The notes beneath the pieces were generated by a model. It searched no databases. It had not been told where the DNA came from and saw nothing but the letters and a program-made list of their open reading frames with translations. A program made the position numbers and the translations under genes. This document shows, in pieces, positions 1 through 64,000 of a DNA stretch of 64,000 nt. Within the stretch, counting starts at the first letter, position 1, and each line of letters starts with the position of its first letter. Origin of the DNA: Thozetella sp. PMI_491 (Eukaryota; Ascomycota; Sordariomycetes; Chaetosphaeriales; Chaetosphaeriaceae). The stretch covers positions 124,001 through 188,000 of the forward strand of contig MU270091.1 in the NCBI GenBank assembly GCA_021432635.1, written 5' to 3'.

Positions 1-770
1 GAAGGGGAGGATAGGGCTAGTGGCCCAGCGCTTCTCCCAAAGGATAAAGCCAGCAAAGTGGGCGATGGACGCAATTAGTAGAACGTATTCGTCAGGCTGT
101 TGCCATCCAACCATCGGCGCCTGGCTACTCTTTGTAAGTCAACTGTACAAAGTTTCTGATATTAAGATCAACTTACTTCCAAATAAAGTTGAACAGTATC
201 AATCCAGCAACACCTAGATACGACCCAACCCAGTCAATTTTCCCTCTCGGATCAATCGGCTCGTTGTTTAGTACGATAACGAGGGTGGCTCCAAAGATAA
301 CGAGGCCGAGGGGTAGCACTAGGTTGATAATTAGTCGTAAGTAACACCGATTTTAAGGTTGAAGACTAGCCTCACAAAAAGAAGAATAGCCACGGCCAGT
401 CCAACCACTGGATAAGCGTTTCCCACGATGGTAGCGCCTCCAGCTCCTCCGACCGGGCCCATGGCTTCGCATAGAGCGAGACCCAGATTTCTTTGCCGGC
501 CTGGCGGAAAGGTGATGGTCAATAGTGCTAGCACATTCGGCATTATCAAACCTCCGCCTATCCCAGAGAGCGCTCGCATTATGGAGATGCCAACGAGATT
601 GTGCGAATAGGAAGTTGCCAGCGTCCAGAACACCCACCACACGGCCCCCATAGCCATCACGTTCTTGTGCCCAAACACAGAGCCTATCCGGCTACTAATT
701 AGGACAAATGTGCCCTGTGTTAAGGGATAAGCAGCGGCAATCCAGGTCTAGACGATGTCCGAGGCACCAA
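1..770 (-). pseudogene. MFS multidrug transporter, broken and cut by the window edge
   Basis: Minus-strand remains of a 14-TM-type major facilitator (drug:H+ antiporter family, membrane efflux). Readable parts include the loop after TM2 (FGHKN), the TM3-4 region (IGGGLIMPNVLALLTITFP), a PIDPRGKIDWVGSYLGV loop and an APMVGWQQPDEYV loop, all in the usual family order. Two introns fit GT-AG rules: about 319-375 (donor GTGAGG) and 128-176 (donor GTAAGT). Breaks are visible. There is an in-frame TAG where the family has Trp near 750, a one-base frame change near 390-410 (after GGATIVG the family sequence QWLDWPWLFFF continues in another frame), and no recognisable N-terminal segment upstream. The rest of the gene lies beyond position 1. 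The family call is firm; decay is very likely because three independent defects agree. Confidence 0.8.
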
Positions 771-883
771 AAGCACGCTTCTATGTGGGATATTAAAGCA
801 GTGTTTCTTCGACTCTGGCGGGGTCCCCCCCTACCCCCCTACGTCTTCACGCGGTATAAAGGTCAAAAATAATTTCTCAAGGA

Positions 884-2536
884 TTAGCATATTGAATTTG
901 CCGTATCTGTATCTAGGTCTTCTCTACTGACATCGAACCCCAGACTTACGACTTTTGCGTTGCCGAATGCGCTCTCCATAATTCTCACCCTCGAAGACAT
1001 CGAAAGTCGATATATCTCAGACCCAGACTCAACTACTACCCAGTTGCTCAGCCCGCTAATGTTTGGTGCGTGGAGGTCCAAGTCTTCCCAAGATATAGTG
1101 TGCTGACTGTGGTTTTGCTGGAAGATGTATGCTGCCTCCCGAGGGTATTGATTCCACTTGAATGCCTTGAAGACCGGGATCACTCTTCGATAGTCGCATA
1201 GCACCACAACCTTTAAAGATATGCCTGCCAGTAAGCCCTCGAACAGCATGCTGATAACCATGGGATATCTAGTCAGTGTGTTTGGATCTAGTTTCAAGAA
1301 GATTCTGTCCTTGTGATCCCACAAGACCCCCGGGAAGGACTTTTTGAGCTTGAAAGTAGGGTGCCCCGGGATGTGGAGTGCATATTGCCGGAAAGAAGAC
1401 ATAGACTGCATACTAGAAGTTGTAGGATCCATGAGAATATACTTGTCAGTAGCATCGAACATCCCGATCATTCGGACTTCATTCCTGCCAAACTCTGACA
1501 TAGAAAGGTAGCCGACTCGATAAAATAGCCTTGGGCCGACCTTCCGGAGGTATATACCTCGATCGTGTGGGGTATAGTAAGGCCCCTTCTGAGATGCTCC
1601 CACCTTGAGACCGTAAAATGTCTCTGGGGAAGAGTCCTCCGTGCGAATCACAGCAACTCGCAACGGTATATCACCGGTGAGTAATAAGCCCTTATTTGTT
1701 ACAGAGAAATTTGAGAGGTTGTTGCGTAAGGGTATAAGAGACTGGCTTTCCGAGAAAGCCGATGGCGAAGGTGCGAGAAGAGGAAGGAATGGCCTGCTGG
1801 TGTCTTTTGGCGCATCCCAAGCAAATATCGTCAGGTCATTGCTGTTTTGGATGATTTCCTTCTGAAGTCGCCAGAAAGCCTTGCTTCCTTCGCCGTACAG
1901 AAGCGCCATATTGATGTTAAAAATTCCCAAGAGACAATATGCCATGTCCTCTACACGGGTAGTTTCCCGATGAGCCGCCCACGACATTCTTGCCGCCACA
2001 GAGGAATCAAAAATCGACGTGTGCCCTCGAAGAGTGTCGCTCGGAATTCCGGTAAAGTCTGAGATGGCGGAGGCGAACTGCTGTTTTGTCCCCCTGTAGT
2101 TCCAATCCGCGTCGTAGAACTCGACAATCTCGGGAGCCAGCAGTTCCTGGAGTGTCCAGCCTCGGGTAAACCAGCGGCAGTTGGAGACCCTCATTTCGGC
2201 CGAGTGATTTGGAGCTAGATCTTCGATGAACGCGTAGCATACCGCTGCGTTCGTGTACCATTGAAACATGGAGTTGATGGACTCGCTCAGTTCCGAGCTA
2301 CTCGTCTTGTCGATGCAACAGCTATCGACCCATAGGAAATCGAAGCCATTTCGTAGTGCCAAGCGACAGGCTCCTTTTACTTTATCGTATCCTCTGCCTG
2401 ATGCCTGACGAGGGGGCAGCATATCTTGAAATTTGACCTCTTCATCGCCCCATGTGTGCGACAGGATGGCATAACGGGGCAGCTTCGTGTCGGGAAATTC
2501 GCGAATCTCGTAATTCGATGTATCGATGAGTCTCAT
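884..2536 (-). CDS. HET-domain protein (heterokaryon incompatibility type)
   Basis: Intact single-exon gene of 550 aa. The first ATG (2536) gives MRLIDTSNYEIREF, the usual start of this family; the frame is open a little further upstream but has no ATG there. HET blocks are clear in the first 200 residues: YAILSHTWG, then GFDFLWVDSCCIDK, then CRWFTRGWTLQELLAP, followed by the conserved RMSWAAHRETTRVEDMAYC block and LLYGEGSKAFWRLQ. This is the HET-E/DIN type N-terminal layout, but no NACHT or WD40 repeats follow; the C-terminal 300 residues are unassigned. HET domains trigger programmed cell death on fusion of incompatible cells in the family members studied. It is the first of four HET genes in 14 kb. 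Function as an incompatibility gene is inferred from family only. Confidence 0.88.
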   Translation of the reverse strand: MRLIDTSNYEIREFPDTKLPRYAILSHTWGDEEVKFQDMLPPRQASGRGYDKVKGACRLALRNGFDFLWVDSCCIDKTSSSELSESINSMFQWYTNAAVCYAFIEDLAPNHSAEMRVSNCRWFTRGWTLQELLAPEIVEFYDADWNYRGTKQQFASAISDFTGIPSDTLRGHTSIFDSSVAARMSWAAHRETTRVEDMAYCLLGIFNINMALLYGEGSKAFWRLQKEIIQNSNDLTIFAWDAPKDTSRPFLPLLAPSPSAFSESQSLIPLRNNLSNFSVTNKGLLLTGDIPLRVAVIRTEDSSPETFYGLKVGASQKGPYYTPHDRGIYLRKVGPRLFYRVGYLSMSEFGRNEVRMIGMFDATDKYILMDPTTSSMQSMSSFRQYALHIPGHPTFKLKKSFPGVLWDHKDRIFLKLDPNTLTRYPMVISMLFEGLLAGISLKVVVLCDYRRVIPVFKAFKWNQYPREAAYIFQQNHSQHTISWEDLDLHAPNISGLSNWVVVESGSEIYRLSMSSRVRIMESAFGNAKVVSLGFDVSREDLDTDTANSIC

Positions 2537-3744
2537 GGCTTGGAGCAATGTCCAAGATGGGAATTCTAGAGGGGTAGAATGAACTTTCAAGGCTGGAAAG
2601 GAGGTCTATCAGGGCTCGTGTTGTTGGGACTCTAAATCGGCTCGAGCTTGGCCTTGCGTAAATTCCCGTTTCTCAGTTGGTCTTAGGTTAAACCCAGGCC
2701 TGGTGCCTGATGAGCGAGTCTCACGTGACCTATGCTAAACTTTGCTACAGCATCAAAGCGACGACGCGATGCGAAATGCATAATCAGACAGTATAAACTG
2801 CGAGAGGGCGCTTCTGCATTCGAAAGCGTGATACTGTCAAGTGCAATACTAGCTACACCTCGCGCAGCGTGTTTCACATTGAGGAATTTCTCGACCGTAG
2901 ACGAAGTGATGGGGTCCCGAAACTGCGCTCTCGTCAGCACAGGGCAAAGCAGGGAAGTCCGTGCAGCTATTGCAGACCAAGAAGTAGTTAAGCGACCGTA
3001 GTGGATTTATTGGATGCATCATCACACGAGTCATTGAGCAGCTTACCTCGAATCTTCAGGTTGGTAGACAGAAAAGGGGCCCAGGTGCCAATTTATGTCG
3101 GGGCGCCCAGGCTGGTTGTGGGGGGCGCGCTTCTACATGTGTTCATACCCCTGATTAAGGGCCTCGGCACGCAGATAGTAATTCGCGGGGTCAGGCGCAA
3201 GGGGATATTCGCCTTCGGGAGGCAGGACTTTGCGTCTTGCCGTTGCAGCGGGATTCACCACGTTAATCTGACTGCATTGCTAATTTCCAGCGTCTCGGTT
3301 GCGTGTATTGCCAAATCCGGCCGTCCTAACGAGGCCAAGGCAGCCCTAACTGCCAGGCCCCTTGACCTAGCCACCCGTTATGACTGGGCGAAATAAGGGA
3401 GTACCCACCATCCCGCGGGCTCTAGACCTTTCTTTGCTTAGAAAATGATAACCCAGGGCCCAGATTGTAGCGGAGTCGGGCGACAACGCTCCGCTAAAGT
3501 CCCTGCCAAGCCCTTCGGAATGCCTCTGCCTTTCCATCCTACCGGATGGTCCACCTTTTCCACTAGGGTCCCTGTCCAGCTGCTTACCCTGCCCTTATTT
3601 TCGGGAAAGTGCACTGCGTATTTATCTGTGACGTGCTGCCTTGCGTTCGTTCGCGAGGTCATGTCTGATTGTACGCTTCGCCGGGTCCATTCACCTTATT
3701 TTGACGTCTAGGCCAGCGATCCATTATTGTCATATCTCGACGCC
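2537..3744. other. Intergenic spacer, no gene supported
   Basis: Short open frames occur (for example about 131 codons at 3001-3396 on plus) but none starts with ATG and none resembles a family. The segment just before 3745 is the presumed promoter of the next gene. Confidence 0.5.
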
Positions 3745-4650
3745 ATGTCCTCAGACGCCCTAACGTCGTCGGACGCTACGGCGTACCACGAAACATATTC
3801 CGACCTTCAAGTCGTCCCAGAGAAGCACCCCGACGTATCATTACAACCTGGAATGATACTAGTCGATCAAAGTTCAGAACACTCCTACGGGAGTTATAGC
3901 GATGAAACCGGGAAGATGGTAGTTTCGGGACCCAGATACTTTCCCGAAGGGCCAAGGGACGGATCTACACCACTCTCATGTTCCGAAACTTTAGTACCAC
4001 CTCCACAGAGACCTCCAAGAATATGTGGACTCGCGCCAAAGTTATTCTGGGCTCTGGTCGGGACCGTGACCCTTTTGATTGTCACAGGAGCTGTTGTGGG
4101 TGGAGTTGTCGGATCCAATCGAGCAAAAGCTAGCAATGACGCCAGCCAACATTCGACGACAGCAATCCCTCAAGGGGGCAGTGATACTTCAGCGTCCAGT
4201 TCTCTGCCTCTTGGTAGCTCTACCCCCACCCCATCCACTCCACTATCCGTCACCACGACCACGGAAGTGGACGTGAAGAATACCCTTTATCGAGACTGTC
4301 CTTCTTCCAACCAAACCATATACAATGCGCTAGGCTCTCCCCAGTATCAATTTCGCAAGCTATGCGAAGCGCGCTATCCCGGCAACGGCAAGACTGTGGT
4401 AAATAAGAAGGCGGCCAGCTTGAACGATTGCGTCGACTTATGCGCAAGCTACAATGCCCAAAACAAGGCTGCCATTGCAGCTGGGACCATGGCCGTGTGC
4501 AATGAAGTTTGCTGGCGCCACAGCCTGTATAGCGACTATCCAGGGCAGTGCTTTGCCTCTACATATACAAACACGTCCGGTGGCGACTTTCCGCGGGACT
4601 TTAGCAATACTGAATGTGATTCTGCCGCCTGGATGAACCAGGTTGTATGA
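3745..4650 (+). CDS. Single-pass membrane protein with Ser/Thr-rich stalk and cysteine-rich ectodomain
   Basis: Intronless, 301 aa from the ATG at 3745 (the frame opens slightly earlier with a TTG codon). Residues 1 to about 95 are polar and proline-rich with no signal peptide. One strong membrane segment follows at about 102-125 (LFWALVGTVTLLIVTGAVVGG), then a Ser/Thr-rich stalk and a C-terminal domain with about eight cysteines (CPSSNQT, LCEARYPG, DCVDLCASYNA, CNEVCWRHS, QCF). The cysteine pattern with DCVDLCASYN resembles fungal PAN/apple-like adhesion modules. A type II topology with the C-terminus outside is inferred. Proteins of this layout are common in Pezizomycotina and mostly unstudied. 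The HET genes on both sides suggest an accessory locus, but no role can be read from the sequence. Confidence 0.75.
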   Translation: MSSDALTSSDATAYHETYSDLQVVPEKHPDVSLQPGMILVDQSSEHSYGSYSDETGKMVVSGPRYFPEGPRDGSTPLSCSETLVPPPQRPPRICGLAPKLFWALVGTVTLLIVTGAVVGGVVGSNRAKASNDASQHSTTAIPQGGSDTSASSSLPLGSSTPTPSTPLSVTTTTEVDVKNTLYRDCPSSNQTIYNALGSPQYQFRKLCEARYPGNGKTVVNKKAASLNDCVDLCASYNAQNKAAIAAGTMAVCNEVCWRHSLYSDYPGQCFASTYTNTSGGDFPRDFSNTECDSAAWMNQVV

Positions 4651-5120
4651 TACAAAGGACAGAGAGACTGTACATAACATACACAACATAGAAGTTAATT
4701 TTTACTTTAATACCCTCTATTCACAGTATTGAATTTGCACGAAATCCCTCTATCGATGCTGTGGTTATGGTGGCTAGTGAGTTTTGGCAGTACACTACTG
4801 GTTCGTCAGTGCCTCCGAGAGATAAACATCAGGCATCGCTCCCGTCCGCACTGAAACGTCACGCATCTGCTGAAGAGCCCACTGCCGTGTGGCGGGGGCG
4901 ACATGTCTTGTCGCTGCAACGGCATACAGCCGCCACACTAGCGTACTGCCAACTATAGGTGTTGTGTTGGGATTCAACGTGTAGAAGTAATAGTATTGAT
5001 AGTAGTTAGTGGTATACAGCTCTAAAGGTCCCTCGCTCTATTGAACAGAGGCTTGTCCAATTATTGCACAAGAAGAATAGGGCGTGTAGTGCTATCTTTT
5101 GAGGTTTTCTAAGCACCTCT
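4651..5120. other. Intergenic, between convergent 3' ends
   Basis: AT-rich 3' flanks of the membrane-protein gene (plus) and the HET gene (minus). No gene or repeat seen. Confidence 0.5.
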
Positions 5121-7347
5121 CTAAATGATATAAATTGTGTGCAATCCCTCCTCTTCGTCTAATAGCCCGGGCAATCCTTGCTCCGTCCTATCCCCCATCA
5201 TGATGTTCGCATCAGGCTTGCTCGCCACTATCACCCAGCCAATCCGGCGAAACCGGTGACGTGCTTCGTCGACAAGGCTCAGCAGCATGCAGTGAAGTTC
5301 TGCTTTGTCCATGTTGTAGTCACCTGGCTGTGGCCCATATCTCCAATACATTATGTAGTATGGCCGTAGCCCAAACTCCGCACAGTCCGAGTCCGAGACA
5401 GTAAAGTCTAGCCAGGGCTTCAACTGCACACTGAAAGGCTCATTGGGCACGGAGGACTCTTTGTCTTTCCCACCGCCCACGTGGTACAGGATTGGAAGTG
5501 TCAATCTCCAACGCCCAAGCTTTTGAAGCCGCACTGAGCGGAGCCGCCCTGTCACCCGAAGCTGGAACACGGGAGACCGCAGAGAGACACCGAACTCATC
5601 CTGAGTGAATGGCACGTCTCCCTCGGCAGCGAGGGCCCGGCTTTCCAGGGTGACGCAGGCCACTTTGACTAATATACCGATGGCAAAGGGTCCGTGTGAA
5701 TTAATCTTTCCTTTGACCGAGGCCCAGGAAAAGGACGGCGCATAGTACCGTGGTTCCTCTCCGAGTACGTAGCGTTGGCGATGCGAGTACATCCACCATC
5801 CCAACTCCGCCGAAAGGCGCTTCTGCCACATCCCCGCGAGATAAACATCTTTAATGTAGAGCTTATGGTGCCGGGCGATTCCGGAGATTGCGGCAAGCTT
5901 GTCGTCTGGGTAGGTGAACTCGCACCCGGTGTAGGCTTTGACGATATCATCCCACACTTCGTAAGGCAGGTCTTCGACTGGGAAGTTCTCGACTCCTAGC
6001 CATGGAGAGCCGTCCCATAGCTCTAATGGGGTTTGCCGTAGCGAGACGACGCAGTTGAGGTCGAGTAACGGAGCGGGGGGTAAATTTTCGGGGAAGCTTT
6101 CGCAGTAGAACTTCTCATGGCATTCCCAGAATATTTCCTGGCGACAGAAATGGACAACTCTGGGAGACAATATGCGCTCTTGAAACACCCATCCTCGGTT
6201 GCTCAACGGGGAGTTATTAACCTCTATTCGCCACATATCCTTATCTACCGAAGTCCAATCGACCACCTCGTCTCCATCTTGCCCAAGCGTTTGGATCTCA
6301 ACTTGGGAGTAGAAACTCGGCTCTCTATCGAAAAACAAGCCTTCATCTCCCGAGCCATAATCAGCCGAGATATTGAAGTAAGCATGCCGATAAATATCAT
6401 TCATCCGGCCGGATTCTGACTCCCAATCCCTGCCGTTGTCGCCAGCTTGAATGATGCAAAGACAGTCAATCCAGAGGAAGCGAATTCCCATGTAACGGGC
6501 CACAGAGATGGCGTCTTGGAAGGTCTGAGATAGATGGTTGATAGGCAGCCCAAGTCCGAGCTCTTCCTTGTTTTTCGTAGTGAGCAGTATCTTGTTTTGA
6601 GAACCCCATCGGTGACTTAACGTGACATAACGTTCTTGCTGAGGCATGCGATCACCGGCTACTATGCAAGCCAGACCCTTGACGCTTTCGATGTCGACCA
6701 GCCTCGTGGGGCGGAATTCATGGGGAGTCTCCGACACCCGGCATTTTGCATGGCCAGAAGTACAGCGATTCAACCAACCAAGGACAGTGTCGAGGGCAGT
6801 ACTCAAGCCTTTGTTGGGAGGCAAGCTACCTTGCGGAGAGAATCTGGTGAGCTCTGCGACGGGATGAAGAATTAGACACGAGCGCCGGAGATGGGGTCAT
6901 CGCTTCATATATATCTGACATGCCTTTCGTTGGGATGAAGAACAAAACTTGCTGAATAAATGCTGATTGGTGGCTGATACCATTGATCGACAGGCTCAGG
7001 GATATAGTAGGCAATCCATCTGTCCTGAACCTGATTATCTCCCAGAAAATCTCTGTTCCCCATCTTGTCCCGTTGACGACCGAGTTTACAGTAGCTTCCG
7101 CCGGTACGTCCAACCCAAGTTGCCCGCGTAGTGCTTCCTTGGATGCTAGCTCATCGAGCCCCAATCTGGTGCTCGGCTTGAGAAGGCGATAGCCTCGCCA
7201 ACAAAAATGGCATCTTTCCCTGGCAGCGCAAAGGAAGTCTGTTATTGAAGAATGATGTGAAAGGATGTGGTTACGGGACGGGTCTACTCTGCTGAGACTG
7301 AGCACTTCTTGGCAAACGTGGCACAGGCTCGCGGTAGAACCATTCAT
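5121..7347 (-). CDS. HET-domain protein, two exons
   Basis: Exon 1 starts at ATG 7347 (MNGSTASLCHVCQEVLS). An intron follows, with donor GTCAGA at 6919 and, in the frame-consistent solution, acceptor at 6826, giving about 710 aa. The upstream acceptor near 6854 does not keep frame. The N-terminus carries two CxxC/CxxCW pairs (CHVC, CHFCW) of the sort seen before HET domains of this class. The HET core in exon 2 is complete: YVTLSHRWG, GIRFLWIDCLCIIQ, ADYGSGDEGLFFDR and NRGWVFQERILSPRVVHF, then the later ELGWW and SFSWASVKG blocks. It is divergent from the next HET gene across 411 bp. Predicted cell-death/incompatibility role by family; no specificity domain is visible. The exact intron acceptor is the uncertain point. 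Confidence 0.85.
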
Positions 7348-7758
7348 CCTCGACGAATATACTGGGGCCAAAGGGCGATCAAACTGGTTCTAGCAGGGGT
7401 TTTGGTCACACGAGAGGTAAGTTGATTGTAGGTTATTATCACCGTAGACAAGTACGAAATGGCAGTAGAGTAAGGGTGGATGCCTAGAGATGGGGTAGGC
7501 AGCCACCCACTCAAATGGGGGTCAGACATGCACCTCTATTTATCATCTATTCCATGAACCGAGCTAACAATTTTATCAGTGGTGGAATGTAGATCGCAAG
7601 CGTGTTCACGTGATGCGCCATTTTAGAGGGGAAGTTCAGTGAGCTGGGGATAGAGCGCTACTGAAGAAGTGGGTACGCCGCGTGCTCTCCTTTGTGCGGT
7701 GCTCTATATATTCTTTATATATAACTATCATTGACGTTTTAGGTATCCTTTGAGCATC
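7348..7758. promoter_or_regulatory. Shared 5' region of two divergent HET genes
   Basis: 411 bp separate the ATGs of the HET genes on minus (7347) and plus (7759), so both promoters must lie here or overlap upstream genes. A TATATA-rich stretch at about 7705-7730 precedes the plus gene. Co-regulation is inferred from layout only. Confidence 0.45.
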
Positions 7759-9746
7759 ATGAGTGCTGATACGAGCTGCTCCACCTGCCTCCACAAACAG
7801 AGACATATTGGAGTGACCTTGGAAGCGATTCGAACCGGGTCGCTGAAGAATTGCATTCACTGCCAAATACGGGAGCAGGTCATCGCACAATGCATCCCTC
7901 CCGAGCTTGTGTGTGACAAGGGGAGGCTGCACTGGAGTAGAGCTGGCCCATGGCATGGATTACGATGGGAGGCTTGGAATGGATCTAGTATCACCTTCAG
8001 TATCTATCGACGTCCCGAAACCAAGGCCGAAGGTGCGTTCTGTAGCCCCCCTCTGCCTGTTAGGTGTGACGGCCAATTCCTAATTTGCTCATGCCTTTAT
8101 TAGGTGGTACCTCTTCCCTGATCCCAGTTTCGTATTACCGATCCAGCACGGCATCAAATGAAAGTCTTTTCCTTGCACAACAATGGATAAGGCAGTGCTA
8201 CGAGAGCCACGCACAATGCGGCTCCAAGAGTCTCTCTGCCTTGCCGAAGCGAGTTTTGCAGATAGCTAACACAACAATAAAACTCTACGAATCTAAAGGG
8301 GAAAAAGCAAAGTATACCTGCCTCAGCCACTGCTGGGGGACAAGCGCTCCTACTCACATGACCACTAAAGACACCGTACACCACTATTCGAGTGGAGCCG
8401 GAATACCGATTGATTCGATTCCTCAAACCTTTCGCGACGCGATTGATTTCAGTCGCCGTCTTGGTATCGAGTTTATATGGATCGACTCACTTTGCATAAT
8501 CCAGGATGATTTGCAAGACTGGGAAGAGCAGGCATCGCAGATGGCGTCTATTTATAAGGAAGCGCATCTCACCCTTTGCGCTACTTCCGCGCCAGACAGC
8601 TCATGGGGCTGTTACTCTTCATGCACGCAAAACATGAAACCTTTTAGCCTTTTCATAGGTGGTAATGCCTCGACGGGTTTCTTTTGTTCTATTGAGGACC
8701 AATCCATTCACATCCCGGACTGGGACCGAGCTACGCTGCCATTTTACCGCAACGACTTTCCGCTCTTGACAAGAGCCTGGTGTTATCAGGAAAGATTGCT
8801 GTCTCCCCGGCTGTTGCACTTCACTCGTGGTGAACTCATGTGGGAATGCGCTGGAGCCAGTGCATGCGAATGTACCTCGTTGGAATTTCTCGGTACGAAT
8901 AAGCGCCTTGACTCGAAGTACCTGCCCGAGCAAAGGGAGAAGCTTGCTTACGTGACAGGACTAGAGAGGCTGCGTGCTGTCCAGTCCATAGTTACGAGCG
9001 CAGGCAGCCTAAGTTTAAGCCAGGTGCATGATATTGCACGGCACTGGCATGACATCGTGGAAGAATACGTCAATCTGGAACTAACTTTTCACTCCGATAG
9101 ACTGGTGGCCCTTTCAGGAATTGCGCAAGAGGTCCTGAGGCTCCGGCCCGGAGGCGAAGTATACCTCGCCGGGCTGTGGAGGACCACTCTACTTGAGGAT
9201 CTCCGATGGACCGTATCTCACGGCAATTGTATAAGGCCATCGGCGTGGCGAGCGCCTTCCTGGTCATGGGCGTCTTTGAATGGGCCTATTTTCTATCTCG
9301 ATAGAGATGACACAGACATCCGAGACTACGCCGAAGTGATAGACGTCAAAACATCCTCCGAGGAGAACCGTCCATTGGGGCAAGTGACCTTTGGCTTTGT
9401 CGAGCTCAACGCGCCGACGGTAGCGGGGAGACTCTGGGTACCGGAATCCCGATCGGGAATAAAGAGGCAGATGTTTTTCGAAGCCGATGGTGTCCGGGTC
9501 GAATTCCAGGCCGACTGCCAAAGCGATATCCATCGGAGTAAGACCAAAGGTGTCAGTGACGAAGAGCTGCTCTGCCTACGACTTGGTAATGGCTTGAATG
9601 GGAAAGACTGCTGTCTTGTTCTCAGGAAACAACTGGGCTTCATTGCCGGGTATGAAAGGATCGGGTGCCTCCAGCTCGACACCCAGCAAGCGGAGACTAC
9701 ATGGTTTCCTTTAAATGGCTCCTTGAATCGAGTCGGGATAGTTTAG
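7759..9746 (+). CDS. HET-domain protein, two exons
   Basis: Exon 1 is 7759-8032 and exon 2 is 8104-9746, split by a 71-nt intron (donor GTGCGT, acceptor TTATTAG); the joined frame gives 638 aa. The first ATG gives MSADTSCSTCLHKQRH; like its divergent neighbour it has N-terminal CxxC pairs (CSTC, CIHC). The HET domain runs over about residues 145-300: YTCLSHCWG, GIEFIWIDSLCIIQD, YKEAHLTLCATSA, TRAWCYQERLLSPRLLHF and GELMWECAG. The C-terminal part has the family blocks RLVALSGIAQEV, YLAGLW and APSWSWASLNG. The paired Cys N-terminus and same domain order in both divergent genes suggest an old duplication followed by strong divergence. No disabling change seen. Confidence 0.9.
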
Positions 9747-10434
9747 TACGCAAAGAGGCAATACTCAGTCTCTCGTTCAAGAATTCACTCTCAACACTCC
9801 AAGTGCTGTGTGTAGGCAAGCATCCATTTGTAGACATCAAATGTGTCGTCGTTCACTAGTTAACGGCAGGATACAAACAAAAAAACGGAGTTAGAATTTG
9901 GACCATTGGAGTAATAACTATAATTTCCTTCCGTAGTATTCAATGTAATAAATACCTGGCGACAGCTATAGAGGCTACTATACTTGCCATGGTCGCACTT
10001 TGTCAATATGTACTGGCGCATCTTGCATACTTTTGAGCGTAGAAAGTATAGAATCGACTGGATTAAAGTTGACCGTAAAGCGGGAAATCGATTCGAGGTA
10101 ATAATTTTGCCCCGGCACTACAGCTTCAATATTGCCTATAATAAACCCCTGAAGGATTTGATGAAATCCGACTATTGGCCAAAATAGGTCGTTTAGGGAT
10201 CCGAAAACCCATGAAATACGTGCGATGCAACGCTAAAGTCACATAACTAGGATCGCAAACCCAGAAGCAGAATACAATGTCTAAATGAGCATACGACGAC
10301 TATGTTCTTGGACTTGGCCTTAGAAACACTATTTAGACCAAATTGATTTGCAAACATATCTCTCTCCTTCTCCTCCCTTGTGTTGCCCTAAAGGTCTCAC
10401 GACTACTTCCAGGTATACGAATAAATCTTTCAGC
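9747..10434. other. Intergenic, AT-rich, no gene seen
   Basis: Only short open frames without family resemblance. The last ~100 bp is the 5' flank of the secreted protein gene at 10435. Confidence 0.5.
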
Positions 10435-11028
10435 ATGAAGTTCTCCATCACCAACATACTTCTTACCCTCGGTGCGGTCGGCTTGGCCACTGCCAGCACT
10501 GGAAGGATGACCCATTACAGCCCTAGTGTCGGAACTGGCGCTTGCGGGTGGTTAAACTCGGACAGCGAGCTCGTCATCGCTGCTCCTGCGGGCCTATGGA
10601 CTGCCTCAAATCCTAACAATGATCGTCTCTGCGGTATGCAGGTTCAGATTAGCTACGGGGGCAAAACTGTCTCCGCAAAGGTGGTGGACAAGTGCCCTGC
10701 TTCGTCGTGCACTGTCAACGACATCGATGCTTCCCCTGCTCTCTTTCAGCAATTTGCCGACCTGGGCGTTGGCGTGCTTCAAGTCAACTGGGATTTTACT
10801 ACCTGCCCATGCTATCCCAACTGCGGATGCACCAGCGGAAACTACTGCCACTGCAGTTACACTCTCGCTGCCAACGCCCCTTGCGCGCCTAACTGCGGAT
10901 GTACCAGTGGTGCCGTTGCGATTTGCAGTAAGTTTGTTTCTTTCTTCGTTAAAAAAGAAATCGTAGAATTTCACCTTAGAAGGTGATAGCAAAGGGCTGA
11001 CTCGGCGATTACATTAGATGCTGTATAA
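10435..11028 (+). CDS. Small secreted double-psi beta-barrel (RlpA/barwin-like) protein
   Basis: Exon 1 is 10435-10927 and exon 2 is 11018-11028 (only NAV then stop), with a 90-nt intron (GTAAGT...TTAG); 167 aa. Residues 1-20 (MKFSITNILLTLGAVGLATA) are a clear signal peptide. The next ~100 residues form a DPBB domain as in expansin-like and cerato-type proteins: GRMTHYSPSVGTGACGW at the start, VSAKVVDKCPASSC with the conserved K-V-V-D-K-C core, and DASPALFQQFADLGVGVLQVNW at the end. Unusually, a short Cys-rich tail follows in which PNCGCTSG occurs twice, separated by about 23 residues. Such proteins bind plant or fungal wall polymers or act as effectors; the tail could be a carbohydrate-binding or disulphide-cross-linking unit. 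No catalytic activity is implied. Confidence 0.85.
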
Positions 11029-11790
11029 CAGCTTTGACCCTTCAACGCGCTTTCGTCTACTGGTACCCCGGCCGCAGTACTGATCCAGAGGCATGCGCCC
11101 TAGGAGCATACTATAGTAATGGGATAAGAGTCATAGATGGAGCAGAGGTGTCAATTGAGTACTTATGTATATATTGGATGCCTACTGATAAATTCGTTTT
11201 CAGCGCCTTCTGATGGCCATTCCCATGAAGTCCAGTGCCGTAGGTGAACAGTAGAAAAGAAGTCTCGATAGGACGACAGAGTTTGCTCCTACTTTGCACA
11301 AATTCGTCATTGATAGTCCATTCATCCATCCTTTTATTCTTTATCTCAGACTAATTGGCCCATGTAGGGCTGATCTTTCACTTAAAAATTCTGATCAATG
11401 CCCAGGGCACATCCTTCACGAGCGGCCGGGTGGCGTGGGTTAACATAAAGCCCATGTAGGAAGCTAACAATCTAACTCTTTGAATAGATAACACATGTTT
11501 TCATACACATGCCTAGAAGCCGAGAATCCAAAACAATCTAGTGAATGATAGGAGGAAGCTGCCTAGGTAGCCGAGACGCTACCTTAGTTATATCGCGCGG
11601 AAAGGCATGTAAGGGTTAGGGTTACTTTAAGTACCTGGCCTTAGCAAGTGAGTCTGCCTGAGCTGCTTATCTTTCGGACGCGAGTTGCTACCCGCCATCT
11701 TATGTCGCCTGTTCAGCTTACTCTTAGAGGTTCCTGCGTTCCAAATCGACATATATGCTCTACAGACACTTCACGACGCTGTAGATCGAT
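11029..11790. other. Intergenic, no gene seen
   Basis: No long frame, repeat or RNA gene recognised between the secreted DPBB gene and the decayed HET gene. Confidence 0.5.
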
Positions 11791-14468
11791 ATGAGTCGCT
11801 GCCATCCTACAAGCTGTGGGGGACCACAAATAATTGTCCTTAACAGCCAGTCGCTGCCCCGGTGTTCCAACTGTGGGGGGTCATCTGAGGAAGTGCTACG
11901 GGAATTGGAAGAGGCAGTATTTAGCCCGTCTCCTGCTACACCGTCAGATGAACCCCCTGGACACCTGAACTTGAGTTGGCCATCCTCCGTTCCATACCAG
12001 CGCTCGGGGCACCGCACATATGCGGGCGTAGATACAGAGGAAGCTAGAACTCAGCTTATGAGACAACAAGGCTCTAACTTTCACCAGACATCTCCCAACG
12101 ATGACGCTAGTTCAGCCTTTGTCAAGGCCAGCCCAGATTGTCGGGTATATGGAGAAACGCTCGCTCTGGACGAATTTCGCCTGATCTACCTATGGGCGGC
12201 GGAGGACACGGCCCAGCCTCTACATGTCTCTATCAAGGTGTATCGATACGAGAACTGCCCGGAATACGAGACTGTATCCTACACATGGGGTGGCGAGAAT
12301 CAAGCCAGCCGCTTGTGAGTTCCCGTGTTCGACTTGAGATTTAGAAGATCCATCAACTAATGACAACACAAAGATGTCGTCCAATCTATGTCGATGACTA
12401 TTATGATATTCTAATGCAAACCAAAAACTGTTGGGAAATGCTGCGATGGCTGCGGCCGGAACACGGAGTCAGAGTCCTCTGGGTGGACGCCATCTGCATC
12501 AATCAGCAGAACCTGGCAGAGAGAAGCCACCAGGTCGCCAGCATGGGCCGCATTTATACAGAATGCTCCCAGGTGACTCTCTGGCTCGGTTCAGACTTGG
12601 TGCAACGGAAACCCGGGTTCTATCCTCGACGCCAGCGACTCGCTAAGCTAAGAGAAGTGGCCAATTCAGGCGCGGGTCCACCAGCGCCGGGGCACGACCT
12701 CGAACGAAACAATGGACATATACAAGTTGCTTGACAGACGCTATTTTAGCAGGCTATGGATCATCCAGGAGCTTGTACTAGCACCACGCGTGGTCATCCC
12801 TTTGATGGACTGGGTATTCTGGGCTGACGGCTCGGACTTGTCTTTGCCAGGGCATGTTGACTGGGCGGAGACGAGAGCGCCATGGTTTTCGCATCTCGCC
12901 CAAACCACCATCCCGACAGAAGACCTATTCGAGCTTGTATCTTATGCCTCCCGTTCAGAGGCGGCGGACTCCCGTGACCGGCTATTTGGAGTCTTGGGAC
13001 TTCGGACAGAGGGGTCAGAGGAAGCCATCTAAGCGGACTACACACTGTCCCCACAACACGTCTTTACCGGCTTCTTCACCCATTGCATCATCTCACAGCG
13101 TAAAATAAGCTGCTGAATCAGGCATCTGGTGTTTTCGGCGGCCGATCCAGACTTACTTGGATGCCTCGCTGGGACTCTCAGTCGTCTTGGGAGAACATAT
13201 TCCGCATCTATAATACGATTGCACCTCATCGTGAGGAAATCCGGAGTGCTATTGTACACCAGCTCTTGTTGCTTCCTAACGAGCCATTAAATCAGCTGTA
13301 TCATCTCTGTTACATTGAGCAAATATATTACGGCATTTCCGAGCCAGTCGCGACCTCGCAGCAACATAATCTTCCAGTCCTACGCACGAGCCCATGGTAC
13401 CAAAACTGTACGATTGATGCAGACAGCGGTGCAATATCGATGTATATGACCCGGCTGCTTCGCATTAAGACGCGTCCTCGGAGGTTCTGTTCGCTGCCTA
13501 GCGTCCGAGTATACCAGCTCGCTATACAGCAGGATAAAACATCTCCTCTGCTCTATCTAACGAGCACATACGCCCCCGAAGAGCTGGTAGAGCCGGGGGA
13601 TGAGCTTTTACTCTTTGATTCAGAAGATTCCAACTTGCATTTCTTCCTGTTACGTCCAGGAACAGAAGAGCGAACATTTCTAATGGTGGCATCCTGCTCC
13701 CATGTCTTCTTCTCTGAGTTTAAGACGCAGCACTTTCCGAAGCCCAAAACTCCTGACTTGGAGCCTATAATACTGGAATCGTCCCAGAAAACCATATCCC
13801 AGGACCTCGAAGAAATTTCATCCCTGCTACTGGGTGTTGGAACGCCCCGCAGCGAGAGAACTTATCTGCGCCTATTGAAGGGAACCTACCCCTTCCAGAG
13901 CAGCCCGTCGTGGCGCAGTCACTTAGGCCTATTTATATCAAGCATCTTGGAAAAATCAGAGGATCTAGAGACAGCAAAGTAGTCGCGAGAGAAATTAAAG
14001 GAGAAGTATTTGGAGGCTGTGCCGGCCAAGTTCCATCCCCGGTTCCAGGACGACTACTTTCTCATGACGCTTACCAGCAATGACTGGTCAGAATTCCGCA
14101 CGGAAGACGGGCATCTCAAAGGCATACTACTGTGGGAGTGGGCAAGCGAAGGCAGCAGCGACTGGAGAAGGCTAGTGTGGGAAAAGAAATATCCCTGGGG
14201 CTTCTTTAGTGCGACGCCGAAGATGGCCAATATTCGGTGTCCGTGGAGCGAAATCGCAGGCATTATCCTGGCTGCCGCCAAGGAGCTCCGCCTTGACGCG
14301 TTGCATCGAGCCGGTGTGCTAGAAGCCACGGCAGAAGAAGCAGAGAAACGCCTCCTAACCGGTTCGACGCAAGCAGATGAGCTGCTTGGCAGCCCGCTAG
14401 TTGTTTTTGGCCACGAAATGTACCTAGAAGCTTTGGACTTTCTCGAATTATATCAGCCCAATATATAA
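11791..14468 (+). pseudogene. HET-6-type HET-domain gene, decayed
   Basis: ATG at 11791. Exon 1 ends at 12314; a clean 59-nt intron (GTGAGT, CTAAT branch, AAAG acceptor at 12373) joins it to the HET core. The core reads YETVSYTWGGENQASRL joined to CRPIYVDDYYDILMQ, then RVLWVDAICINQQNLAERSHQV, YTECSQVTLWLG, RYFSRLWIIQELVLAPRVVI, DSRDRLFGVLG and PRWDSQSSWENIFR. The original would be close to 850-900 aa. The frame is interrupted about four times: a frame change near 12.70 kb, a stop at 13030, a frame change near 13.10 kb and a stop at 13980. After the last stop the same frame continues to 14468 with a normal C-terminus. Both stops fit single C-to-T changes of Gln codons. The domain order is otherwise intact, so inactivation looks recent. 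Confidence 0.82.
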
Positions 14469-15295
14469 GACGAATCTCGTTATTAAAGGTTTCTTATTTT
14501 GTGGGTGGCCCGGTGCTGCTGCTGCTTTAACCGATCCTTAGATGTAATTGAACAGACTAAATTATCTTTTACTGGACTAAAGGAAACAAAAAGAGATGTA
14601 TCAAAATAATACCTAAAAATATACAAGAATAAAGGAAGTAATCAGTAGCTTGGTAGATTATTAAAGCATAGGAAAGAAAGTACTAGCTTTTATGATAGGA
14701 CAAGCTATACTCACTAGGGACTTTAGGCTTTAAAAATATATACTAGGCACTAGCAACATCAGATTCCTTTATTCAGTGGCTGCTACTGGTTACCAATACT
14801 ACATTTTAAGACCAGGACAGCGCACCGCCAGCCCCGCTGTGGCCAATGTTCTACAGCCCCTAAGCAGCACTACTAGGCGATTGTTCGTAGATACTAGATC
14901 TAGTTTCTGGGATGGAGGAAGCACTCCTAGAGACTGCCACTGTTGTAGCTTGTGGTGAGTTTTCCAAGACTGCAACATCCCATTGTCGGCCTCTGCCTCT
15001 ATCAGGACTAAATTGTCTGATTGTATGCTATCTGCGCTGTTCGACATACCATGGGCGTCCCGTGCTCGTCCTTTCTTTCGATAGAAGACGACATGTCTGC
15101 AGCGCCCTCGGACCTCGGGTCGAGTCAACGCCAGGTTTCTAGTATGTGCCGCAGGAAATCGAGAAGCTGATCCATGGGCGCACGAACCGAGAGGATCTAG
15201 GAACTGGGAGGAGGTGACGACAGATGGCTGACCAACCGCTTCCTTGTGATAGAATACTTGCCACCAAGGAGAGGGCTTCGCTTTGTGTCGGGTAG
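14469..15295. other. AT-rich spacer
   Basis: Strongly AT-rich from about 14540 to 14760. Short frames on both strands between 14776 and 15295 have no recognisable family and may be further decayed sequence belonging to the ankyrin relic downstream. Confidence 0.4.
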
Positions 15296-15439
15296 CTCGG
15301 CCAGACGCCGCTCTCGTGGGCCGCCGAATGGGGACACGAGGCCGTGGTGCGGCTGCTCCTCGACAATGGCGCCACCGCCGAGGCAAAAGACGATACATAT
15401 GGCCGGACACCGCTAATTCTTGCTGAATATTATGGCTAA
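15296..15439 (+). pseudogene. Ankyrin-repeat fragment
   Basis: A plus-strand frame of 47 codons reads one and a half canonical ankyrin repeats: [23 protein letters not shown], then GATAEAKDD and [12 protein letters not shown], ending at a TAA. There is no start codon, no upstream NACHT or other domain in frame, and a stop lies just before it. It is a remnant of an ankyrin protein, most likely an NLR like the one at 49-53 kb. Confidence 0.65.
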
Positions 15440-16073
15440 GGGGAGTCTATCTTAGCATGCCTTAACCCGCGATTTTAAATGACCAAAGGATATTCCGGAG
15501 ATGGAACAATGTATATCGGCTCGGCAAGCGATCTGCGTTTAATTTCCTCGCTCGTTTGTCCTCCTCCGCCGCGGGAGTTGTTTACGAAATAATGTCAATA
15601 TTAATGAAACCCAAGCCAAACGAGGATTATTATAAGACAAGGACACTGGGGCTAGCGTGCAATTGACGCACTGTGCTTTTACAGCTCACTGTTTTCAGGC
15701 TCTTTCTTTTTAAAGGTCGAGGCCTTGGCTCATCCAGAAATCAAAAGCTCTTTGGCGGACTGTTCCGAGACACCAGATATATGTCTTCGCTATGCCGACT
15801 AATCAATGAGCCATCTCTCATATTGCGGATGATTCTGATCCCTTCGCTCTGTTTTCAGTAAATCGTATCTTTTGCTCTCGAAACATGTTCCTATTCCTTG
15901 AGAAGAGTTTAAACTTCAACGAATGCGGTCAAGACAGAACTCACCTCCAGCTGTCTCGATATTACGCAAGTTTGATCTGCCTCTCTTCCCTTTCACCACT
16001 TAAAGCGACATTATCTTCCCATTGAAGCCATGAAATTTCTCATCAGTGACCGCAAAATCTCTTCACTGCCAAT
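15440..16073. other. Spacer and 5' flank of the next gene
   Basis: No gene seen. An upstream ATG at 16030 opens a 23-codon frame (MKFLISDRKISSL) that overlaps the start of the next gene in another frame; it may be an uORF or chance. Confidence 0.4.
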
Positions 16074-19000
16074 ATGGTGCCTCCGTGGGCTTTCTACGTG
16101 ACCCTGTCCGCTTTGGTAGCTAATGTAGCCGCCCGTGAAGACCTCCATAAAGCCGCCTACGGTCTCCTTCAGATCCCCCCCTCTTTCACTGGCGAAGGCG
16201 TGACTTTATATCCAGGCCACCATCCTAACCATGACTGGGACGACCTTGAGCATTTGATACCAAAACACACGCTTGAACTATACTACAGCCAAGAAGGCCA
16301 CCGACGTGAGCGGACCAGATTGCCCCGGTCACCCAGGAAATGAGCTACTAACAATTGGTTCCAGCCGCCTTGCATGGTGCTAAGCACGGTAGTCTGGTGG
16401 CCACGTTCAACCGTCAAACGATCGTCCTCGACCATACAAGTCACGTCAATTCCATTCAGTGCGGGAACGACGATAGGATCAGGGTCTGTTTCAAGCCTGG
16501 CGCGTTCAAACACGTACAGAATGCCTGGAACATTAGCGAATTTAATCTCATCACCTACCACATGGGCTGTGGCGACCTGTATTCCGGGCAGCGTTCGTAC
16601 TTCTTTGCTAGGGATCCCCGATTCGATACGCAGTTTAGGTGTGTCACCCTGATTGCTACACAAATCGAGCACGCAGATGCGATCGATAGTGGGAAAGTGA
16701 CCTGGGGGACGTATCTACATCCGGAGCAAAGGAAGAGAATTCCAGTCAAAGGCCATGTCCGCCTCTCCAGGCCCCGTGATCCGTTTTTGGCTCGCAGGCA
16801 GGATCCGCCGCCTCAGTCGAGCTCGTCACTTCAGTCCAACTCGTCGCCCCAGTCGAGCTCATCACCTCAGTCCAGCTCGTTACCTCAGTCCAGCTCGTCA
16901 CCCCAGTCCAGCTCGTCGCCCCGGTCCAGCTCGCAGGCCATGAACATCCTACCGGAAGAGAGTTCGATTTCCGGTAAGGAAATGGACGCTGGTCCGCCCG
17001 GTGACCTCTATAAAGTAGAGGATGCAGATGATTTCTTCGGTTTCACAATCGATCCGGCTGGCTTCGATACACCTGTTCGAGGCAGTTTTGTCGACAACGA
17101 CGGCAGCTCCGTGACCGATGGCAAAGGGGACGTCGAAGTCCAGCCTATGACTGGGATAAATGACAATGATGAGCTTGGGCCTGGACAGGGTGGCAACGAG
17201 AAACGACAGAGCCTCCCCTTGATTGATATCCCGCATCAGCGACGCCGCCTCAGGAGCCGAGGATTCCTGGGCGACCTTTGGGACGGGTTTGTCGGTGGTT
17301 GTAAGAAATTGGTCAAGGTGAGTTAGGTCCGATTTGGCTCGCCCATTTTGCCTTTTCCGGCATATATACCCCCTCTGTCGTTCTCAAAGACACGTTCTAA
17401 AAAGATCTCTAGTCTGTAGGGAAATTTTTCATAGCTTCCGCTAGACTGCTTGTTTCCATTGGCAAAGTGGTCGTCGAGTTGGCTATTATCGCTGCTAAGG
17501 TTATTGCCGTCCCTTTCGGTGTCCCTTTTGACCATTCCTACCACGACGACTTTAACTTCACTTACAGTCTTAAGGCTGAAGCTGGCAACCGCCCCCCAAA
17601 AATCTTCGATTATGGAGATGGCTTCAATTTGGCTGGATCTGGAGGCATCTACAGTGTCCAATGCGCCAAATGCGGCACTCATGGGGATTTCACCGTCGAC
17701 GGACACCTGGCCTTCAATATCAAAGACGGTATTACGGACGGCAGTGTTTCTTTTATCAACCGTGATCCCTTTACTATTGACCTTGTTTTCGGCATAATTT
17801 TAGAGGTGCAGTATGACAAGCCTATTAAGGCTGCCGAGAAGCAGTTTGCTGCCGTGCCGTTCAGCCCCCTTGCAATCCCTGGAATCATTACTATCGGACC
17901 CCAGCTTAGCATCAGCGGCGCGCTTGACATTGTTCTTAATGGGAAGGCAGAACTACTTATCGGTGGTAGTCTGTCTATCGATGCCGGCGAAGCAGCCCTT
18001 AGTGTGGTACATAAGGATAAGAATAAGCTTACCGGTCTCAAGACCGTCTTCACTCCAGTAGCCCAGGTTAGTTACCAACAAGCCCCGCCAAAACACCCCC
18101 CACCGCCAGTATAAGATAAAGTTACTAACCATGTCTTATCTGGTGACCATAGTTTAACGGTACGCTTACCGCTACTGTGGAGTTGGGTCTGCCTATTGCT
18201 CTCGAATGCGGCCTTGACGTTCTCAACGGCAAGTTTAAAACAACCGTTGGATTGGTAAACAAGCCATCCATATACGCCTCCGCCTCGATCACCAACAAGG
18301 ACGACGCGAAGTGCAAAAATGGAATAGAGCTTCGCGCCGGCGTTAAAAATCGAATCTACGTGCAAGCTCTAGAACTATGGGATTATGACATCGGCACAGA
18401 CATTCTCTACGAACGCGGTATTGCGTGCGTCACGTACGTTTTGAAAGTGCTTTTCGGCTGTCTGCTTTTATCTTCGAGATGATCTACCCAGGCGCCAAGA
18501 TATATGCTGACTTTTCTGTTTGGTTAGGAGTAAAGGTTTCGACCTCGACGCTGTTGAGCCGCCTAGCGGGGTCATAAATGACGTCGTAAAAAGCCTTGGA
18601 GGCAGCGATGTTGCCAATGTTAAACCTAATATCAATAATGTTGTGGCTGGCTTCAAACCACCCAAGACCGCGGTCGGGTTCCGTCTCATTATGGATGAGG
18701 ACAAATCGTCTATTCTCTTGAGCGGCAATGACGGGTTTCTCTACCTTGCTGAGGTCAAAGAAAATTCTGATCTGAGTGCCCCTTGGGGATCTGTCGATCA
18801 AACATCCGGTACGATCAATCTGGATGTTTTCGGACGCATCCTGGGGTACTTGCCAGATGGTGAGCTTAGGTATGCTGCTAACGTCCAGGTTTGGGATCCG
18901 ACTAAGATTGGCAAGAACGTACGAGCAGCGTAGGTTTCTTCCTCTAATATTCGTCTACCTAGTGCCTAGATGCCATCTGTCACTCACCTTTGACCACTCT

Positions 19001-19382
19001 TCAAGTTGCACCCTCTCTTTCTGTTGACGCCTCCCATGCCCAGGAATACATCCCTGTTCTACTTTCGCTAACTACTCTGCTCTTCAGTACTCTCTCCGTC
19101 CTCAAAGGCGATGGGCAAGATTTCAAAAACTACGGTGTCGTTCTCCGTCGCGATGAAAAAGACTACGTCTACTTCCCAACCTTTTGTAAGACTGGTACCG
19201 GCCTCCGACTATTTGCTACATATTTTATGTATGCCGCGGATGGGAAGCTGTACGACGACCAAGGAAAGGTCAAAGGGGACAATACTGAAGACGCTAAGGG
19301 CCAGAAGGAAGGCCTCAAAAACCTTGGCGTAACAGGCGACTGTAGAACTGTGAGGCTGACGTCTAGCCTTGGCACACCTTAG
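16074..19382 (+). CDS. Secreted multi-exon protein of unknown function with QSSSSP repeat
   Basis: Exons 16074-16305, 16365-17317, 17413-18066, 18153-18433 and 18528 to about 18915 join in frame with canonical splice sites; a last exon ending at 19382 is likely but its 5' junction is not resolved. Residues 1-20 (MVPPWAFYVTLSALVANVAA) form a signal peptide. The first ~220 residues are rich in beta-strand patterns (HVNSIQCGNDDRIRVCF, YSGQRSYFFARDPRF). They are followed by a low-complexity QSSSSP linker, a hydrophobic helix (FIASARLLVSIGKVVVELAI), and a large beta-rich region (GIITIGPQLSISGALDIVLN). The layout matches fungal secreted proteins carrying DUF7029- and DUF7223-like regions as I remember them; this naming is tentative. 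The predicted location is extracellular or cell wall. No catalytic motif is seen. Confidence 0.72.
16814..16939 (+). repeat. 18-bp in-frame tandem repeat encoding QSSSSP
   Basis: Seven adjacent copies of an 18-bp unit (consensus CAGTCCAGCTCGTCACCC) lie in frame in the secreted-protein gene. Copies differ by a few mostly silent changes. Such Ser-rich units are usual O-glycosylated linkers and often vary in copy number between strains. Confidence 0.9.
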
Positions 19383-20394
19383 AGTTATATAGGAGTCATG
19401 GGTAGGAAGAGGAAATATTTGAGGTGGAGAGGTCTTGTAGGATGGTGGTAGGGGGCGAGCTATTCTTAGCTTCCGCACTTGCGCCGAGGCTTGTCCGCTA
19501 TATTTTGAACGGAGACAGGTACAGGTTCTTTCTGCTATGTTATACTACGCCTTATAATGAGGTTTTAATATTAATTCCCGTAACCCCAAACATATTATGC
19601 AAGGGATGTCCCTGGGTGTTTTCTGTTTTACTAGATGGTTGCGAGAGATGCAAGTAATATTCAGCAAGAGAAAACGCACGAACCTGCTCGAGCTCTATGG
19701 GGCTATAGTCGTGCACCTAGTCAGCTCCTATGACAGGTCGACCCCTATAGATGTCAATACAATTGCCCACACCGTTGTAACTTCATGTCCCGAGCCTGCC
19801 TCTGCTGGACTTGTTTTGTTGTCCGGGGCTTATCACCATGGACCGACTTAATAAGGTTCCTGAAGTGATCTATGCTCTATAACTTTACCTTGCCCATTCT
19901 ATACTTGGGATATTTACATATAATAAGCTTTCTATGCTATTTAGTATGCTTCCTTTCCTCTAGGTGGTAGTTGTTGAAGAGTTTACCCTGTTTTAAAAGG
20001 CTGACAGTATTAGAAAGCCTGCTTTTGCTTTGTTACTTGCTTATTGCCTTTATTTTAGGACATTGGGTTGTTCCTATGAGAAGCGGGAAAGGGTTCAGCT
20101 CTGACTCTTGCTCTGATTTAAGCTTAATGCCTTTTGAAGTTACTAGGTATTTAATATCTCCTGACGACTCTAGGCGCTTGAGGCGGTTGGAAGTTAATAT
20201 GGGTTTGATATCAGTTGGTGGCTGCAAGCGCTTGTGCTTGACTGTCTCTTGCATGCTGTATAAAGCTACATATAAGTTAATAACTTTGATACTTAGCTTT
20301 GCTATTTCCTCCTTGCTTAAGTTGTCTAGCTGGTGGCAGAGAATTTAAGCAAGCCTTATATGCTTAAGGATAGTGAGATTACTCGCTACCTCTA
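19383..20394. other. AT-rich, relic-like sequence
   Basis: No intact gene. Opposite open frames of 125 codons (plus, 19971-20348) and 73 codons (minus, 20033-20254) overlap. The minus frame is open beyond its first Met (LCHQLDNLSKEEIAKLS, LQPPTDIKPI, DIKYLVTSKGIKLKSE) and has a more protein-like composition. It may be part of a decayed mobile-element protein; I do not recognise the family. Confidence 0.35.
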
Positions 20395-21263
20395 ACGTAA
20401 TCCACAGGCGAGTGGCACACACAAGCGAGCGGCACACCCTAAATCACACCAAAATTATCGAACTTCTTAACACTCTAACATCTGCAAATCTAAATATTAT
20501 TTTCTCAAAATAAAGATGTATTTTATTAATTATATTATATAGTTATCAATGATTTCTAGATATTTTAAAACTTCTTTAGGTAGATAAATACTTAGGAATT
20601 TAAAAGTAGAGTAAAATTTACTCCACTTTTAATATAACTCCTTGAAATGTTTTTTATATATTTCCTTTAAAAATCCCCTAGAAATAATTGTAATGCCCTA
20701 GGCAGGTATCAGGGGGTGGAAGTTCGGCTACGAGAAGGGGAATGTATTCGGTTGCTAGCACTAAGGCTGTACCAGAGACTGATCCTTGAGGTCCTTAAGT
20801 TTGAGGCCCTTAAAGTTCCTATTTATACAGGTGAAGGGTTCTCCTCCTGGATTTGGTCCTGACTCGGCTCTGAATCCCCTGTGTTTCCTGCCTGACTCCT
20901 AGGCCGCAACCGGCCTATACTGGAATCATACTGGCTGTTCTCCCTTACTCGTGAACCTTCTAGGTTCTGCTTTCAGCTGTGTGCCCTGCTGTAAGGCCGT
21001 ATGCTCTGGGCCTTACAGCAAAATGAAAAGTGGAGAAATCCTTTCTCTACTTTTATTTATTTTCTTAATAGCTTTGCTAAAAAATATTTTAAGTTTCTAA
21101 ATTAAATCTCAGCATATATAATGACATATATAAAAGACGAACTAAAAGTTATCTAATATTTAAGCAAAAGTTGGCGGTGCTAGAAAGCTAAGAAATTCTC
21201 GATTTTATATGTGATTTGAAGTGATCCATCCACCCGTGTGATCCACCCACCCATGGATTACGT
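20395..21263. mobile_element. Non-autonomous TIR element (Tc1/mariner-pogo type), 869 bp with a nested insert
   Basis: The ends are imperfect terminal inverted repeats of about 75-80 bp. The left end starts ACGTAATCCACAGGCGAGTG and the right end, read inward, starts ACGTAATCCATGGGTGGGTG; similarity continues through AAATCACA and ATCGA...TTCTTA. Each end is flanked directly by TA (20393-20394 and 21264-21265), the target duplication of Tc1/mariner/pogo elements. Further weak inverted similarity (AAAAGTAGAG, CTCCACTTTT) extends inward, so the arms look like long imperfect inverted repeats. No transposase is encoded. A GC-richer segment in the middle (20689-21017) is a separate insert. Confidence 0.8.
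20689..21017. mobile_element. Solo-LTR-like insert inside the TIR element
   Basis: A 329-bp segment starts TGTAATGCCC and ends GGGCCTTACA, i.e. TG...CA with 10-bp near-inverted ends, and is clearly less AT-rich than its surroundings. A TATTTATA box-like stretch lies about 130 bp in. No internal region and no convincing target duplication was found, so it would be an old solo LTR of an unassigned retroelement family. Confidence 0.45.
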
Positions 21264-22623
21264 TATATTTATAGTATATATATTAATATAGGTATATGTA
21301 ATAAGATGCCTATTAGTTGAAGCAACTACCGTACTACAAATGCTTTCCGCCTCTTCTGCGGTGTACGACCGGGATTGCGTCCAAGGTGACCTGATCTCGA
21401 GCTAGAACTCGAGCGTTGCGATGGGGAAGGCGAAGGGGTGGGCGGGGGCGTTCCGTGCCCAATCCGGTAGCGTTCTGAGTTGGCTCCATAAGCGGACCGG
21501 CTGAGCGCGCCGCGCGGCAGGAGGACTTCCCTCCTGCAAGCGTCAGTCTAGCAGCACAGCTACGGTTGAGAATACAGTTGCCTTATCCCCCACTCCTTGC
21601 CTACACTAGTGACCCCTCCCGGGGACTTGATACCGTGGTATTACAGTATAATTCTATAAAGGAAATTATAGACTGATCTAGTTGCTTTAGGGCCTTTAAT
21701 TCTACCACTCCAAGACTTAGAGCCCATGAGGCTCGCCAACCTCCAGATGGGGACTCATCACTGGGGCCGCCACGCACCAGCGCCAGGATAGACAGCACCG
21801 GCGCGAGGGTGTGCAAGGCCGGTGCTTGGCCCCTAAATGCAGCGAGGGGCCACCGGGGCGCACAATGACGACATTCGTCTTTTATAACAGGTAGTTGGTA
21901 CCACACTTCTGGTTCACATTTTACATCCGTACATAGAACACCGCCTTTTCCCATGGCATGATTGGACTCTCGACAATCTTGTAGGAAGTAATATTCGTAT
22001 GACCGCCTACTTCCTTGTGGTTACCTGCTATCTCTGTGGGGAGGTACCGTGGCTTTGCGAGGTTAAAGGGATACATTAGCTGCTCGATGAGTGCGGGCTC
22101 TCATATTCGCCCAAAGGTCCGTTTGTGGGGTTTACAATCGTGTACTATTCGCATATATCCGGGCTGGCTCGGTCCCGGGCCCGGGTGCGCTCCGAGTCAG
22201 CGCGGAAACCCATTAAAAAGGCGAAGAACTGTGGTCGCCACCAGTCATATACTAGATAGTTACCTAGGCAAAATGGATTAGGTAATGCTAAAAGATATTA
22301 GCACTAAGCCGCTTTTGGCACGTATTCGCTTGCTTTTATTTAGCCCGGAACATCCCGTGGCTCCCTGCTTGCATCACTAAATCTGCCTACCCTCGACGCC
22401 CCGACAGGGTACAGACGCTCTAAATTAGGAATGATCCCCCCTTGTTCCTGCCTTGACGATGTTGATTTATAATTCTCACTCCGATCTCCGGCATACGATT
22501 GTGTCCAGGTGGGTTCAAAGTACCTATTTAACATAGCCCTCCTTATTCCTTACCGTGACTGTTTTCATGAGGCAGTACTACAGAACTCTCATACTCCATC
22601 GTTTGTGGCAAGAACTCTGCAAA
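21264..22623. other. Gene-free mosaic of AT-rich and GC-rich blocks
   Basis: A GC-rich block (about 21340-22210) between AT-rich flanks. It contains a short hairpin (GCAGGAGG...CCTCCTGC near 21520) and a perfect 12-bp palindrome CCCGGGCCCGGG at 22174-22185. The minus frame of 117 codons (21601-21954) has no family resemblance. A mobile-element relic is likely, but no termini could be fixed. The last ~100 bp is the 5' flank of the reductase gene. Confidence 0.4.
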
Positions 22624-23663
22624 ATGTCGACTCCTATAGTTGCCATCGCTGGATTCACGGGCAACCTGGCTCGTTTGATTACAGCCTCCCTTCTCGAAAG
22701 CCACCCGGAGATCAAAATCCACGGAATTACTCGCTCTCCAGCCAAGGTTGATGCCGCTATCCGAAGCTCGCCGAACCTAACGGTGTTTGAAGCATCCGCT
22801 TCCAACGCGGAAGCACTCGGCCAGGCACTTAAGGGTGCATCTGTGGCTATCTGCTGCTACTTAGGCAGCAACGAATTCATGGTCGAGGGACAGAAGACAC
22901 TGATAGACGCGTGTGTTACGGAAGGAGTACCTCGATACATTGCTTCGGACTGGAGTTTGAACTTCCGAGCATTAGAGTTCGGAGACCATCCAATGAAGGA
23001 TCCAATGAAGCATATACAGGCCTACCTCGAGGAGAAGGAGAAGGAAGGCAAGATCACGGCCGTTCACGTCTTGAACGGAGGATTCACAAATATTCTGCTA
23101 GGACCATACAGTGGTTATTTCCGACCCAAAGAGCAACTGTACCAGTATTGGGGCACGGGTGATGAGGCGATGGACCTCACCACATATCAGCATGCGGCAG
23201 CATTCACCGCTGAGGTTGCCGCAGATCCCAGCGCGGTGGGCTTCTTGAATGGTACGTAGGCATTCATGAGCACGCAGGATCTTGTCTAACTCTATCTCAG
23301 TGCTGGGAGACAGAAAGACTGTCAAGCAAGTAGCCGAAACATACGAAAGTGTGTACGGAGAAAAGCTCACACTGGAATGCTTGGGCTCGTTGGACGATCT
23401 GAAAGAGAAGATGACAACGAGTTTCAGAGAGTCGCCTCAGAATGAGCGGAAATGGATGGGCGACTTTTACTTGTAAGTTCTGAAGCTGCGTTTTTCTATC
23501 TTTTTTGCTCACCTGTTCACATTTTAGATACCACATGTTGAACGGCAAAACATCGCTGGAGCCTCTCCATACCACGCGATACATCAACGTCAAGCCCCAG
23601 AGCGTAGAGGAGTACTTCGCATCACGCCCCAAAGAAACCTTATCTAGCTACAGGTTATTTTAG
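22624..23663 (+). CDS. NmrA-like NAD(P)-binding oxidoreductase (isoflavone reductase family)
   Basis: Exons 22624-23251, 23301-23472 and 23528-23663 (311 aa) with good GT-AG introns (GTACGT...CTCAG, GTAAGT...TTTTAG). The ATG at 22624 gives MSTPIVAIAGFTGNLARLIT, a Rossmann nucleotide-binding loop of GxTGxxxR type at residues 8-16. Then come GITRSPAKVDA (second strand, NADP-type Arg/Ser), KGASVAICCYLGSN, GVPRYIASDWSLNF, and the C-terminal LGDRKTVKQVAETYESVYG segment typical of NmrA/PCBER-like proteins. Members are cytosolic reductases or NADP sensors. The substrate is unknown; the neighbouring Zn2Cys6 regulator could control it, which is inference from position. Confidence 0.88.
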
Positions 23664-24036
23664 ACACTGAAGCTAGAGAGGCCTTGCAACCGAGGTACAC
23701 AGATACAATTGCACTTCGCCGTGCTGTCATGGGCAGTCCCAAAGACCGATGCGTTTTTTATCTTCCTTATTAGAGATATCAATTACAAATGAAGTGATTT
23801 CAAAACAATTAGTTTCCAACTCCCCTATGAGTGTTTATTGTGGTATATTTATCTACGCATTGCACTGTGTCAATAACAATGTGATATGAACCGCTGCCGA
23901 ATATCCTTTTTCTCCATAGGATTCAGGAGAGGCTACTGGCTACTTGCGTCATGCATGCATGAATATTTGACTCAGGGGTGCCTAGAGCTACAACTGATGC
24001 ACGTAATCAGTCGTCAACTATCTGTACGTCCACTAT
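23664..24036. other. Intergenic between convergent genes
   Basis: 3' flanks of the reductase (plus) and the Zn2Cys6 regulator (minus); nothing else seen. Confidence 0.5.
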
Positions 24037-25359
24037 CTAGAACTCATCGGAGTGTAGCTGTTCGGATGGGAAACCAAGAAATCCTTGGATATGAGGACTA
24101 GGATGATGCCGCAAAACGCTTAGCAACTTTAAGCCTTCAGACCGGGCAGAGTTATGAATCCACCATTGGTCGATCCGTATTGCAATTGCATACCAATAGC
24201 AAAGCAGAAGCAGTGCCCTTGGCTCCTTTATCTCAAGCAATGTTGACAGAGCATTGAGACTCTTTGTAAAGCAGAAGAAGGGACCGATCATCTCATATCC
24301 GACCTCACACAACATTAGCCGATGAAGAGCATTGAGAGTCCCCCCATAAGCATTTGTAACACCCTTTGCCTCTGCATCCGAGCCACAGAGTCTCTCCAGT
24401 CCATCCATGATAGCGCGAGACTTGAAATGCTCAGCCATGGATATTGGGGGATCAAGGGCATTCGTACCGCATCGAAGGATGAGGGGCCGCCAGACGCTAT
24501 GGTCGATTTTAGATTGCAATCCGGGTACCTTTTGGAGCACATGGAACCCGTGCATCGAGCGTAGTTCTGCGATATGCAGGACCGGTATGTTCTTCCCAGG
24601 GAACTCGTCGGATTCTGAAGAGGCAGAGAGATTGTTGAATGCTATCATGGAGAGGAGCAGAGAGCAGGCAAAAATCGCGTCGTGATCTTCACTCCCAATG
24701 CTCTCAAGGGCGGCGGTATACGCCTCCAAGGAGCAATTGTAGTAGACAGCGCCGGCAACGTGGTATTTTTGTGTGCCTGATTGAGCGCTAGCCATGTGAT
24801 AAGCAGAGAACGAAAGAATAGCATAGCGTAGATATGGCGCCGCTACTGATAGGCGAGGCCCATCTTGCTGAAAAATTCTTTGGCAGTTAACTGAACCTAT
24901 CCAAGTAGGCTCATGGTGAATGAAGTGGTCGAAAAGCTCTATTGGCTTAATTGACCGGGGAAGTTGTTTCCAGGTCTCGGTGATTCGAGGATATGAGGCA
25001 TCCATGAAATCTACCGACAATTGGTTCAAATGTGCTATGGGTGGAGGCCTTCTCACGGGTGATCGTAACGTGTTGGACTGAGCGGCATAGGTACATTGGC
25101 GGTTGCTGTAAGTGCATTGCCCACATTCAGGCTTCTGCTCGTCGCACTTGAAATGCGTCAGGAGTCTAGTGAGTCCCATTTATATCTCAGCACTTACTTT
25201 TAAACGGCGCGTCTTGCATGTGCGACAGCCCGTTCGTGACTTGTTGGGTGGCCTTCGAGACTTGTATTCTTGACCGCCTCGGTCTCGCCTCGTGCTTGGC
25301 CCGTCGCGAATGAAAAACGAATTCTCAAATATTACTGTTTGATGGGCTGTGTCAGGCAT
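24037..25359 (-). CDS. Zn2Cys6 transcription factor
   Basis: Exon 1 is 25359-25198 and exon 2 is 25146-24037, with a 50-nt intron (GTAAGT...TTCAAG) that splits the zinc cluster in phase 0; 423 aa. The ATG at 25359 is the only in-frame Met before the cluster. The joined DNA-binding domain reads RTGCRTCKTRRLK followed by CDEQKPECGQCTYSNRQC, all six cysteines in standard spacing, with the usual basic region before it (SRRPPNKSR). The remainder is the fungal TF middle region: LFDHFIHHEPTWIG, YLRYAILSFSAYHMAS, YYNCSLEAYTAAL and LFACSLLLSMIAF-like helices. It is convergent with the NmrA-like gene, and a membrane protein gene starts 342 bp upstream on the other strand. A nuclear regulator; targets unknown. 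Confidence 0.9.
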
Positions 25360-25700
25360 GTTACAGACCTAGTGGAAGTACTAAATGCGATATCTCAGGA
25401 AGAGGGTGTAGCAAGCTTGGGCGTGCACGAGTCAATGAGGGCGGACAGTGCCGAAGCTCTCTCGATTTACCACGTATCTTGGAGGTGTATCGAACAACCT
25501 AACCCCTCTGAGGCGACGTCGGCTGGTTGGTAATCACGTGACATGTCAACAACGGTTCAGCCGGACCCGACTACGCGCCTGCGTGCGTGTTCTTCTTGGT
25601 TTCGTCCAGGCAGCCGTTGACACATTACACCTCGAGTAGTTAAATGCGTTTCTTCCTCGCTTAACTTGCACAAACGAATCCAAGCGAAAGCAAAATCAAA
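25360..25700. promoter_or_regulatory. Divergent 5' region of Zn2Cys6 regulator and four-pass membrane protein
   Basis: 341 bp between the two divergent ATGs; contains both presumed promoters. It includes an ATCACGTGAC motif near 25532 (CACGTG core). Confidence 0.45.
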
Positions 25701-26466
25701 ATGAGCGACCAGCGAACCACCGAGAGCACTCCGCTCCTCAGCCGCGATGTTCCAAGTCTCAGCGAGGACAAGGGGCTCGCAAGGCGCGCTACGGCCTTTC
25801 GTATTGCCACGATGACGTCTTGTGTCACTAGCGTCCTGACAGTGATCTTTGCCATCACGACCGTAGCGCTCGTCGCGGCTGGTCCGCCCGACTACTACCC
25901 CCCATCGGAGTTGTACTACTCGGCCGCACCTATTGCGGGCTTTGTATGTGGTGGAGCTCCCTCCCCTTTCCCCGTGGGTTCATGTCCTGGACTAACATTC
26001 TCATCTCCAGGCGATTATCGCAGGCTTGTATTCGGGATCAGTATTGGTCGACGGCGCACCGCTACGAGGCACAATCACCGGCATCCTTATTGATATCTTT
26101 GGCGGGATTTATGTCCTCTTCCAGAGCCTCTACATCATGCAGCAATTCCTGGGATTCCCCCACTATTATTACTCCGGGGGCAGATGCCGTCCTTTCTATG
26201 GTAACCCACCTCCCCCACCTACCGACTGTAAAGCTTGGGAGAAGAAAGTACTGCCGGTATTCGTGATATATCTCTTAATCGCGCTGGTCTTTGGGTACGT
26301 ATTTCTTTCTATCGGATCCAATGAGTTCTTATAGTGAGTGACTAATACTTGGGGTAGACTTGCACATGTTATGTTGCTTATTCTGCGAGCTTCTGGATAT
26401 AAGCCGCGCACCCGTGAAATACGGGTTACGCTTGTTGGAGAGGATGGGAACCCTATCCGCCGTTAA
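25701..26466 (+). CDS. Small four-pass membrane protein, unknown
   Basis: Exons 25701-25943, 26011-26294 and 26358-26466 join in frame (introns GTATGT...TCCAG and GTACGT...GGTAG) to 211 aa. A polar 35-residue N-terminus with TPLLSRD (dileucine-like) precedes four hydrophobic stretches: about 38-62 (SCVTSVLTVIFAITTVALVA), 75-90, 98-122 (GILIDIFGGIYVLFQSLYIM) and 155-180 (VFVIYLLIALVFGLAHVML). The C-terminus is basic and ends RTREIRVTLVGEDGNPIRR. Short loops and paired glycines recall small tetraspan proteins, but I do not recognise a family. It is divergent from the Zn2Cys6 gene and convergent with the permease gene (272 bp between stops). Confidence 0.72.
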
Positions 26467-26738
26467 TTGAGGTTAAGTGCACAAAAAGAGAAGGCCGATA
26501 CTCTTCCAAAAAAAAAGTACGAAAGTTGCTCTGCTACGCAAATGCGTGATGGATATATATTTGGTTGTACAGATGGCTTCTATAGTTTCTCTTTATGCAA
26601 TAATCTGCGCGAGTGATCATGCGCGGTAGCAATAAAAGATGCCCTTCCAACCGCACCGTTCCGTTACGAGCGCCTCTCGCAAGGAACAAAAACACCTCAG
26701 TTGAACATCTCAAAACGAAACGAAGTCATAAAAAGCCT

Positions 26739-28958
26739 CTAAACCTCGAACATTCGAGCAAACAGACCTGGCCTCCGCTCAGCTCGCTCAGCCCGACGTT
26801 CCTCGATGACTTTGGCATCGTTGGCGGCAATGATGTCCTCGCCCGTCTCGGGATGGTCCATCATAGACTCCTTGTGTGGGAAGAATCGGTTGAAGCCCCA
26901 GTAAAAGATGCCAGCAGCAGCGAAGGAGTAGATGTAGCCAATGTTGAAACTGCGCAGGTTGTAATATCAGTGTAAGTCCGATCAAGTCAGTGGCGAGGAA
27001 CGAAAGGGAGACTCACAGGTGCTGACCACCCTCAGAGACGCCGGTGGTGCCATCACCCGCTACAACGATGTTGTCGACAAAACCAGGAAGCGGGGGGATG
27101 CAGCCGATGAAGAAAGCAAGGACGGCGCGCCAGTTGCTGCCGTATCTCTGCGAGTAGCGGTACATGCCATGGAAGTTGTACATGTCAGGTACAGACACGT
27201 TGCCGCGTCGGACGATAAAGTAGCTATAACACGAGATGGACGGATTAGTGGATATGAATGCGGCAGCGTGTGGATTCAGGGGACGAACTCAGTGATGAGG
27301 ATCGATGTCATGGGGCCGAGGAAAATGGTGTAGCCGCCGAGGAAAGCAAGGAACTTTGCGGCCGATGCAAGAATTTTCCACTGCGTTTGTGGTCAGCGGG
27401 AGCACGACAGCATTGATGAGAAGCCGACTTACAGGGACAAAGGCCCAGCTACCAATGAAGGCAGCAAGCAGCTGACCGCGACGGATGTCGATGTACTTGG
27501 GGGCGAACGACATGAGATCATTGGCGGCGCTGATGGAGTTGGCAGAGATGTTGATGCCGAGGGTGACGATGATCAAGCCGATGGCGCCAAAGGCAGCGGC
27601 AGCCCGGCCCCCGTGGCTCCCCGATGCCATCCATAGGTCGATGATTTCAATTGGGTTCCAGATGATTCGGCCATATGCCGTCTGAGCAGCAGCGGCAGTG
27701 AAGATGCCAAGCAGACCGACAATAGCTGTTTTATCCATGTGGTTAATAAAGATCAACTTTGAGGTGTGCGGCGAGAACTCACTAAAGATTACCGGGATGA
27801 CGATGGCTTGGACGTTCTGTGCGCTGGGCTTGTTGGCATACCGAGAAAAGTCGGCAATGTTCAGGCCCAAGGTGGCGTAGTTGCCCAAGACTCCGTTAAG
27901 GTCTGCAAGAAGGGGCTCCAGTTAGAGGGAATAGAGCTGATTGAGAGAGCGCGTATCACTTACTGCTGAAGAAAGCCCACGCGAGGACCGAACCGCCGAT
28001 CTTGTTGTCATCCGTGATGACTGTGCTCGTGCTAATGGTGCCGCCAGCCTTGTGCAGCGTGTCGCCGAACACAGCCAAGAAAATGATGGGCGCAATGACA
28101 CTCTTGAAGCCGAAAAAGTATTGGACCTTGGTGTAGGGGATGCACAGGAAGGGAAGCTGGAGGAGGAAGTAGAGAACAAAGCCACACATTCCTGCCGTGG
28201 TGATTCCCTCATCCTCGGCGATGTGGTTGGGTATGTCGGCGAAGCTTGGCCAGATGGCTGTTAGCAAGACGGTCATGCATTGACCACCCGTGGTGGTTTG
28301 GACACTGCGGATCGTTAGTCCTCTGAGAAAATGGTGAGTAATTGGCTGGACAAACTAACCCGAGCCAGACGATGGCGAGGACGCAGCGGGACAGGACGAC
28401 GAAGTAGCTAAAGTAGTAGCCAAATGGCATGCGCGAGAGCACCGGGAACGGCGTGTGAAGCTATTTTGCGTGAGCTCGGCCGAGCCCATCGAAGAATGAC
28501 GTAACTCACGGTGGCACCCATCCTGCCGTTGATAGTAATAACGAGACCCATGAGCGTATTGCCCAGGACACAGGCACCGATTGCCATTTTCCAGCTGAGG
28601 CCGACGGCGATCATAGAGGACGCTGTGCCAGAAGATTTAGCCTCATTTCGCAGACGAAGGGCGGTGCTGGCAACTCACCGACTTCCCAGTTCGAGACGGC
28701 CCAGGCATCGGCCATCCAGTAGGCGACATAGGCGCCCCAGTTCCAGGTGCGCTTCGACGGCGGGATCGGGTCGAAATCGGCGTTGGAGGCATTCTTTGTG
28801 GTGGCAAAACTGCTCTCCTCTTGACGGACCTCCCAGCTGAAGCCGGGGAGGCGTCTCCTGCGGCTGGACACATAGCCGGCCTCGACGGCCTCCGCGTCGG
28901 AGGCAGCGGGGGAGCCAGTCTTCTCTTCGGCCGACAGTTTAGTCCCGTCGGTCGCCAT
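26739..28958 (-). CDS. NCS1-family nucleobase/uracil-type permease (Fur type)
   Basis: Nine exons joined by hand: 28958-28679, 28622-28510, 28460-28360, 28304-27964, 27902-27783, 27725-27433, 27380-27289, 27223-27017 and 26949-26739. Every junction keeps frame, giving 585 aa, near the usual NCS1 size. Recognisable NCS1 blocks in order are WNWGAYVAYWMADAWAVSNW (TM1, substrate-binding Trp), VGLSWKMAIGACVLGNT, INGRMGATLHTPFPVLSR, GVQTTTGGQC (TM3 region), IAEDEGITTAGM, NIADFSRYANKPSAQNVQ (TM6 signature) and GTISANS-like GINISANSISAANDL (TM8). The family imports uracil, uridine, allantoin or related compounds with H+ at the plasma membrane. Fur-type is chosen from the ISANSISAANDL and FSRYA blocks; the exact substrate is open. 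The exon 7 donor (GTTCGT) is non-consensus. Confidence 0.92.
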
Positions 28959-30902
28959 GGTGGATGCCGGTGGTATACGCTACGATGTGGTCAATTCGAT
29001 GCGGCGAAGACGCAAGAGGAAAGCAAGGCGAGGATGGGACAGAGAGGGATATTAAATATACCCAGCGCTCTGGGACCCGATAAGAGAAAAAAGGGAAATT
29101 TTAGCCATGAGCTGGCTGCACATCATCAAGAATCTCCATCGCTTCGGTAAGCAGACGTGGGAGAGCGATCCAGCGCGTACCAGGGTATCACCTATCAGGT
29201 GGCTGCGTCGGCGGAATCTTTAGTGGAAAAGATAAGCAGGTAGGCGGCGGCTGGCGGGCGACCGTGCCAAAATCCTCAAAAATCCCAGGCTAGCGATGAC
29301 ATGGAGAGCCAGGGTCGTGTGAGCAGCTCTCAGCAACGTACCAGCGGCTGCGGGGGCTTGGGGGGGAAAGGTTGGGGAAGCAGATACCGTGCAGCCTACT
29401 GCAGAAACAGGCGTCTCCGATTGGTCAGTAGTTACTCGATGAGATCGAGTAAGGTACTTCGTAATCTCCAATCTCCAAGCCCCAATCTTATCACCAGCGG
29501 CTGGGGAGCTATGCCTGATTAGCGATCCCCAAGGCAGTTTAGCGTTCCTTGCGCTATTAACTTGGCGCGCTTTGTCTCAGCGAGCAGTTATCGTTTCACA
29601 TGGTTATCAGTAAAAACCACCGCGCTAGAGGCGCCTCGACCAACGCCTCACCCAGCGCAGCGTTGGAGAAAAAAAAAAGGAAAAGCAAAGACAGGCCTGG
29701 CCGGGCCTGAGCGCTATCTCCCACACAAAGCCTGCAGCCCGCTTGACCGAACCGGCGGGAGCGGTACACTTCGTAGAGGCGCACAAGGCACGCGACAGAT
29801 GGATCCACGCGTTCCGGACCCCCGGTGTCCGGTGGCAACATGCAGGTCAGTACGTGCATGTCATTCATACAGGAGTACGGAATAGACGGCAACCCGCTGC
29901 GGAATTCGCTTCAGAGCTACATCCCATTTTTGAACTGCATGTTATAATGCTCTAGAAACGCTGCCTTCTCAGGCACTTATTAGCAGCCCTAGGTCAAAGT
30001 ACCGACTATATTGCCCGTATACAGCTCGCAGTAACATGAATAGCACCTGCCAAGAGGTATAGTTATCCGAGGATTGAGCCATCCTTCGCGGTAGAAAGAG
30101 CGCCGCTGTCAAAGGCAGCTAGCTCCTCGGGATAGGGGCAATCCAGAAACTACATCGAGTCAACCCCATCCATTAGAGCCAATAATTCCCGTGTAGAATC
30201 CCGAGTCGTCTGCCAGTCAGAATTTTCATGTCGATTAATTCTCTCATGTGCAGCTGCAGGAAGAGGGCGAGGCATGTCGAGTGGGGGTTCTACACGGCTA
30301 GGTCCGGGGTACGTTACACCGGGCTCTTCATGAGGCGCTTTTCCTTGGCTTATTAGCCCAGGGTCTCCTCGTCCCGACACAGGTAGGCACTGGCCCAGTC
30401 TTGCATTTTATGGATCGGCAATTGGGACCTCATCTCCGGTCGTTCACTTTTGAATGGAATAGTTCCAGTTGTACCACTCTCACGAACTCCGGGATCAGTT
30501 GCAGAAGTTCACGACGAAGAGAGCCGGAAAGGTCGCGAAGGCATGGCGAAGAACCGGTATCTATCAGCTCTTGGGTCTGTATTAAGACTTCGTGTTCGAG
30601 ATAGCCTCTCCATTGCTGTGTCTTCGGTGTAGTCTAGACATTATTAGTAGCAACAGAGATGAAAGGAGGCGAGAGAACTTTCATCTGGACAAGATGTCGT
30701 GTTCGGAGCACTCTGGAAACAAGACTGGGTTAAGCTTCTTCTATTTCTCTTCCTCCGCGACTGCACGATTCTTTCGATACTTCATAGCTCTCTCCTGGTC
30801 CAGCGCGTGCCTGGAGACGGGCTTTCCGGAATTTGACTTGCATATGTTATCCTTAGAAACACGTAGATGATTTGAAGCACCAGTCGCTTTACTTCATTCT
30901 AT
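28959..30902. other. Long intergenic region, relic-like near 30.6-30.9 kb
   Basis: About 1.9 kb without a supportable gene. Minus-strand words near 30600-30860 (ALDQERAMKYRKNRA, FPECSEHDIL) look protein-like but are interrupted and have no start or family; they may be decayed sequence. Confidence 0.4.
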
Positions 30903-31404
30903 CTAGCTGCTCTTTTGTCGCAATTCTTCTTCGGGTTCTCTCAAACGCGAACCGATCTGCGCAGAAAGAGTGAGATTAAGCATAAGTCCGCTCAAATCTC
31001 TTGTGAAATCGTCCTTTGGATCCGGCGTCTGAGGTCGGACTCGGGGTTTCCCGGCAGCTGATCTCTTTCCCCCGCCAATGTGTCGAGAAGCATTGCTGAC
31101 TGCCCTTGGGCCTGCCCTTGGATCTGGGCGGGACTGGCTCTTTGCTAGTTGGGAAGGAGCGGGGCTAGTTTCAGCCTCGCGGTCGATTCTATGTTTTTGC
31201 ACAAATGCATCTGCTTCCTCCTGTGAACGGAAGGATTGATGTTTGGAGCCCTTGTGTCCGTCCACGAGCGGCTTTGTCTCGCTGTTCTCAGGACATGTGG
31301 TCAACAAGTGGTCTTTTCCGTTTCCCTTGGAAAGAGAAAACCTACTCCCAGCTTGTGAAAACCCCAACCTGCTTGCCAATTGCAACTGCGTAGAACTTTC
31401 CCAT
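30903..31404 (-). CDS. Small protein with RNase H1 N-terminal hybrid-binding (viroplasmin-like) domain
   Basis: Exon 1 is 31404-31346 and exon 2 is 31281-30903; a 64-nt intron (GTAGGT...AACAG) keeps frame, giving 145 aa. An ATG at 31425 in the same frame would add seven residues. The join reads MGKFYAVAIGKQVGVFTSWD, then ETKPLVDGHKGSKHQSFRS, then QEEADAFVQ. This is the compact hybrid-binding fold found at the N-terminus of eukaryotic RNase H1 (consensus FYAVxxGxxxGIYxxWxxC...GxxxAxFKxFxxxxEA). After about residue 50 the protein is a basic, Pro/Ser-rich tail (RPDPRAGPRAVS) ending in a short helical segment; no RNase H catalytic domain follows. The usual cysteine after the conserved Trp-Asp is replaced by Thr. 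It probably binds RNA/DNA hybrids or dsRNA; cellular role unknown. Confidence 0.7.
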
Positions 31405-31870
31405 GATGCCTTGGGTATTGTTCATGAACTCAGGTAGAAGCTTAAATGAGAGGCTTTGGTGAATAGAGAGACACGGTTCTAAATGCGAGAAAATAGCCAT
31501 ATATGTATTGCGCTGGGCCCTCGAATGTCTGCAGGAGGCCCATCATGGGCGGGGGAGGCCCACCGTAAGCCAAGCCTTTCATGCGTGAGGCCTACCAAAC
31601 GTGCAAGCCTGGCGCCACATGCCGATACGTAGCCTGCCTCTTCAATGAAACCCTCCTTCATTATCAGCTTTCTGAGTCGATACTGCCCTAGTCTCAGTTA
31701 TCAAAGTCTGAGGCCGTCAACGGAGCCTTTGGCCTCGTCGACGTAAAAGCTTTGTTGCCTTTCCTTCGCTGAGAGATATGCCCAAGCTATAGGTATATAG
31801 GATAGCTAACTAAAATACATGCATAACAACCGACATTCTGCTTCATAAAAGTCGCAGGACGGCGTGTGGC
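31405..31870. other. Intergenic
   Basis: 5' flank of the hybrid-binding-domain gene and 3' flank of the protease-RRM gene; no other gene seen. Confidence 0.45.
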
Positions 31871-34800
31871 TTACTTCCCTAACATGTATTGCGGGGGCGG
31901 TTCAGGAGCGCCTCTCAGAACGCCACGGCTAGCTGTCTGCACTTTGAACGTCTGGTTAGAAGTTGGGTTTGGAACCCTGAATTTATTAAGAGGCAAATCC
32001 GGATCGCGATACCATGATTGTAGTCTAGCTGATTGTAGGCTAGCTGACAATCCAGGAGGGGGCCCGCCAGGCTTAGTGAATACGGGTGCTCCCTGGGCGG
32101 TGGTAGGCTGGCTCAGCGTTTGCCCCGAGCGTACCCCCAAAGGATTCTTGGAGAAGCTCAGGCGAATGCCGCCTTTCAGGCTGTTTTGTAAAGGTCGTCC
32201 ATACAGCTGATGCATGGCTTTGGTTGCAGATGATACGTCCTCAAACTCGACAAAGCACATCGGGCTGTTTGGCTTAGTTCGAAAGCATAGTCTCCTATAT
32301 CCGGGCTGCTCTGAGAATATAGCCTTTAGCTCTTCCTCGGAAGTATCAAGAGGTAGATTTCCAACATAGAGAGTGTTGCATGGCGGATTTTGATCGGCTG
32401 GATTCACAGGGGGGAAGTTGTATCCGCTCAAGGGTTGGTACGATGTAGGCTGTTGCGGATGAGTTACGGAGCCGTTATTTTTATGCGAGGGATGCCACGA
32501 AGAGGTGGCTGAGGAAGCAGTCGAGGACGGTGCAGTCGAACAAGCAGCTGAGGATGCCGCGGTGGATGAAGAAGCAGAGAATGTCGCGGTGTCAACGGGA
32601 TTTTGGATCAAAGGCGGGTTGACTGCGAGGATCTCGACAGCCATGTCGGCGTCGTTAGAGATGTTGCGTTTCCCGTCCAGCATTTTCCTAGCTTCGAAAG
32701 CACCGGCATAAGTACGAAACGTAAGAATGGCAGAGAGAAACCCAGAATCTTCCGACCGTTCCATAGGAAGAATCTGAATGGTAAGAAGTTCCTTAGAGAA
32801 GATCATCATCAGGCGCAGGGACCCCTCCGACGTTATAGGAGGTAGACGTCGAATCAGGACCGAGGTCACGAAGCCGGCCAGGTTAGGCGGGGGGGCCAAG
32901 GGTGTCCTCGTCGCATGCGTCGCATCGCAATCAGCACCAGACATGACTGATCCTGCCGATTGATATGGCGCTTGCGATGAAGGGCCTACAAGCCGAAGGG
33001 ACTGGAAGCCTGGCAAAACGTGCAAATGCGGGGACTGCATAGGACGAGAAGAGGTTATAGGGTCACTTTCTGTCGTCGGTGCAGAGGCATCAGAGGGGGG
33101 AGGGCAAAATGGATCTGCAATTGTTGGAGCTGGAGGCCAGGTCGGAGCCGTGTTCGGTGTTGCCTCATCCCCGGCTTCCATGATTTCAGTCGAGCACAGT
33201 GGAATTATGCGCTCTGGTCCCACAAGTTCATCGTAAGATGGCAGAACTGAATCGAGTTGCGCTGGGCGAAGACGAGTCCAGGGTGCAGCAGCATCGATGT
33301 TAGCCTCCCTGTGCATCTCTTCCTGATATCGTGGAGACTCCCAGTCGTCGATGTCCGCTTTAGAGAAGCTCGTTGACTGTTGTAAAGTACTTATTGGCCC
33401 AGGCAGGCTGATGGTTGATTCGGGGAATCTACGTCGAATCTGTTCAAAGATCGCAGCATAGGGGCTGATGTATACCTCTCCAATGGGGTTGGAGCCGATT
33501 ACGTGGCCATAAATAACGCCTGTGGCCGCATCAACAACAATCGACCCCGAGTCGCCTCTTGTCAATTCTGTAGGCCGATAGGTTAGCCCGGGAACGGATC
33601 TAGGTTATTAGTAGTAACCAACTGTTTTGATTGTCCAGCACCACTGTCCACACTGCCGACGGTCGTCTGCCGTTGATGGCTCCCAACACCGAAGTTCCAG
33701 GTTGAATCATCCCTTTCCGATGTGTTCCGCATGTGATAATAACAACCGGTGTCTCCTGATCAGGCTGAGATTCGGCCACTCTCGATAGGAAAACAGGTTT
33801 CGAAGAAGCGACCGAAGGGACCAGCAAGTTCGGACGCCAGTCATGGGGGTCAGTCAATCTAACGAGAGCCCAGTCCAAGTCCAGTTCATCGGACTCGTTG
33901 AGTTCCCGAGGTGTAGGGTACAGTGCCAGCAATGATTTCACATCCTCCAGTTGTCTGCTAGCTGTCGGTCGATTGCTGTAAGACTCTTTCACCAAAGCTA
34001 CGGGGCCAACTTCGAGGATCTGTTCGCCCTCTGCTTCATCTTCCTCGAAGCTCTCATACTCGACATCGTCAATGAAGTAATCACTGTCTCCTATATCTTC
34101 ATCCGAGGGATCAGTGTCCGACCCATAGAGGGTTTCCTTGCCAGCGTCAGTAAGTTTGGCTCCACCGTCCAGGGAAGTAGTAGTAATAAGCTTATGGGCT
34201 AGGCGTCTTTTAGATCTCTCCGCAGCTTGAAAATCGCTCGATAACCAGAATGCGTGGAGAGTGGTAATGGCATACCATCTTGAGCCAATCCTTATCGTGC
34301 AGCCAACCGTGGAAAAGCTGGGTTTACCGCGCAAAAACTCGACGATGGAGCCGCACATGGTAAGCCCAGGTGCCACAAGTCGAGAGAGATCCGATTGTTG
34401 CGAAGGGCCTGTCGGTCGCCGATGCAACTGAACTGTTGTTTGGCCCCAGAAAAGGGTCCTAGGGATACGCTGGCGCCAAAAATATATGTTGAAGAATGGC
34501 TTATGGTCCTCTGAACCTGGCATCTGACTCGAGCTCCAAGGGTATTTTCGAGAGCGTCGACGGAGGCAATACTGATACTTGAGTTCCTTACTCGTCAGCA
34601 ATGCATTCAAGGCTCTAAATTCACTCTGACGGCAGAAAACTAGTATCGATGGATGTGAGTCCGTAGCCGAAGTTCCGCACATCTTAAGAGTGTAGTCAAT
34701 GAACTGGATATTCTCCTCGAGTCGTGGATCCTGCTCGGTATTGTGCTGGAATATATTGACTACTTCGCGAAATCTTTCTTGGAATTTTACGTCGATAAGG

Positions 34801-35435
34801 CAGCTGCTGTGCGGATAAACAAACGTAGGAGGCGAGCAACCTGGAATTCGAACTGGTTCCCGGAACGGATTGTCGGGATGCTTCGCGAGTATTTCAATCG
34901 ACGCAGGAGAGGAAGCATTCTCGTCTTGCTTGCCGTCCAAAGATGGACAAAGTGAGTCTAAGCTGGAGTCGCCGGTAGAGTCGGTTCGGGAACTAGACGC
35001 GGAGGAGTGGATGCTGCTGACTTGAGAGACTGACGGCGAAGTTAAGTTTGGCAATGAAGCGCTGCTGGTATCCAAATGCTGACTAGGATCAAGAGAAAGA
35101 GGTGGGTTTTCGTCGAAGGCATCCTCTTTTGCGTCTGAGGGTACGACTGTCTTGCTCGATCCTCCACTGTGACCATCGTGATCCGCAGTGGCAAATCGTC
35201 CAGCGACAGAGGCTGTGTCCTCGAGTGGTTCGACTTCACTTGCGGTTGTACTGGCTGGAGGACGCTCGTCAGATGAAGGACTCTTGCGACTCGAATGCAG
35301 TACCGAAACACGCCTCGAGATGGCGAGCAGCTGGTCGGTTGTTTTGTCGCAAGGTCTCTCACTAGACAGTCGAGACAGCCTGCTTACGGTCGTCATTAGG
35401 CTTGCAGCTGAAGCTTCAATCACGCCAAACAACAT
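31871..35435 (-). CDS. Trypsin-like protease domain fused to two Scw1/Whi3-type RRMs
   Basis: Exon 1 is 35435-33623 and exon 2 is 33567-31871, with a 55-nt intron (donor GTTGGT, CTAAC branch, CTACAG acceptor); 1169 aa in frame. A second possible ATG is at 35396. Residues 1-220 are Ser-rich and low-complexity. A region of unknown type follows ([20 protein letters not shown]), then a chymotrypsin-fold protease domain with all three catalytic motifs: His in AITTLHAFW (about 400), Asp in [10 protein letters not shown] (about 555) and Ser in TRGDSGSIV (Ser 611). The intron falls between Asp and Ser, so the protease spans both exons. Exon 2 runs on without a stop into RRM1 (about 841-917, [20 protein letters not shown]) and RRM2 (about 1002-1080, [38 protein letters not shown]). 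The RRM pair is closest to fungal Scw1/Whi3 proteins. The fusion is unusual. Confidence 0.82.
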
Positions 35436-35835
35436 ACCTCTCTTTCGGCGCCGCCGGAACCCCAACGTCGAACGTCGCCGCTTTGCTCCAGTTCATTATT
35501 GCTACCATCCTCTGGCTGTTACAGGAGCAGCGGTTGTCGCTTTCTACCGATCCCAAGGTCACTCAAATCGTAAAATCGAGACTTTTTGTTTGGTATTACT
35601 TCGCCCCGCAGTCAGGCTGCGCGATTGCCCAAATACACGCATACAGGCCTGCAGATGGTGGCGGTGCCGTGGCAGTGCTTTAGGATGCTGTGACAGCTGA
35701 ACCGCCTCTCATCCAATTGTTTCTATCGGAGCGGGTCGGTTCACTTGTCTGCACGCGGCCTCATTCTGAGGTGGAAGCCACACACAGTTCCATCTGCTGT
35801 CTAACAAGATCACTTGACTGCTTTAACAAAACACG
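35436..35835. promoter_or_regulatory. Divergent 5' region of protease-RRM gene and membrane-hairpin gene
   Basis: 400 bp between the two ATGs; both promoters are presumed here. No defined site recognised. Confidence 0.4.
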
Positions 35836-37023
35836 ATGCTTAAACCAACTGAGGCCGAGCGCCAAGATATCATACGAGCTGTATTTGGGGACGATCTTGT
35901 TCTCTACGCCAACAGTTCCAGGTTCAAGGCCTACTTCGACCACTACTGCGCTATTGTCTGCCCAGCCTCGTCAGGCGATGCCGTTATCGAACTCGACACA
36001 CCAGCGCTCGGAAGCCATGCCGACATCCTCAAGTGTGTTGGGATTATCACCCAGGACCCGCATGTCTCGTTCAACGGCTTTGCTCGCAAGGCACTAGGGG
36101 CCAAGTCGACCGAAGCCAGCATGAAAGAGAAAGAGCACGTGGCAAGATTGGCGGCCGATGTCGCCTTTGCTGTCAATTGTATGCTGAGAAGCTATTACTC
36201 TGAAAACTTCATCAATGGAATGCCTCGCCACATCAAATGGGAAGAAGACGTCTCTTTTCTCGGTTTTATAGAGAGTGCCTTCAGGTCAGGACAGCAGGCT
36301 AAGACACCGGAACAACAACGGAGATGTACGGAAGCCATGATAGCCAAAAAGTCCCTTAAGGCATGGAAGCTTTCCAAACGATACGGCATCAAGATAAAGG
36401 GCACAGAAAACCTGCTAGAGCATCTCGTTCTGGATCCTAGGACAAAAACGCTCAAGGTCTTTCATCAAGTATCCTTTCTAAGAGCGCATCTCACGAAAAG
36501 CAAACAAGAGCCACTGAATCTTAGCTTTGAAGAGAGTTTAAAAAGGCAAGATGTGTTGCTTCGTATGACATTTAGGTGCTCTCTGCTGACATGTATTGGC
36601 AGGGGAACACTGCCACCATTGCTGCTCCTCGAGACGCTTCTAACATTCCACGATGTTCTGTTCCCGGTTGCTAGTGTACGTGAGAAAAGGTCGCGTGCAG
36701 CATTAGAGGCCATGATACAAAAGAACGGTTTTGATCCGGAGGCAAGATGGATAGAGTTTATCCGTGCAACTCCCGTCGATATGAATTTCGAGTACTGGGG
36801 CGACCGCCTGTCGATACTTCACGATGTTGTGAAGCGGCCACCGCCAGCAAATGCTTTGGTCGCCTGGTTTGAAAGGCACACATCTGAGAGGAATGCGCTG
36901 ACAGTAGCAATTGTGGGACTGTTCTTATCCGTTCTCTTCGGACTTCTGTCATTCATTGTCGGAGTCCTCCAACTGGTTTTAGCGTGGGTGGCTTATAGGT
37001 ACCCACCAGCTCTGGCGTCGTAA
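35836..37023 (+). CDS. Fungal accessory protein with C-terminal membrane hairpin
   Basis: Intronless, 395 aa from ATG 35836 (MLKPTEAERQDIIRAVFGDD). Residues 1-330 look like a soluble, mainly helical domain with no signal peptide (FARKALGAKSTEASMKEKEH, KAWKLSKRYGIKIKGTENLL, HVVKRPPPANALVAWFERH). The last 45 residues form one long hydrophobic segment, probably two close-packed membrane helices: TVAIVGLFLSVLFGLLSFIV, then GVLQLVLAWVAYRYP. The lead-in ERHTSERNAL and a C-terminal hairpin of this kind recur in uncharacterised Pezizomycotina accessory proteins. It is divergent from the protease-RRM gene across 400 bp. A membrane-anchored sensor or effector is possible; no family function is known to me. 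Confidence 0.75.
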   Translation: MLKPTEAERQDIIRAVFGDDLVLYANSSRFKAYFDHYCAIVCPASSGDAVIELDTPALGSHADILKCVGIITQDPHVSFNGFARKALGAKSTEASMKEKEHVARLAADVAFAVNCMLRSYYSENFINGMPRHIKWEEDVSFLGFIESAFRSGQQAKTPEQQRRCTEAMIAKKSLKAWKLSKRYGIKIKGTENLLEHLVLDPRTKTLKVFHQVSFLRAHLTKSKQEPLNLSFEESLKRQDVLLRMTFRCSLLTCIGRGTLPPLLLLETLLTFHDVLFPVASVREKRSRAALEAMIQKNGFDPEARWIEFIRATPVDMNFEYWGDRLSILHDVVKRPPPANALVAWFERHTSERNALTVAIVGLFLSVLFGLLSFIVGVLQLVLAWVAYRYPPALAS

Positions 37024-38278
37024 CTAGCAAAAATACCGGAAGGCTTGGCATTGGAATCATCTTTCGGCCAATATATACATCGCTTCAGACTTATGAGCCC
37101 AGCTTCAGTATTGCAGCATTTATGGACTTGGATCCCAGAGCTTGGGCTGCTACTAGAGCACACAGTAAGGGATGCCTACTGGTGATCGGATCAGCACAAC
37201 TCCTCCTCTCCTCGCCTACTAATGAAGGTGTAGATACTGCAGCATGATGAGTCTTTTCGCAACCGGCGGGTAGATAAACATGACTTCATTGAATCTGATA
37301 AAGGTTGATTCCTGGCACCATGTGCTAGCTCGGATGAAGGAGTCAAGATCATCCTTTGCACTCTTTCTTGAGATCTCTTCCTATCAGCATCGTTTCTAAT
37401 CGGATAAGGTACGATAGAGCGCCATTACAAATAGAAGATTTCGATTGCTTGCTTTACTATATTTAACTCGATGGGGTTTTAAGATGCGTCCTCCTAAGAG
37501 TTTGACTGCATTCCCGGTCGTTGTTGATTGCACTGTGCAGTACAATAACAAACAGGGCCCGTTGGCGGCTGACGAGAGCACGGCTACGGCAGACCGCCGT
37601 TCCTTTGGAACGTCGTACAAGGTCATATTTGGAGACATCAAATTTTGCGTAGGCCTCACCCTGTTGGAGTTGTCTACTCTCGTCTCACGAGCTGAGCCCG
37701 AGGCTACATCCACACCAGGCTAGCATTAGGTATCTTTTCAACACTCCCTCTACGAAGTAGCTCAGCCTGAGGGAGGACGTGCCAAGGCGGCCCAATGAAC
37801 ATACTACAGCCAACAAGTACAACCAACGCGCTACAGCCAACAGCCAGCGAACGTAACCAACACACTACAGCCAGCAGCTAGCCGCGCACGGGGGCAGACC
37901 CCCCAAGCCGCGCCTCACTTTATGACTCGTAATCATTCACCATCTTAAACACGTCAAGATCAACAGTTTTAATTTCACTATACAAAAAAAAAACACTATA
38001 CCATATATAGACCTCCAACGCTAAAAGTAGAGTAAATATGCAGTACATTGTAAAAAGTGGTGTATGCCATAGATGAATCCTCATTTTTAGGTGGTAGATT
38101 GATCCTCGTGTATTGGGTTGTGTGGCTCCTTGACTGGGCAGCTATCATAGCTTGCTCCTGAAGTTATCTGACTAATCTATCTCACGTGCTTTGTAGCGTT
38201 GCTGTGCCCTCCCATATAACACCACTTTCGACTAGTTATAAATATGCCCCTCGCTCTTACTGGGTAAAAGCAGGACGC
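37024..38278. other. Intergenic with short imperfect tandem repeat
   Basis: About 1.25 kb with no supportable gene. At about 37802-37895 the words CTACAGCCAAC and AACCAAC recur in three imperfect ~30-bp units before a C-rich stretch; an AT-rich block with a poly-A tract follows (37970-38050). Confidence 0.45.
37802..37895. repeat. Imperfect ~30-bp tandem repeat (CTACAGCCA units)
   Basis: Three degenerate units beginning CTACAGCCA(A/G)CA, the first two ending in CAACCAAC-like sequence. Copies differ by indels. Non-coding; could be the edge of an old mobile element. Confidence 0.5.
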
Positions 38279-38755
38279 ATGAACCAAAGCAACAGCAATA
38301 ACAACGGCGTGATCGAAATGTTTTCCTTGCAACTAGCCATTTCCAGCGCCGTATGTATCCTTGGCCTGCTTGCAATGGCGTTGCTGTCTGATGATGGCGA
38401 CCCTAATGCTGGATTCGGCCTTTGCGCGATCCCCCGACCCATGGCGGTATATACCTTGTTCTCGACAGTAGCAGTCAGCGAGTCTTGCCGCCTCCTCCTG
38501 CATTACTATGGAACATCGGCCGACGCGCAGAATGTATGCCTGCCTATCGGGGCCAGCGTTGGTTCCGCCGTCGCCATCGTACAGGCCCTAGGGCGAGCAC
38601 AACTCCCAGCACTAGGAGAGATTACGAGGAGCCCCGATACTGGAACTCATACTGTGCCTCTTAAGTACATACACGAGCAAGGTAATAAAGGCTGTTCCAA
38701 TTCACCCGTTATGGCCATCATATTCTTCTTGCTAAGTAGTATTATTAGAGTTTAA
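38279..38755 (+). CDS. Hypothetical small membrane protein
   Basis: Open frame of 159 codons from ATG 38279 (MNQSNSNNNGVIEMFSLQ). It has a clear hydrophobic segment at about 17-38 (LAISSAVCILGLLAMALLSD), weaker ones at about 55-75 and 90-115 (GASVGSAVAIVQALG), and a hydrophobic C-terminus (VMAIIFFLLSSIIRV). I do not recognise it. The start region and spacing to neighbours are plausible, but a fungal gene of this size would often have an intron, and the frame could be incidental. Low confidence as a real gene. Confidence 0.35.
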   Translation: MNQSNSNNNGVIEMFSLQLAISSAVCILGLLAMALLSDDGDPNAGFGLCAIPRPMAVYTLFSTVAVSESCRLLLHYYGTSADAQNVCLPIGASVGSAVAIVQALGRAQLPALGEITRSPDTGTHTVPLKYIHEQGNKGCSNSPVMAIIFFLLSSIIRV

Positions 38756-39402
38756 ACAGGCAATCGTAATGGCCCCCGGCCCCCTGGCCCCTGGTTCCCA
38801 CTCTGGCCCCAGCACAGGTAGAAGAAACCCTCTTAAAACGAGTTGCATTTTGCATGGGTCGGTCATCCTGGGATAACGCTGCTGCTGGCGATTGGCTTGT
38901 TAGAGTCTGTTGGCACTTTTGGTTACTGAACGCTGCGTCACAGACGCCCTCGTATTATTTGAAAGTCATCCAGCCATCATCCTCTTGTTGATTGGGAGCC
39001 GTCATCTGTCCCTTGAGCGCCACGTGAAGAAATATACTACGCGTAGCTTACCCAATCCATCACCCTCTTTTCCAGCACTCTATACAGCATCTACCTTGGG
39101 GTGATTTTTTCTTCGAGCAACATGACTAAGCCTACTCAGCTCTCAAGTTCGAGCGCTAAAAAGGACCCGTACCTAGTGTCATTCCACACACACCGTTGTC
39201 ACTGCCGGACGCCTCGGTGCCATTGCCTGTGGAACTCCAACTCCCTTGACAATGATCTTAACACAAGCCACGGCCGATCGTTGAGCAATTCCCAAGATCC
39301 AAAGTACCAAGGTAAATGCCGAAAAGGTAAACACTACTTCACTACCGGCGTTCTAGTTTCCATCTATTCTAATGCGAGACACTCATATGGATCATGTAAC
39401 CG
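38756..39402. other. Intergenic
   Basis: No gene supported; a short plus frame at 39101-39406 (Ser/His/Cys-rich) has no family and overlaps the 3' end of the next minus-strand gene. Confidence 0.45.
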
Positions 39403-41108
39403 CTAAACATACATAAACTCGGGCGCTAGTCCGCTATTATCCTGGCCAACTTCGTGTTCCACCTGGTCATTTGCTTCTAGAGACAATCCGTCCCACTGAG
39501 CCTGTAGGGTAATCTCGTGCAGCACGCCAAGCCCCTCGTCAGACTCCAGCCACTTCATCTTCTGCCACATCTGCTCGGCAATGTCGTAGGTCATGGGCCT
39601 CCCCCCGGCCGCCCAGGCGTCAACCAGATCCGCCCACCAGATCCTGAGCTGCCTCAGCTCCTCCGAAGCGGCCGGTCCGCTCGGCTCGTCGCCTTCTTGC
39701 TCCATCCCGAACCAATCCATAGTCCCGACCGTAAGGGCATATGCGCTGACGGCCCGCATCCACAGCCGCGCTTCGCGTGGGCTGAGCCCTGTAGACCGAA
39801 CCCATGCCCAAGGGTCCCGGCCACATGGCTCGTTTTGCCTCAGTTCCCGGACGGCTTTGTAGAGCCAGCCGAGGATCTGTCCGTCCGTCCGGGTCGCCGC
39901 GTAGGGATTACCTGCAAGGATTGGCGCCTGGAGGAACTCGTTCCCCATCTGGATATACATGGAGACAACGACAGGGTCGAAGTCGGTGCAGCCGAGAATC
40001 TTGGCTGACTGATGGTTCTGAATGACATAGGTAACGAATAGTGTCCTGAAATGCCGCAAGTTAGTTTCGAGTGTTCAGAAAATTCTCAACGCCGTGATTA
40101 TGAAGGGGACGAACATCAACAACAGCCGCTTTTTTAAGCAGTCATAAAACCGCCACTGTTTTTCTACTCGCTTTCTTGCGTCGAGGAGTGAAAACGCCCC
40201 TTTGAGATGGGCCTGCACGCTGCTATCGTCACCGAAGGCGCTCTAAAGTATGTGTCAGTGGCAGAAGTAGCATGAGATGGACGGCGTATCTTACATCAGA
40301 CATGATGATAGTGCCGATGACACTTAGGTAGGATGCGGGTACGATGCCCGTAGCGTATTTAAGGTAGTCCCCTAGCCAGTGGAGTAGGCCCTGTCTGTGG
40401 AGGAGGTAAGTTTCTTGGAAGTCTGGGTGCCTTTGGAGCGTTCGATGCGCCGCCGTTATGCAGAGCGTTATCTGAAACCACGTGGGGTCCGTTTGCGCCA
40501 GCCCGAGCCTGCTTGATGGTCAGTCCAACGGCCAGGCTCCCTCAATGGCGCGGCTAGGTGTCGGCAAGTTACCTCGAATCAGACGGCTTTCCTTCGCATG
40601 TAAGATCGGAAAGCAAGTTACGATCCCGCACGACTGGGGGGAGTGCATTAGCCTAGCGCTCGCCACGATTCTGCCTTGACCTTACAGTAGTAGAAGGCCT
40701 CGGAAGACCGGTGCGTCATCTTGACTGGTAGCACATCGAACGGATCGGCAGGGGTGGCGGGCAGGAGGCTAGGTAGCCGCTGCTTAATCTCATCGGTGGC
40801 CACCTCTTTGGGGCTGGCCGCCGCCACCTGCACGGCATCCCTCAGGTACACGCAGTCCGTCCCATAGACCAGACAGGACCGGCTGCATCGTGGGTAGTGT
40901 TAGCATGCGCCAGCCGTATTAACTGCATATCCTTGCCCGCACGGGCAGCTTAGAAAAGGAAACAGGGCTCGAAATAGTATCACGACACTTACCATACTGG
41001 TCGTTCCTCGCCGCAACGCACTCTTCTCTGTTTACATGCGGTGCAGCCCGTCCGACTCTTTTTATGAGCCAAGCGCTGTCGCGGCTTACCGTTCCTGTTT
41101 GTGGTCAT
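39403..41108 (-). CDS. Zn2Cys6 transcription factor, six exons
   Basis: Exons 41108-40993, 40882-40686, 40633-40573, 40511-40295, 40242-40091 and 40045-39403 all join in frame (461 aa). The first intron splits the zinc cluster: SRTGCTACKQRRVRCGEERP joins VCRSCLVYGTDC, giving six cysteines in C-x2-C-x6-C-x6-C-x2-C-x6-C spacing. The N-terminus is basic (NRNGKPRQRLAHKK). The body matches the short fungal TF domain: QITLCITAAHRTLQRHPDF, YLLHRQGLLHWLGDYL and SYLSVIGTIIMSD in the helical repeat region, and the C-terminal EFLQAPILAGNPYAATRTDG and LWMRAVSAYALTVGTMDWF. Nuclear regulator. The secreted peptidase and esterase genes 1.3 kb away are on the other strand and are possible targets, by position only. 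Confidence 0.88.
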
Positions 41109-42427
41109 GGCCCGAGTCTCGATGAAAAATAAGGTAAAGTGAAAAGGAAAAAGAAGCTACGTTCGCTCACGTTGTAGAACTCTCACGCTGAATACCTCGC
41201 CAACTACCATCACGACGGTGGAAATGGAGAACTCCAATATTAAATGTCCACTCTGGTGATGACCCAGGTTCTCGGCTTGGCCGATAGTAGCCCCGCATAA
41301 GCCGACGACCGCCCCTGCGATTGGCTGGTGCAATACGGTGGCTGCATACGCCCCGGTCGCGTTTGGGCCATAGCACCTCGATGCCAAGTACACACAAGGG
41401 GTCCGGCTGGTGATGTGGGTCTGTCATCGGCGCCGAAGCCGTTCCAATCTAGCAAAGTCTTACTGTATGCGCACGTCAAATTTCTCTCTTGGTTGGCCCT
41501 TTCTCTATGCGGTGAGCCATCTGTAACTGAGCACACTTGGTTAAGCCAAATACCAAGACCGGAGAGCGGATCTAGGCACCACAGAGCCTCCCGGTATTTG
41601 TTGTCTACCTACCTAGTCGAAGCCTAGACTGCCATTGGACTCGGTCTACGTTTGAGCGCCATAAAGTAGAGAAGTTCCGTTGCACAATCCGCGCATAAAA
41701 CCAAGAGATATAGGTTCGGGACAAGCCAACCATGTAGCTCGTGCCAACAGTGCAACTTGAGCATATGCCGCAATTCTTCTTGGCGAGACAAGCCTTGCAA
41801 TGGCGATCGCGCCAATCCTGTTCACGGAACTAAAATTTGCTCAAACTTAGTAGCTGCCTAGTCTCGACGCTCCCCAGCCCCGACACCTAGGATGAAGACA
41901 CCGGGCACCCGTACAATAGGCCACCCGCATAGGTGCGCCACTAATTAGAACCGTACGTCATGTTTTCTAGCCACGACTTAGGGATAGTAATGAGGTGGCG
42001 CCAGAAACCCAACTCTCTATCTCTCTCATTGGCCTAGTCGCCATTCAGCCCCACTATCGACTCTCCTCGTCTGCCATGATTGGCCGGTTCGCCATTCGAG
42101 GAAGCCCTGCGCCGCAACTTGGTCCATAGGAATTGGTGCAACCCGTGAGGAAGCGAACATCTCTCCCTATATAGTAGAGGAAATTCTTGCTTTCGGCCAA
42201 GGCACTGACGCAGTGCCGCAGCATGATGAGGCTTGGGCCAAATGGGATGCGATGCGGCGCTGTATTAGCCCCAGGCGCGTATTCCCGCGGCGTTGGTAGC
42301 ATTAGGTATAAATTCAACCAGGCAGCTCGTCGGCCTTACAAAAACTGCTGGAACGGCACATATTTCAATTTCCTAAAGTAAAGCACATAATAAAGTGAAC
42401 TTTCTACATTGCTAACATTAATCTTCA
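41109..42427. other. Intergenic, 5' regions of regulator and peptidase genes
   Basis: 1.3 kb between divergent ATGs. Only overlapping short frames without family resemblance. Presumed to hold both promoters. Confidence 0.5.
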
Positions 42428-44758
42428 ATGGGGTTTCTTTCGTCTCTATCCCTCCTATGGAGCCTGATGGCTCTTAGCGACGCAGTCGTTGCGTCGGCCT
42501 TTCTGCCTCCGCCACAGGATCTCATCACAATCATGTCTCAGAGATGGCCGGGCGGCTCCATCTCATACAAACAGGTCCGTATCCTCTCCAAGGAAAATTT
42601 TTGGGGGCGGCTGCTCTCCCACCTAGAGATACTTTGCCGAGAGATACAGAGACGACATCAAGACGGCTGACAGAGACCAGACCACCATCTGCGAGACCAC
42701 GCCGGGCGTCAAGGCATGGAGTGGATACATATCCATGCCCGGCGGGCTCCTCAACCAGCTCGAAAATGTTCACAATAGCTTCGACTCGAATCTATTCTTC
42801 TGGTATTTCGGTGCGTACAGCGCTTTCTCCCCCAATTGCGTCCATAGTCCTAACCATCGCCCGCATCCAGAGTCGCGTAACGATCCCGCCAATGCCCCAA
42901 CAGCTATCTACCTAGGTGGTGGCCCAGGCTACACTTCCCTCGATAGCATGTCCGGATTCCCCTGTATCATCGGTGCAGACTCCAACAGCACAGACATCAA
43001 TCCCTTCTCCTGGAATAACAATGTCAACATGCTCTACGTGGACCAGCCCGCCGGTACTGGCTATTCGTACGTGACGATAAAGAACGGGACTTGGGATGCG
43101 ATCGAAGGGAAATTCACACCGCTGGAGGATGGAGAGGATATGCCAGAGACAAACGCTACTCTTATGGCAGCTACGATGGATCCTAGCCCTCTCGAGACGA
43201 CACTGAACACCACTGCCCAAGCTGCCCGAGTCATGTGGCAGTTCGCTCAAATATTCTTTCAGGAGTATGTGCCTAAGCGCCTGATGACGGTGTATATGCT
43301 AACAACTTGCAACAACTTGCAAAGGTTTCCGGAGAAGCCCACCACCGAAGACGAAATTTCTATCTGGGGCACATCGGTATGTCCTTGCGTGGGAGCACGT
43401 TTTAGTTCTAGACTCTGTATAGGCTGAGCTAACCCTCCGCCCTTCATAGTTCGGCGGGCTCTGGGCCCCTGCGTTCCTCTCCCACTTCATTACCCAGAAC
43501 GAACTGGTGTCTAACTGCACCCACCCCAACGAGAATGCCACCATTCTCACGCCTGGGACGCTGGGTATTGGCAACGGCTGCATTGACTTTAAGATCATCG
43601 CCGAGAGCTACCCGCACATGGCTTACAACAACACCTATGGAATTCAAGTGTACAATGAGAGCATATACGAGGTCGCCATGCACAACGTGACGGCTCCCAA
43701 TACCGGTTGCCACGCCCTGGTCGACAGCTGCAGAGCCGCCGCGAAAGAAGGGGATCCAACCAGCCAAGGGACCAACGATACTGTGAATGCGGCGTGCCAG
43801 GCAGCGTCACAGGCGTGCTGGCTTTTTGTCCAACAATCCTACGTGAAATATTCGGACGTGAGCTTGCATTTCCGCTCCTACCAGCATTCTCTGTGTCAGT
43901 TTTGCTAACTTCTATGCATTTGGTTAGCATTCGACATTCGACATAGCCCAGATTAATGCCCTGGACGACGTGACCGACTATTTCACAACCTTTTATAATC
44001 AACGCTGGGTGCAAGAAGACCTCGGTGTCCGCGTCAATTTCACTTTCGAGGATGTGTCATACGAAATCGCCATGTTTAGTGAAACCGGCGATCCCATGGC
44101 TAGGGACATATCCGCGATGGAGCACGTTATCAATAGCGGGGCTAATGTAGCTCTGATATTCGGCGACCGAGACTACGCATGCAACTGTATGACTTCATTC
44201 TCTCTTCCTAATCTGGGCCGGGTGTGCGTGTTTTTTTTTAAAGATATGAGACTAACATGAAAGCGAAACAAAGGGATCGGGGGCGAAGCGGTGTCCTTGG
44301 TAGCGTCTTATCCTGGAGCCGACGCTTTCCGCGCGGCGGGCTACGCTGACATCGTCACCAATTCGTCCTATAACGGTGGGCTCGTCCGGCAGCATGGAAG
44401 AGTGTCGTTTTCACGCGTCTTCGAAGCACCACACGCGGTGGCCGCCGGCCAGCTAGAGACAACCTCACGCATCTTTGAGCGCGCCATGTTTGGGCAGGAC
44501 ATCGCGACGGGTAAACTCCACGCTAGCGATTGCTATAGCACCCGGGGCCCAGCCACCACCTGGTGCAGGAACCCGGTGCCAACGGCTAGGGAGAGCGAAT
44601 GTTTCAACTACAAGGCCTTCGATACGTGTACCGACCAGCAGAAGAGCGCACTTCTCGATGGAAGTGCGATCATGGAGAACTTCGTCATGGTGAGCCCCAG
44701 GGGGGTCAAACTCACGGATCTGACGGTCGTGAACGTAACCGAGGAGTGGTGTAGGTAG
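42428..44758 (+). CDS. Secreted serine carboxypeptidase-like protein (peptidase S10)
   Basis: Seven exons: 42428-42574, 42627-42810, 42871-43264, 43325-43376, 43450-43857, 43928-44186 and 44274-44758. All are in frame, 642 aa. Residues 1-24 (MGFLSSLSLLWSLMALSDAV) are a signal peptide. S10 blocks in order: TTICETTPGVKAWSGYISMP, NLFFWYFESRNDPANAP, AIYLGGGPGYTSLDS (oxyanion region), NMLYVDQPAGTGYSY, ISIWGTSFGGLWAP (nucleophile Ser in GxSxG; most members have GESYGG), YNQRWVQEDLGVRVNFT, IFGDRDYACNWIGGE (Asp) and RVFEAPHAVAA (His). All three catalytic residues are present. Several NxT/S sites fit extracellular glycosylation. Followed 1.1 kb downstream in the same direction by a secreted carboxylesterase gene. 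Function is inferred as an extracellular exopeptidase. Confidence 0.92.
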
Positions 44759-45865
44759 CCATACAGCCGCGACCGTGGGCGAGCTGCAGAAGATGAGATA
44801 GAAGGCCTCCAATTCTATAGAAGCTCACGCTAGCCGGGTTATAATTGCTAATGCGCGTTCAAATGATGAAGATTATCTCGATTACAAAAGGCTCGTAGTT
44901 ACCTCAAAAGAGTAGTACCTCTCCCAAACTGGCCCGCGCTCAAGCTCGGTGTGGTGTGAACACCTAAATTCGTAGAGGCCAGACAGCACCAACTCCGCAT
45001 GTGATCAGCCCAGCAGAGCATCGTGCTATTTCCTTCTCAACAAAGCACAGCGGTTGTAGGCTTCCTTCTCAAGCATAAGCTCTCGTATGTTTCTGCGGAG
45101 AGTGCCAAAGGTCGCGTCATCCTGCCGCCCAAGACGGCTAAGCTCGAATATGGTAGGAAATAAAGCCTTAGGGCCTGCACAAGTGTTGGATATCTGGGGT
45201 AGACTGATTGATTCGTCCGATCCAGATTGGATTGTAACAGGGTGGTTTTGGATTCTCGAAAGTAGACATTGAAGTTTCCGAGCCTGTTTACACGTTGTCG
45301 TACTGTACCATTCTTGGAGTTCTCAAGCAGTTTATAAGCTAAGAGGTGCTGTAGGATTCTGTTAGTAGCGCTTTATGTAGCACTCTTTGCAAAATTACAC
45401 CTATAGGCAGTGTCTCAATGTTGGGCTTTTCTGAAAATGAAAGCCATTAAATCATTCATAGGCTTTTTATTAGACCGGAGCTGTTTAGTACTAAGATAAT
45501 TCGCAATATAGTCCCAATCAAAAATATCCCAAACGAATTGACTTTGCTAAAAGCTGGAGCGCCGATGGCGAGGAGAGCGTGTGTAGACAACCTCCGATGT
45601 CTCCATGGCTCTCGGGTCGACCTCTCCGCGACATCTTCAAGTGGGTCGATTGATGAACGCCACATCTTACTTGGAGGGGGGAAGTGCCAAGTCGAATTAG
45701 ACAAACTCAGCAGCTTGCATTGACGAATCATGCATGAGAGATACCGTTGCTTTGCAGATAGCAATCTTTTATCCGGGGGTTCAACAAACCCCTCCTTCAG
45801 CTTACTACAGATCTTTTCGAATCAAAACAAGGGAAAAAAATATTGAACCAGATCATTGTTCGACC
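44759..45865. other. Intergenic
   Basis: 1.1 kb, AT-rich, between the tandem secreted-hydrolase genes; no gene seen. Confidence 0.5.
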
Positions 45866-47611
45866 ATGGGTAACGGTAGGATCCTGCAGTCTCTTGCTGT
45901 GCTCCTCGGTGCCGGCCTGGCTCTGATCCGCGCCGGGTGTCCGGCACCAGAGGTCGAGATCGCCAATGGTACTCTTCGCGGCGGGCGATGCGTGTCCGCC
46001 CCCGTGAACTACTTTCTCTCCATCCCCTACGCAGTCCCGCCGATTGGCGATCTTCGCTTTACCCCTCCGCGGCCTTACAACCAGACCTTCGCTGGGGTCC
46101 GTGATGCCACCACGCGCGCCCCTTCCTGCCCGCAGCTTGGCATTTTTTTCGTCGCGTACCATGCGGGCCAGTCCGAGGATTGGTACGTCTGTCACTGTGT
46201 CTGAGTCCTCTCAAAGTGTTTCCCTCTCTAACCAAGCCTGCAGCCTGTTTATTGATATCTGGGCCCCGGCAAATGCCACCATGGATTCAAAGTTACCGGT
46301 CAAGGTTTGGCTGTACGGTGGCGGGAATACAGCCGGGGGCGTCTCCTTCCCGCTTTACGATGGGTGCAACTCAGACACCGCAGCCGTGCATGTCAGCTTC
46401 AACTACAGACTAGGCGCACTAGGCTTCCTAGTCGCAGAGTCTGCCGGTCTCCTAGGTAATTATGGTCTCCAGGACCAGATTTTGGCCCTGCGCTGGGTCC
46501 AGGAGAACATCGAGGCCTTTGGCGGCGACAAGGACAAAGTCGTGTTGTTTGGACAGTCTGCCGGAGGCGTGGACGCTCACATTCTGGCCACCTTGGACGA
46601 GGCCCCGTCACTTATGAAAAGCGCTATTATGGAATCCGGGGCCGGCCAGTCTGTTCAGAACCTGAGCTCGGTCGCTGCATTTAGCGCGAAATTCTCTGCC
46701 CTCTTACCGTGCGGCGCTGACGATGTAAGTCATTATTTACAAGACTAATTATCTGCCTGCTGGTCCACTGCAAACTTGTGTTCTTTGTTTTCAATCTGAC
46801 TCCCTCGTCAAAGGTTGCCTGTCTTCGGGCAGCCACACCCGAGCATCTCAACGCGACTTTCCTGAGTATGTTTCTGAACGGGAGCGATGGTCTCGTCTTC
46901 GAGTTTAATGGATTCGGACCAGCGATTGACGGCAACCTCATCCTCGCCCATCCCACAGAAGCAGGTGTCAAGGTTCCCTCCCTGATAGGGTCTACCGCGC
47001 ATGAAGGAACGCTCCTCCTCTACGTGAGTTACGGTAATGCCACGGTTAGTTTGAACCAGACAGACTATGACCAGACTCTGGTGTCCAACTTCGGCTCACA
47101 GGCCGCTATCGTTAATGCTACGTACCCAGTCTCACGCTACAGCAATACGGAACTACCTGTCTTCTACGCCATTGACGATATCTACACCTCATCTGTGATT
47201 CACTGTGCTGCATTCAATGCCCTGAAGAGCAGCGCGAACACGGCACCAGTTTATACTTATGTCTTCAACCACACAGTCACCTGTCCATGGTTGCCTTTCA
47301 TTGCCCAGGATGCAGTAGAGCTGCTTGGGCCGGCGCATACATCCGAGCTCGCTTTCGTGTTTGGTCAAGTACGCCAGCTGCCGTTTGGTACAGGTTCGTG
47401 TAACTTGACCGAAGAAGAGGTCGCACTGAGCACATATATACAGGCGGCATGGACAAGCATGGCGGAGGCCGGAAACCCTGGCCCGGACTGGCCTGAGTTC
47501 ACGGAGAGCTCGACGCTGGGAGTCGTCTTCAATGACGTCCCCGTGCACGGCATAGTTGACTACTCGGCATGCGCTTTCTGGGAAGAACTAAAGAGCCAAG
47601 GTCCTGCCTGA
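45866..47611 (+). CDS. Secreted type-B carboxylesterase/lipase
   Basis: Exons 45866-46182, 46244-46724 and 46814-47611 join in frame (introns GTACGT...TGCAG, GTAAGT...AAAG) to 531 aa, typical of the family. The ATG at 45866 gives MGNGRILQSLAVLLGAGLAL, a signal peptide. Alpha/beta-hydrolase blocks: YFLSIPYAVPPIGDLRF, SEDCLFIDIWAP (disulphide loop Cys), KVWLYGGGNTAGG (oxyanion hole; usual HGGG replaced by YGGG), FNYRLGALGFL, VLFGQSAGGVDAH (nucleophile Ser in GQSAG; usually GESAG), STAHEGTLLL (Glu) and GPAHTSELAFVFG (His). The triad is complete. Hydrolyses esters or lipids outside the cell, by family. Ends about 1.7 kb before the NLR gene. Confidence 0.92.
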
Positions 47612-49310
47612 ATTGTGGAAAGTCTATAGACTATTCCGTACACGTAGATCTTTTCCCCAAGCCCCGTACCACTAAAGTTAGTAAAGATTTCAATTTCGCG
47701 CCTAAGTAATAGAATTCTTTTTCTTTTCGGGGTGGAACTACAGTCAAGTCCGAGAGCCAGGCTACAGTCGAGCTAGCTCATGTACGCAGTAATCATACTT
47801 GTTTAGAACATGGTGAAAGACACATCAGGGAGCCTTGTGCCACTGATGCTGCCAATGGTTGATCGCCATCTCCTTTACCTTGAAAAAATAAGGGAATTTG
47901 TTCCCAGAGCGGCCTAACCTCGACAAGAACATTACACTCTTAGTACCCCAAGACACCCCCGTCAAGTACATTCTTGGCGGGGCATATGTACTTCTCAAAT
48001 CCACTATACACAATACAGTACATTCATGGTGCACGTCAAAGTGGGCAGCGCGGCTCCAAGCAGTGCTAATAGAGAGCCTAAGATCCCGGATATAACAGGC
48101 TACAGCCCGGCTGGCGTCAGGGCGCCTTCGGCCAGAATCTATAGCTGCAACCTACGACTAGAACCTACGCGAGCGCAAAATAATTCCCAGCCTTTATGCA
48201 ACTAGAGCTGGGTAAAGCGTATAGAATGATCAAGCCGAAAGAGGCCGAGGGTGGAGGGTTTAGATAAGGAGGGAGAAATTTAATATGGTGCTATAGGGAG
48301 AGCTTTGCTACGCTATAAACCTAAGGAGGAATAATAAGGTTAGGAGAGGAAGAGGATGGCTGCTGGCCGCGCAGATGGGAGAGGGCGTACGAAGCTCCCT
48401 TTAAGTATAAGACTGTGTAGCCTCTGATCGACGCAGCGACGGAGGCTCTTTTTCTCCCTCTGTTGCATTGGTGGCCCGTGTGTACGCCTGGTGGCTGACT
48501 ATGCCCGACATAGAGCTGACGACATGGCTGCCTGCCGGGCTCTGAATGCTCCTGACGTCTTCTAATAGCCTCAAATGCTCAGGCTTCGACATTAACCGAC
48601 TATTGTATTAGAGAGTCTCTCACTTCTTCGTGATTGTGATTCCTTACGCTATGCCATGCGACTCCTGGAATGTCGTGACCGACGGTGAGCTCAGTTTGAC
48701 TGGCGATTATTCGACTGACGAAGAGTTCCAATAACTATGTGACTCTTTCGTACAATGGGGACACCTCCAGAATAGAGGTAGGTCATTGATTTGGAAAATG
48801 GTCAGGTATCCAAAGAGTCGCTGCTGTCGCCACCGTAGTCGCACGTATCGCTGCGGCAGCGCCTGGCGGTGCATCTATAGCCGAGGCACAACCGTGGAAA
48901 GAGGCGACGGTTTACAGACACGGAATTGACCGTTGCGGCTAGAGCCAGCGTCGCCTTCCTTCTGGAAACCCCTAAGGCTGACGTAACCTGACCTGCCGGC
49001 CTAGTGGTCCCAGAGCGACGACTGCGGCGGCGGCGACATTAGCGAGAGCCAGAGCCGGGAATGCGGTGGCCACAGATTTTAAAGAACCACCAGATTCCGA
49101 AAATGACGTACTTGGCTCGAGCCAGGGGATTTTATGTCACGCGGTGGTAAGACCTTGTCCTTTGTATGTTTTGACTAGCATTTGGGAGGGGTGCGTTAAG
49201 ATCACCACGTATGTACGCTCGTAGGGCTCGGTAGTGCTGGGCCCGTTGCAGCTCTAGACAAGAGTATAGCAGGTCTGCCACGTTACCCTTGCGTACTAAA
49301 CAGTTATTTC
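47612..49310. other. Long intergenic region, no gene seen
   Basis: 1.7 kb with no long or family-like frame. A purine-rich, AT-rich block lies at about 48230-48350. No termini or repeats of a mobile element could be fixed. Confidence 0.45.
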
Positions 49311-52300
49311 TTACGGCGAGAGTGGTACAGTCAATCCCTGCTCCAACATCTCGAGTACTCTGTCGTTGTCCCGCTTCCTGGCATAGTCCACCGGCTTCTG
49401 GCCATTCTCATCCAATGCATCGATATTGGCGCCATAGGCGAGAAGAAGTCTTACCACATCCTCTTCACCGTGCTCAGCAGCTAGGGACAGCGCTGTTCGG
49501 CCATCTTCAGGACTGGCCTCCGCTTCGGCGCCATTCTCCAGGGCCCACCTCATAATAGACACGCCAAGCCTCTTCTCCGCCGCCCACCAAAGCGGCGTGC
49601 GACCCCTGGCGATCTCTTCGGTGCATTTGAGTTCAGAAAACGCATCGCACGGGTGGCCAACCCACAGCACCTGCGCAAAGTTACGGCAATACGCACCGGT
49701 GGACTTGGAGTTGATGTCAACCCTGCCAGTTCGCATCAGCATCTCCGCCACGCCACCGTGGCCCTGTCCGACCGCGAACGATATCGGCGTCCGACCGGGA
49801 TAAAGTGCTCCTGTGGCCTTGGAATCTGGATCGACCTTGCCGGTGCCTAGCAGGCGCCGCACAACCTCTTCATGTCCTTTCTCGGAGGCAAACGATAGGG
49901 GCGTCCGGCCCGCGTCGTATATGCCAACGGCCTTCGAGTCAGCATCAACTCCGCTTGTGCCCAGCAGTCTCTCTACCGCGGGCACATGCCCATTCTCGGA
50001 AGCAAACGACAGGGCCGTCCTCGAGAATTGGTCCTTCGATTCCACAGGGACCCTGCCCGTCTCAAGCAGCCGCCTCACGATTCCATCGTAACCTCCCTGG
50101 GCGGCCCACAACTGCGGGGCCTTTGTCGAGTATGCCAACAGGACAACCTGACATATAACGCGACGCGGCTACAACGACAATAACACGTAAGCCACCGAAG
50201 CCCTCTGACCATTTGCAAAAGAGGCAGCATGGTATGGAAAAACGCAGCGAGATCTTACCTGGCCAGCGGTCCTCGGTCTCCGAGTTGGGGTCCACGTCCT
50301 GGACCGACAGGAGCAGCTCTGCCACTCTCTCGTGGTCGTTTCTGGCAGCCCAAGCCAAAGGCGTCAGCCCTTCCTGGTCCTTAGTGTCGACATTGGCACC
50401 CGGAAAACTGATCAGAACCCCCACAGTCCCCGCATGCCCTCCTCGCGCAGCCAGCGCTAACGGAGTCTGCTCATGCATGTCCCTGTCGTTTACATGAAGT
50501 CCTCCCGCCTTGAGCAAAATCTTCGTGGTGCTCTCGTGCCCTGATAAGGCTGCGAAATGTAGTGGTGTGCGGCCGTCCTTATCCTTCACCGCCGGGCTGG
50601 CTTGTTGCTTGAGGAGAAATTGGATTACAATGTCGTGCCCGGCTTCCGCAGCGTAGGAGAGCGGCGTGCGGCCATGACTATCCTTAATATTGAAGTCCAC
50701 GATGGCATTAAAAAGCTGGACGACACAACCCAAACCGAAATAGGCTGCGAGATGGAGTCCTGTTATATGCCTAGGATAGCTTTTGGCGAAACCTGAGCTA
50801 TGACGTGGCAGATCGCGCACGAATAACGCCTGACTCGAAGCATCGACCATAGGACCAGACTTGAATAAGGTCATGATGAGTGAGGCGTGCTGCTCACCAT
50901 CTCTGCGAGAGTGGGTTCCCCAGTTGTGCGCCGCATATGTGAAAAACGGGGCTTCTCGGTACCGTTCTCTGAGCTCGTCGTCCGTCTCACATGGCCCGCT
51001 CTGGAATGGCCGGAAGGAGAGATAAGTGAGACAGACTCGGGTGATATTGGCCTCGGCGGCCGGAAACCATCGCGACCGTGTGCGGTGCAGATATGACTCT
51101 GCCGTGTGGTGCATGGTGCGGATGATTCTGCTCTCCTTGTCCACTGTGACAAGTCCGCAGCAGGCAGCTATCATGTCCTCGACGTCCGTGACATTGCTGT
51201 CGTCGAGCTCGAGCCCACCGTCCTCCACAGCCAGGGCGTGCTGGAGCTCTACTGTCGTCAACGGTCTCCTGGCGCAGACGATCCAGGAGAGGACGTCCAT
51301 GGTTAGCGCTGCCATGTCGGCACCCTGCGCTTCTATTCGCCTCATGGCGTCCTCGTACATGATATCATGTACGTCAGACCCAGTGCGAAGCTCCGACAGG
51401 GCTGCTCGTAGAACTTTGGCGGACCTTTTCTGGGCCAGAGACTTGAGGTGAAGCTGCGCCAGCAAGAATCTGCGTAGCGCATGTCAGCGCAGAGACTTGC
51501 TCGAAGAGGTGAGATGGGGCTCGGGGGTTTGTGGATAATACAAACGTACATGCCGTCCGCGGCCTTGACTATTGCATCTTTAATCTGCTCCTGCAGGCTC
51601 TGACTGCGGACGACGAACGCTGGAAGGTGCACCATCCGGCTGTCCAGGTAACTCCGGACGTCATAGTCCTTGGCTCGGATCTCTAAAGAGAGTTGTTCAA
51701 ATCTGTCGGTAATTTCGGGGATTGGCCTAGATGTGCAGAAGATATTTGCCGAACAGTCGGCCCGGAGCTTTGAAAGCTCCTCTAACAGCCTCGCCCTGCG
51801 TCCGCCGGCTGGACACTCGTCGAGCGCATCGATAACTATGAAGATTTCCCGTATAGAGCAGCCACGAGGCGGACATGCTGAGAGACTTCGTTGAAAGTCG
51901 GTCGGGAACCGTGGCGCTTGTGGCTCTTATAGAGAGACTGTGCACACTCGGGAACAGCCGGCCTGCTGCAAACAAGCTGCCGCAGTAGGCTCTCGAAAAT
52001 GTGCTCCACTTTTTGATTGTCCCGTTGTCGATAATTGAAATATATATAGAGGATGGCAACGCTTGGGTCGTCGCGATATCGGATGGCGAGCTCGTCAATC
52101 ACAAGAGAGGTAAGGGTCGTCTTTCCGGCGCCGGGGAGGCCCCAGCAGAGCAGCGCAAGACCCTCGCCCGAAACCCACGCCACGAACTCGGCCGAGTCGA
52201 GCAGCCACCGACCCGTCCCCGTTTGTCTGCGGCTTGCAGAATCGTTCTGCGATAGCGCATAGTCGGTTGAGCTGAGCCAGTCGAGAATGGCGAGTTGTTT

Positions 52301-52923
52301 TGGGCTGTCTTGAAGTCGGTTTAGGCGATCTACGCCTTGTTTCACTGCTAACGCTGCCGCGCTGTTGAGCGAGGAGTCAGACCTCTATAACTGGACAGGA
52401 TCTTTCTATGCAGATACGCCCAATAGGAAGTAGGTTTACGAATAAATCTACTTACCCAGACGCTTGCTCAAAGAATGCATTGAGCAGCGTCACGCTCAGC
52501 GTGATGCGACTTCGAAGCTCGCGGACATCGCTTGGCTCCCACCTGAATCGCTTCCATACTCTCTCGAGTATTTGGTGTGAGCTCCCCTGGCTAGGCGCCA
52601 AGGCACTATACTTGTCGCGGACGACTTCGACATCTCGGAGGACATTGAGACAATTGCAAGTCACCTCTTGCAACGTCTCCCGCTGCTGTGTATTAAGTTC
52701 GGATTCGGGGAGGAAGGCATCGATATCTTGGAGAATGAAAGAGAGCGACCTGATTCTACCCAAGGGCTATGAGCAAGAACTGGAGAGAACAGCGAAGTAA
52801 TAGGAACACATACTCCTCGGAGAGATTCTTGAACTGACTGGGAGCTGCAGCGTATTCCTTGCGCAGGCCGTGGGCAATTTGGGCTATTGCGATGAAATCC
52901 CCGATACTGAATCCGAAGCTCAT
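49311..52923 (-). pseudogene. NLR-type NACHT-ankyrin protein with interrupted frame
   Basis: Start ATG 52923 (MSFGFSIGDFIAIAQIAHGL, a common N-terminal helical module of fungal STAND proteins). Exons are 52923-52814, 52755-52456 and 52361-51550, then 51469-50259, then a last ankyrin block 50138-49311. The NTPase has Walker A in LLCWGLPGAGKTTLTSL and Walker B in IFIVIDALDECPAG, then the WH-like region (DVLSWIVCARRPLTTVELQH). At least ten ankyrin repeats follow (GRTPLSYAAEAGHDIVIQFL and similar), four of the last spaced by VDxDSKA-type linkers. Two breaks are seen: a net one-base loss just before Walker B (about 51.84 kb), and a phase mismatch at the last exon join (50.1-50.26 kb). Otherwise complete. 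Whether this is decay or assembly error cannot be settled from the sequence alone. Confidence 0.78.
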
Positions 52924-53363
52924 CTCAGGCGTTGTCGGACAGCTTGGGCTTTCTAACGGACGGGTATCGCAAAATCAGCTCATCACGGTAAAGCGTTCAC
53001 TTATACGCTACGATGACGAAATTTATTGCACCCAGAGGCATCATCAGCCTAGAGGGGGCCATGCTCAGGTTGACTAGCGCCTACCGCTAGGCGGCGACAA
53101 AATTTGGAACACATCTGGTTGCGGATTTCGGCAAAACTAACTTCCGGGTCCAGAGGCTTCCTTTTCGTATCCGGTATGATTAAAAGCTACACGCAGCATG
53201 ACTCACTACCCCTGGCGAAGCCCACGATCTAACACATAATGTATATTAAACACGTAATCTTTAATCCTTTTACTTGTAAAGGAATTTTAAGATAATAATT
53301 AACCGCAGTTTTCTAAGAGGCTATCCTCCCTTGTTTATTTATAAATATATAACCTTAAAGTAC
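52924..53363. other. Intergenic, AT-rich
   Basis: 5' flank of the NLR gene and 3' flank of the next minus-strand gene; nothing else seen. Confidence 0.5.
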
Positions 53364-54564
53364 TCACAGCTCTCTTACATCGTTATCGCCGCCCTTTCTG
53401 TCACGACACTCCTCAGGGAGCCAGCAATGCTCCATACCTTCCAGCCTCCGCTTAGAAAGTTCAGCCATGCCCATAGATGTCATATAAAGCAAGTGCTCTT
53501 CCTCTATACTCTCGTGTATAAGGTGTAGTGGCGGTAGCAGCGGCAGTGCGCTTCTAACCGCGTCAATAAATCTGGGTTCCGACGCGTACTTACCCCCTAA
53601 GAGAATCCTCTCCACTCGGCTGCTCCCTATAAACTCTCTGATGCAATTCGCAATGCGGTCCCAGTACTCGTCCTCGTTAGATATAGGAAGAAAATTCAAT
53701 CCAAGCTCGAAATCGATAAAGGAATGCCGATAGGCGCGCGCTCTCACAGACCTCTCGAGGGCGAGAGCGCCAGCGAGCACATGGGAACTTAAGTCTAATT
53801 TTATAGTGTTCGCCCCTGGCATATGGTACTCTTCCTCACCGCAGCTGTAAGCATTTGTGTAGTTTTCGCACAGGCCAAGGCCATATCCGGCCATAGAACC
53901 CGCGACAGAGAACAGTTGTGCTTGCCCAAGAGGCCATTTTTCCCGAACAAGATCCTCTATTCCGAGGTAATCAAATATATCACGGATTTCATGCCGCGTG
54001 ATACGAACTGCCTCTGGTGTACTTAAGCCTGCTGATTTTATACGCCCCCCGAGGCGGGTCTCTGCTTCCCGACGAAGCTGGGACACTAAGTCGGCTAGGA
54101 CTTTTGTTTCTGGAGTTGCGGGACGCCAGACGAGTTTGTTAAGGAGCCTCTTTGCGTGGAAAAGGATCCAAATTGGTATTGTCGAGAGGTCTTTCTCGTC
54201 TACTCCAGGAGGACGTCGACTCCCATCAGTCATACGGATATTCGCATCGGCAGCAAGGCGTCTCATTAAGGATATATATTCTGGCGGGGCGTCGACATGG
54301 GCTATGGGCAGAATGGTGCCGTTATCATACTTGATAGACACGGTCCTGTTGTGTCATATTAGAAGAAATACTTAATACTAAGAATGCCGGAAAGTGCCTT
54401 GTGCCTTACCCATAATCCCCTTCCAGAGCGAAACCTACTCCCGGCGTCGTGAAGCGTCTCTGGGACGGACATTTGCTGCATTTTGGGAGCGGGCAGATGT
54501 AGGGGCTCTGCCCGGCCACCAAGGCAACTCCCCAAAAGTGAAGAAAGAGGATTATAGGATGCAT
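53364..54564 (-). CDS. Secreted protein with actin/Hsp70-like fold, fungal family of unknown function
   Basis: Exon 1 is 54564-54410 and exon 2 is 54345-53364 with a 64-nt intron (GTAAGG...CAACAG); 378 aa. Start chosen at ATG 54564 because it gives a signal peptide (MHPIILFLHFWGVALVAGQS) and the only frame-consistent exon 1; a longer open frame here is in another phase. Cysteines follow (CPLPKCSKC). The body resembles a Pezizomycotina family related to the actin-like ATPase fold: GDYGTVSIKYDNGT, SAGLSTPEAVRITRHEIRDI (first half), AGYGLGLCENYTNAYSC (typical GLGLCE block), HSFIDFELG (phosphate-loop-like strand) and ERILLGGKYASEPRFIDAV. Classical Hsp70 phosphate motifs are not obvious, so ATP binding is uncertain. 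It lies between the NLR and gasdermin-like genes. Confidence 0.7.
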
Positions 54565-55484
54565 AAGTCTGAACAGACGGGCGGTGCGACAACATGAGGA
54601 TACCTGCCCAACACCAATTGAGATGGGCTATGGCGAGTGACAGGAAAAATCGTTTCAAGGGGAAAAGGCCCTCGCCTGGGCAAACGTTGGTGTTATCTGT
54701 CAAAGAGATGACCCCGCAGCAGCGGCCCGAGAATGAACCGTCTCCAGTAGATGACCAACGCGAGCTATTGCTGCTTTGGACCAACACGCGCAATCCACCA
54801 ATAGCTAGCCATGATCGAACCGCCAGGATGAGAAGGATCATCGTTCTCTGTTTGTTTTCCTCATTGTAAATACTCGCCTTCGGTGGTTTTCTTGCGCCTG
54901 CCAACATTCTCGTTGTTGGTGGATGGTCTCTGGAAGTGGATGTTTCATGAGACAGAGATTATGCCAATAGAAGAGAGGCTCCAATGGATAATATAGTAGA
55001 ATTTGGCCCTAGAAATTTTGGAAATGGGTGGCTAATCGCGTCAAGTGAAAATAGCGCTTCGTACTAGACCCTGAGGAAGTCTAGTGGACCGTACCTTCTA
55101 TCTCTTGAGGGGGAGTTCGGCTGCAGGAAGAGGTTAAGGGTTAGACACCGCGAGGCCCTTGTACCATCTTTTGCTTTCTCCAAAGGGTCTAGGTCATGTC
55201 ACTGGCTGCTGCCTCCACGGGACGCGGCTGTGTTTTGGCGCCTCCACCAACCAGAAGAATGCTTGCTTGGATACCATTGATTGGGCATCGGAGCGCCATC
55301 GGCTGCTTGGAGGGCAGTGGGATTGGATGTCTAACTCGGTACAATCTCGGCCGATACGCTCTCATTGGATCAGCTCGCAGTCTGGCCACGCACTTTACCC
55401 CTCCCTCACCCAAGGTGCTCTGATCGGTCCACGAAAAGAACTGCCATGCGGGATATCAAAGGTTGATATCCTTAAAATCAAACC
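54565..55484. other. Intergenic, between divergent genes
   Basis: 0.9 kb containing the 5' regions of the actin-fold gene (minus) and the gasdermin-like gene (plus). Overlapping open frames on both strands (for example minus 54359-54907, plus 55159-55593) have no family resemblance and are treated as incidental. Confidence 0.5.
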
Positions 55485-56318
55485 ATGGCTACCAAGACAT
55501 ACCTTCTCGCGCCCAGCTTTGACTACCCTCCTGGTAGCTCAATACGCCTGGGCGGTCTCGTGGCAGATCCTCTCAGTCCGCATAGACCATTAACCAGCCT
55601 CGCCCGAGATAAATGGCCAAAGACCACAGAAACTGTCCAGAAGGAGCGCGTTATTACACGGGGCAAAGGATTCGAGGCTGGGCTGTCTACAACGGCGCAG
55701 ATAATCCAAATCATCAATGCCAAAGTAGGAGGTAACTTTGCGAGAGATGAGGTGCTCGAGTACTCGATGGCGGCGCTCCGCACGGAGTTCTTCGAAGCAG
55801 ACCCCAACGAAGACGACATCCGAGATCTCCTCAAGCACCACAGAGTCCAAACCGCAATGGATTTCATCTTTTGGTCTCGTCCACTCTTTATGATCACGGG
55901 AATCAAGATTGCCGAGGGCCTTTCCTTGTACGCATCTTATACGGCTCAGCAGGACGCGAGTGTAAGCGGCGAGATGCCCATCCCAGCCGCTCCGGGGATT
56001 TCGGTTGGCCTTAACACGCAAGTCTCGACTAAAAGGCTCCAGGAAGACTCTTTCACGGCTACAGGAGATGTAGTTCTAGCATATCGCCTGCTGAAGATAT
56101 GCCGGAAAGGATGGCAGAAAAGAAGAACCGTGGCTAGCGAATATCGCCCTCGGTCTGCCTTCCTTGGAGATTTGACTGTAGAAGATGAGTGGAGCGATGA
56201 GATAGAGGTCGGAAGCGCAGCTGTAGCGGACATATCTGAGGCCGGCGTGGAGGAAGACTTGTCCTTAAGGGAAGTGCTGGTGGAACGCGATGGCAATGAG
56301 ACTGTCATATACGTGTAG
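55485..56318 (+). CDS. Fungal gasdermin-like pore-forming protein (HET-Q1/RCD-1 type)
   Basis: Intronless, 277 aa from ATG 55485, the length expected for fungal gasdermins. The start MATKTYLLAPSFDYPPGSSI, then RLGGLVADPLSPHRPL, fits the family N-terminus. Alternating beta-strand and helical segments follow (FEAGLSTTAQIIQIINAKVG, VQTAMDFIFWSRPLFMITGI, KIAEGLSLYASYTAQQD), then GDVVLAYRLLKI near 195-206. A basic stretch (KICRKGWQKRRTVASEYRPR, about 205-224) is followed by a strongly acidic tail (227-277). The only Phe of the tail region, F226, lies at this boundary. In this family a short C-terminal tail restrains the pore-forming part until a protease removes it. The stop is 104 bp from the stop of a convergent subtilisin-like gene, the partner arrangement known for het-Q1/het-Q2. 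No disabling change is seen. The call is by resemblance and context; no search was run. Confidence 0.75.
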   Translation: MATKTYLLAPSFDYPPGSSIRLGGLVADPLSPHRPLTSLARDKWPKTTETVQKERVITRGKGFEAGLSTTAQIIQIINAKVGGNFARDEVLEYSMAALRTEFFEADPNEDDIRDLLKHHRVQTAMDFIFWSRPLFMITGIKIAEGLSLYASYTAQQDASVSGEMPIPAAPGISVGLNTQVSTKRLQEDSFTATGDVVLAYRLLKICRKGWQKRRTVASEYRPRSAFLGDLTVEDEWSDEIEVGSAAVADISEAGVEEDLSLREVLVERDGNETVIYV

Positions 56319-56422
56319 GTATCGCACTTTGGGCATAGGGAAATTGGTTGGCGAGGAGTATGATCACGCCCGCTACTACAAATACAGTGTAGAACTGTCT
56401 CTCAAGTTGTCTCTTTCACCAA

Positions 56423-59400
56423 TCACCAACACCCGGGGTGGAGCCCAATGGCTCTCTTTAGCCTCGCTTGGCGGACATCGTCGCTTTCCTGGAACCAGCT
56501 GAAAGGCGCGATGTAATATCGCCCTGCGCCCGAGTACACTCCTATTTCTTTGAACAGCTCAAATATTCCTCTGCGCGTTCGCATAAGTCTCAGATCACTC
56601 GGCTGGAATTTGCTTGTCCTGCTTGCTGCATAGTCGAACAGCATAGATGCTATGCCCACAGCGACCGGCGTTGCCACAGAGCAGCCTGACATGGAGCGCC
56701 TGCTTTTTTCGCCGATCCAATCCGATAAAACATCTACACCTAGTGTCCCGAACACCGGACCTTCGGTGCTAGGTTGTGGATTGAACTTGGGCTCGAAGGC
56801 GCCCAAGTCGCTGGTACCACGGATGGCGATGACAGGCGGCCCCAGGTTGGCAGGAAACATTTCTCTCGCATTTAGCCCGTTGTTTGCAGCGGCTGCGAAG
56901 AATGTAATTGCCGATTTCTTATGGTGACAAGCGTCCGATATCGCCTGTTCTATTTTTTCGACATGCCGGGTAAATCCGAAAGACATGGAAACAAAATCAA
57001 CGTCCCAAACCATCGCCGCAGTACGGATGGCCTAGCTCTTCGGTTAGCATGTGAGTGATGCAAGCTCGACCAACTCGGTAATGAATCACCTCGCAAATAT
57101 TATCTATCGATGTCTCCAACTCCTGGCTGTTCTCGGCTACACGTGCAACAAAAATATCTGCAGAGGGGGCTACTTGTAGAAGGAGAGCGAGCGTATGGGT
57201 TCCATGTCCGTCACTATCCACGGGCTCGAGGGAATTCACCTTCGGCACGAAGTCTTCCCACTTTTTGATGCGATCTAGGCGACCGGGGAGATAAAACGAG
57301 GGTGCGTCTCTGCAGAACCCGGTGTCTAATATTGCAATTTTGAGGTGGTCAGTGCTACCCGCTCGTCTGATATCGTCTTTAAGGCCCCTGTTTATGAACT
57401 CGATCTCCTGCAACCAGGCCTCGCTTGCCGATCTATTTCCATCTATTAGCAACATGAACCCAGACTATAGCATGCCCCTTTCCATTCCTTGGCCGTGGAT
57501 TGGTGAAAACAGGAATGGTAAGTTTGTGGTAGACAGGGTAAAACAGCACAATATCATTAAAGCGGCGGATAAATTCCAAATGACGAGGCAAGGCAGTCAA
57601 GGGAGATGGGGGCAATACTTGACATGTGGACCACCCTCACTAGAAGATGGTGGCCAGCTAATCATAGTGGACACAGCATGCGCCGGCGTCATTGGAGTCG
57701 TTTTGGGCTCCTTCTTAGGAATTAATGGTGTGTGCTCGATCTCGTCGAATTCTGCGTGTAGTTCGGCGCCTGCGATGAACCGTTTTAAACGGTCCACAAT
57801 CTCATCATAAAATATCGACCGTCGCTGATCTAGGTTCTCCTCCGGACGCTCCGGGTTGAAAGGTGCGTCTTTGAATAGTTTTATATCGAAGCACTTTTTC
57901 AAGGCGGCTCGATAGTACGGGAAGTTGCAGTCCGACTCCAATTTGGAACTCTGGATATAGCCTTTCAACAATTCCAACTGCTCATTGGCCATTTTGGAGT
58001 CCCAGTTATCAGGGTGGCCCTCGAGGCGGATAGGATCTGCCGTAGATAGCTGGAGGAGCAGTATTCCGAGAGCAAGCACTCTTGGATACCGGTGCATCAT
58101 GCCAAATACTTGCCTGTATTCAGGTGGTCTCCCATGGGAAGTGTTGAGGTTGACATGGACGTACGGTCTGCAGAGGTATTTAATCTCGTAGCCATTGGTT
58201 GTCTCGGCCATAAAGTAAATGTTGTGTTTTGTCCACCCAAAATTCATCCAGTCGGAGTCATAGTAGTGCCACACCGTCTTAGCCAAGACATAAGCTAGGA
58301 GAGGTCGCATTCCATGCCTCAATTTGTATCCGTCTAGCGCATCGCTGAGTTGCAGTCCCAAGCCTGGCTCGGGTTTATACCCCTCGGGTAGATTTTCCTG
58401 TTCACGTAAGGCCATCAAGCGGCCTCGATCGAGTCGGAAGCAAACGAGGGAGCCACTTGGGCTCGATATGAATTTGCAAAGACTTCCTTCGACCAAGTCG
58501 GAATCTTCAATGACGGCAGGCTCGGAAAGGTTGATTGTAGCGTCTCCTTGCTTAAACTGCACGCTCTTGGGAAATGCATTCTTGCTGCACGGTGGGATTA
58601 ATTAGCTGAGACTTTTGTCGCAAGAAGAAGGCTTCTTCCTCTAAGCATTACCTTCGGACCATTATCTTAACGCTTTGCCAACTATGGTTCCCACTTGTTA
58701 TAGGATCTGGTGAGGCAGAGAATAGCATTTCGAATGGAACCAACTGGCCCTCGACAAATCGGTGGATGGGTCTCAATCTAACCCTGGCCCAGTGTTGGTG
58801 GGCTTGGGACGGTTTCGTGCAGCTGCATTGTGCATGTTCGCACAGAGCAGCGTGTAGAGATTTAGCATATCTAGTGTATGCCGGCAGGTCGTCGTCCATG
58901 CTGGTCGATGAGCTCGCGATGTCCAGCTCTTCGTCATCTCCGATCTGCGAACAGGCCTTAAGGACCTGCACTATTGTGCCGGGGGTGGTTTTCTTTTTGA
59001 TCAAAGCTGCCCGGACTTTTGCCTGCACCTTTTCAAGTGCTCTTGGATCACTGTCCTGTGCAGCTCGATGTGCTGCAGCGATGGAGTCTAGAGAAGGGTA
59101 CTTCGATTCTGTGACAAGCCCATGGCTCCACTTTAATCGAGTCAATCTCCGCTAAGGTATGAGAACAGTAAAATTATCAGGAGCCAACAGGTCAAATGAT
59201 GGAGGTTGCCCGAGATGGCGACAGAAGTGAAGAGAGGTTCGGGAATGTCATATTGCTTACCGATATGGCTCCTTCCACGGCTTTCAGAGCCTGACTGAGC
59301 GTCTTGCCTCTCTCTAGAGCAGCTTTCTGGTCGTTCGAGAAATGTAGCGTTTCTTCTGCCAGGGAGCACATATGACCACCCAGCTCGCCAAGGCTACTGC

Positions 59401-59602
59401 TAGATGTTTCCCTTGCGAGCTCTGTCACCACATCAGAGATACTTGGAAATGAGTCTTGGACTAGGCATATCATGGGATAGTGACAAGATCGGCGCTCGGA
59501 CGAGGACATCTTGACGGCCCTGAGATACGTGATAGAGGCCCTGAGGATCTGGCGGAAGCCCAGTCTGAAGTTCGAAAAGGCTGCGGGGTTGAACATGCTC
59601 AT
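56423..59602 (-). CDS. Subtilisin-like (S8) protease with N-terminal regulatory region (HET-Q2-like)
   Basis: Exons 59602-59261, 59151-58652, 58584-57641, 57442-57090 and 57031-56423 join in frame (915 aa); intron 3 is long (198 nt). Start at ATG 59602 (MSMFNPAAFSNFRLGFRQIL); the frame is open further upstream without ATG. Residues 1-280 are mostly helical with no signal peptide. About 285-560 resemble the fungal DUF7580-type region (LCKFISSPSGSLVCFRLD, GMRPLLAYVLAKTVWHYYD, RVLALGILLLQLS). The peptidase S8 domain is about 620-880 with the full triad: Asp635 in IAILDTG, His675 in DSDGHGTHT, Ser831 in SGCSVATP, and oxyanion Asn in AAANNG. It is cytoplasmic in layout, convergent with the gasdermin-like gene and divergent from the kinase-like gene. 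The inferred role is to sense a trigger and process the gasdermin. Confidence 0.85.
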
Positions 59603-59763
59603 CCTTCTTCGCCCACGTGACTCAGGATAAGGTGATATGATAGGTGGTAGATCCCGTGCAGGCACGAACTTGAATTCTCTCCATTTCCCCGCCTCTGTGA
59701 CAGAAGGTTGCTCATAGTTTCTCAACTTCCAGCAAAACCGCGTACCAGGAAAACCGACTGACC
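59603..59763. promoter_or_regulatory. Compact bidirectional promoter of protease and kinase-like genes
   Basis: Only 161 bp lie between the ATGs of the S8 protease (59602, minus) and the zinc-finger/kinase-like gene (59764, plus), so the two almost certainly share control sequence. Overlapping CACGTG (59614-59619) and TGACTCA (59618-59624) motifs are present; these are the core words of bHLH and Gcn4/AP-1-type sites. Binding is not shown. Confidence 0.55.
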
Positions 59764-62700
59764 ATGTCGCAGCCTTCTGATCACGGTTCGATATACGAGG
59801 CTAGCATTGCATGCCGCAAGTGTCTACAAGATTGCCTAGACATTGCGCCACTCATGATTGATGAGTGGCCACGAAAGCGCCTTGCTGACTTCAACATTTG
59901 GGCCGCGGGATCCGGAGCCTTGGCCAAGCAGAAAGCATCGTTAGACGAGAGGCTTGCAACAAAACAGAGTATTCGGAAAGTCGTCATAAATTTGCTCTCC
60001 TTGTTAGAATCGTTGATTTTGGAATGCCAACGTCGAGGTATATATTATCTGTGTACAAGTATCCAAAAATTGTGAGCGCCTATGTTGACTGGGCAATTAC
60101 CCAGCCTTCGCGGAAGGAGAGAATTATACCTTACAAGGTCCGCCTACGGAATCGGACGATGCTAAGGCACTGGATGACAAATTATCAAAGCAGAAGCCAC
60201 CTTCTCTTGTCGACAGCCTCGCCAGTGTTGAGACCATCCTAAACCAGCTCGTGAGAATATCGATTGCCATTCGTCGCGCAGGTACCCAGGCACGGCTAGA
60301 GAGGGCAGACAGTACCTATCTCTCAGATAACCATGAAGAACTAAGACAGTACCTCTCTGTGCTAATATTTGCTCTTGGGTTGAGCGTGCATGAGAAGGAA
60401 GACGGGAATGTTGACATCGATGTACAATCCCGAAGCTTGACTGCCATTCAAGAGCGACTAGTGGACGCCAATTTGAGACGTCGGCATCGATTTCTGTACG
60501 CTCAGAGGAGATGGAAAAGGAAACAAAAAGAAGAATGGAGGGAAGGAGACCGTCGTTCTAATTTGATAGCTGAGGGGACGAACTCTCCAAGCCAACCGGC
60601 CCCTGTCCCGAAGTTCGACACCGCAAAGGTGGATGGCAGAGCTCAGGATGTGCAAAGGGTTCAAAAACCCGCTCCCACGACTCCAAGCACAGCCCTGACC
60701 CCTTTAGATGGCCCTATAGAGATCCCACAAAGCAGCAGGCGATCAATGACTGCCGTATCATCAACAAGCACCAAGGTCGCATACCCCGAGCCACCAAAGG
60801 TCTCAAATGGCCAATCCTTCTTCATATGCCCATGTTGCTGCCAACCACTTTCAACCATGGTCTTCAGAGACAATAAGTGGAAGTGTGTCTGGTCTCCACT
60901 TCCATGAATAATGTTCGGGTTTCCTGACTATATACTAGGAAGCATCTTGCCGAGGACATACTACCTTATACCTGCGTATTAGACGACTGTCCGCGGCCAC
61001 AGAAGATTCATCAGACGCGTCAAGAGTGGGTTGACCACATGCACACCGATCACAAAAGTTCGCAGTTCTGGCTGTGTTTTGCATGCCCTGAGCCTAACAA
61101 GTTCCACGACGAACAACACTTCGTTTGGCATCTCCAAAAGGACCACTCCGATGCGATATCAGTCGATCAGATCCCATTCTTTCTTTCTGAATGCGTCTGC
61201 GAAGTTCCCATGGATCTTTCCCTCTGTCCGTTATGCGGTTTAGAAACTTCTGAGGAAGTGGACCCCGAGAAACTCTTGTCGCATGTCGCCGAACACGTAC
61301 ACTCATTCTCTCTAAACTCCTTACCTTGGCCGATTCCAGGAGAAAAGGAGCGCCGCTATCTCTCCATTGACGACATCACAGGAGACGAACTTGACTACTT
61401 CGATGTGAGTTCCGCACCTGGTGGCCCAGATAAAACTCATTCTTCACTTATGGAAGAAGAGCACGATATCGACCCCCCGCCTCCGTTTTCTAAAGTCTTG
61501 CGATGTAACGACTTTTACAATTACATCGAAGAGTACATCGTTGAGAACGACTGCTATGGCTTGAATGGTTTCGGCAAGCGATGCGGGTTTGCTTCTTCCC
61601 AGGCTTTGCGTCAATACTGGACCCCGGTCAAGATCGTTGACGTAATATACGAGGCCAGCGGTAATACGAAGCAAGTTCGCGTCTTCTCGGATTCTAGTGA
61701 CATTTACAACAAATATCTCATCGTATTTTCAGTGCTAGTCTCTATCGGTCACCCTCAGCATATACTGTCATTCCTACAGATCTCGTTGAACGATTCAATG
61801 TTGCCGTTTCATGCCACCCCCGAAATCTGGGCCGGAGCGGAAGAACAGCTACAAGTCTTTCAACTGTTTGAAATGGAACAGTGGAGGTTCTGCCCCCTGA
61901 CCTTCGGGAGCGGCCACAAACTACACATGTCGAAGCTATCCCCACACCAAATAGTTCCTTTAATGGAGAAAAAACGACTGGTCTCAGAAAAGGACAGCAC
62001 GGATGATGCTCTCCTCTTCCAAACATCAATTCATCCCGACTGTCGTGGGGCTCTCCCGGTCCGTATATCGCCCAAAGTGATAGCTGGGGACCTAGCAGGT
62101 GCTTACTTCTCACAGGCCACTGTCGTCCTTAAGGAGTATTACGGCGACGAGTTAGGCACAAGCGCAATTTTCTTGAACGAAGTGGCAGTCTACTCTAATC
62201 TAAGAGAGGAGTCATTTGACGAAATTGTCAAATATTACGGTTCCTTCCGTCAAGTCGGAGTGAACACACTCATCCTAGAACAAGCAGACGGGGGCACCCT
62301 AGCAAATTTCTTCGAGCGAACAAAGCCTATTGAACGTCCCGAAGATCGACTCTACTTTTGGAGAGAATTTCTAGGCCTCCTGAGAGGGCTTGACTATATT
62401 CATAATTTCCAACCTCTCGACGGAGACTCGGCCGGTTCATCTGATGCGGTGTCAGTACAGCGCCAAAACCATCTGAACACAACTGAATGGCTCTAACTTG
62501 TCTTTAGGATCCATCAGAACATCCGGCCGCAGAACATTCTTGTCTTTAAGGGCGAGAGCCAGAACCCATATGATGTACGCTTCAAGTGGACTGACTTTAG
62601 AAGCGCTCAGGTTCCCCGGTATTCGACCAAAAAGTTAGAGTTGGAGGGCAATGTTATGTACAGTGCGCGCAGCTAAGTGAAATATCCTCGGAGCCTTCGA

Positions 62701-63351
62701 GCAGTGCTAATCGCGATTTCTCTAGGTGCTCCTGAATGGGTCACCAGAGACGTGGTTATTCCCATTCGAGATCTTGCTCTAGGGCCGAGCGACATCTGGT
62801 CTTTTGGAGCGGTCGCTAGTGAAACGCTCATATGGTCGATCTTCGGGGAAAGAAAACGAGGCGAATACCAAGATCTACGCTCTGAAGAGCACAGCCGCAG
62901 TTCATTCCGCAATGATCGTTACGAAGGCTGCTTTCACGACGGGCACCTCCTACTTAAGATTGTCGAACAGATGCACGCCACCGCACTTAACAGCACACTC
63001 CAGGGTGACAATCTTTCCCCGATAATTAGCTCCTTGATCTTGGATAAAATGCTTGTCGTAGACCCGAAAAAAAGGCCAGACGCGATTGAGATCTACAATC
63101 TATGGTTAACGTTATGCCCTTCGGGATCCGCTATCGTGGAGACAGACAGCCCTAGCACTTCGTCCGACCCGCCCCCCAAGGCTAGAACGACGAATATGGA
63201 ATACTCTATTGTCGAAGGCTACCATATTGCAAAGAGAGATTTGCTGAAGTGGTTAGAGTGGCGGTTCAGGTCCTGGGATAATTCCTCCCAGATAAAGGTA
63301 AAAGTGAGTGATACGCTGCAGGGCGTCTTGCCCAAGGGTTTCGACGAATAG
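59764..63351 (+). CDS. Zinc-finger protein with degenerate protein-kinase domain
   Basis: Exons 59764-60037, 60105-60882, 60939-62450, 62508-62662 and 62726-63351 join in frame (1114 aa). The N-terminal ~230 residues are helical (SLLESLILECQRRAF, RRHRFLYAQRRWKRKQKEEW). Zinc-binding Cys/His sets follow at about 340-460: FFICPCCCQPL, YTCVLDDCPRP...WVDHMHTDH, FWLCFACPEPNKFHD...HFVWHLQKDH and LCPLCGLE...LLSHVAEHVH. A kinase-like C-terminus spans about 720-1060: TVVLKEYYGDE (VxxK Lys), FLNEVAVYSNL (helix C Glu), then HQNIRPQNIL where HRDxKPxN is expected, TDFRSAQ for DFG, SAPEWVT for APE, and DIWSFGAV intact. The HRD Asp is Asn, so it is probably a pseudokinase. A GTGAGT donor at 63304 and acceptor at 63367 could replace the last 16 codons with an exon reading ARDGDWIVVAPEALTV, so the 3' end is uncertain. 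Confidence 0.8.
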
Positions 63352-64000
63352 CTGCTAACCGCGGTAGGCTAGAGATGGTGATTGGATTGTGGTTGCACCG
63401 GAAGCGCTTACTGTTGTAAGTAATGGTCCCATTGAGTGTCCCGAGCCCTCAACAAGGCATGCCTGCTTTGCTATTGTTATTGTTTTCTTTTTAGGTGTTT
63501 CTTTTCTCTTTTTTTAGACAAAATAATTAAAACCAGGTTGGGGGCTGACAATATCTTGAAGAGCGATTTAAGGACAATCAAGAAGCAGCTGGCAAGGGGA
63601 GTTGACTGGCAGGCGCCAGAGGAAGAAATGGACAAATAGATGAAGAATATATCCAATTGACTCAGTGCTCTAGCTGCCCCGGCCCGCGGACACTTTACCA
63701 GTTATCCTCGGTCACTATCCTAGGCAGCTCGCCATCCTAGTATTAGAAGCGAGATTTCCTTAGCTCACTCCCGTCCGGGTCCCCCGGATCACAGAAGCTT
63801 GTTAACCGACCCAATACCCGGTTCTGGTACTCTCCCAATTCATGGCTGCAATGTGCTTTGTAGGCTGTGACATGGCAGTGTTCAACCCGCAAGAATTGGT
63901 CAGATTATCGGAGTCTACTCTTTGCGGGCCCAAACCTAAGGCAATTGGTCGCGGGCCAAGAGCCGAGAGCTTCGGTTGTTCTCTACTACTTCGAGAAGCA
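63352..64000. other. 3' flank of kinase-like gene; possible extra exons
   Basis: Exon-like pieces occur at 63368-63415 and 63518-63639 (LGADNILKSDLRTIKKQLAR), the latter after a polypyrimidine tract ending TTTAG, but the reading phases do not join cleanly. From 63640 to the window end nothing is recognised. Confidence 0.4.

Follow-up and report, generated by a model that had tools for sequence, protein, structure and literature searches.

Do two convergent genes at positions 55485 to 59602 of the window, the 64,000-nucleotide stretch of Thozetella sp. PMI_491 DNA analysed here, together make up a device for regulated cell death, and if so, how might one control the other? The first-pass annotation had described a gasdermin gene facing a subtilisin-like (S8) protease gene and likened them to HET-Q1/HET-Q2 of Podospora anserina, a system reportedly described by Clave et al. 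in 2022. We evaluated the two gene models, their predicted regulatory elements and the recurrence of the pair across the genome.

The gasdermin and protease genes

The gasdermin gene occupies positions 55485–56318 of the plus strand. As first annotated, it is intronless, running from ATG to TAG as one open frame that encodes 277 aa. Profile searches matched the protein strongly to RCD-1-1 (E = 1.8e-16), RCD-1-2 (2.2e-15) and HET-Q1 (2.1e-13), and gasdermins accounted for 10 of its 11 profile matches at E ≤10. Pfam returned zero models for it at E ≤1, and profile and fold evidence was therefore used instead. The predicted structure has the fold of the gasdermin N-terminal domain, with RCD-1 as best structural match; the model is weak at residues 61–80 and 161–180 (mean pLDDT 47–58). 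The gasdermin core residues are conserved. Profile match, N-domain fold and a short C-terminal region, as opposed to the large inhibitory domain of mammalian gasdermins, are the features of the fungal family, and all were found. Thus, the profile and structure checks suggested with the first-pass annotation both came out in its favor. These profiles and the structure model identify the protein as a fungal gasdermin, with a predicted pore-forming domain at approximately residues 1–223 (55485–56153, plus strand) and predicted roles in pore formation and cell death.

The protease gene, of the Q2L sensor type, lies on the minus strand at 56423–59602. Its stop codon is separated from that of the gasdermin by 104 bp (56319–56422), which confirms the tail-to-tail layout described earlier. 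Joining five exons through GT-AG introns yielded a protein of ~915 aa with zero internal stops, comprising an N-terminal region, DUF7580 and an S8 subtilase domain. Exon 1 (59261–59602) encodes the N-terminal region, of which residues ~42–203 match the N-termini of P0014, P0025, P0028 and others. Exon 2 (58652–59151), supported by homology and by GT-AG introns on both sides, encodes the end of this region and the start of DUF7580, from residue 206. Exon 3 (57641–58584; Pfam E = 1.7e-19) carries the DUF7580 core, which is kinase-like without an HRD motif and is a predicted pseudokinase. Exon 4 (57090–57442) begins the S8 domain and contains catalytic Asp635 (ILDTG) and His675 (DGHGTH). The remainder of that domain, with Asn763 (AAANN), catalytic Ser831 (GCSVATP) and the stop codon, is in exon 5 (56423–57031). 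The earlier statement that both frames are free of breaks holds for the gasdermin as it stands and for the protease only once its four introns are removed.

Two details of the protease model allow alternatives. Another choice of intron 3 also leaves the frame open; the one chosen agrees with P0013, the deposited Thozetella sp. PMI_491 protein named subtilisin-like protein, with 717 identical residues (199–915). The deposited model begins at M199, and the sequence upstream of residue 199 is backed by homologs (P0014, 33% over 174 residues, E = 1e-19). The start codon is uncertain: translation may begin at 59602 or at M32 (59509). Alignments with the best N-terminal matches start at residues 40–45, and the one with P0023 at residue 28.

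Pfam analysis of the 915-aa protein identified DUF7580 at residues 206–548 (E = 6.3e-24), followed by Peptidase_S8 at 629–860 (E = 5.8e-11). The presence of DUF7580 upstream of the protease domain is an addition to the first account, whose complete triad was found as D635/H675/S831 with N763 at the oxyanion position. These residues were highly conserved in an alignment (A3) of 42 of the 54 proteins from two homolog searches, each of which scored the 8000 candidates sharing most words: D in 40 with two gaps, H in 42, and N and S each in 41 with one gap. Among 50 relatives retrieved with a profile built from two-domain proteins, 46 contained DUF7580 and 40 contained both DUF7580 and S8. DUF7580-S8 proteins are widespread in Pezizomycotina.

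We infer that the protease is cytosolic. A secreted or vacuolar enzyme was rejected: inhibitor and prodomain models were absent at E ≤1, and the best solved-structure match of the homolog profile was an intracellular subtilisin (intracellular serine protease 7xr8, 1.3e-26). Pfam matched no WD40, ANK or TPR repeat in the protein. The features of a Q2L protease, namely intact S8 catalytic residues and a gasdermin gene less than 10 kb away, are both present, and the enzyme very probably cleaves and activates the linked gasdermin.

The acidic tail and DUF7580

The first-pass annotation had placed a basic-to-acidic switch near residue 225 of the gasdermin. Indeed, net charge is +5 over residues 1–225 and −14 over residues 226–277. 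Residues 224–277 (56154–56315, plus strand) form an acidic tail with pLDDT <50 throughout, consistent with disorder. Division after Phe226 gives a pI of 9.3 for residues 1–226 and of 4.05 for the remaining 51 residues, the mass of which is 5.54 kDa. In eight gasdermin paralogs the last 55 residues are likewise acidic (net −6 to −18). The tail is presumed to hold the gasdermin inactive.

Phe226 (codon 56160–56162, plus strand; R-S-A-F-L-G) is predicted to occupy P1 at the site where cleavage would activate the gasdermin. In the gasdermin alignment (A1; 20 rows, covering 9 of the 18 gasdermin loci of the genome), 19 rows reach this column, with F in 10, L in five, M in three and V in one, i.e., F/L/M in 18 of 19. 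HET-Q1 is reportedly cut past F238, which removes 40 residues or ~5 kDa (PMC10989679). Because size, place and residue type agree with HET-Q1, F226 is the best candidate, and by this analogy the cut would most likely fall after it. The column may instead be conserved for reasons of folding.

The nature of DUF7580 was evaluated using a profile of the 18 DUF7580 exons of the Thozetella genome. Kinases and pseudokinases made up 40 of its 42 PDB matches at E ≤10. The only matches below 0.001 were to IRAK4 (26 closely related sequences, 1.7e-5 to 3.3e-5), which cover just 80 of the 381 profile positions, and to a maize pseudokinase (6.4e-4); BIK1 and MLKL matched at ~0.08, which is insufficient on its own. 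No Pfam kinase family (Pkinase) matched any of the 18 exons at E ≤1, so the PDB signal does not stem from an ordinary kinase in the alignment, and Pkinase was absent from the Pfam families listed for the 42 protease homologs. When the profile was aligned by hhalign to two individual kinase-like sequences from fungi, nothing was found. Within the region corresponding to residues 100–350 of P0013, HRDxxxxN was present in none of the 42 homologs and DFG-like triplets in seven; those of P0035 and P0051 are the DLG of the helix RDLGIMLVEI. The best reading of these sequence comparisons is that DUF7580 is a degenerate kinase, a predicted pseudokinase.

A bolder proposal treats DUF7580 as an MLKL/IRAK-like pseudokinase gating the subtilase; DUF7580-S8 proteins would then constitute a distinct class of death sensor, and linked cassettes would have multiplied and diverged in the Thozetella genome, every protease being paired with a gasdermin specific to it. 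We advance this tentatively, as a possibility somewhat short of probable. If it is true, a pseudokinase switch would release a gasdermin-firing protease in Pezizomycotina as one releases the necroptosis executioner in animals.

Linkage and co-divergence across the genome

We scanned the genome of Thozetella, which is placed in Chaetosphaeriales, Sordariomycetes (72.3 Mb, 157 contigs; the window is in contig C77). Searches with six gasdermins, together with a neighborhood scan, gave 18 gasdermin loci. A DUF7580-S8 gene lay within 10 kb at 15 of these and within 2 kb at 11; four had their partner at 5–10 kb. Chance linkage per locus is ~0.6% for 10 kb and 0.2% for 2 kb, and the 15 linked loci compare with ~0.1 expected (18 × 0.006). 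The locus C6:341839 came to light only through inspection of the flanks of a protease gene; without it the counts are 14/17 and 10/17. At C11, C1 and C19:327239, no DUF7580-S8 gene was found within 10 kb of the gasdermin, the latter two loci being covered by a sensitive profile scan for ~5 kb on either side and by Pfam lists beyond.

In the reverse direction, a gasdermin lay within 10 kb of 15 of 18 DUF7580-S8 genes, these being loci chosen around gasdermins or having both Pfam domains, with gasdermin flanks scanned more sensitively. The genes on C125, C95 and C96 had no gasdermin in the ~3–5 kb on either side, and the genome-wide gasdermin searches returned nothing on these contigs. Since unpaired loci occur in both directions, neither gene strictly requires the other nearby.

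Because the DUF7580-S8 list leans on chosen loci, uniform genome-wide Pfam lists served for a second count. Within 10 kb, DUF7580 was found at 15 and S8 at 13 of the 18 gasdermin loci, against per-locus chances of 1.3% and 3.0%; the S8 genes of the window and C7 were lost, being sub-threshold exon by exon. The genome contains 44 DUF7580 matches in all. A CHAT partner in place of S8 was rejected: only one of 14 CHAT matches, C6:77309, lies <10 kb from a gasdermin locus. The linkage sought as a check on the first-pass annotation thus held, with S8 next to 15 of the 18 gasdermins of this genome and probably in one other genome, judging from the equal length, 81,471 bases, of the contigs on which P0007 and P0030 are each reported.

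Partners also co-diverge. Gasdermin distances correlated with those of the partner S8 exons across 12 of the 15 linked pairs (Mantel, r = 0.60; no value that high in 20,000 permutations), and the same held for the 10 close pairs alone (r = 0.58, p = 1e-4). C66 and C19:265893 (partner 5–10 kb off or ambiguous) and C6:341839 (two-frame gasdermin) were excluded; the longer open gasdermin piece was used for C131 and C7, and a stop-to-stop reading for C65 and C6:72342. As all pairs are paralogs within one genome, species relatedness is ruled out as the cause. Six of the 11 close pairs are convergent, with stops 40–104 bp apart (40–91 bp in the five besides the window; p = 0.034 versus one quarter), which is too weak to make this layout a rule of close pairs.

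These data bear on three other explanations. The gasdermin might be activated as in RCD-1, firing when the fusion of cells brings it together with a divergent gasdermin rather than through the neighboring protease. RCD-1 is its best structural match, and PMC12881547 describes RCD-1 as forming a heteromeric pore from two allelic forms with no cleavage involved. We nevertheless think this improbable: the window gasdermin is linked to, and co-diverges with, an intact S8 protease, and resembles HET-Q1 in its tail, which here comprises 51 acidic-region residues past a conserved hydrophobic position. We give equally little weight to the window pair being a degraded or idle copy of a birth-and-death family, without present function. 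The family is indeed large and diverged (18 loci), and frames are interrupted in the paralogous copies C7, C19:327239, C6:341839 and C131, but both window frames are unbroken, the splice signals are in keeping, and conservation covers the triad as well as the core residues of the gasdermin. Finally, that the genes are chance neighbors and the protease has a different substrate is very improbable, despite the three of 18 DUF7580-S8 genes with no gasdermin found in the 3–5 kb read per side, as the genome-wide linkage and the co-divergence of partners speak against chance adjacency.

Relation to known systems and proposed mechanism

Based on the gene structures, the gasdermin homology and fold, the intact triad, the DUF7580-S8 fusion, the linkage and the co-divergence, we consider it highly likely that the two genes form a cassette for regulated cell death, of the gasdermin/Q2L type found in fungi, with tail inhibition, a cut at F226, sensing by DUF7580, pore formation and death as its inferred workings. 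In the proposed mechanism, the 277-aa gasdermin would be produced in an inactive state, with the short acidic tail at the C-terminus as its restraint. The ~915-aa cytosolic protease would act as sensor, its N-terminal region and pseudokinase-like DUF7580 keeping the C-terminal subtilase off. Candidate triggers are non-self contact, infection or damage. Once active, the protease would cut the gasdermin at the junction of domain and tail, most likely past Phe226, freeing a ~5.5-kDa tail. The basic N-terminal domain would then oligomerize in the plasma membrane, and the cell would be killed or sealed off.

The window pair is a further example of the known fungal gasdermin/Q2L clusters. According to the review PMC10197012, ~1,900 gasdermins are known from 400 fungal genomes; ~80% of the genes cluster with a gene for a protease, and ~63% with one for S8. 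A multidomain S8 protease <10 kb from the gasdermin, as here, is the commonest reported arrangement. The same review names WD40, ANK and TPR repeats in Q2L proteases, whereas the window protease has DUF7580 upstream instead. A passage of PMC12881547 describes gasdermin-linked proteases as multidomain sensors, some of them kinase-like fusions, and does not name DUF7580. A search of one open-access library found DUF7580 in no paper and gasdermin together with Thozetella in none, and no pseudokinase-subtilase-gasdermin system is named in the titles and abstract openings of the papers listed there for fungal gasdermins with kinases or subtilisins.

The analogy to HET-Q1/HET-Q2 stands in part, the locus being a cluster of gasdermin and Q2L-type sensor protease and not an incompatibility pair of the het-Q1/het-Q2 sort. 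Both systems combine an S8 subtilisin-like protease with a gasdermin of nearly the same length (278 aa in HET-Q1, 277 aa here) that has a Phe at the P1 position near the C-terminus, reported in HET-Q1 and predicted here, and a tail of ~5 kDa. However, the window protease has ~915 aa, including DUF7580, whereas HET-Q2 is described as a 388-aa protease (PMC10989679). Moreover, het-Q1 and het-Q2 are, according to a passage of PMC12881547, idiomorphs at a single locus; unlike these alternatives, the window genes are neighbors and both present in the same assembly. Because it is a multidomain protein beside its gasdermin, the window protease is presumably off at rest. PMC10197012 proposes that het-Q1/het-Q2 originated when a rearrangement left behind a sensor with constitutive activity; the window pair is similar to the intact type, a possible source of systems like het-Q1/het-Q2. 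The window gasdermin also differs, in its acidic tail and linked protease, from RCD-1 of Neurospora crassa, which reportedly acts through the pairing of two allelic forms, with no cleavage. Bacterial gasdermin-protease operons share the fold, and reviews report the gene pairing; bacterial gasdermins are ~9–11% identical to the window gasdermin over the aligned fold.

PMC12881547 counts the trigger of gasdermin-mediated death in fungi as an open question. A pseudokinase-like gate provides a concrete hypothesis for sensing by DUF7580-S8 proteases. The about a dozen diverged, co-diverging gasdermin/DUF7580-S8 cassettes in one genome offer a panel for studying protease-substrate specificity, and the predicted cut at Phe226 is directly testable.

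Gasdermin loci with other protease arrangements

Some gasdermin loci in the Thozetella assembly (G000) differ in their protease neighbours. On contig C66, a DUF7580 gene (L015:7312-9627, - strand) lies approximately 2 kb from the gasdermin, and an S8 domain was not detectable in this gene. A gene with both domains, DUF7580-S8, lies 9.6 kb away. At G000:C6:69155-78124, the gasdermin (72342-73214) is flanked on one side by a DUF7580-S8 gene and on the opposite side, at approximately 4 kb, by a CHAT protease match. Two proteases possibly serve this one gasdermin.

The gasdermin of locus L014 (G000:C11:1051828-1052667) is intact, and no DUF7580-S8 gene was found around it in the region examined, C11:1037500-1067000. 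An AMP-binding/carrier-protein (NRPS-like) ORF is located nearby. Finally, gasdermin copies at G000:C7:518771, C19:327239, C6:341839, and C131:36140 contained in-frame stops or were spread over two frames; these copies may be broken or intron-bearing.

Protease gene model and probable linkage in another genome

The deposited model of the window protease, P0013, begins within exon 2 of the gene (exons 1 and 2 together span window 58652-59602) and lacks approximately 170-200 N-terminal residues that are supported by homologs. A gasdermin relative (P0007) and a DUF7580-S8 relative (P0030) are both recorded on contigs 81,471 bases long; these are probably one and the same contig, so that the two genes would be linked in one other genome too.

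Other genes of the window

An NLR-like gene (49311-52345, - strand) lies approximately 3 kb from the window gasdermin. NPHP3_N (a NACHT-type P-loop domain), a winged helix, and many ankyrin repeats were detected there in adjacent ORFs, which we infer to be a single gene. The 64-kb window that holds the NLR and the gasdermin pair also encodes two HET-domain (heterokaryon incompatibility) proteins, at 5124-6824 (- strand; E = 6.7e-29) and 8085-9743 (+ strand; E = 4.1e-29). A 485-aa ORF (61039-62496, + strand) had weak C2H2 zinc-finger matches and a protein-kinase match (E = 3.1e-5) that fell below the cut-off.
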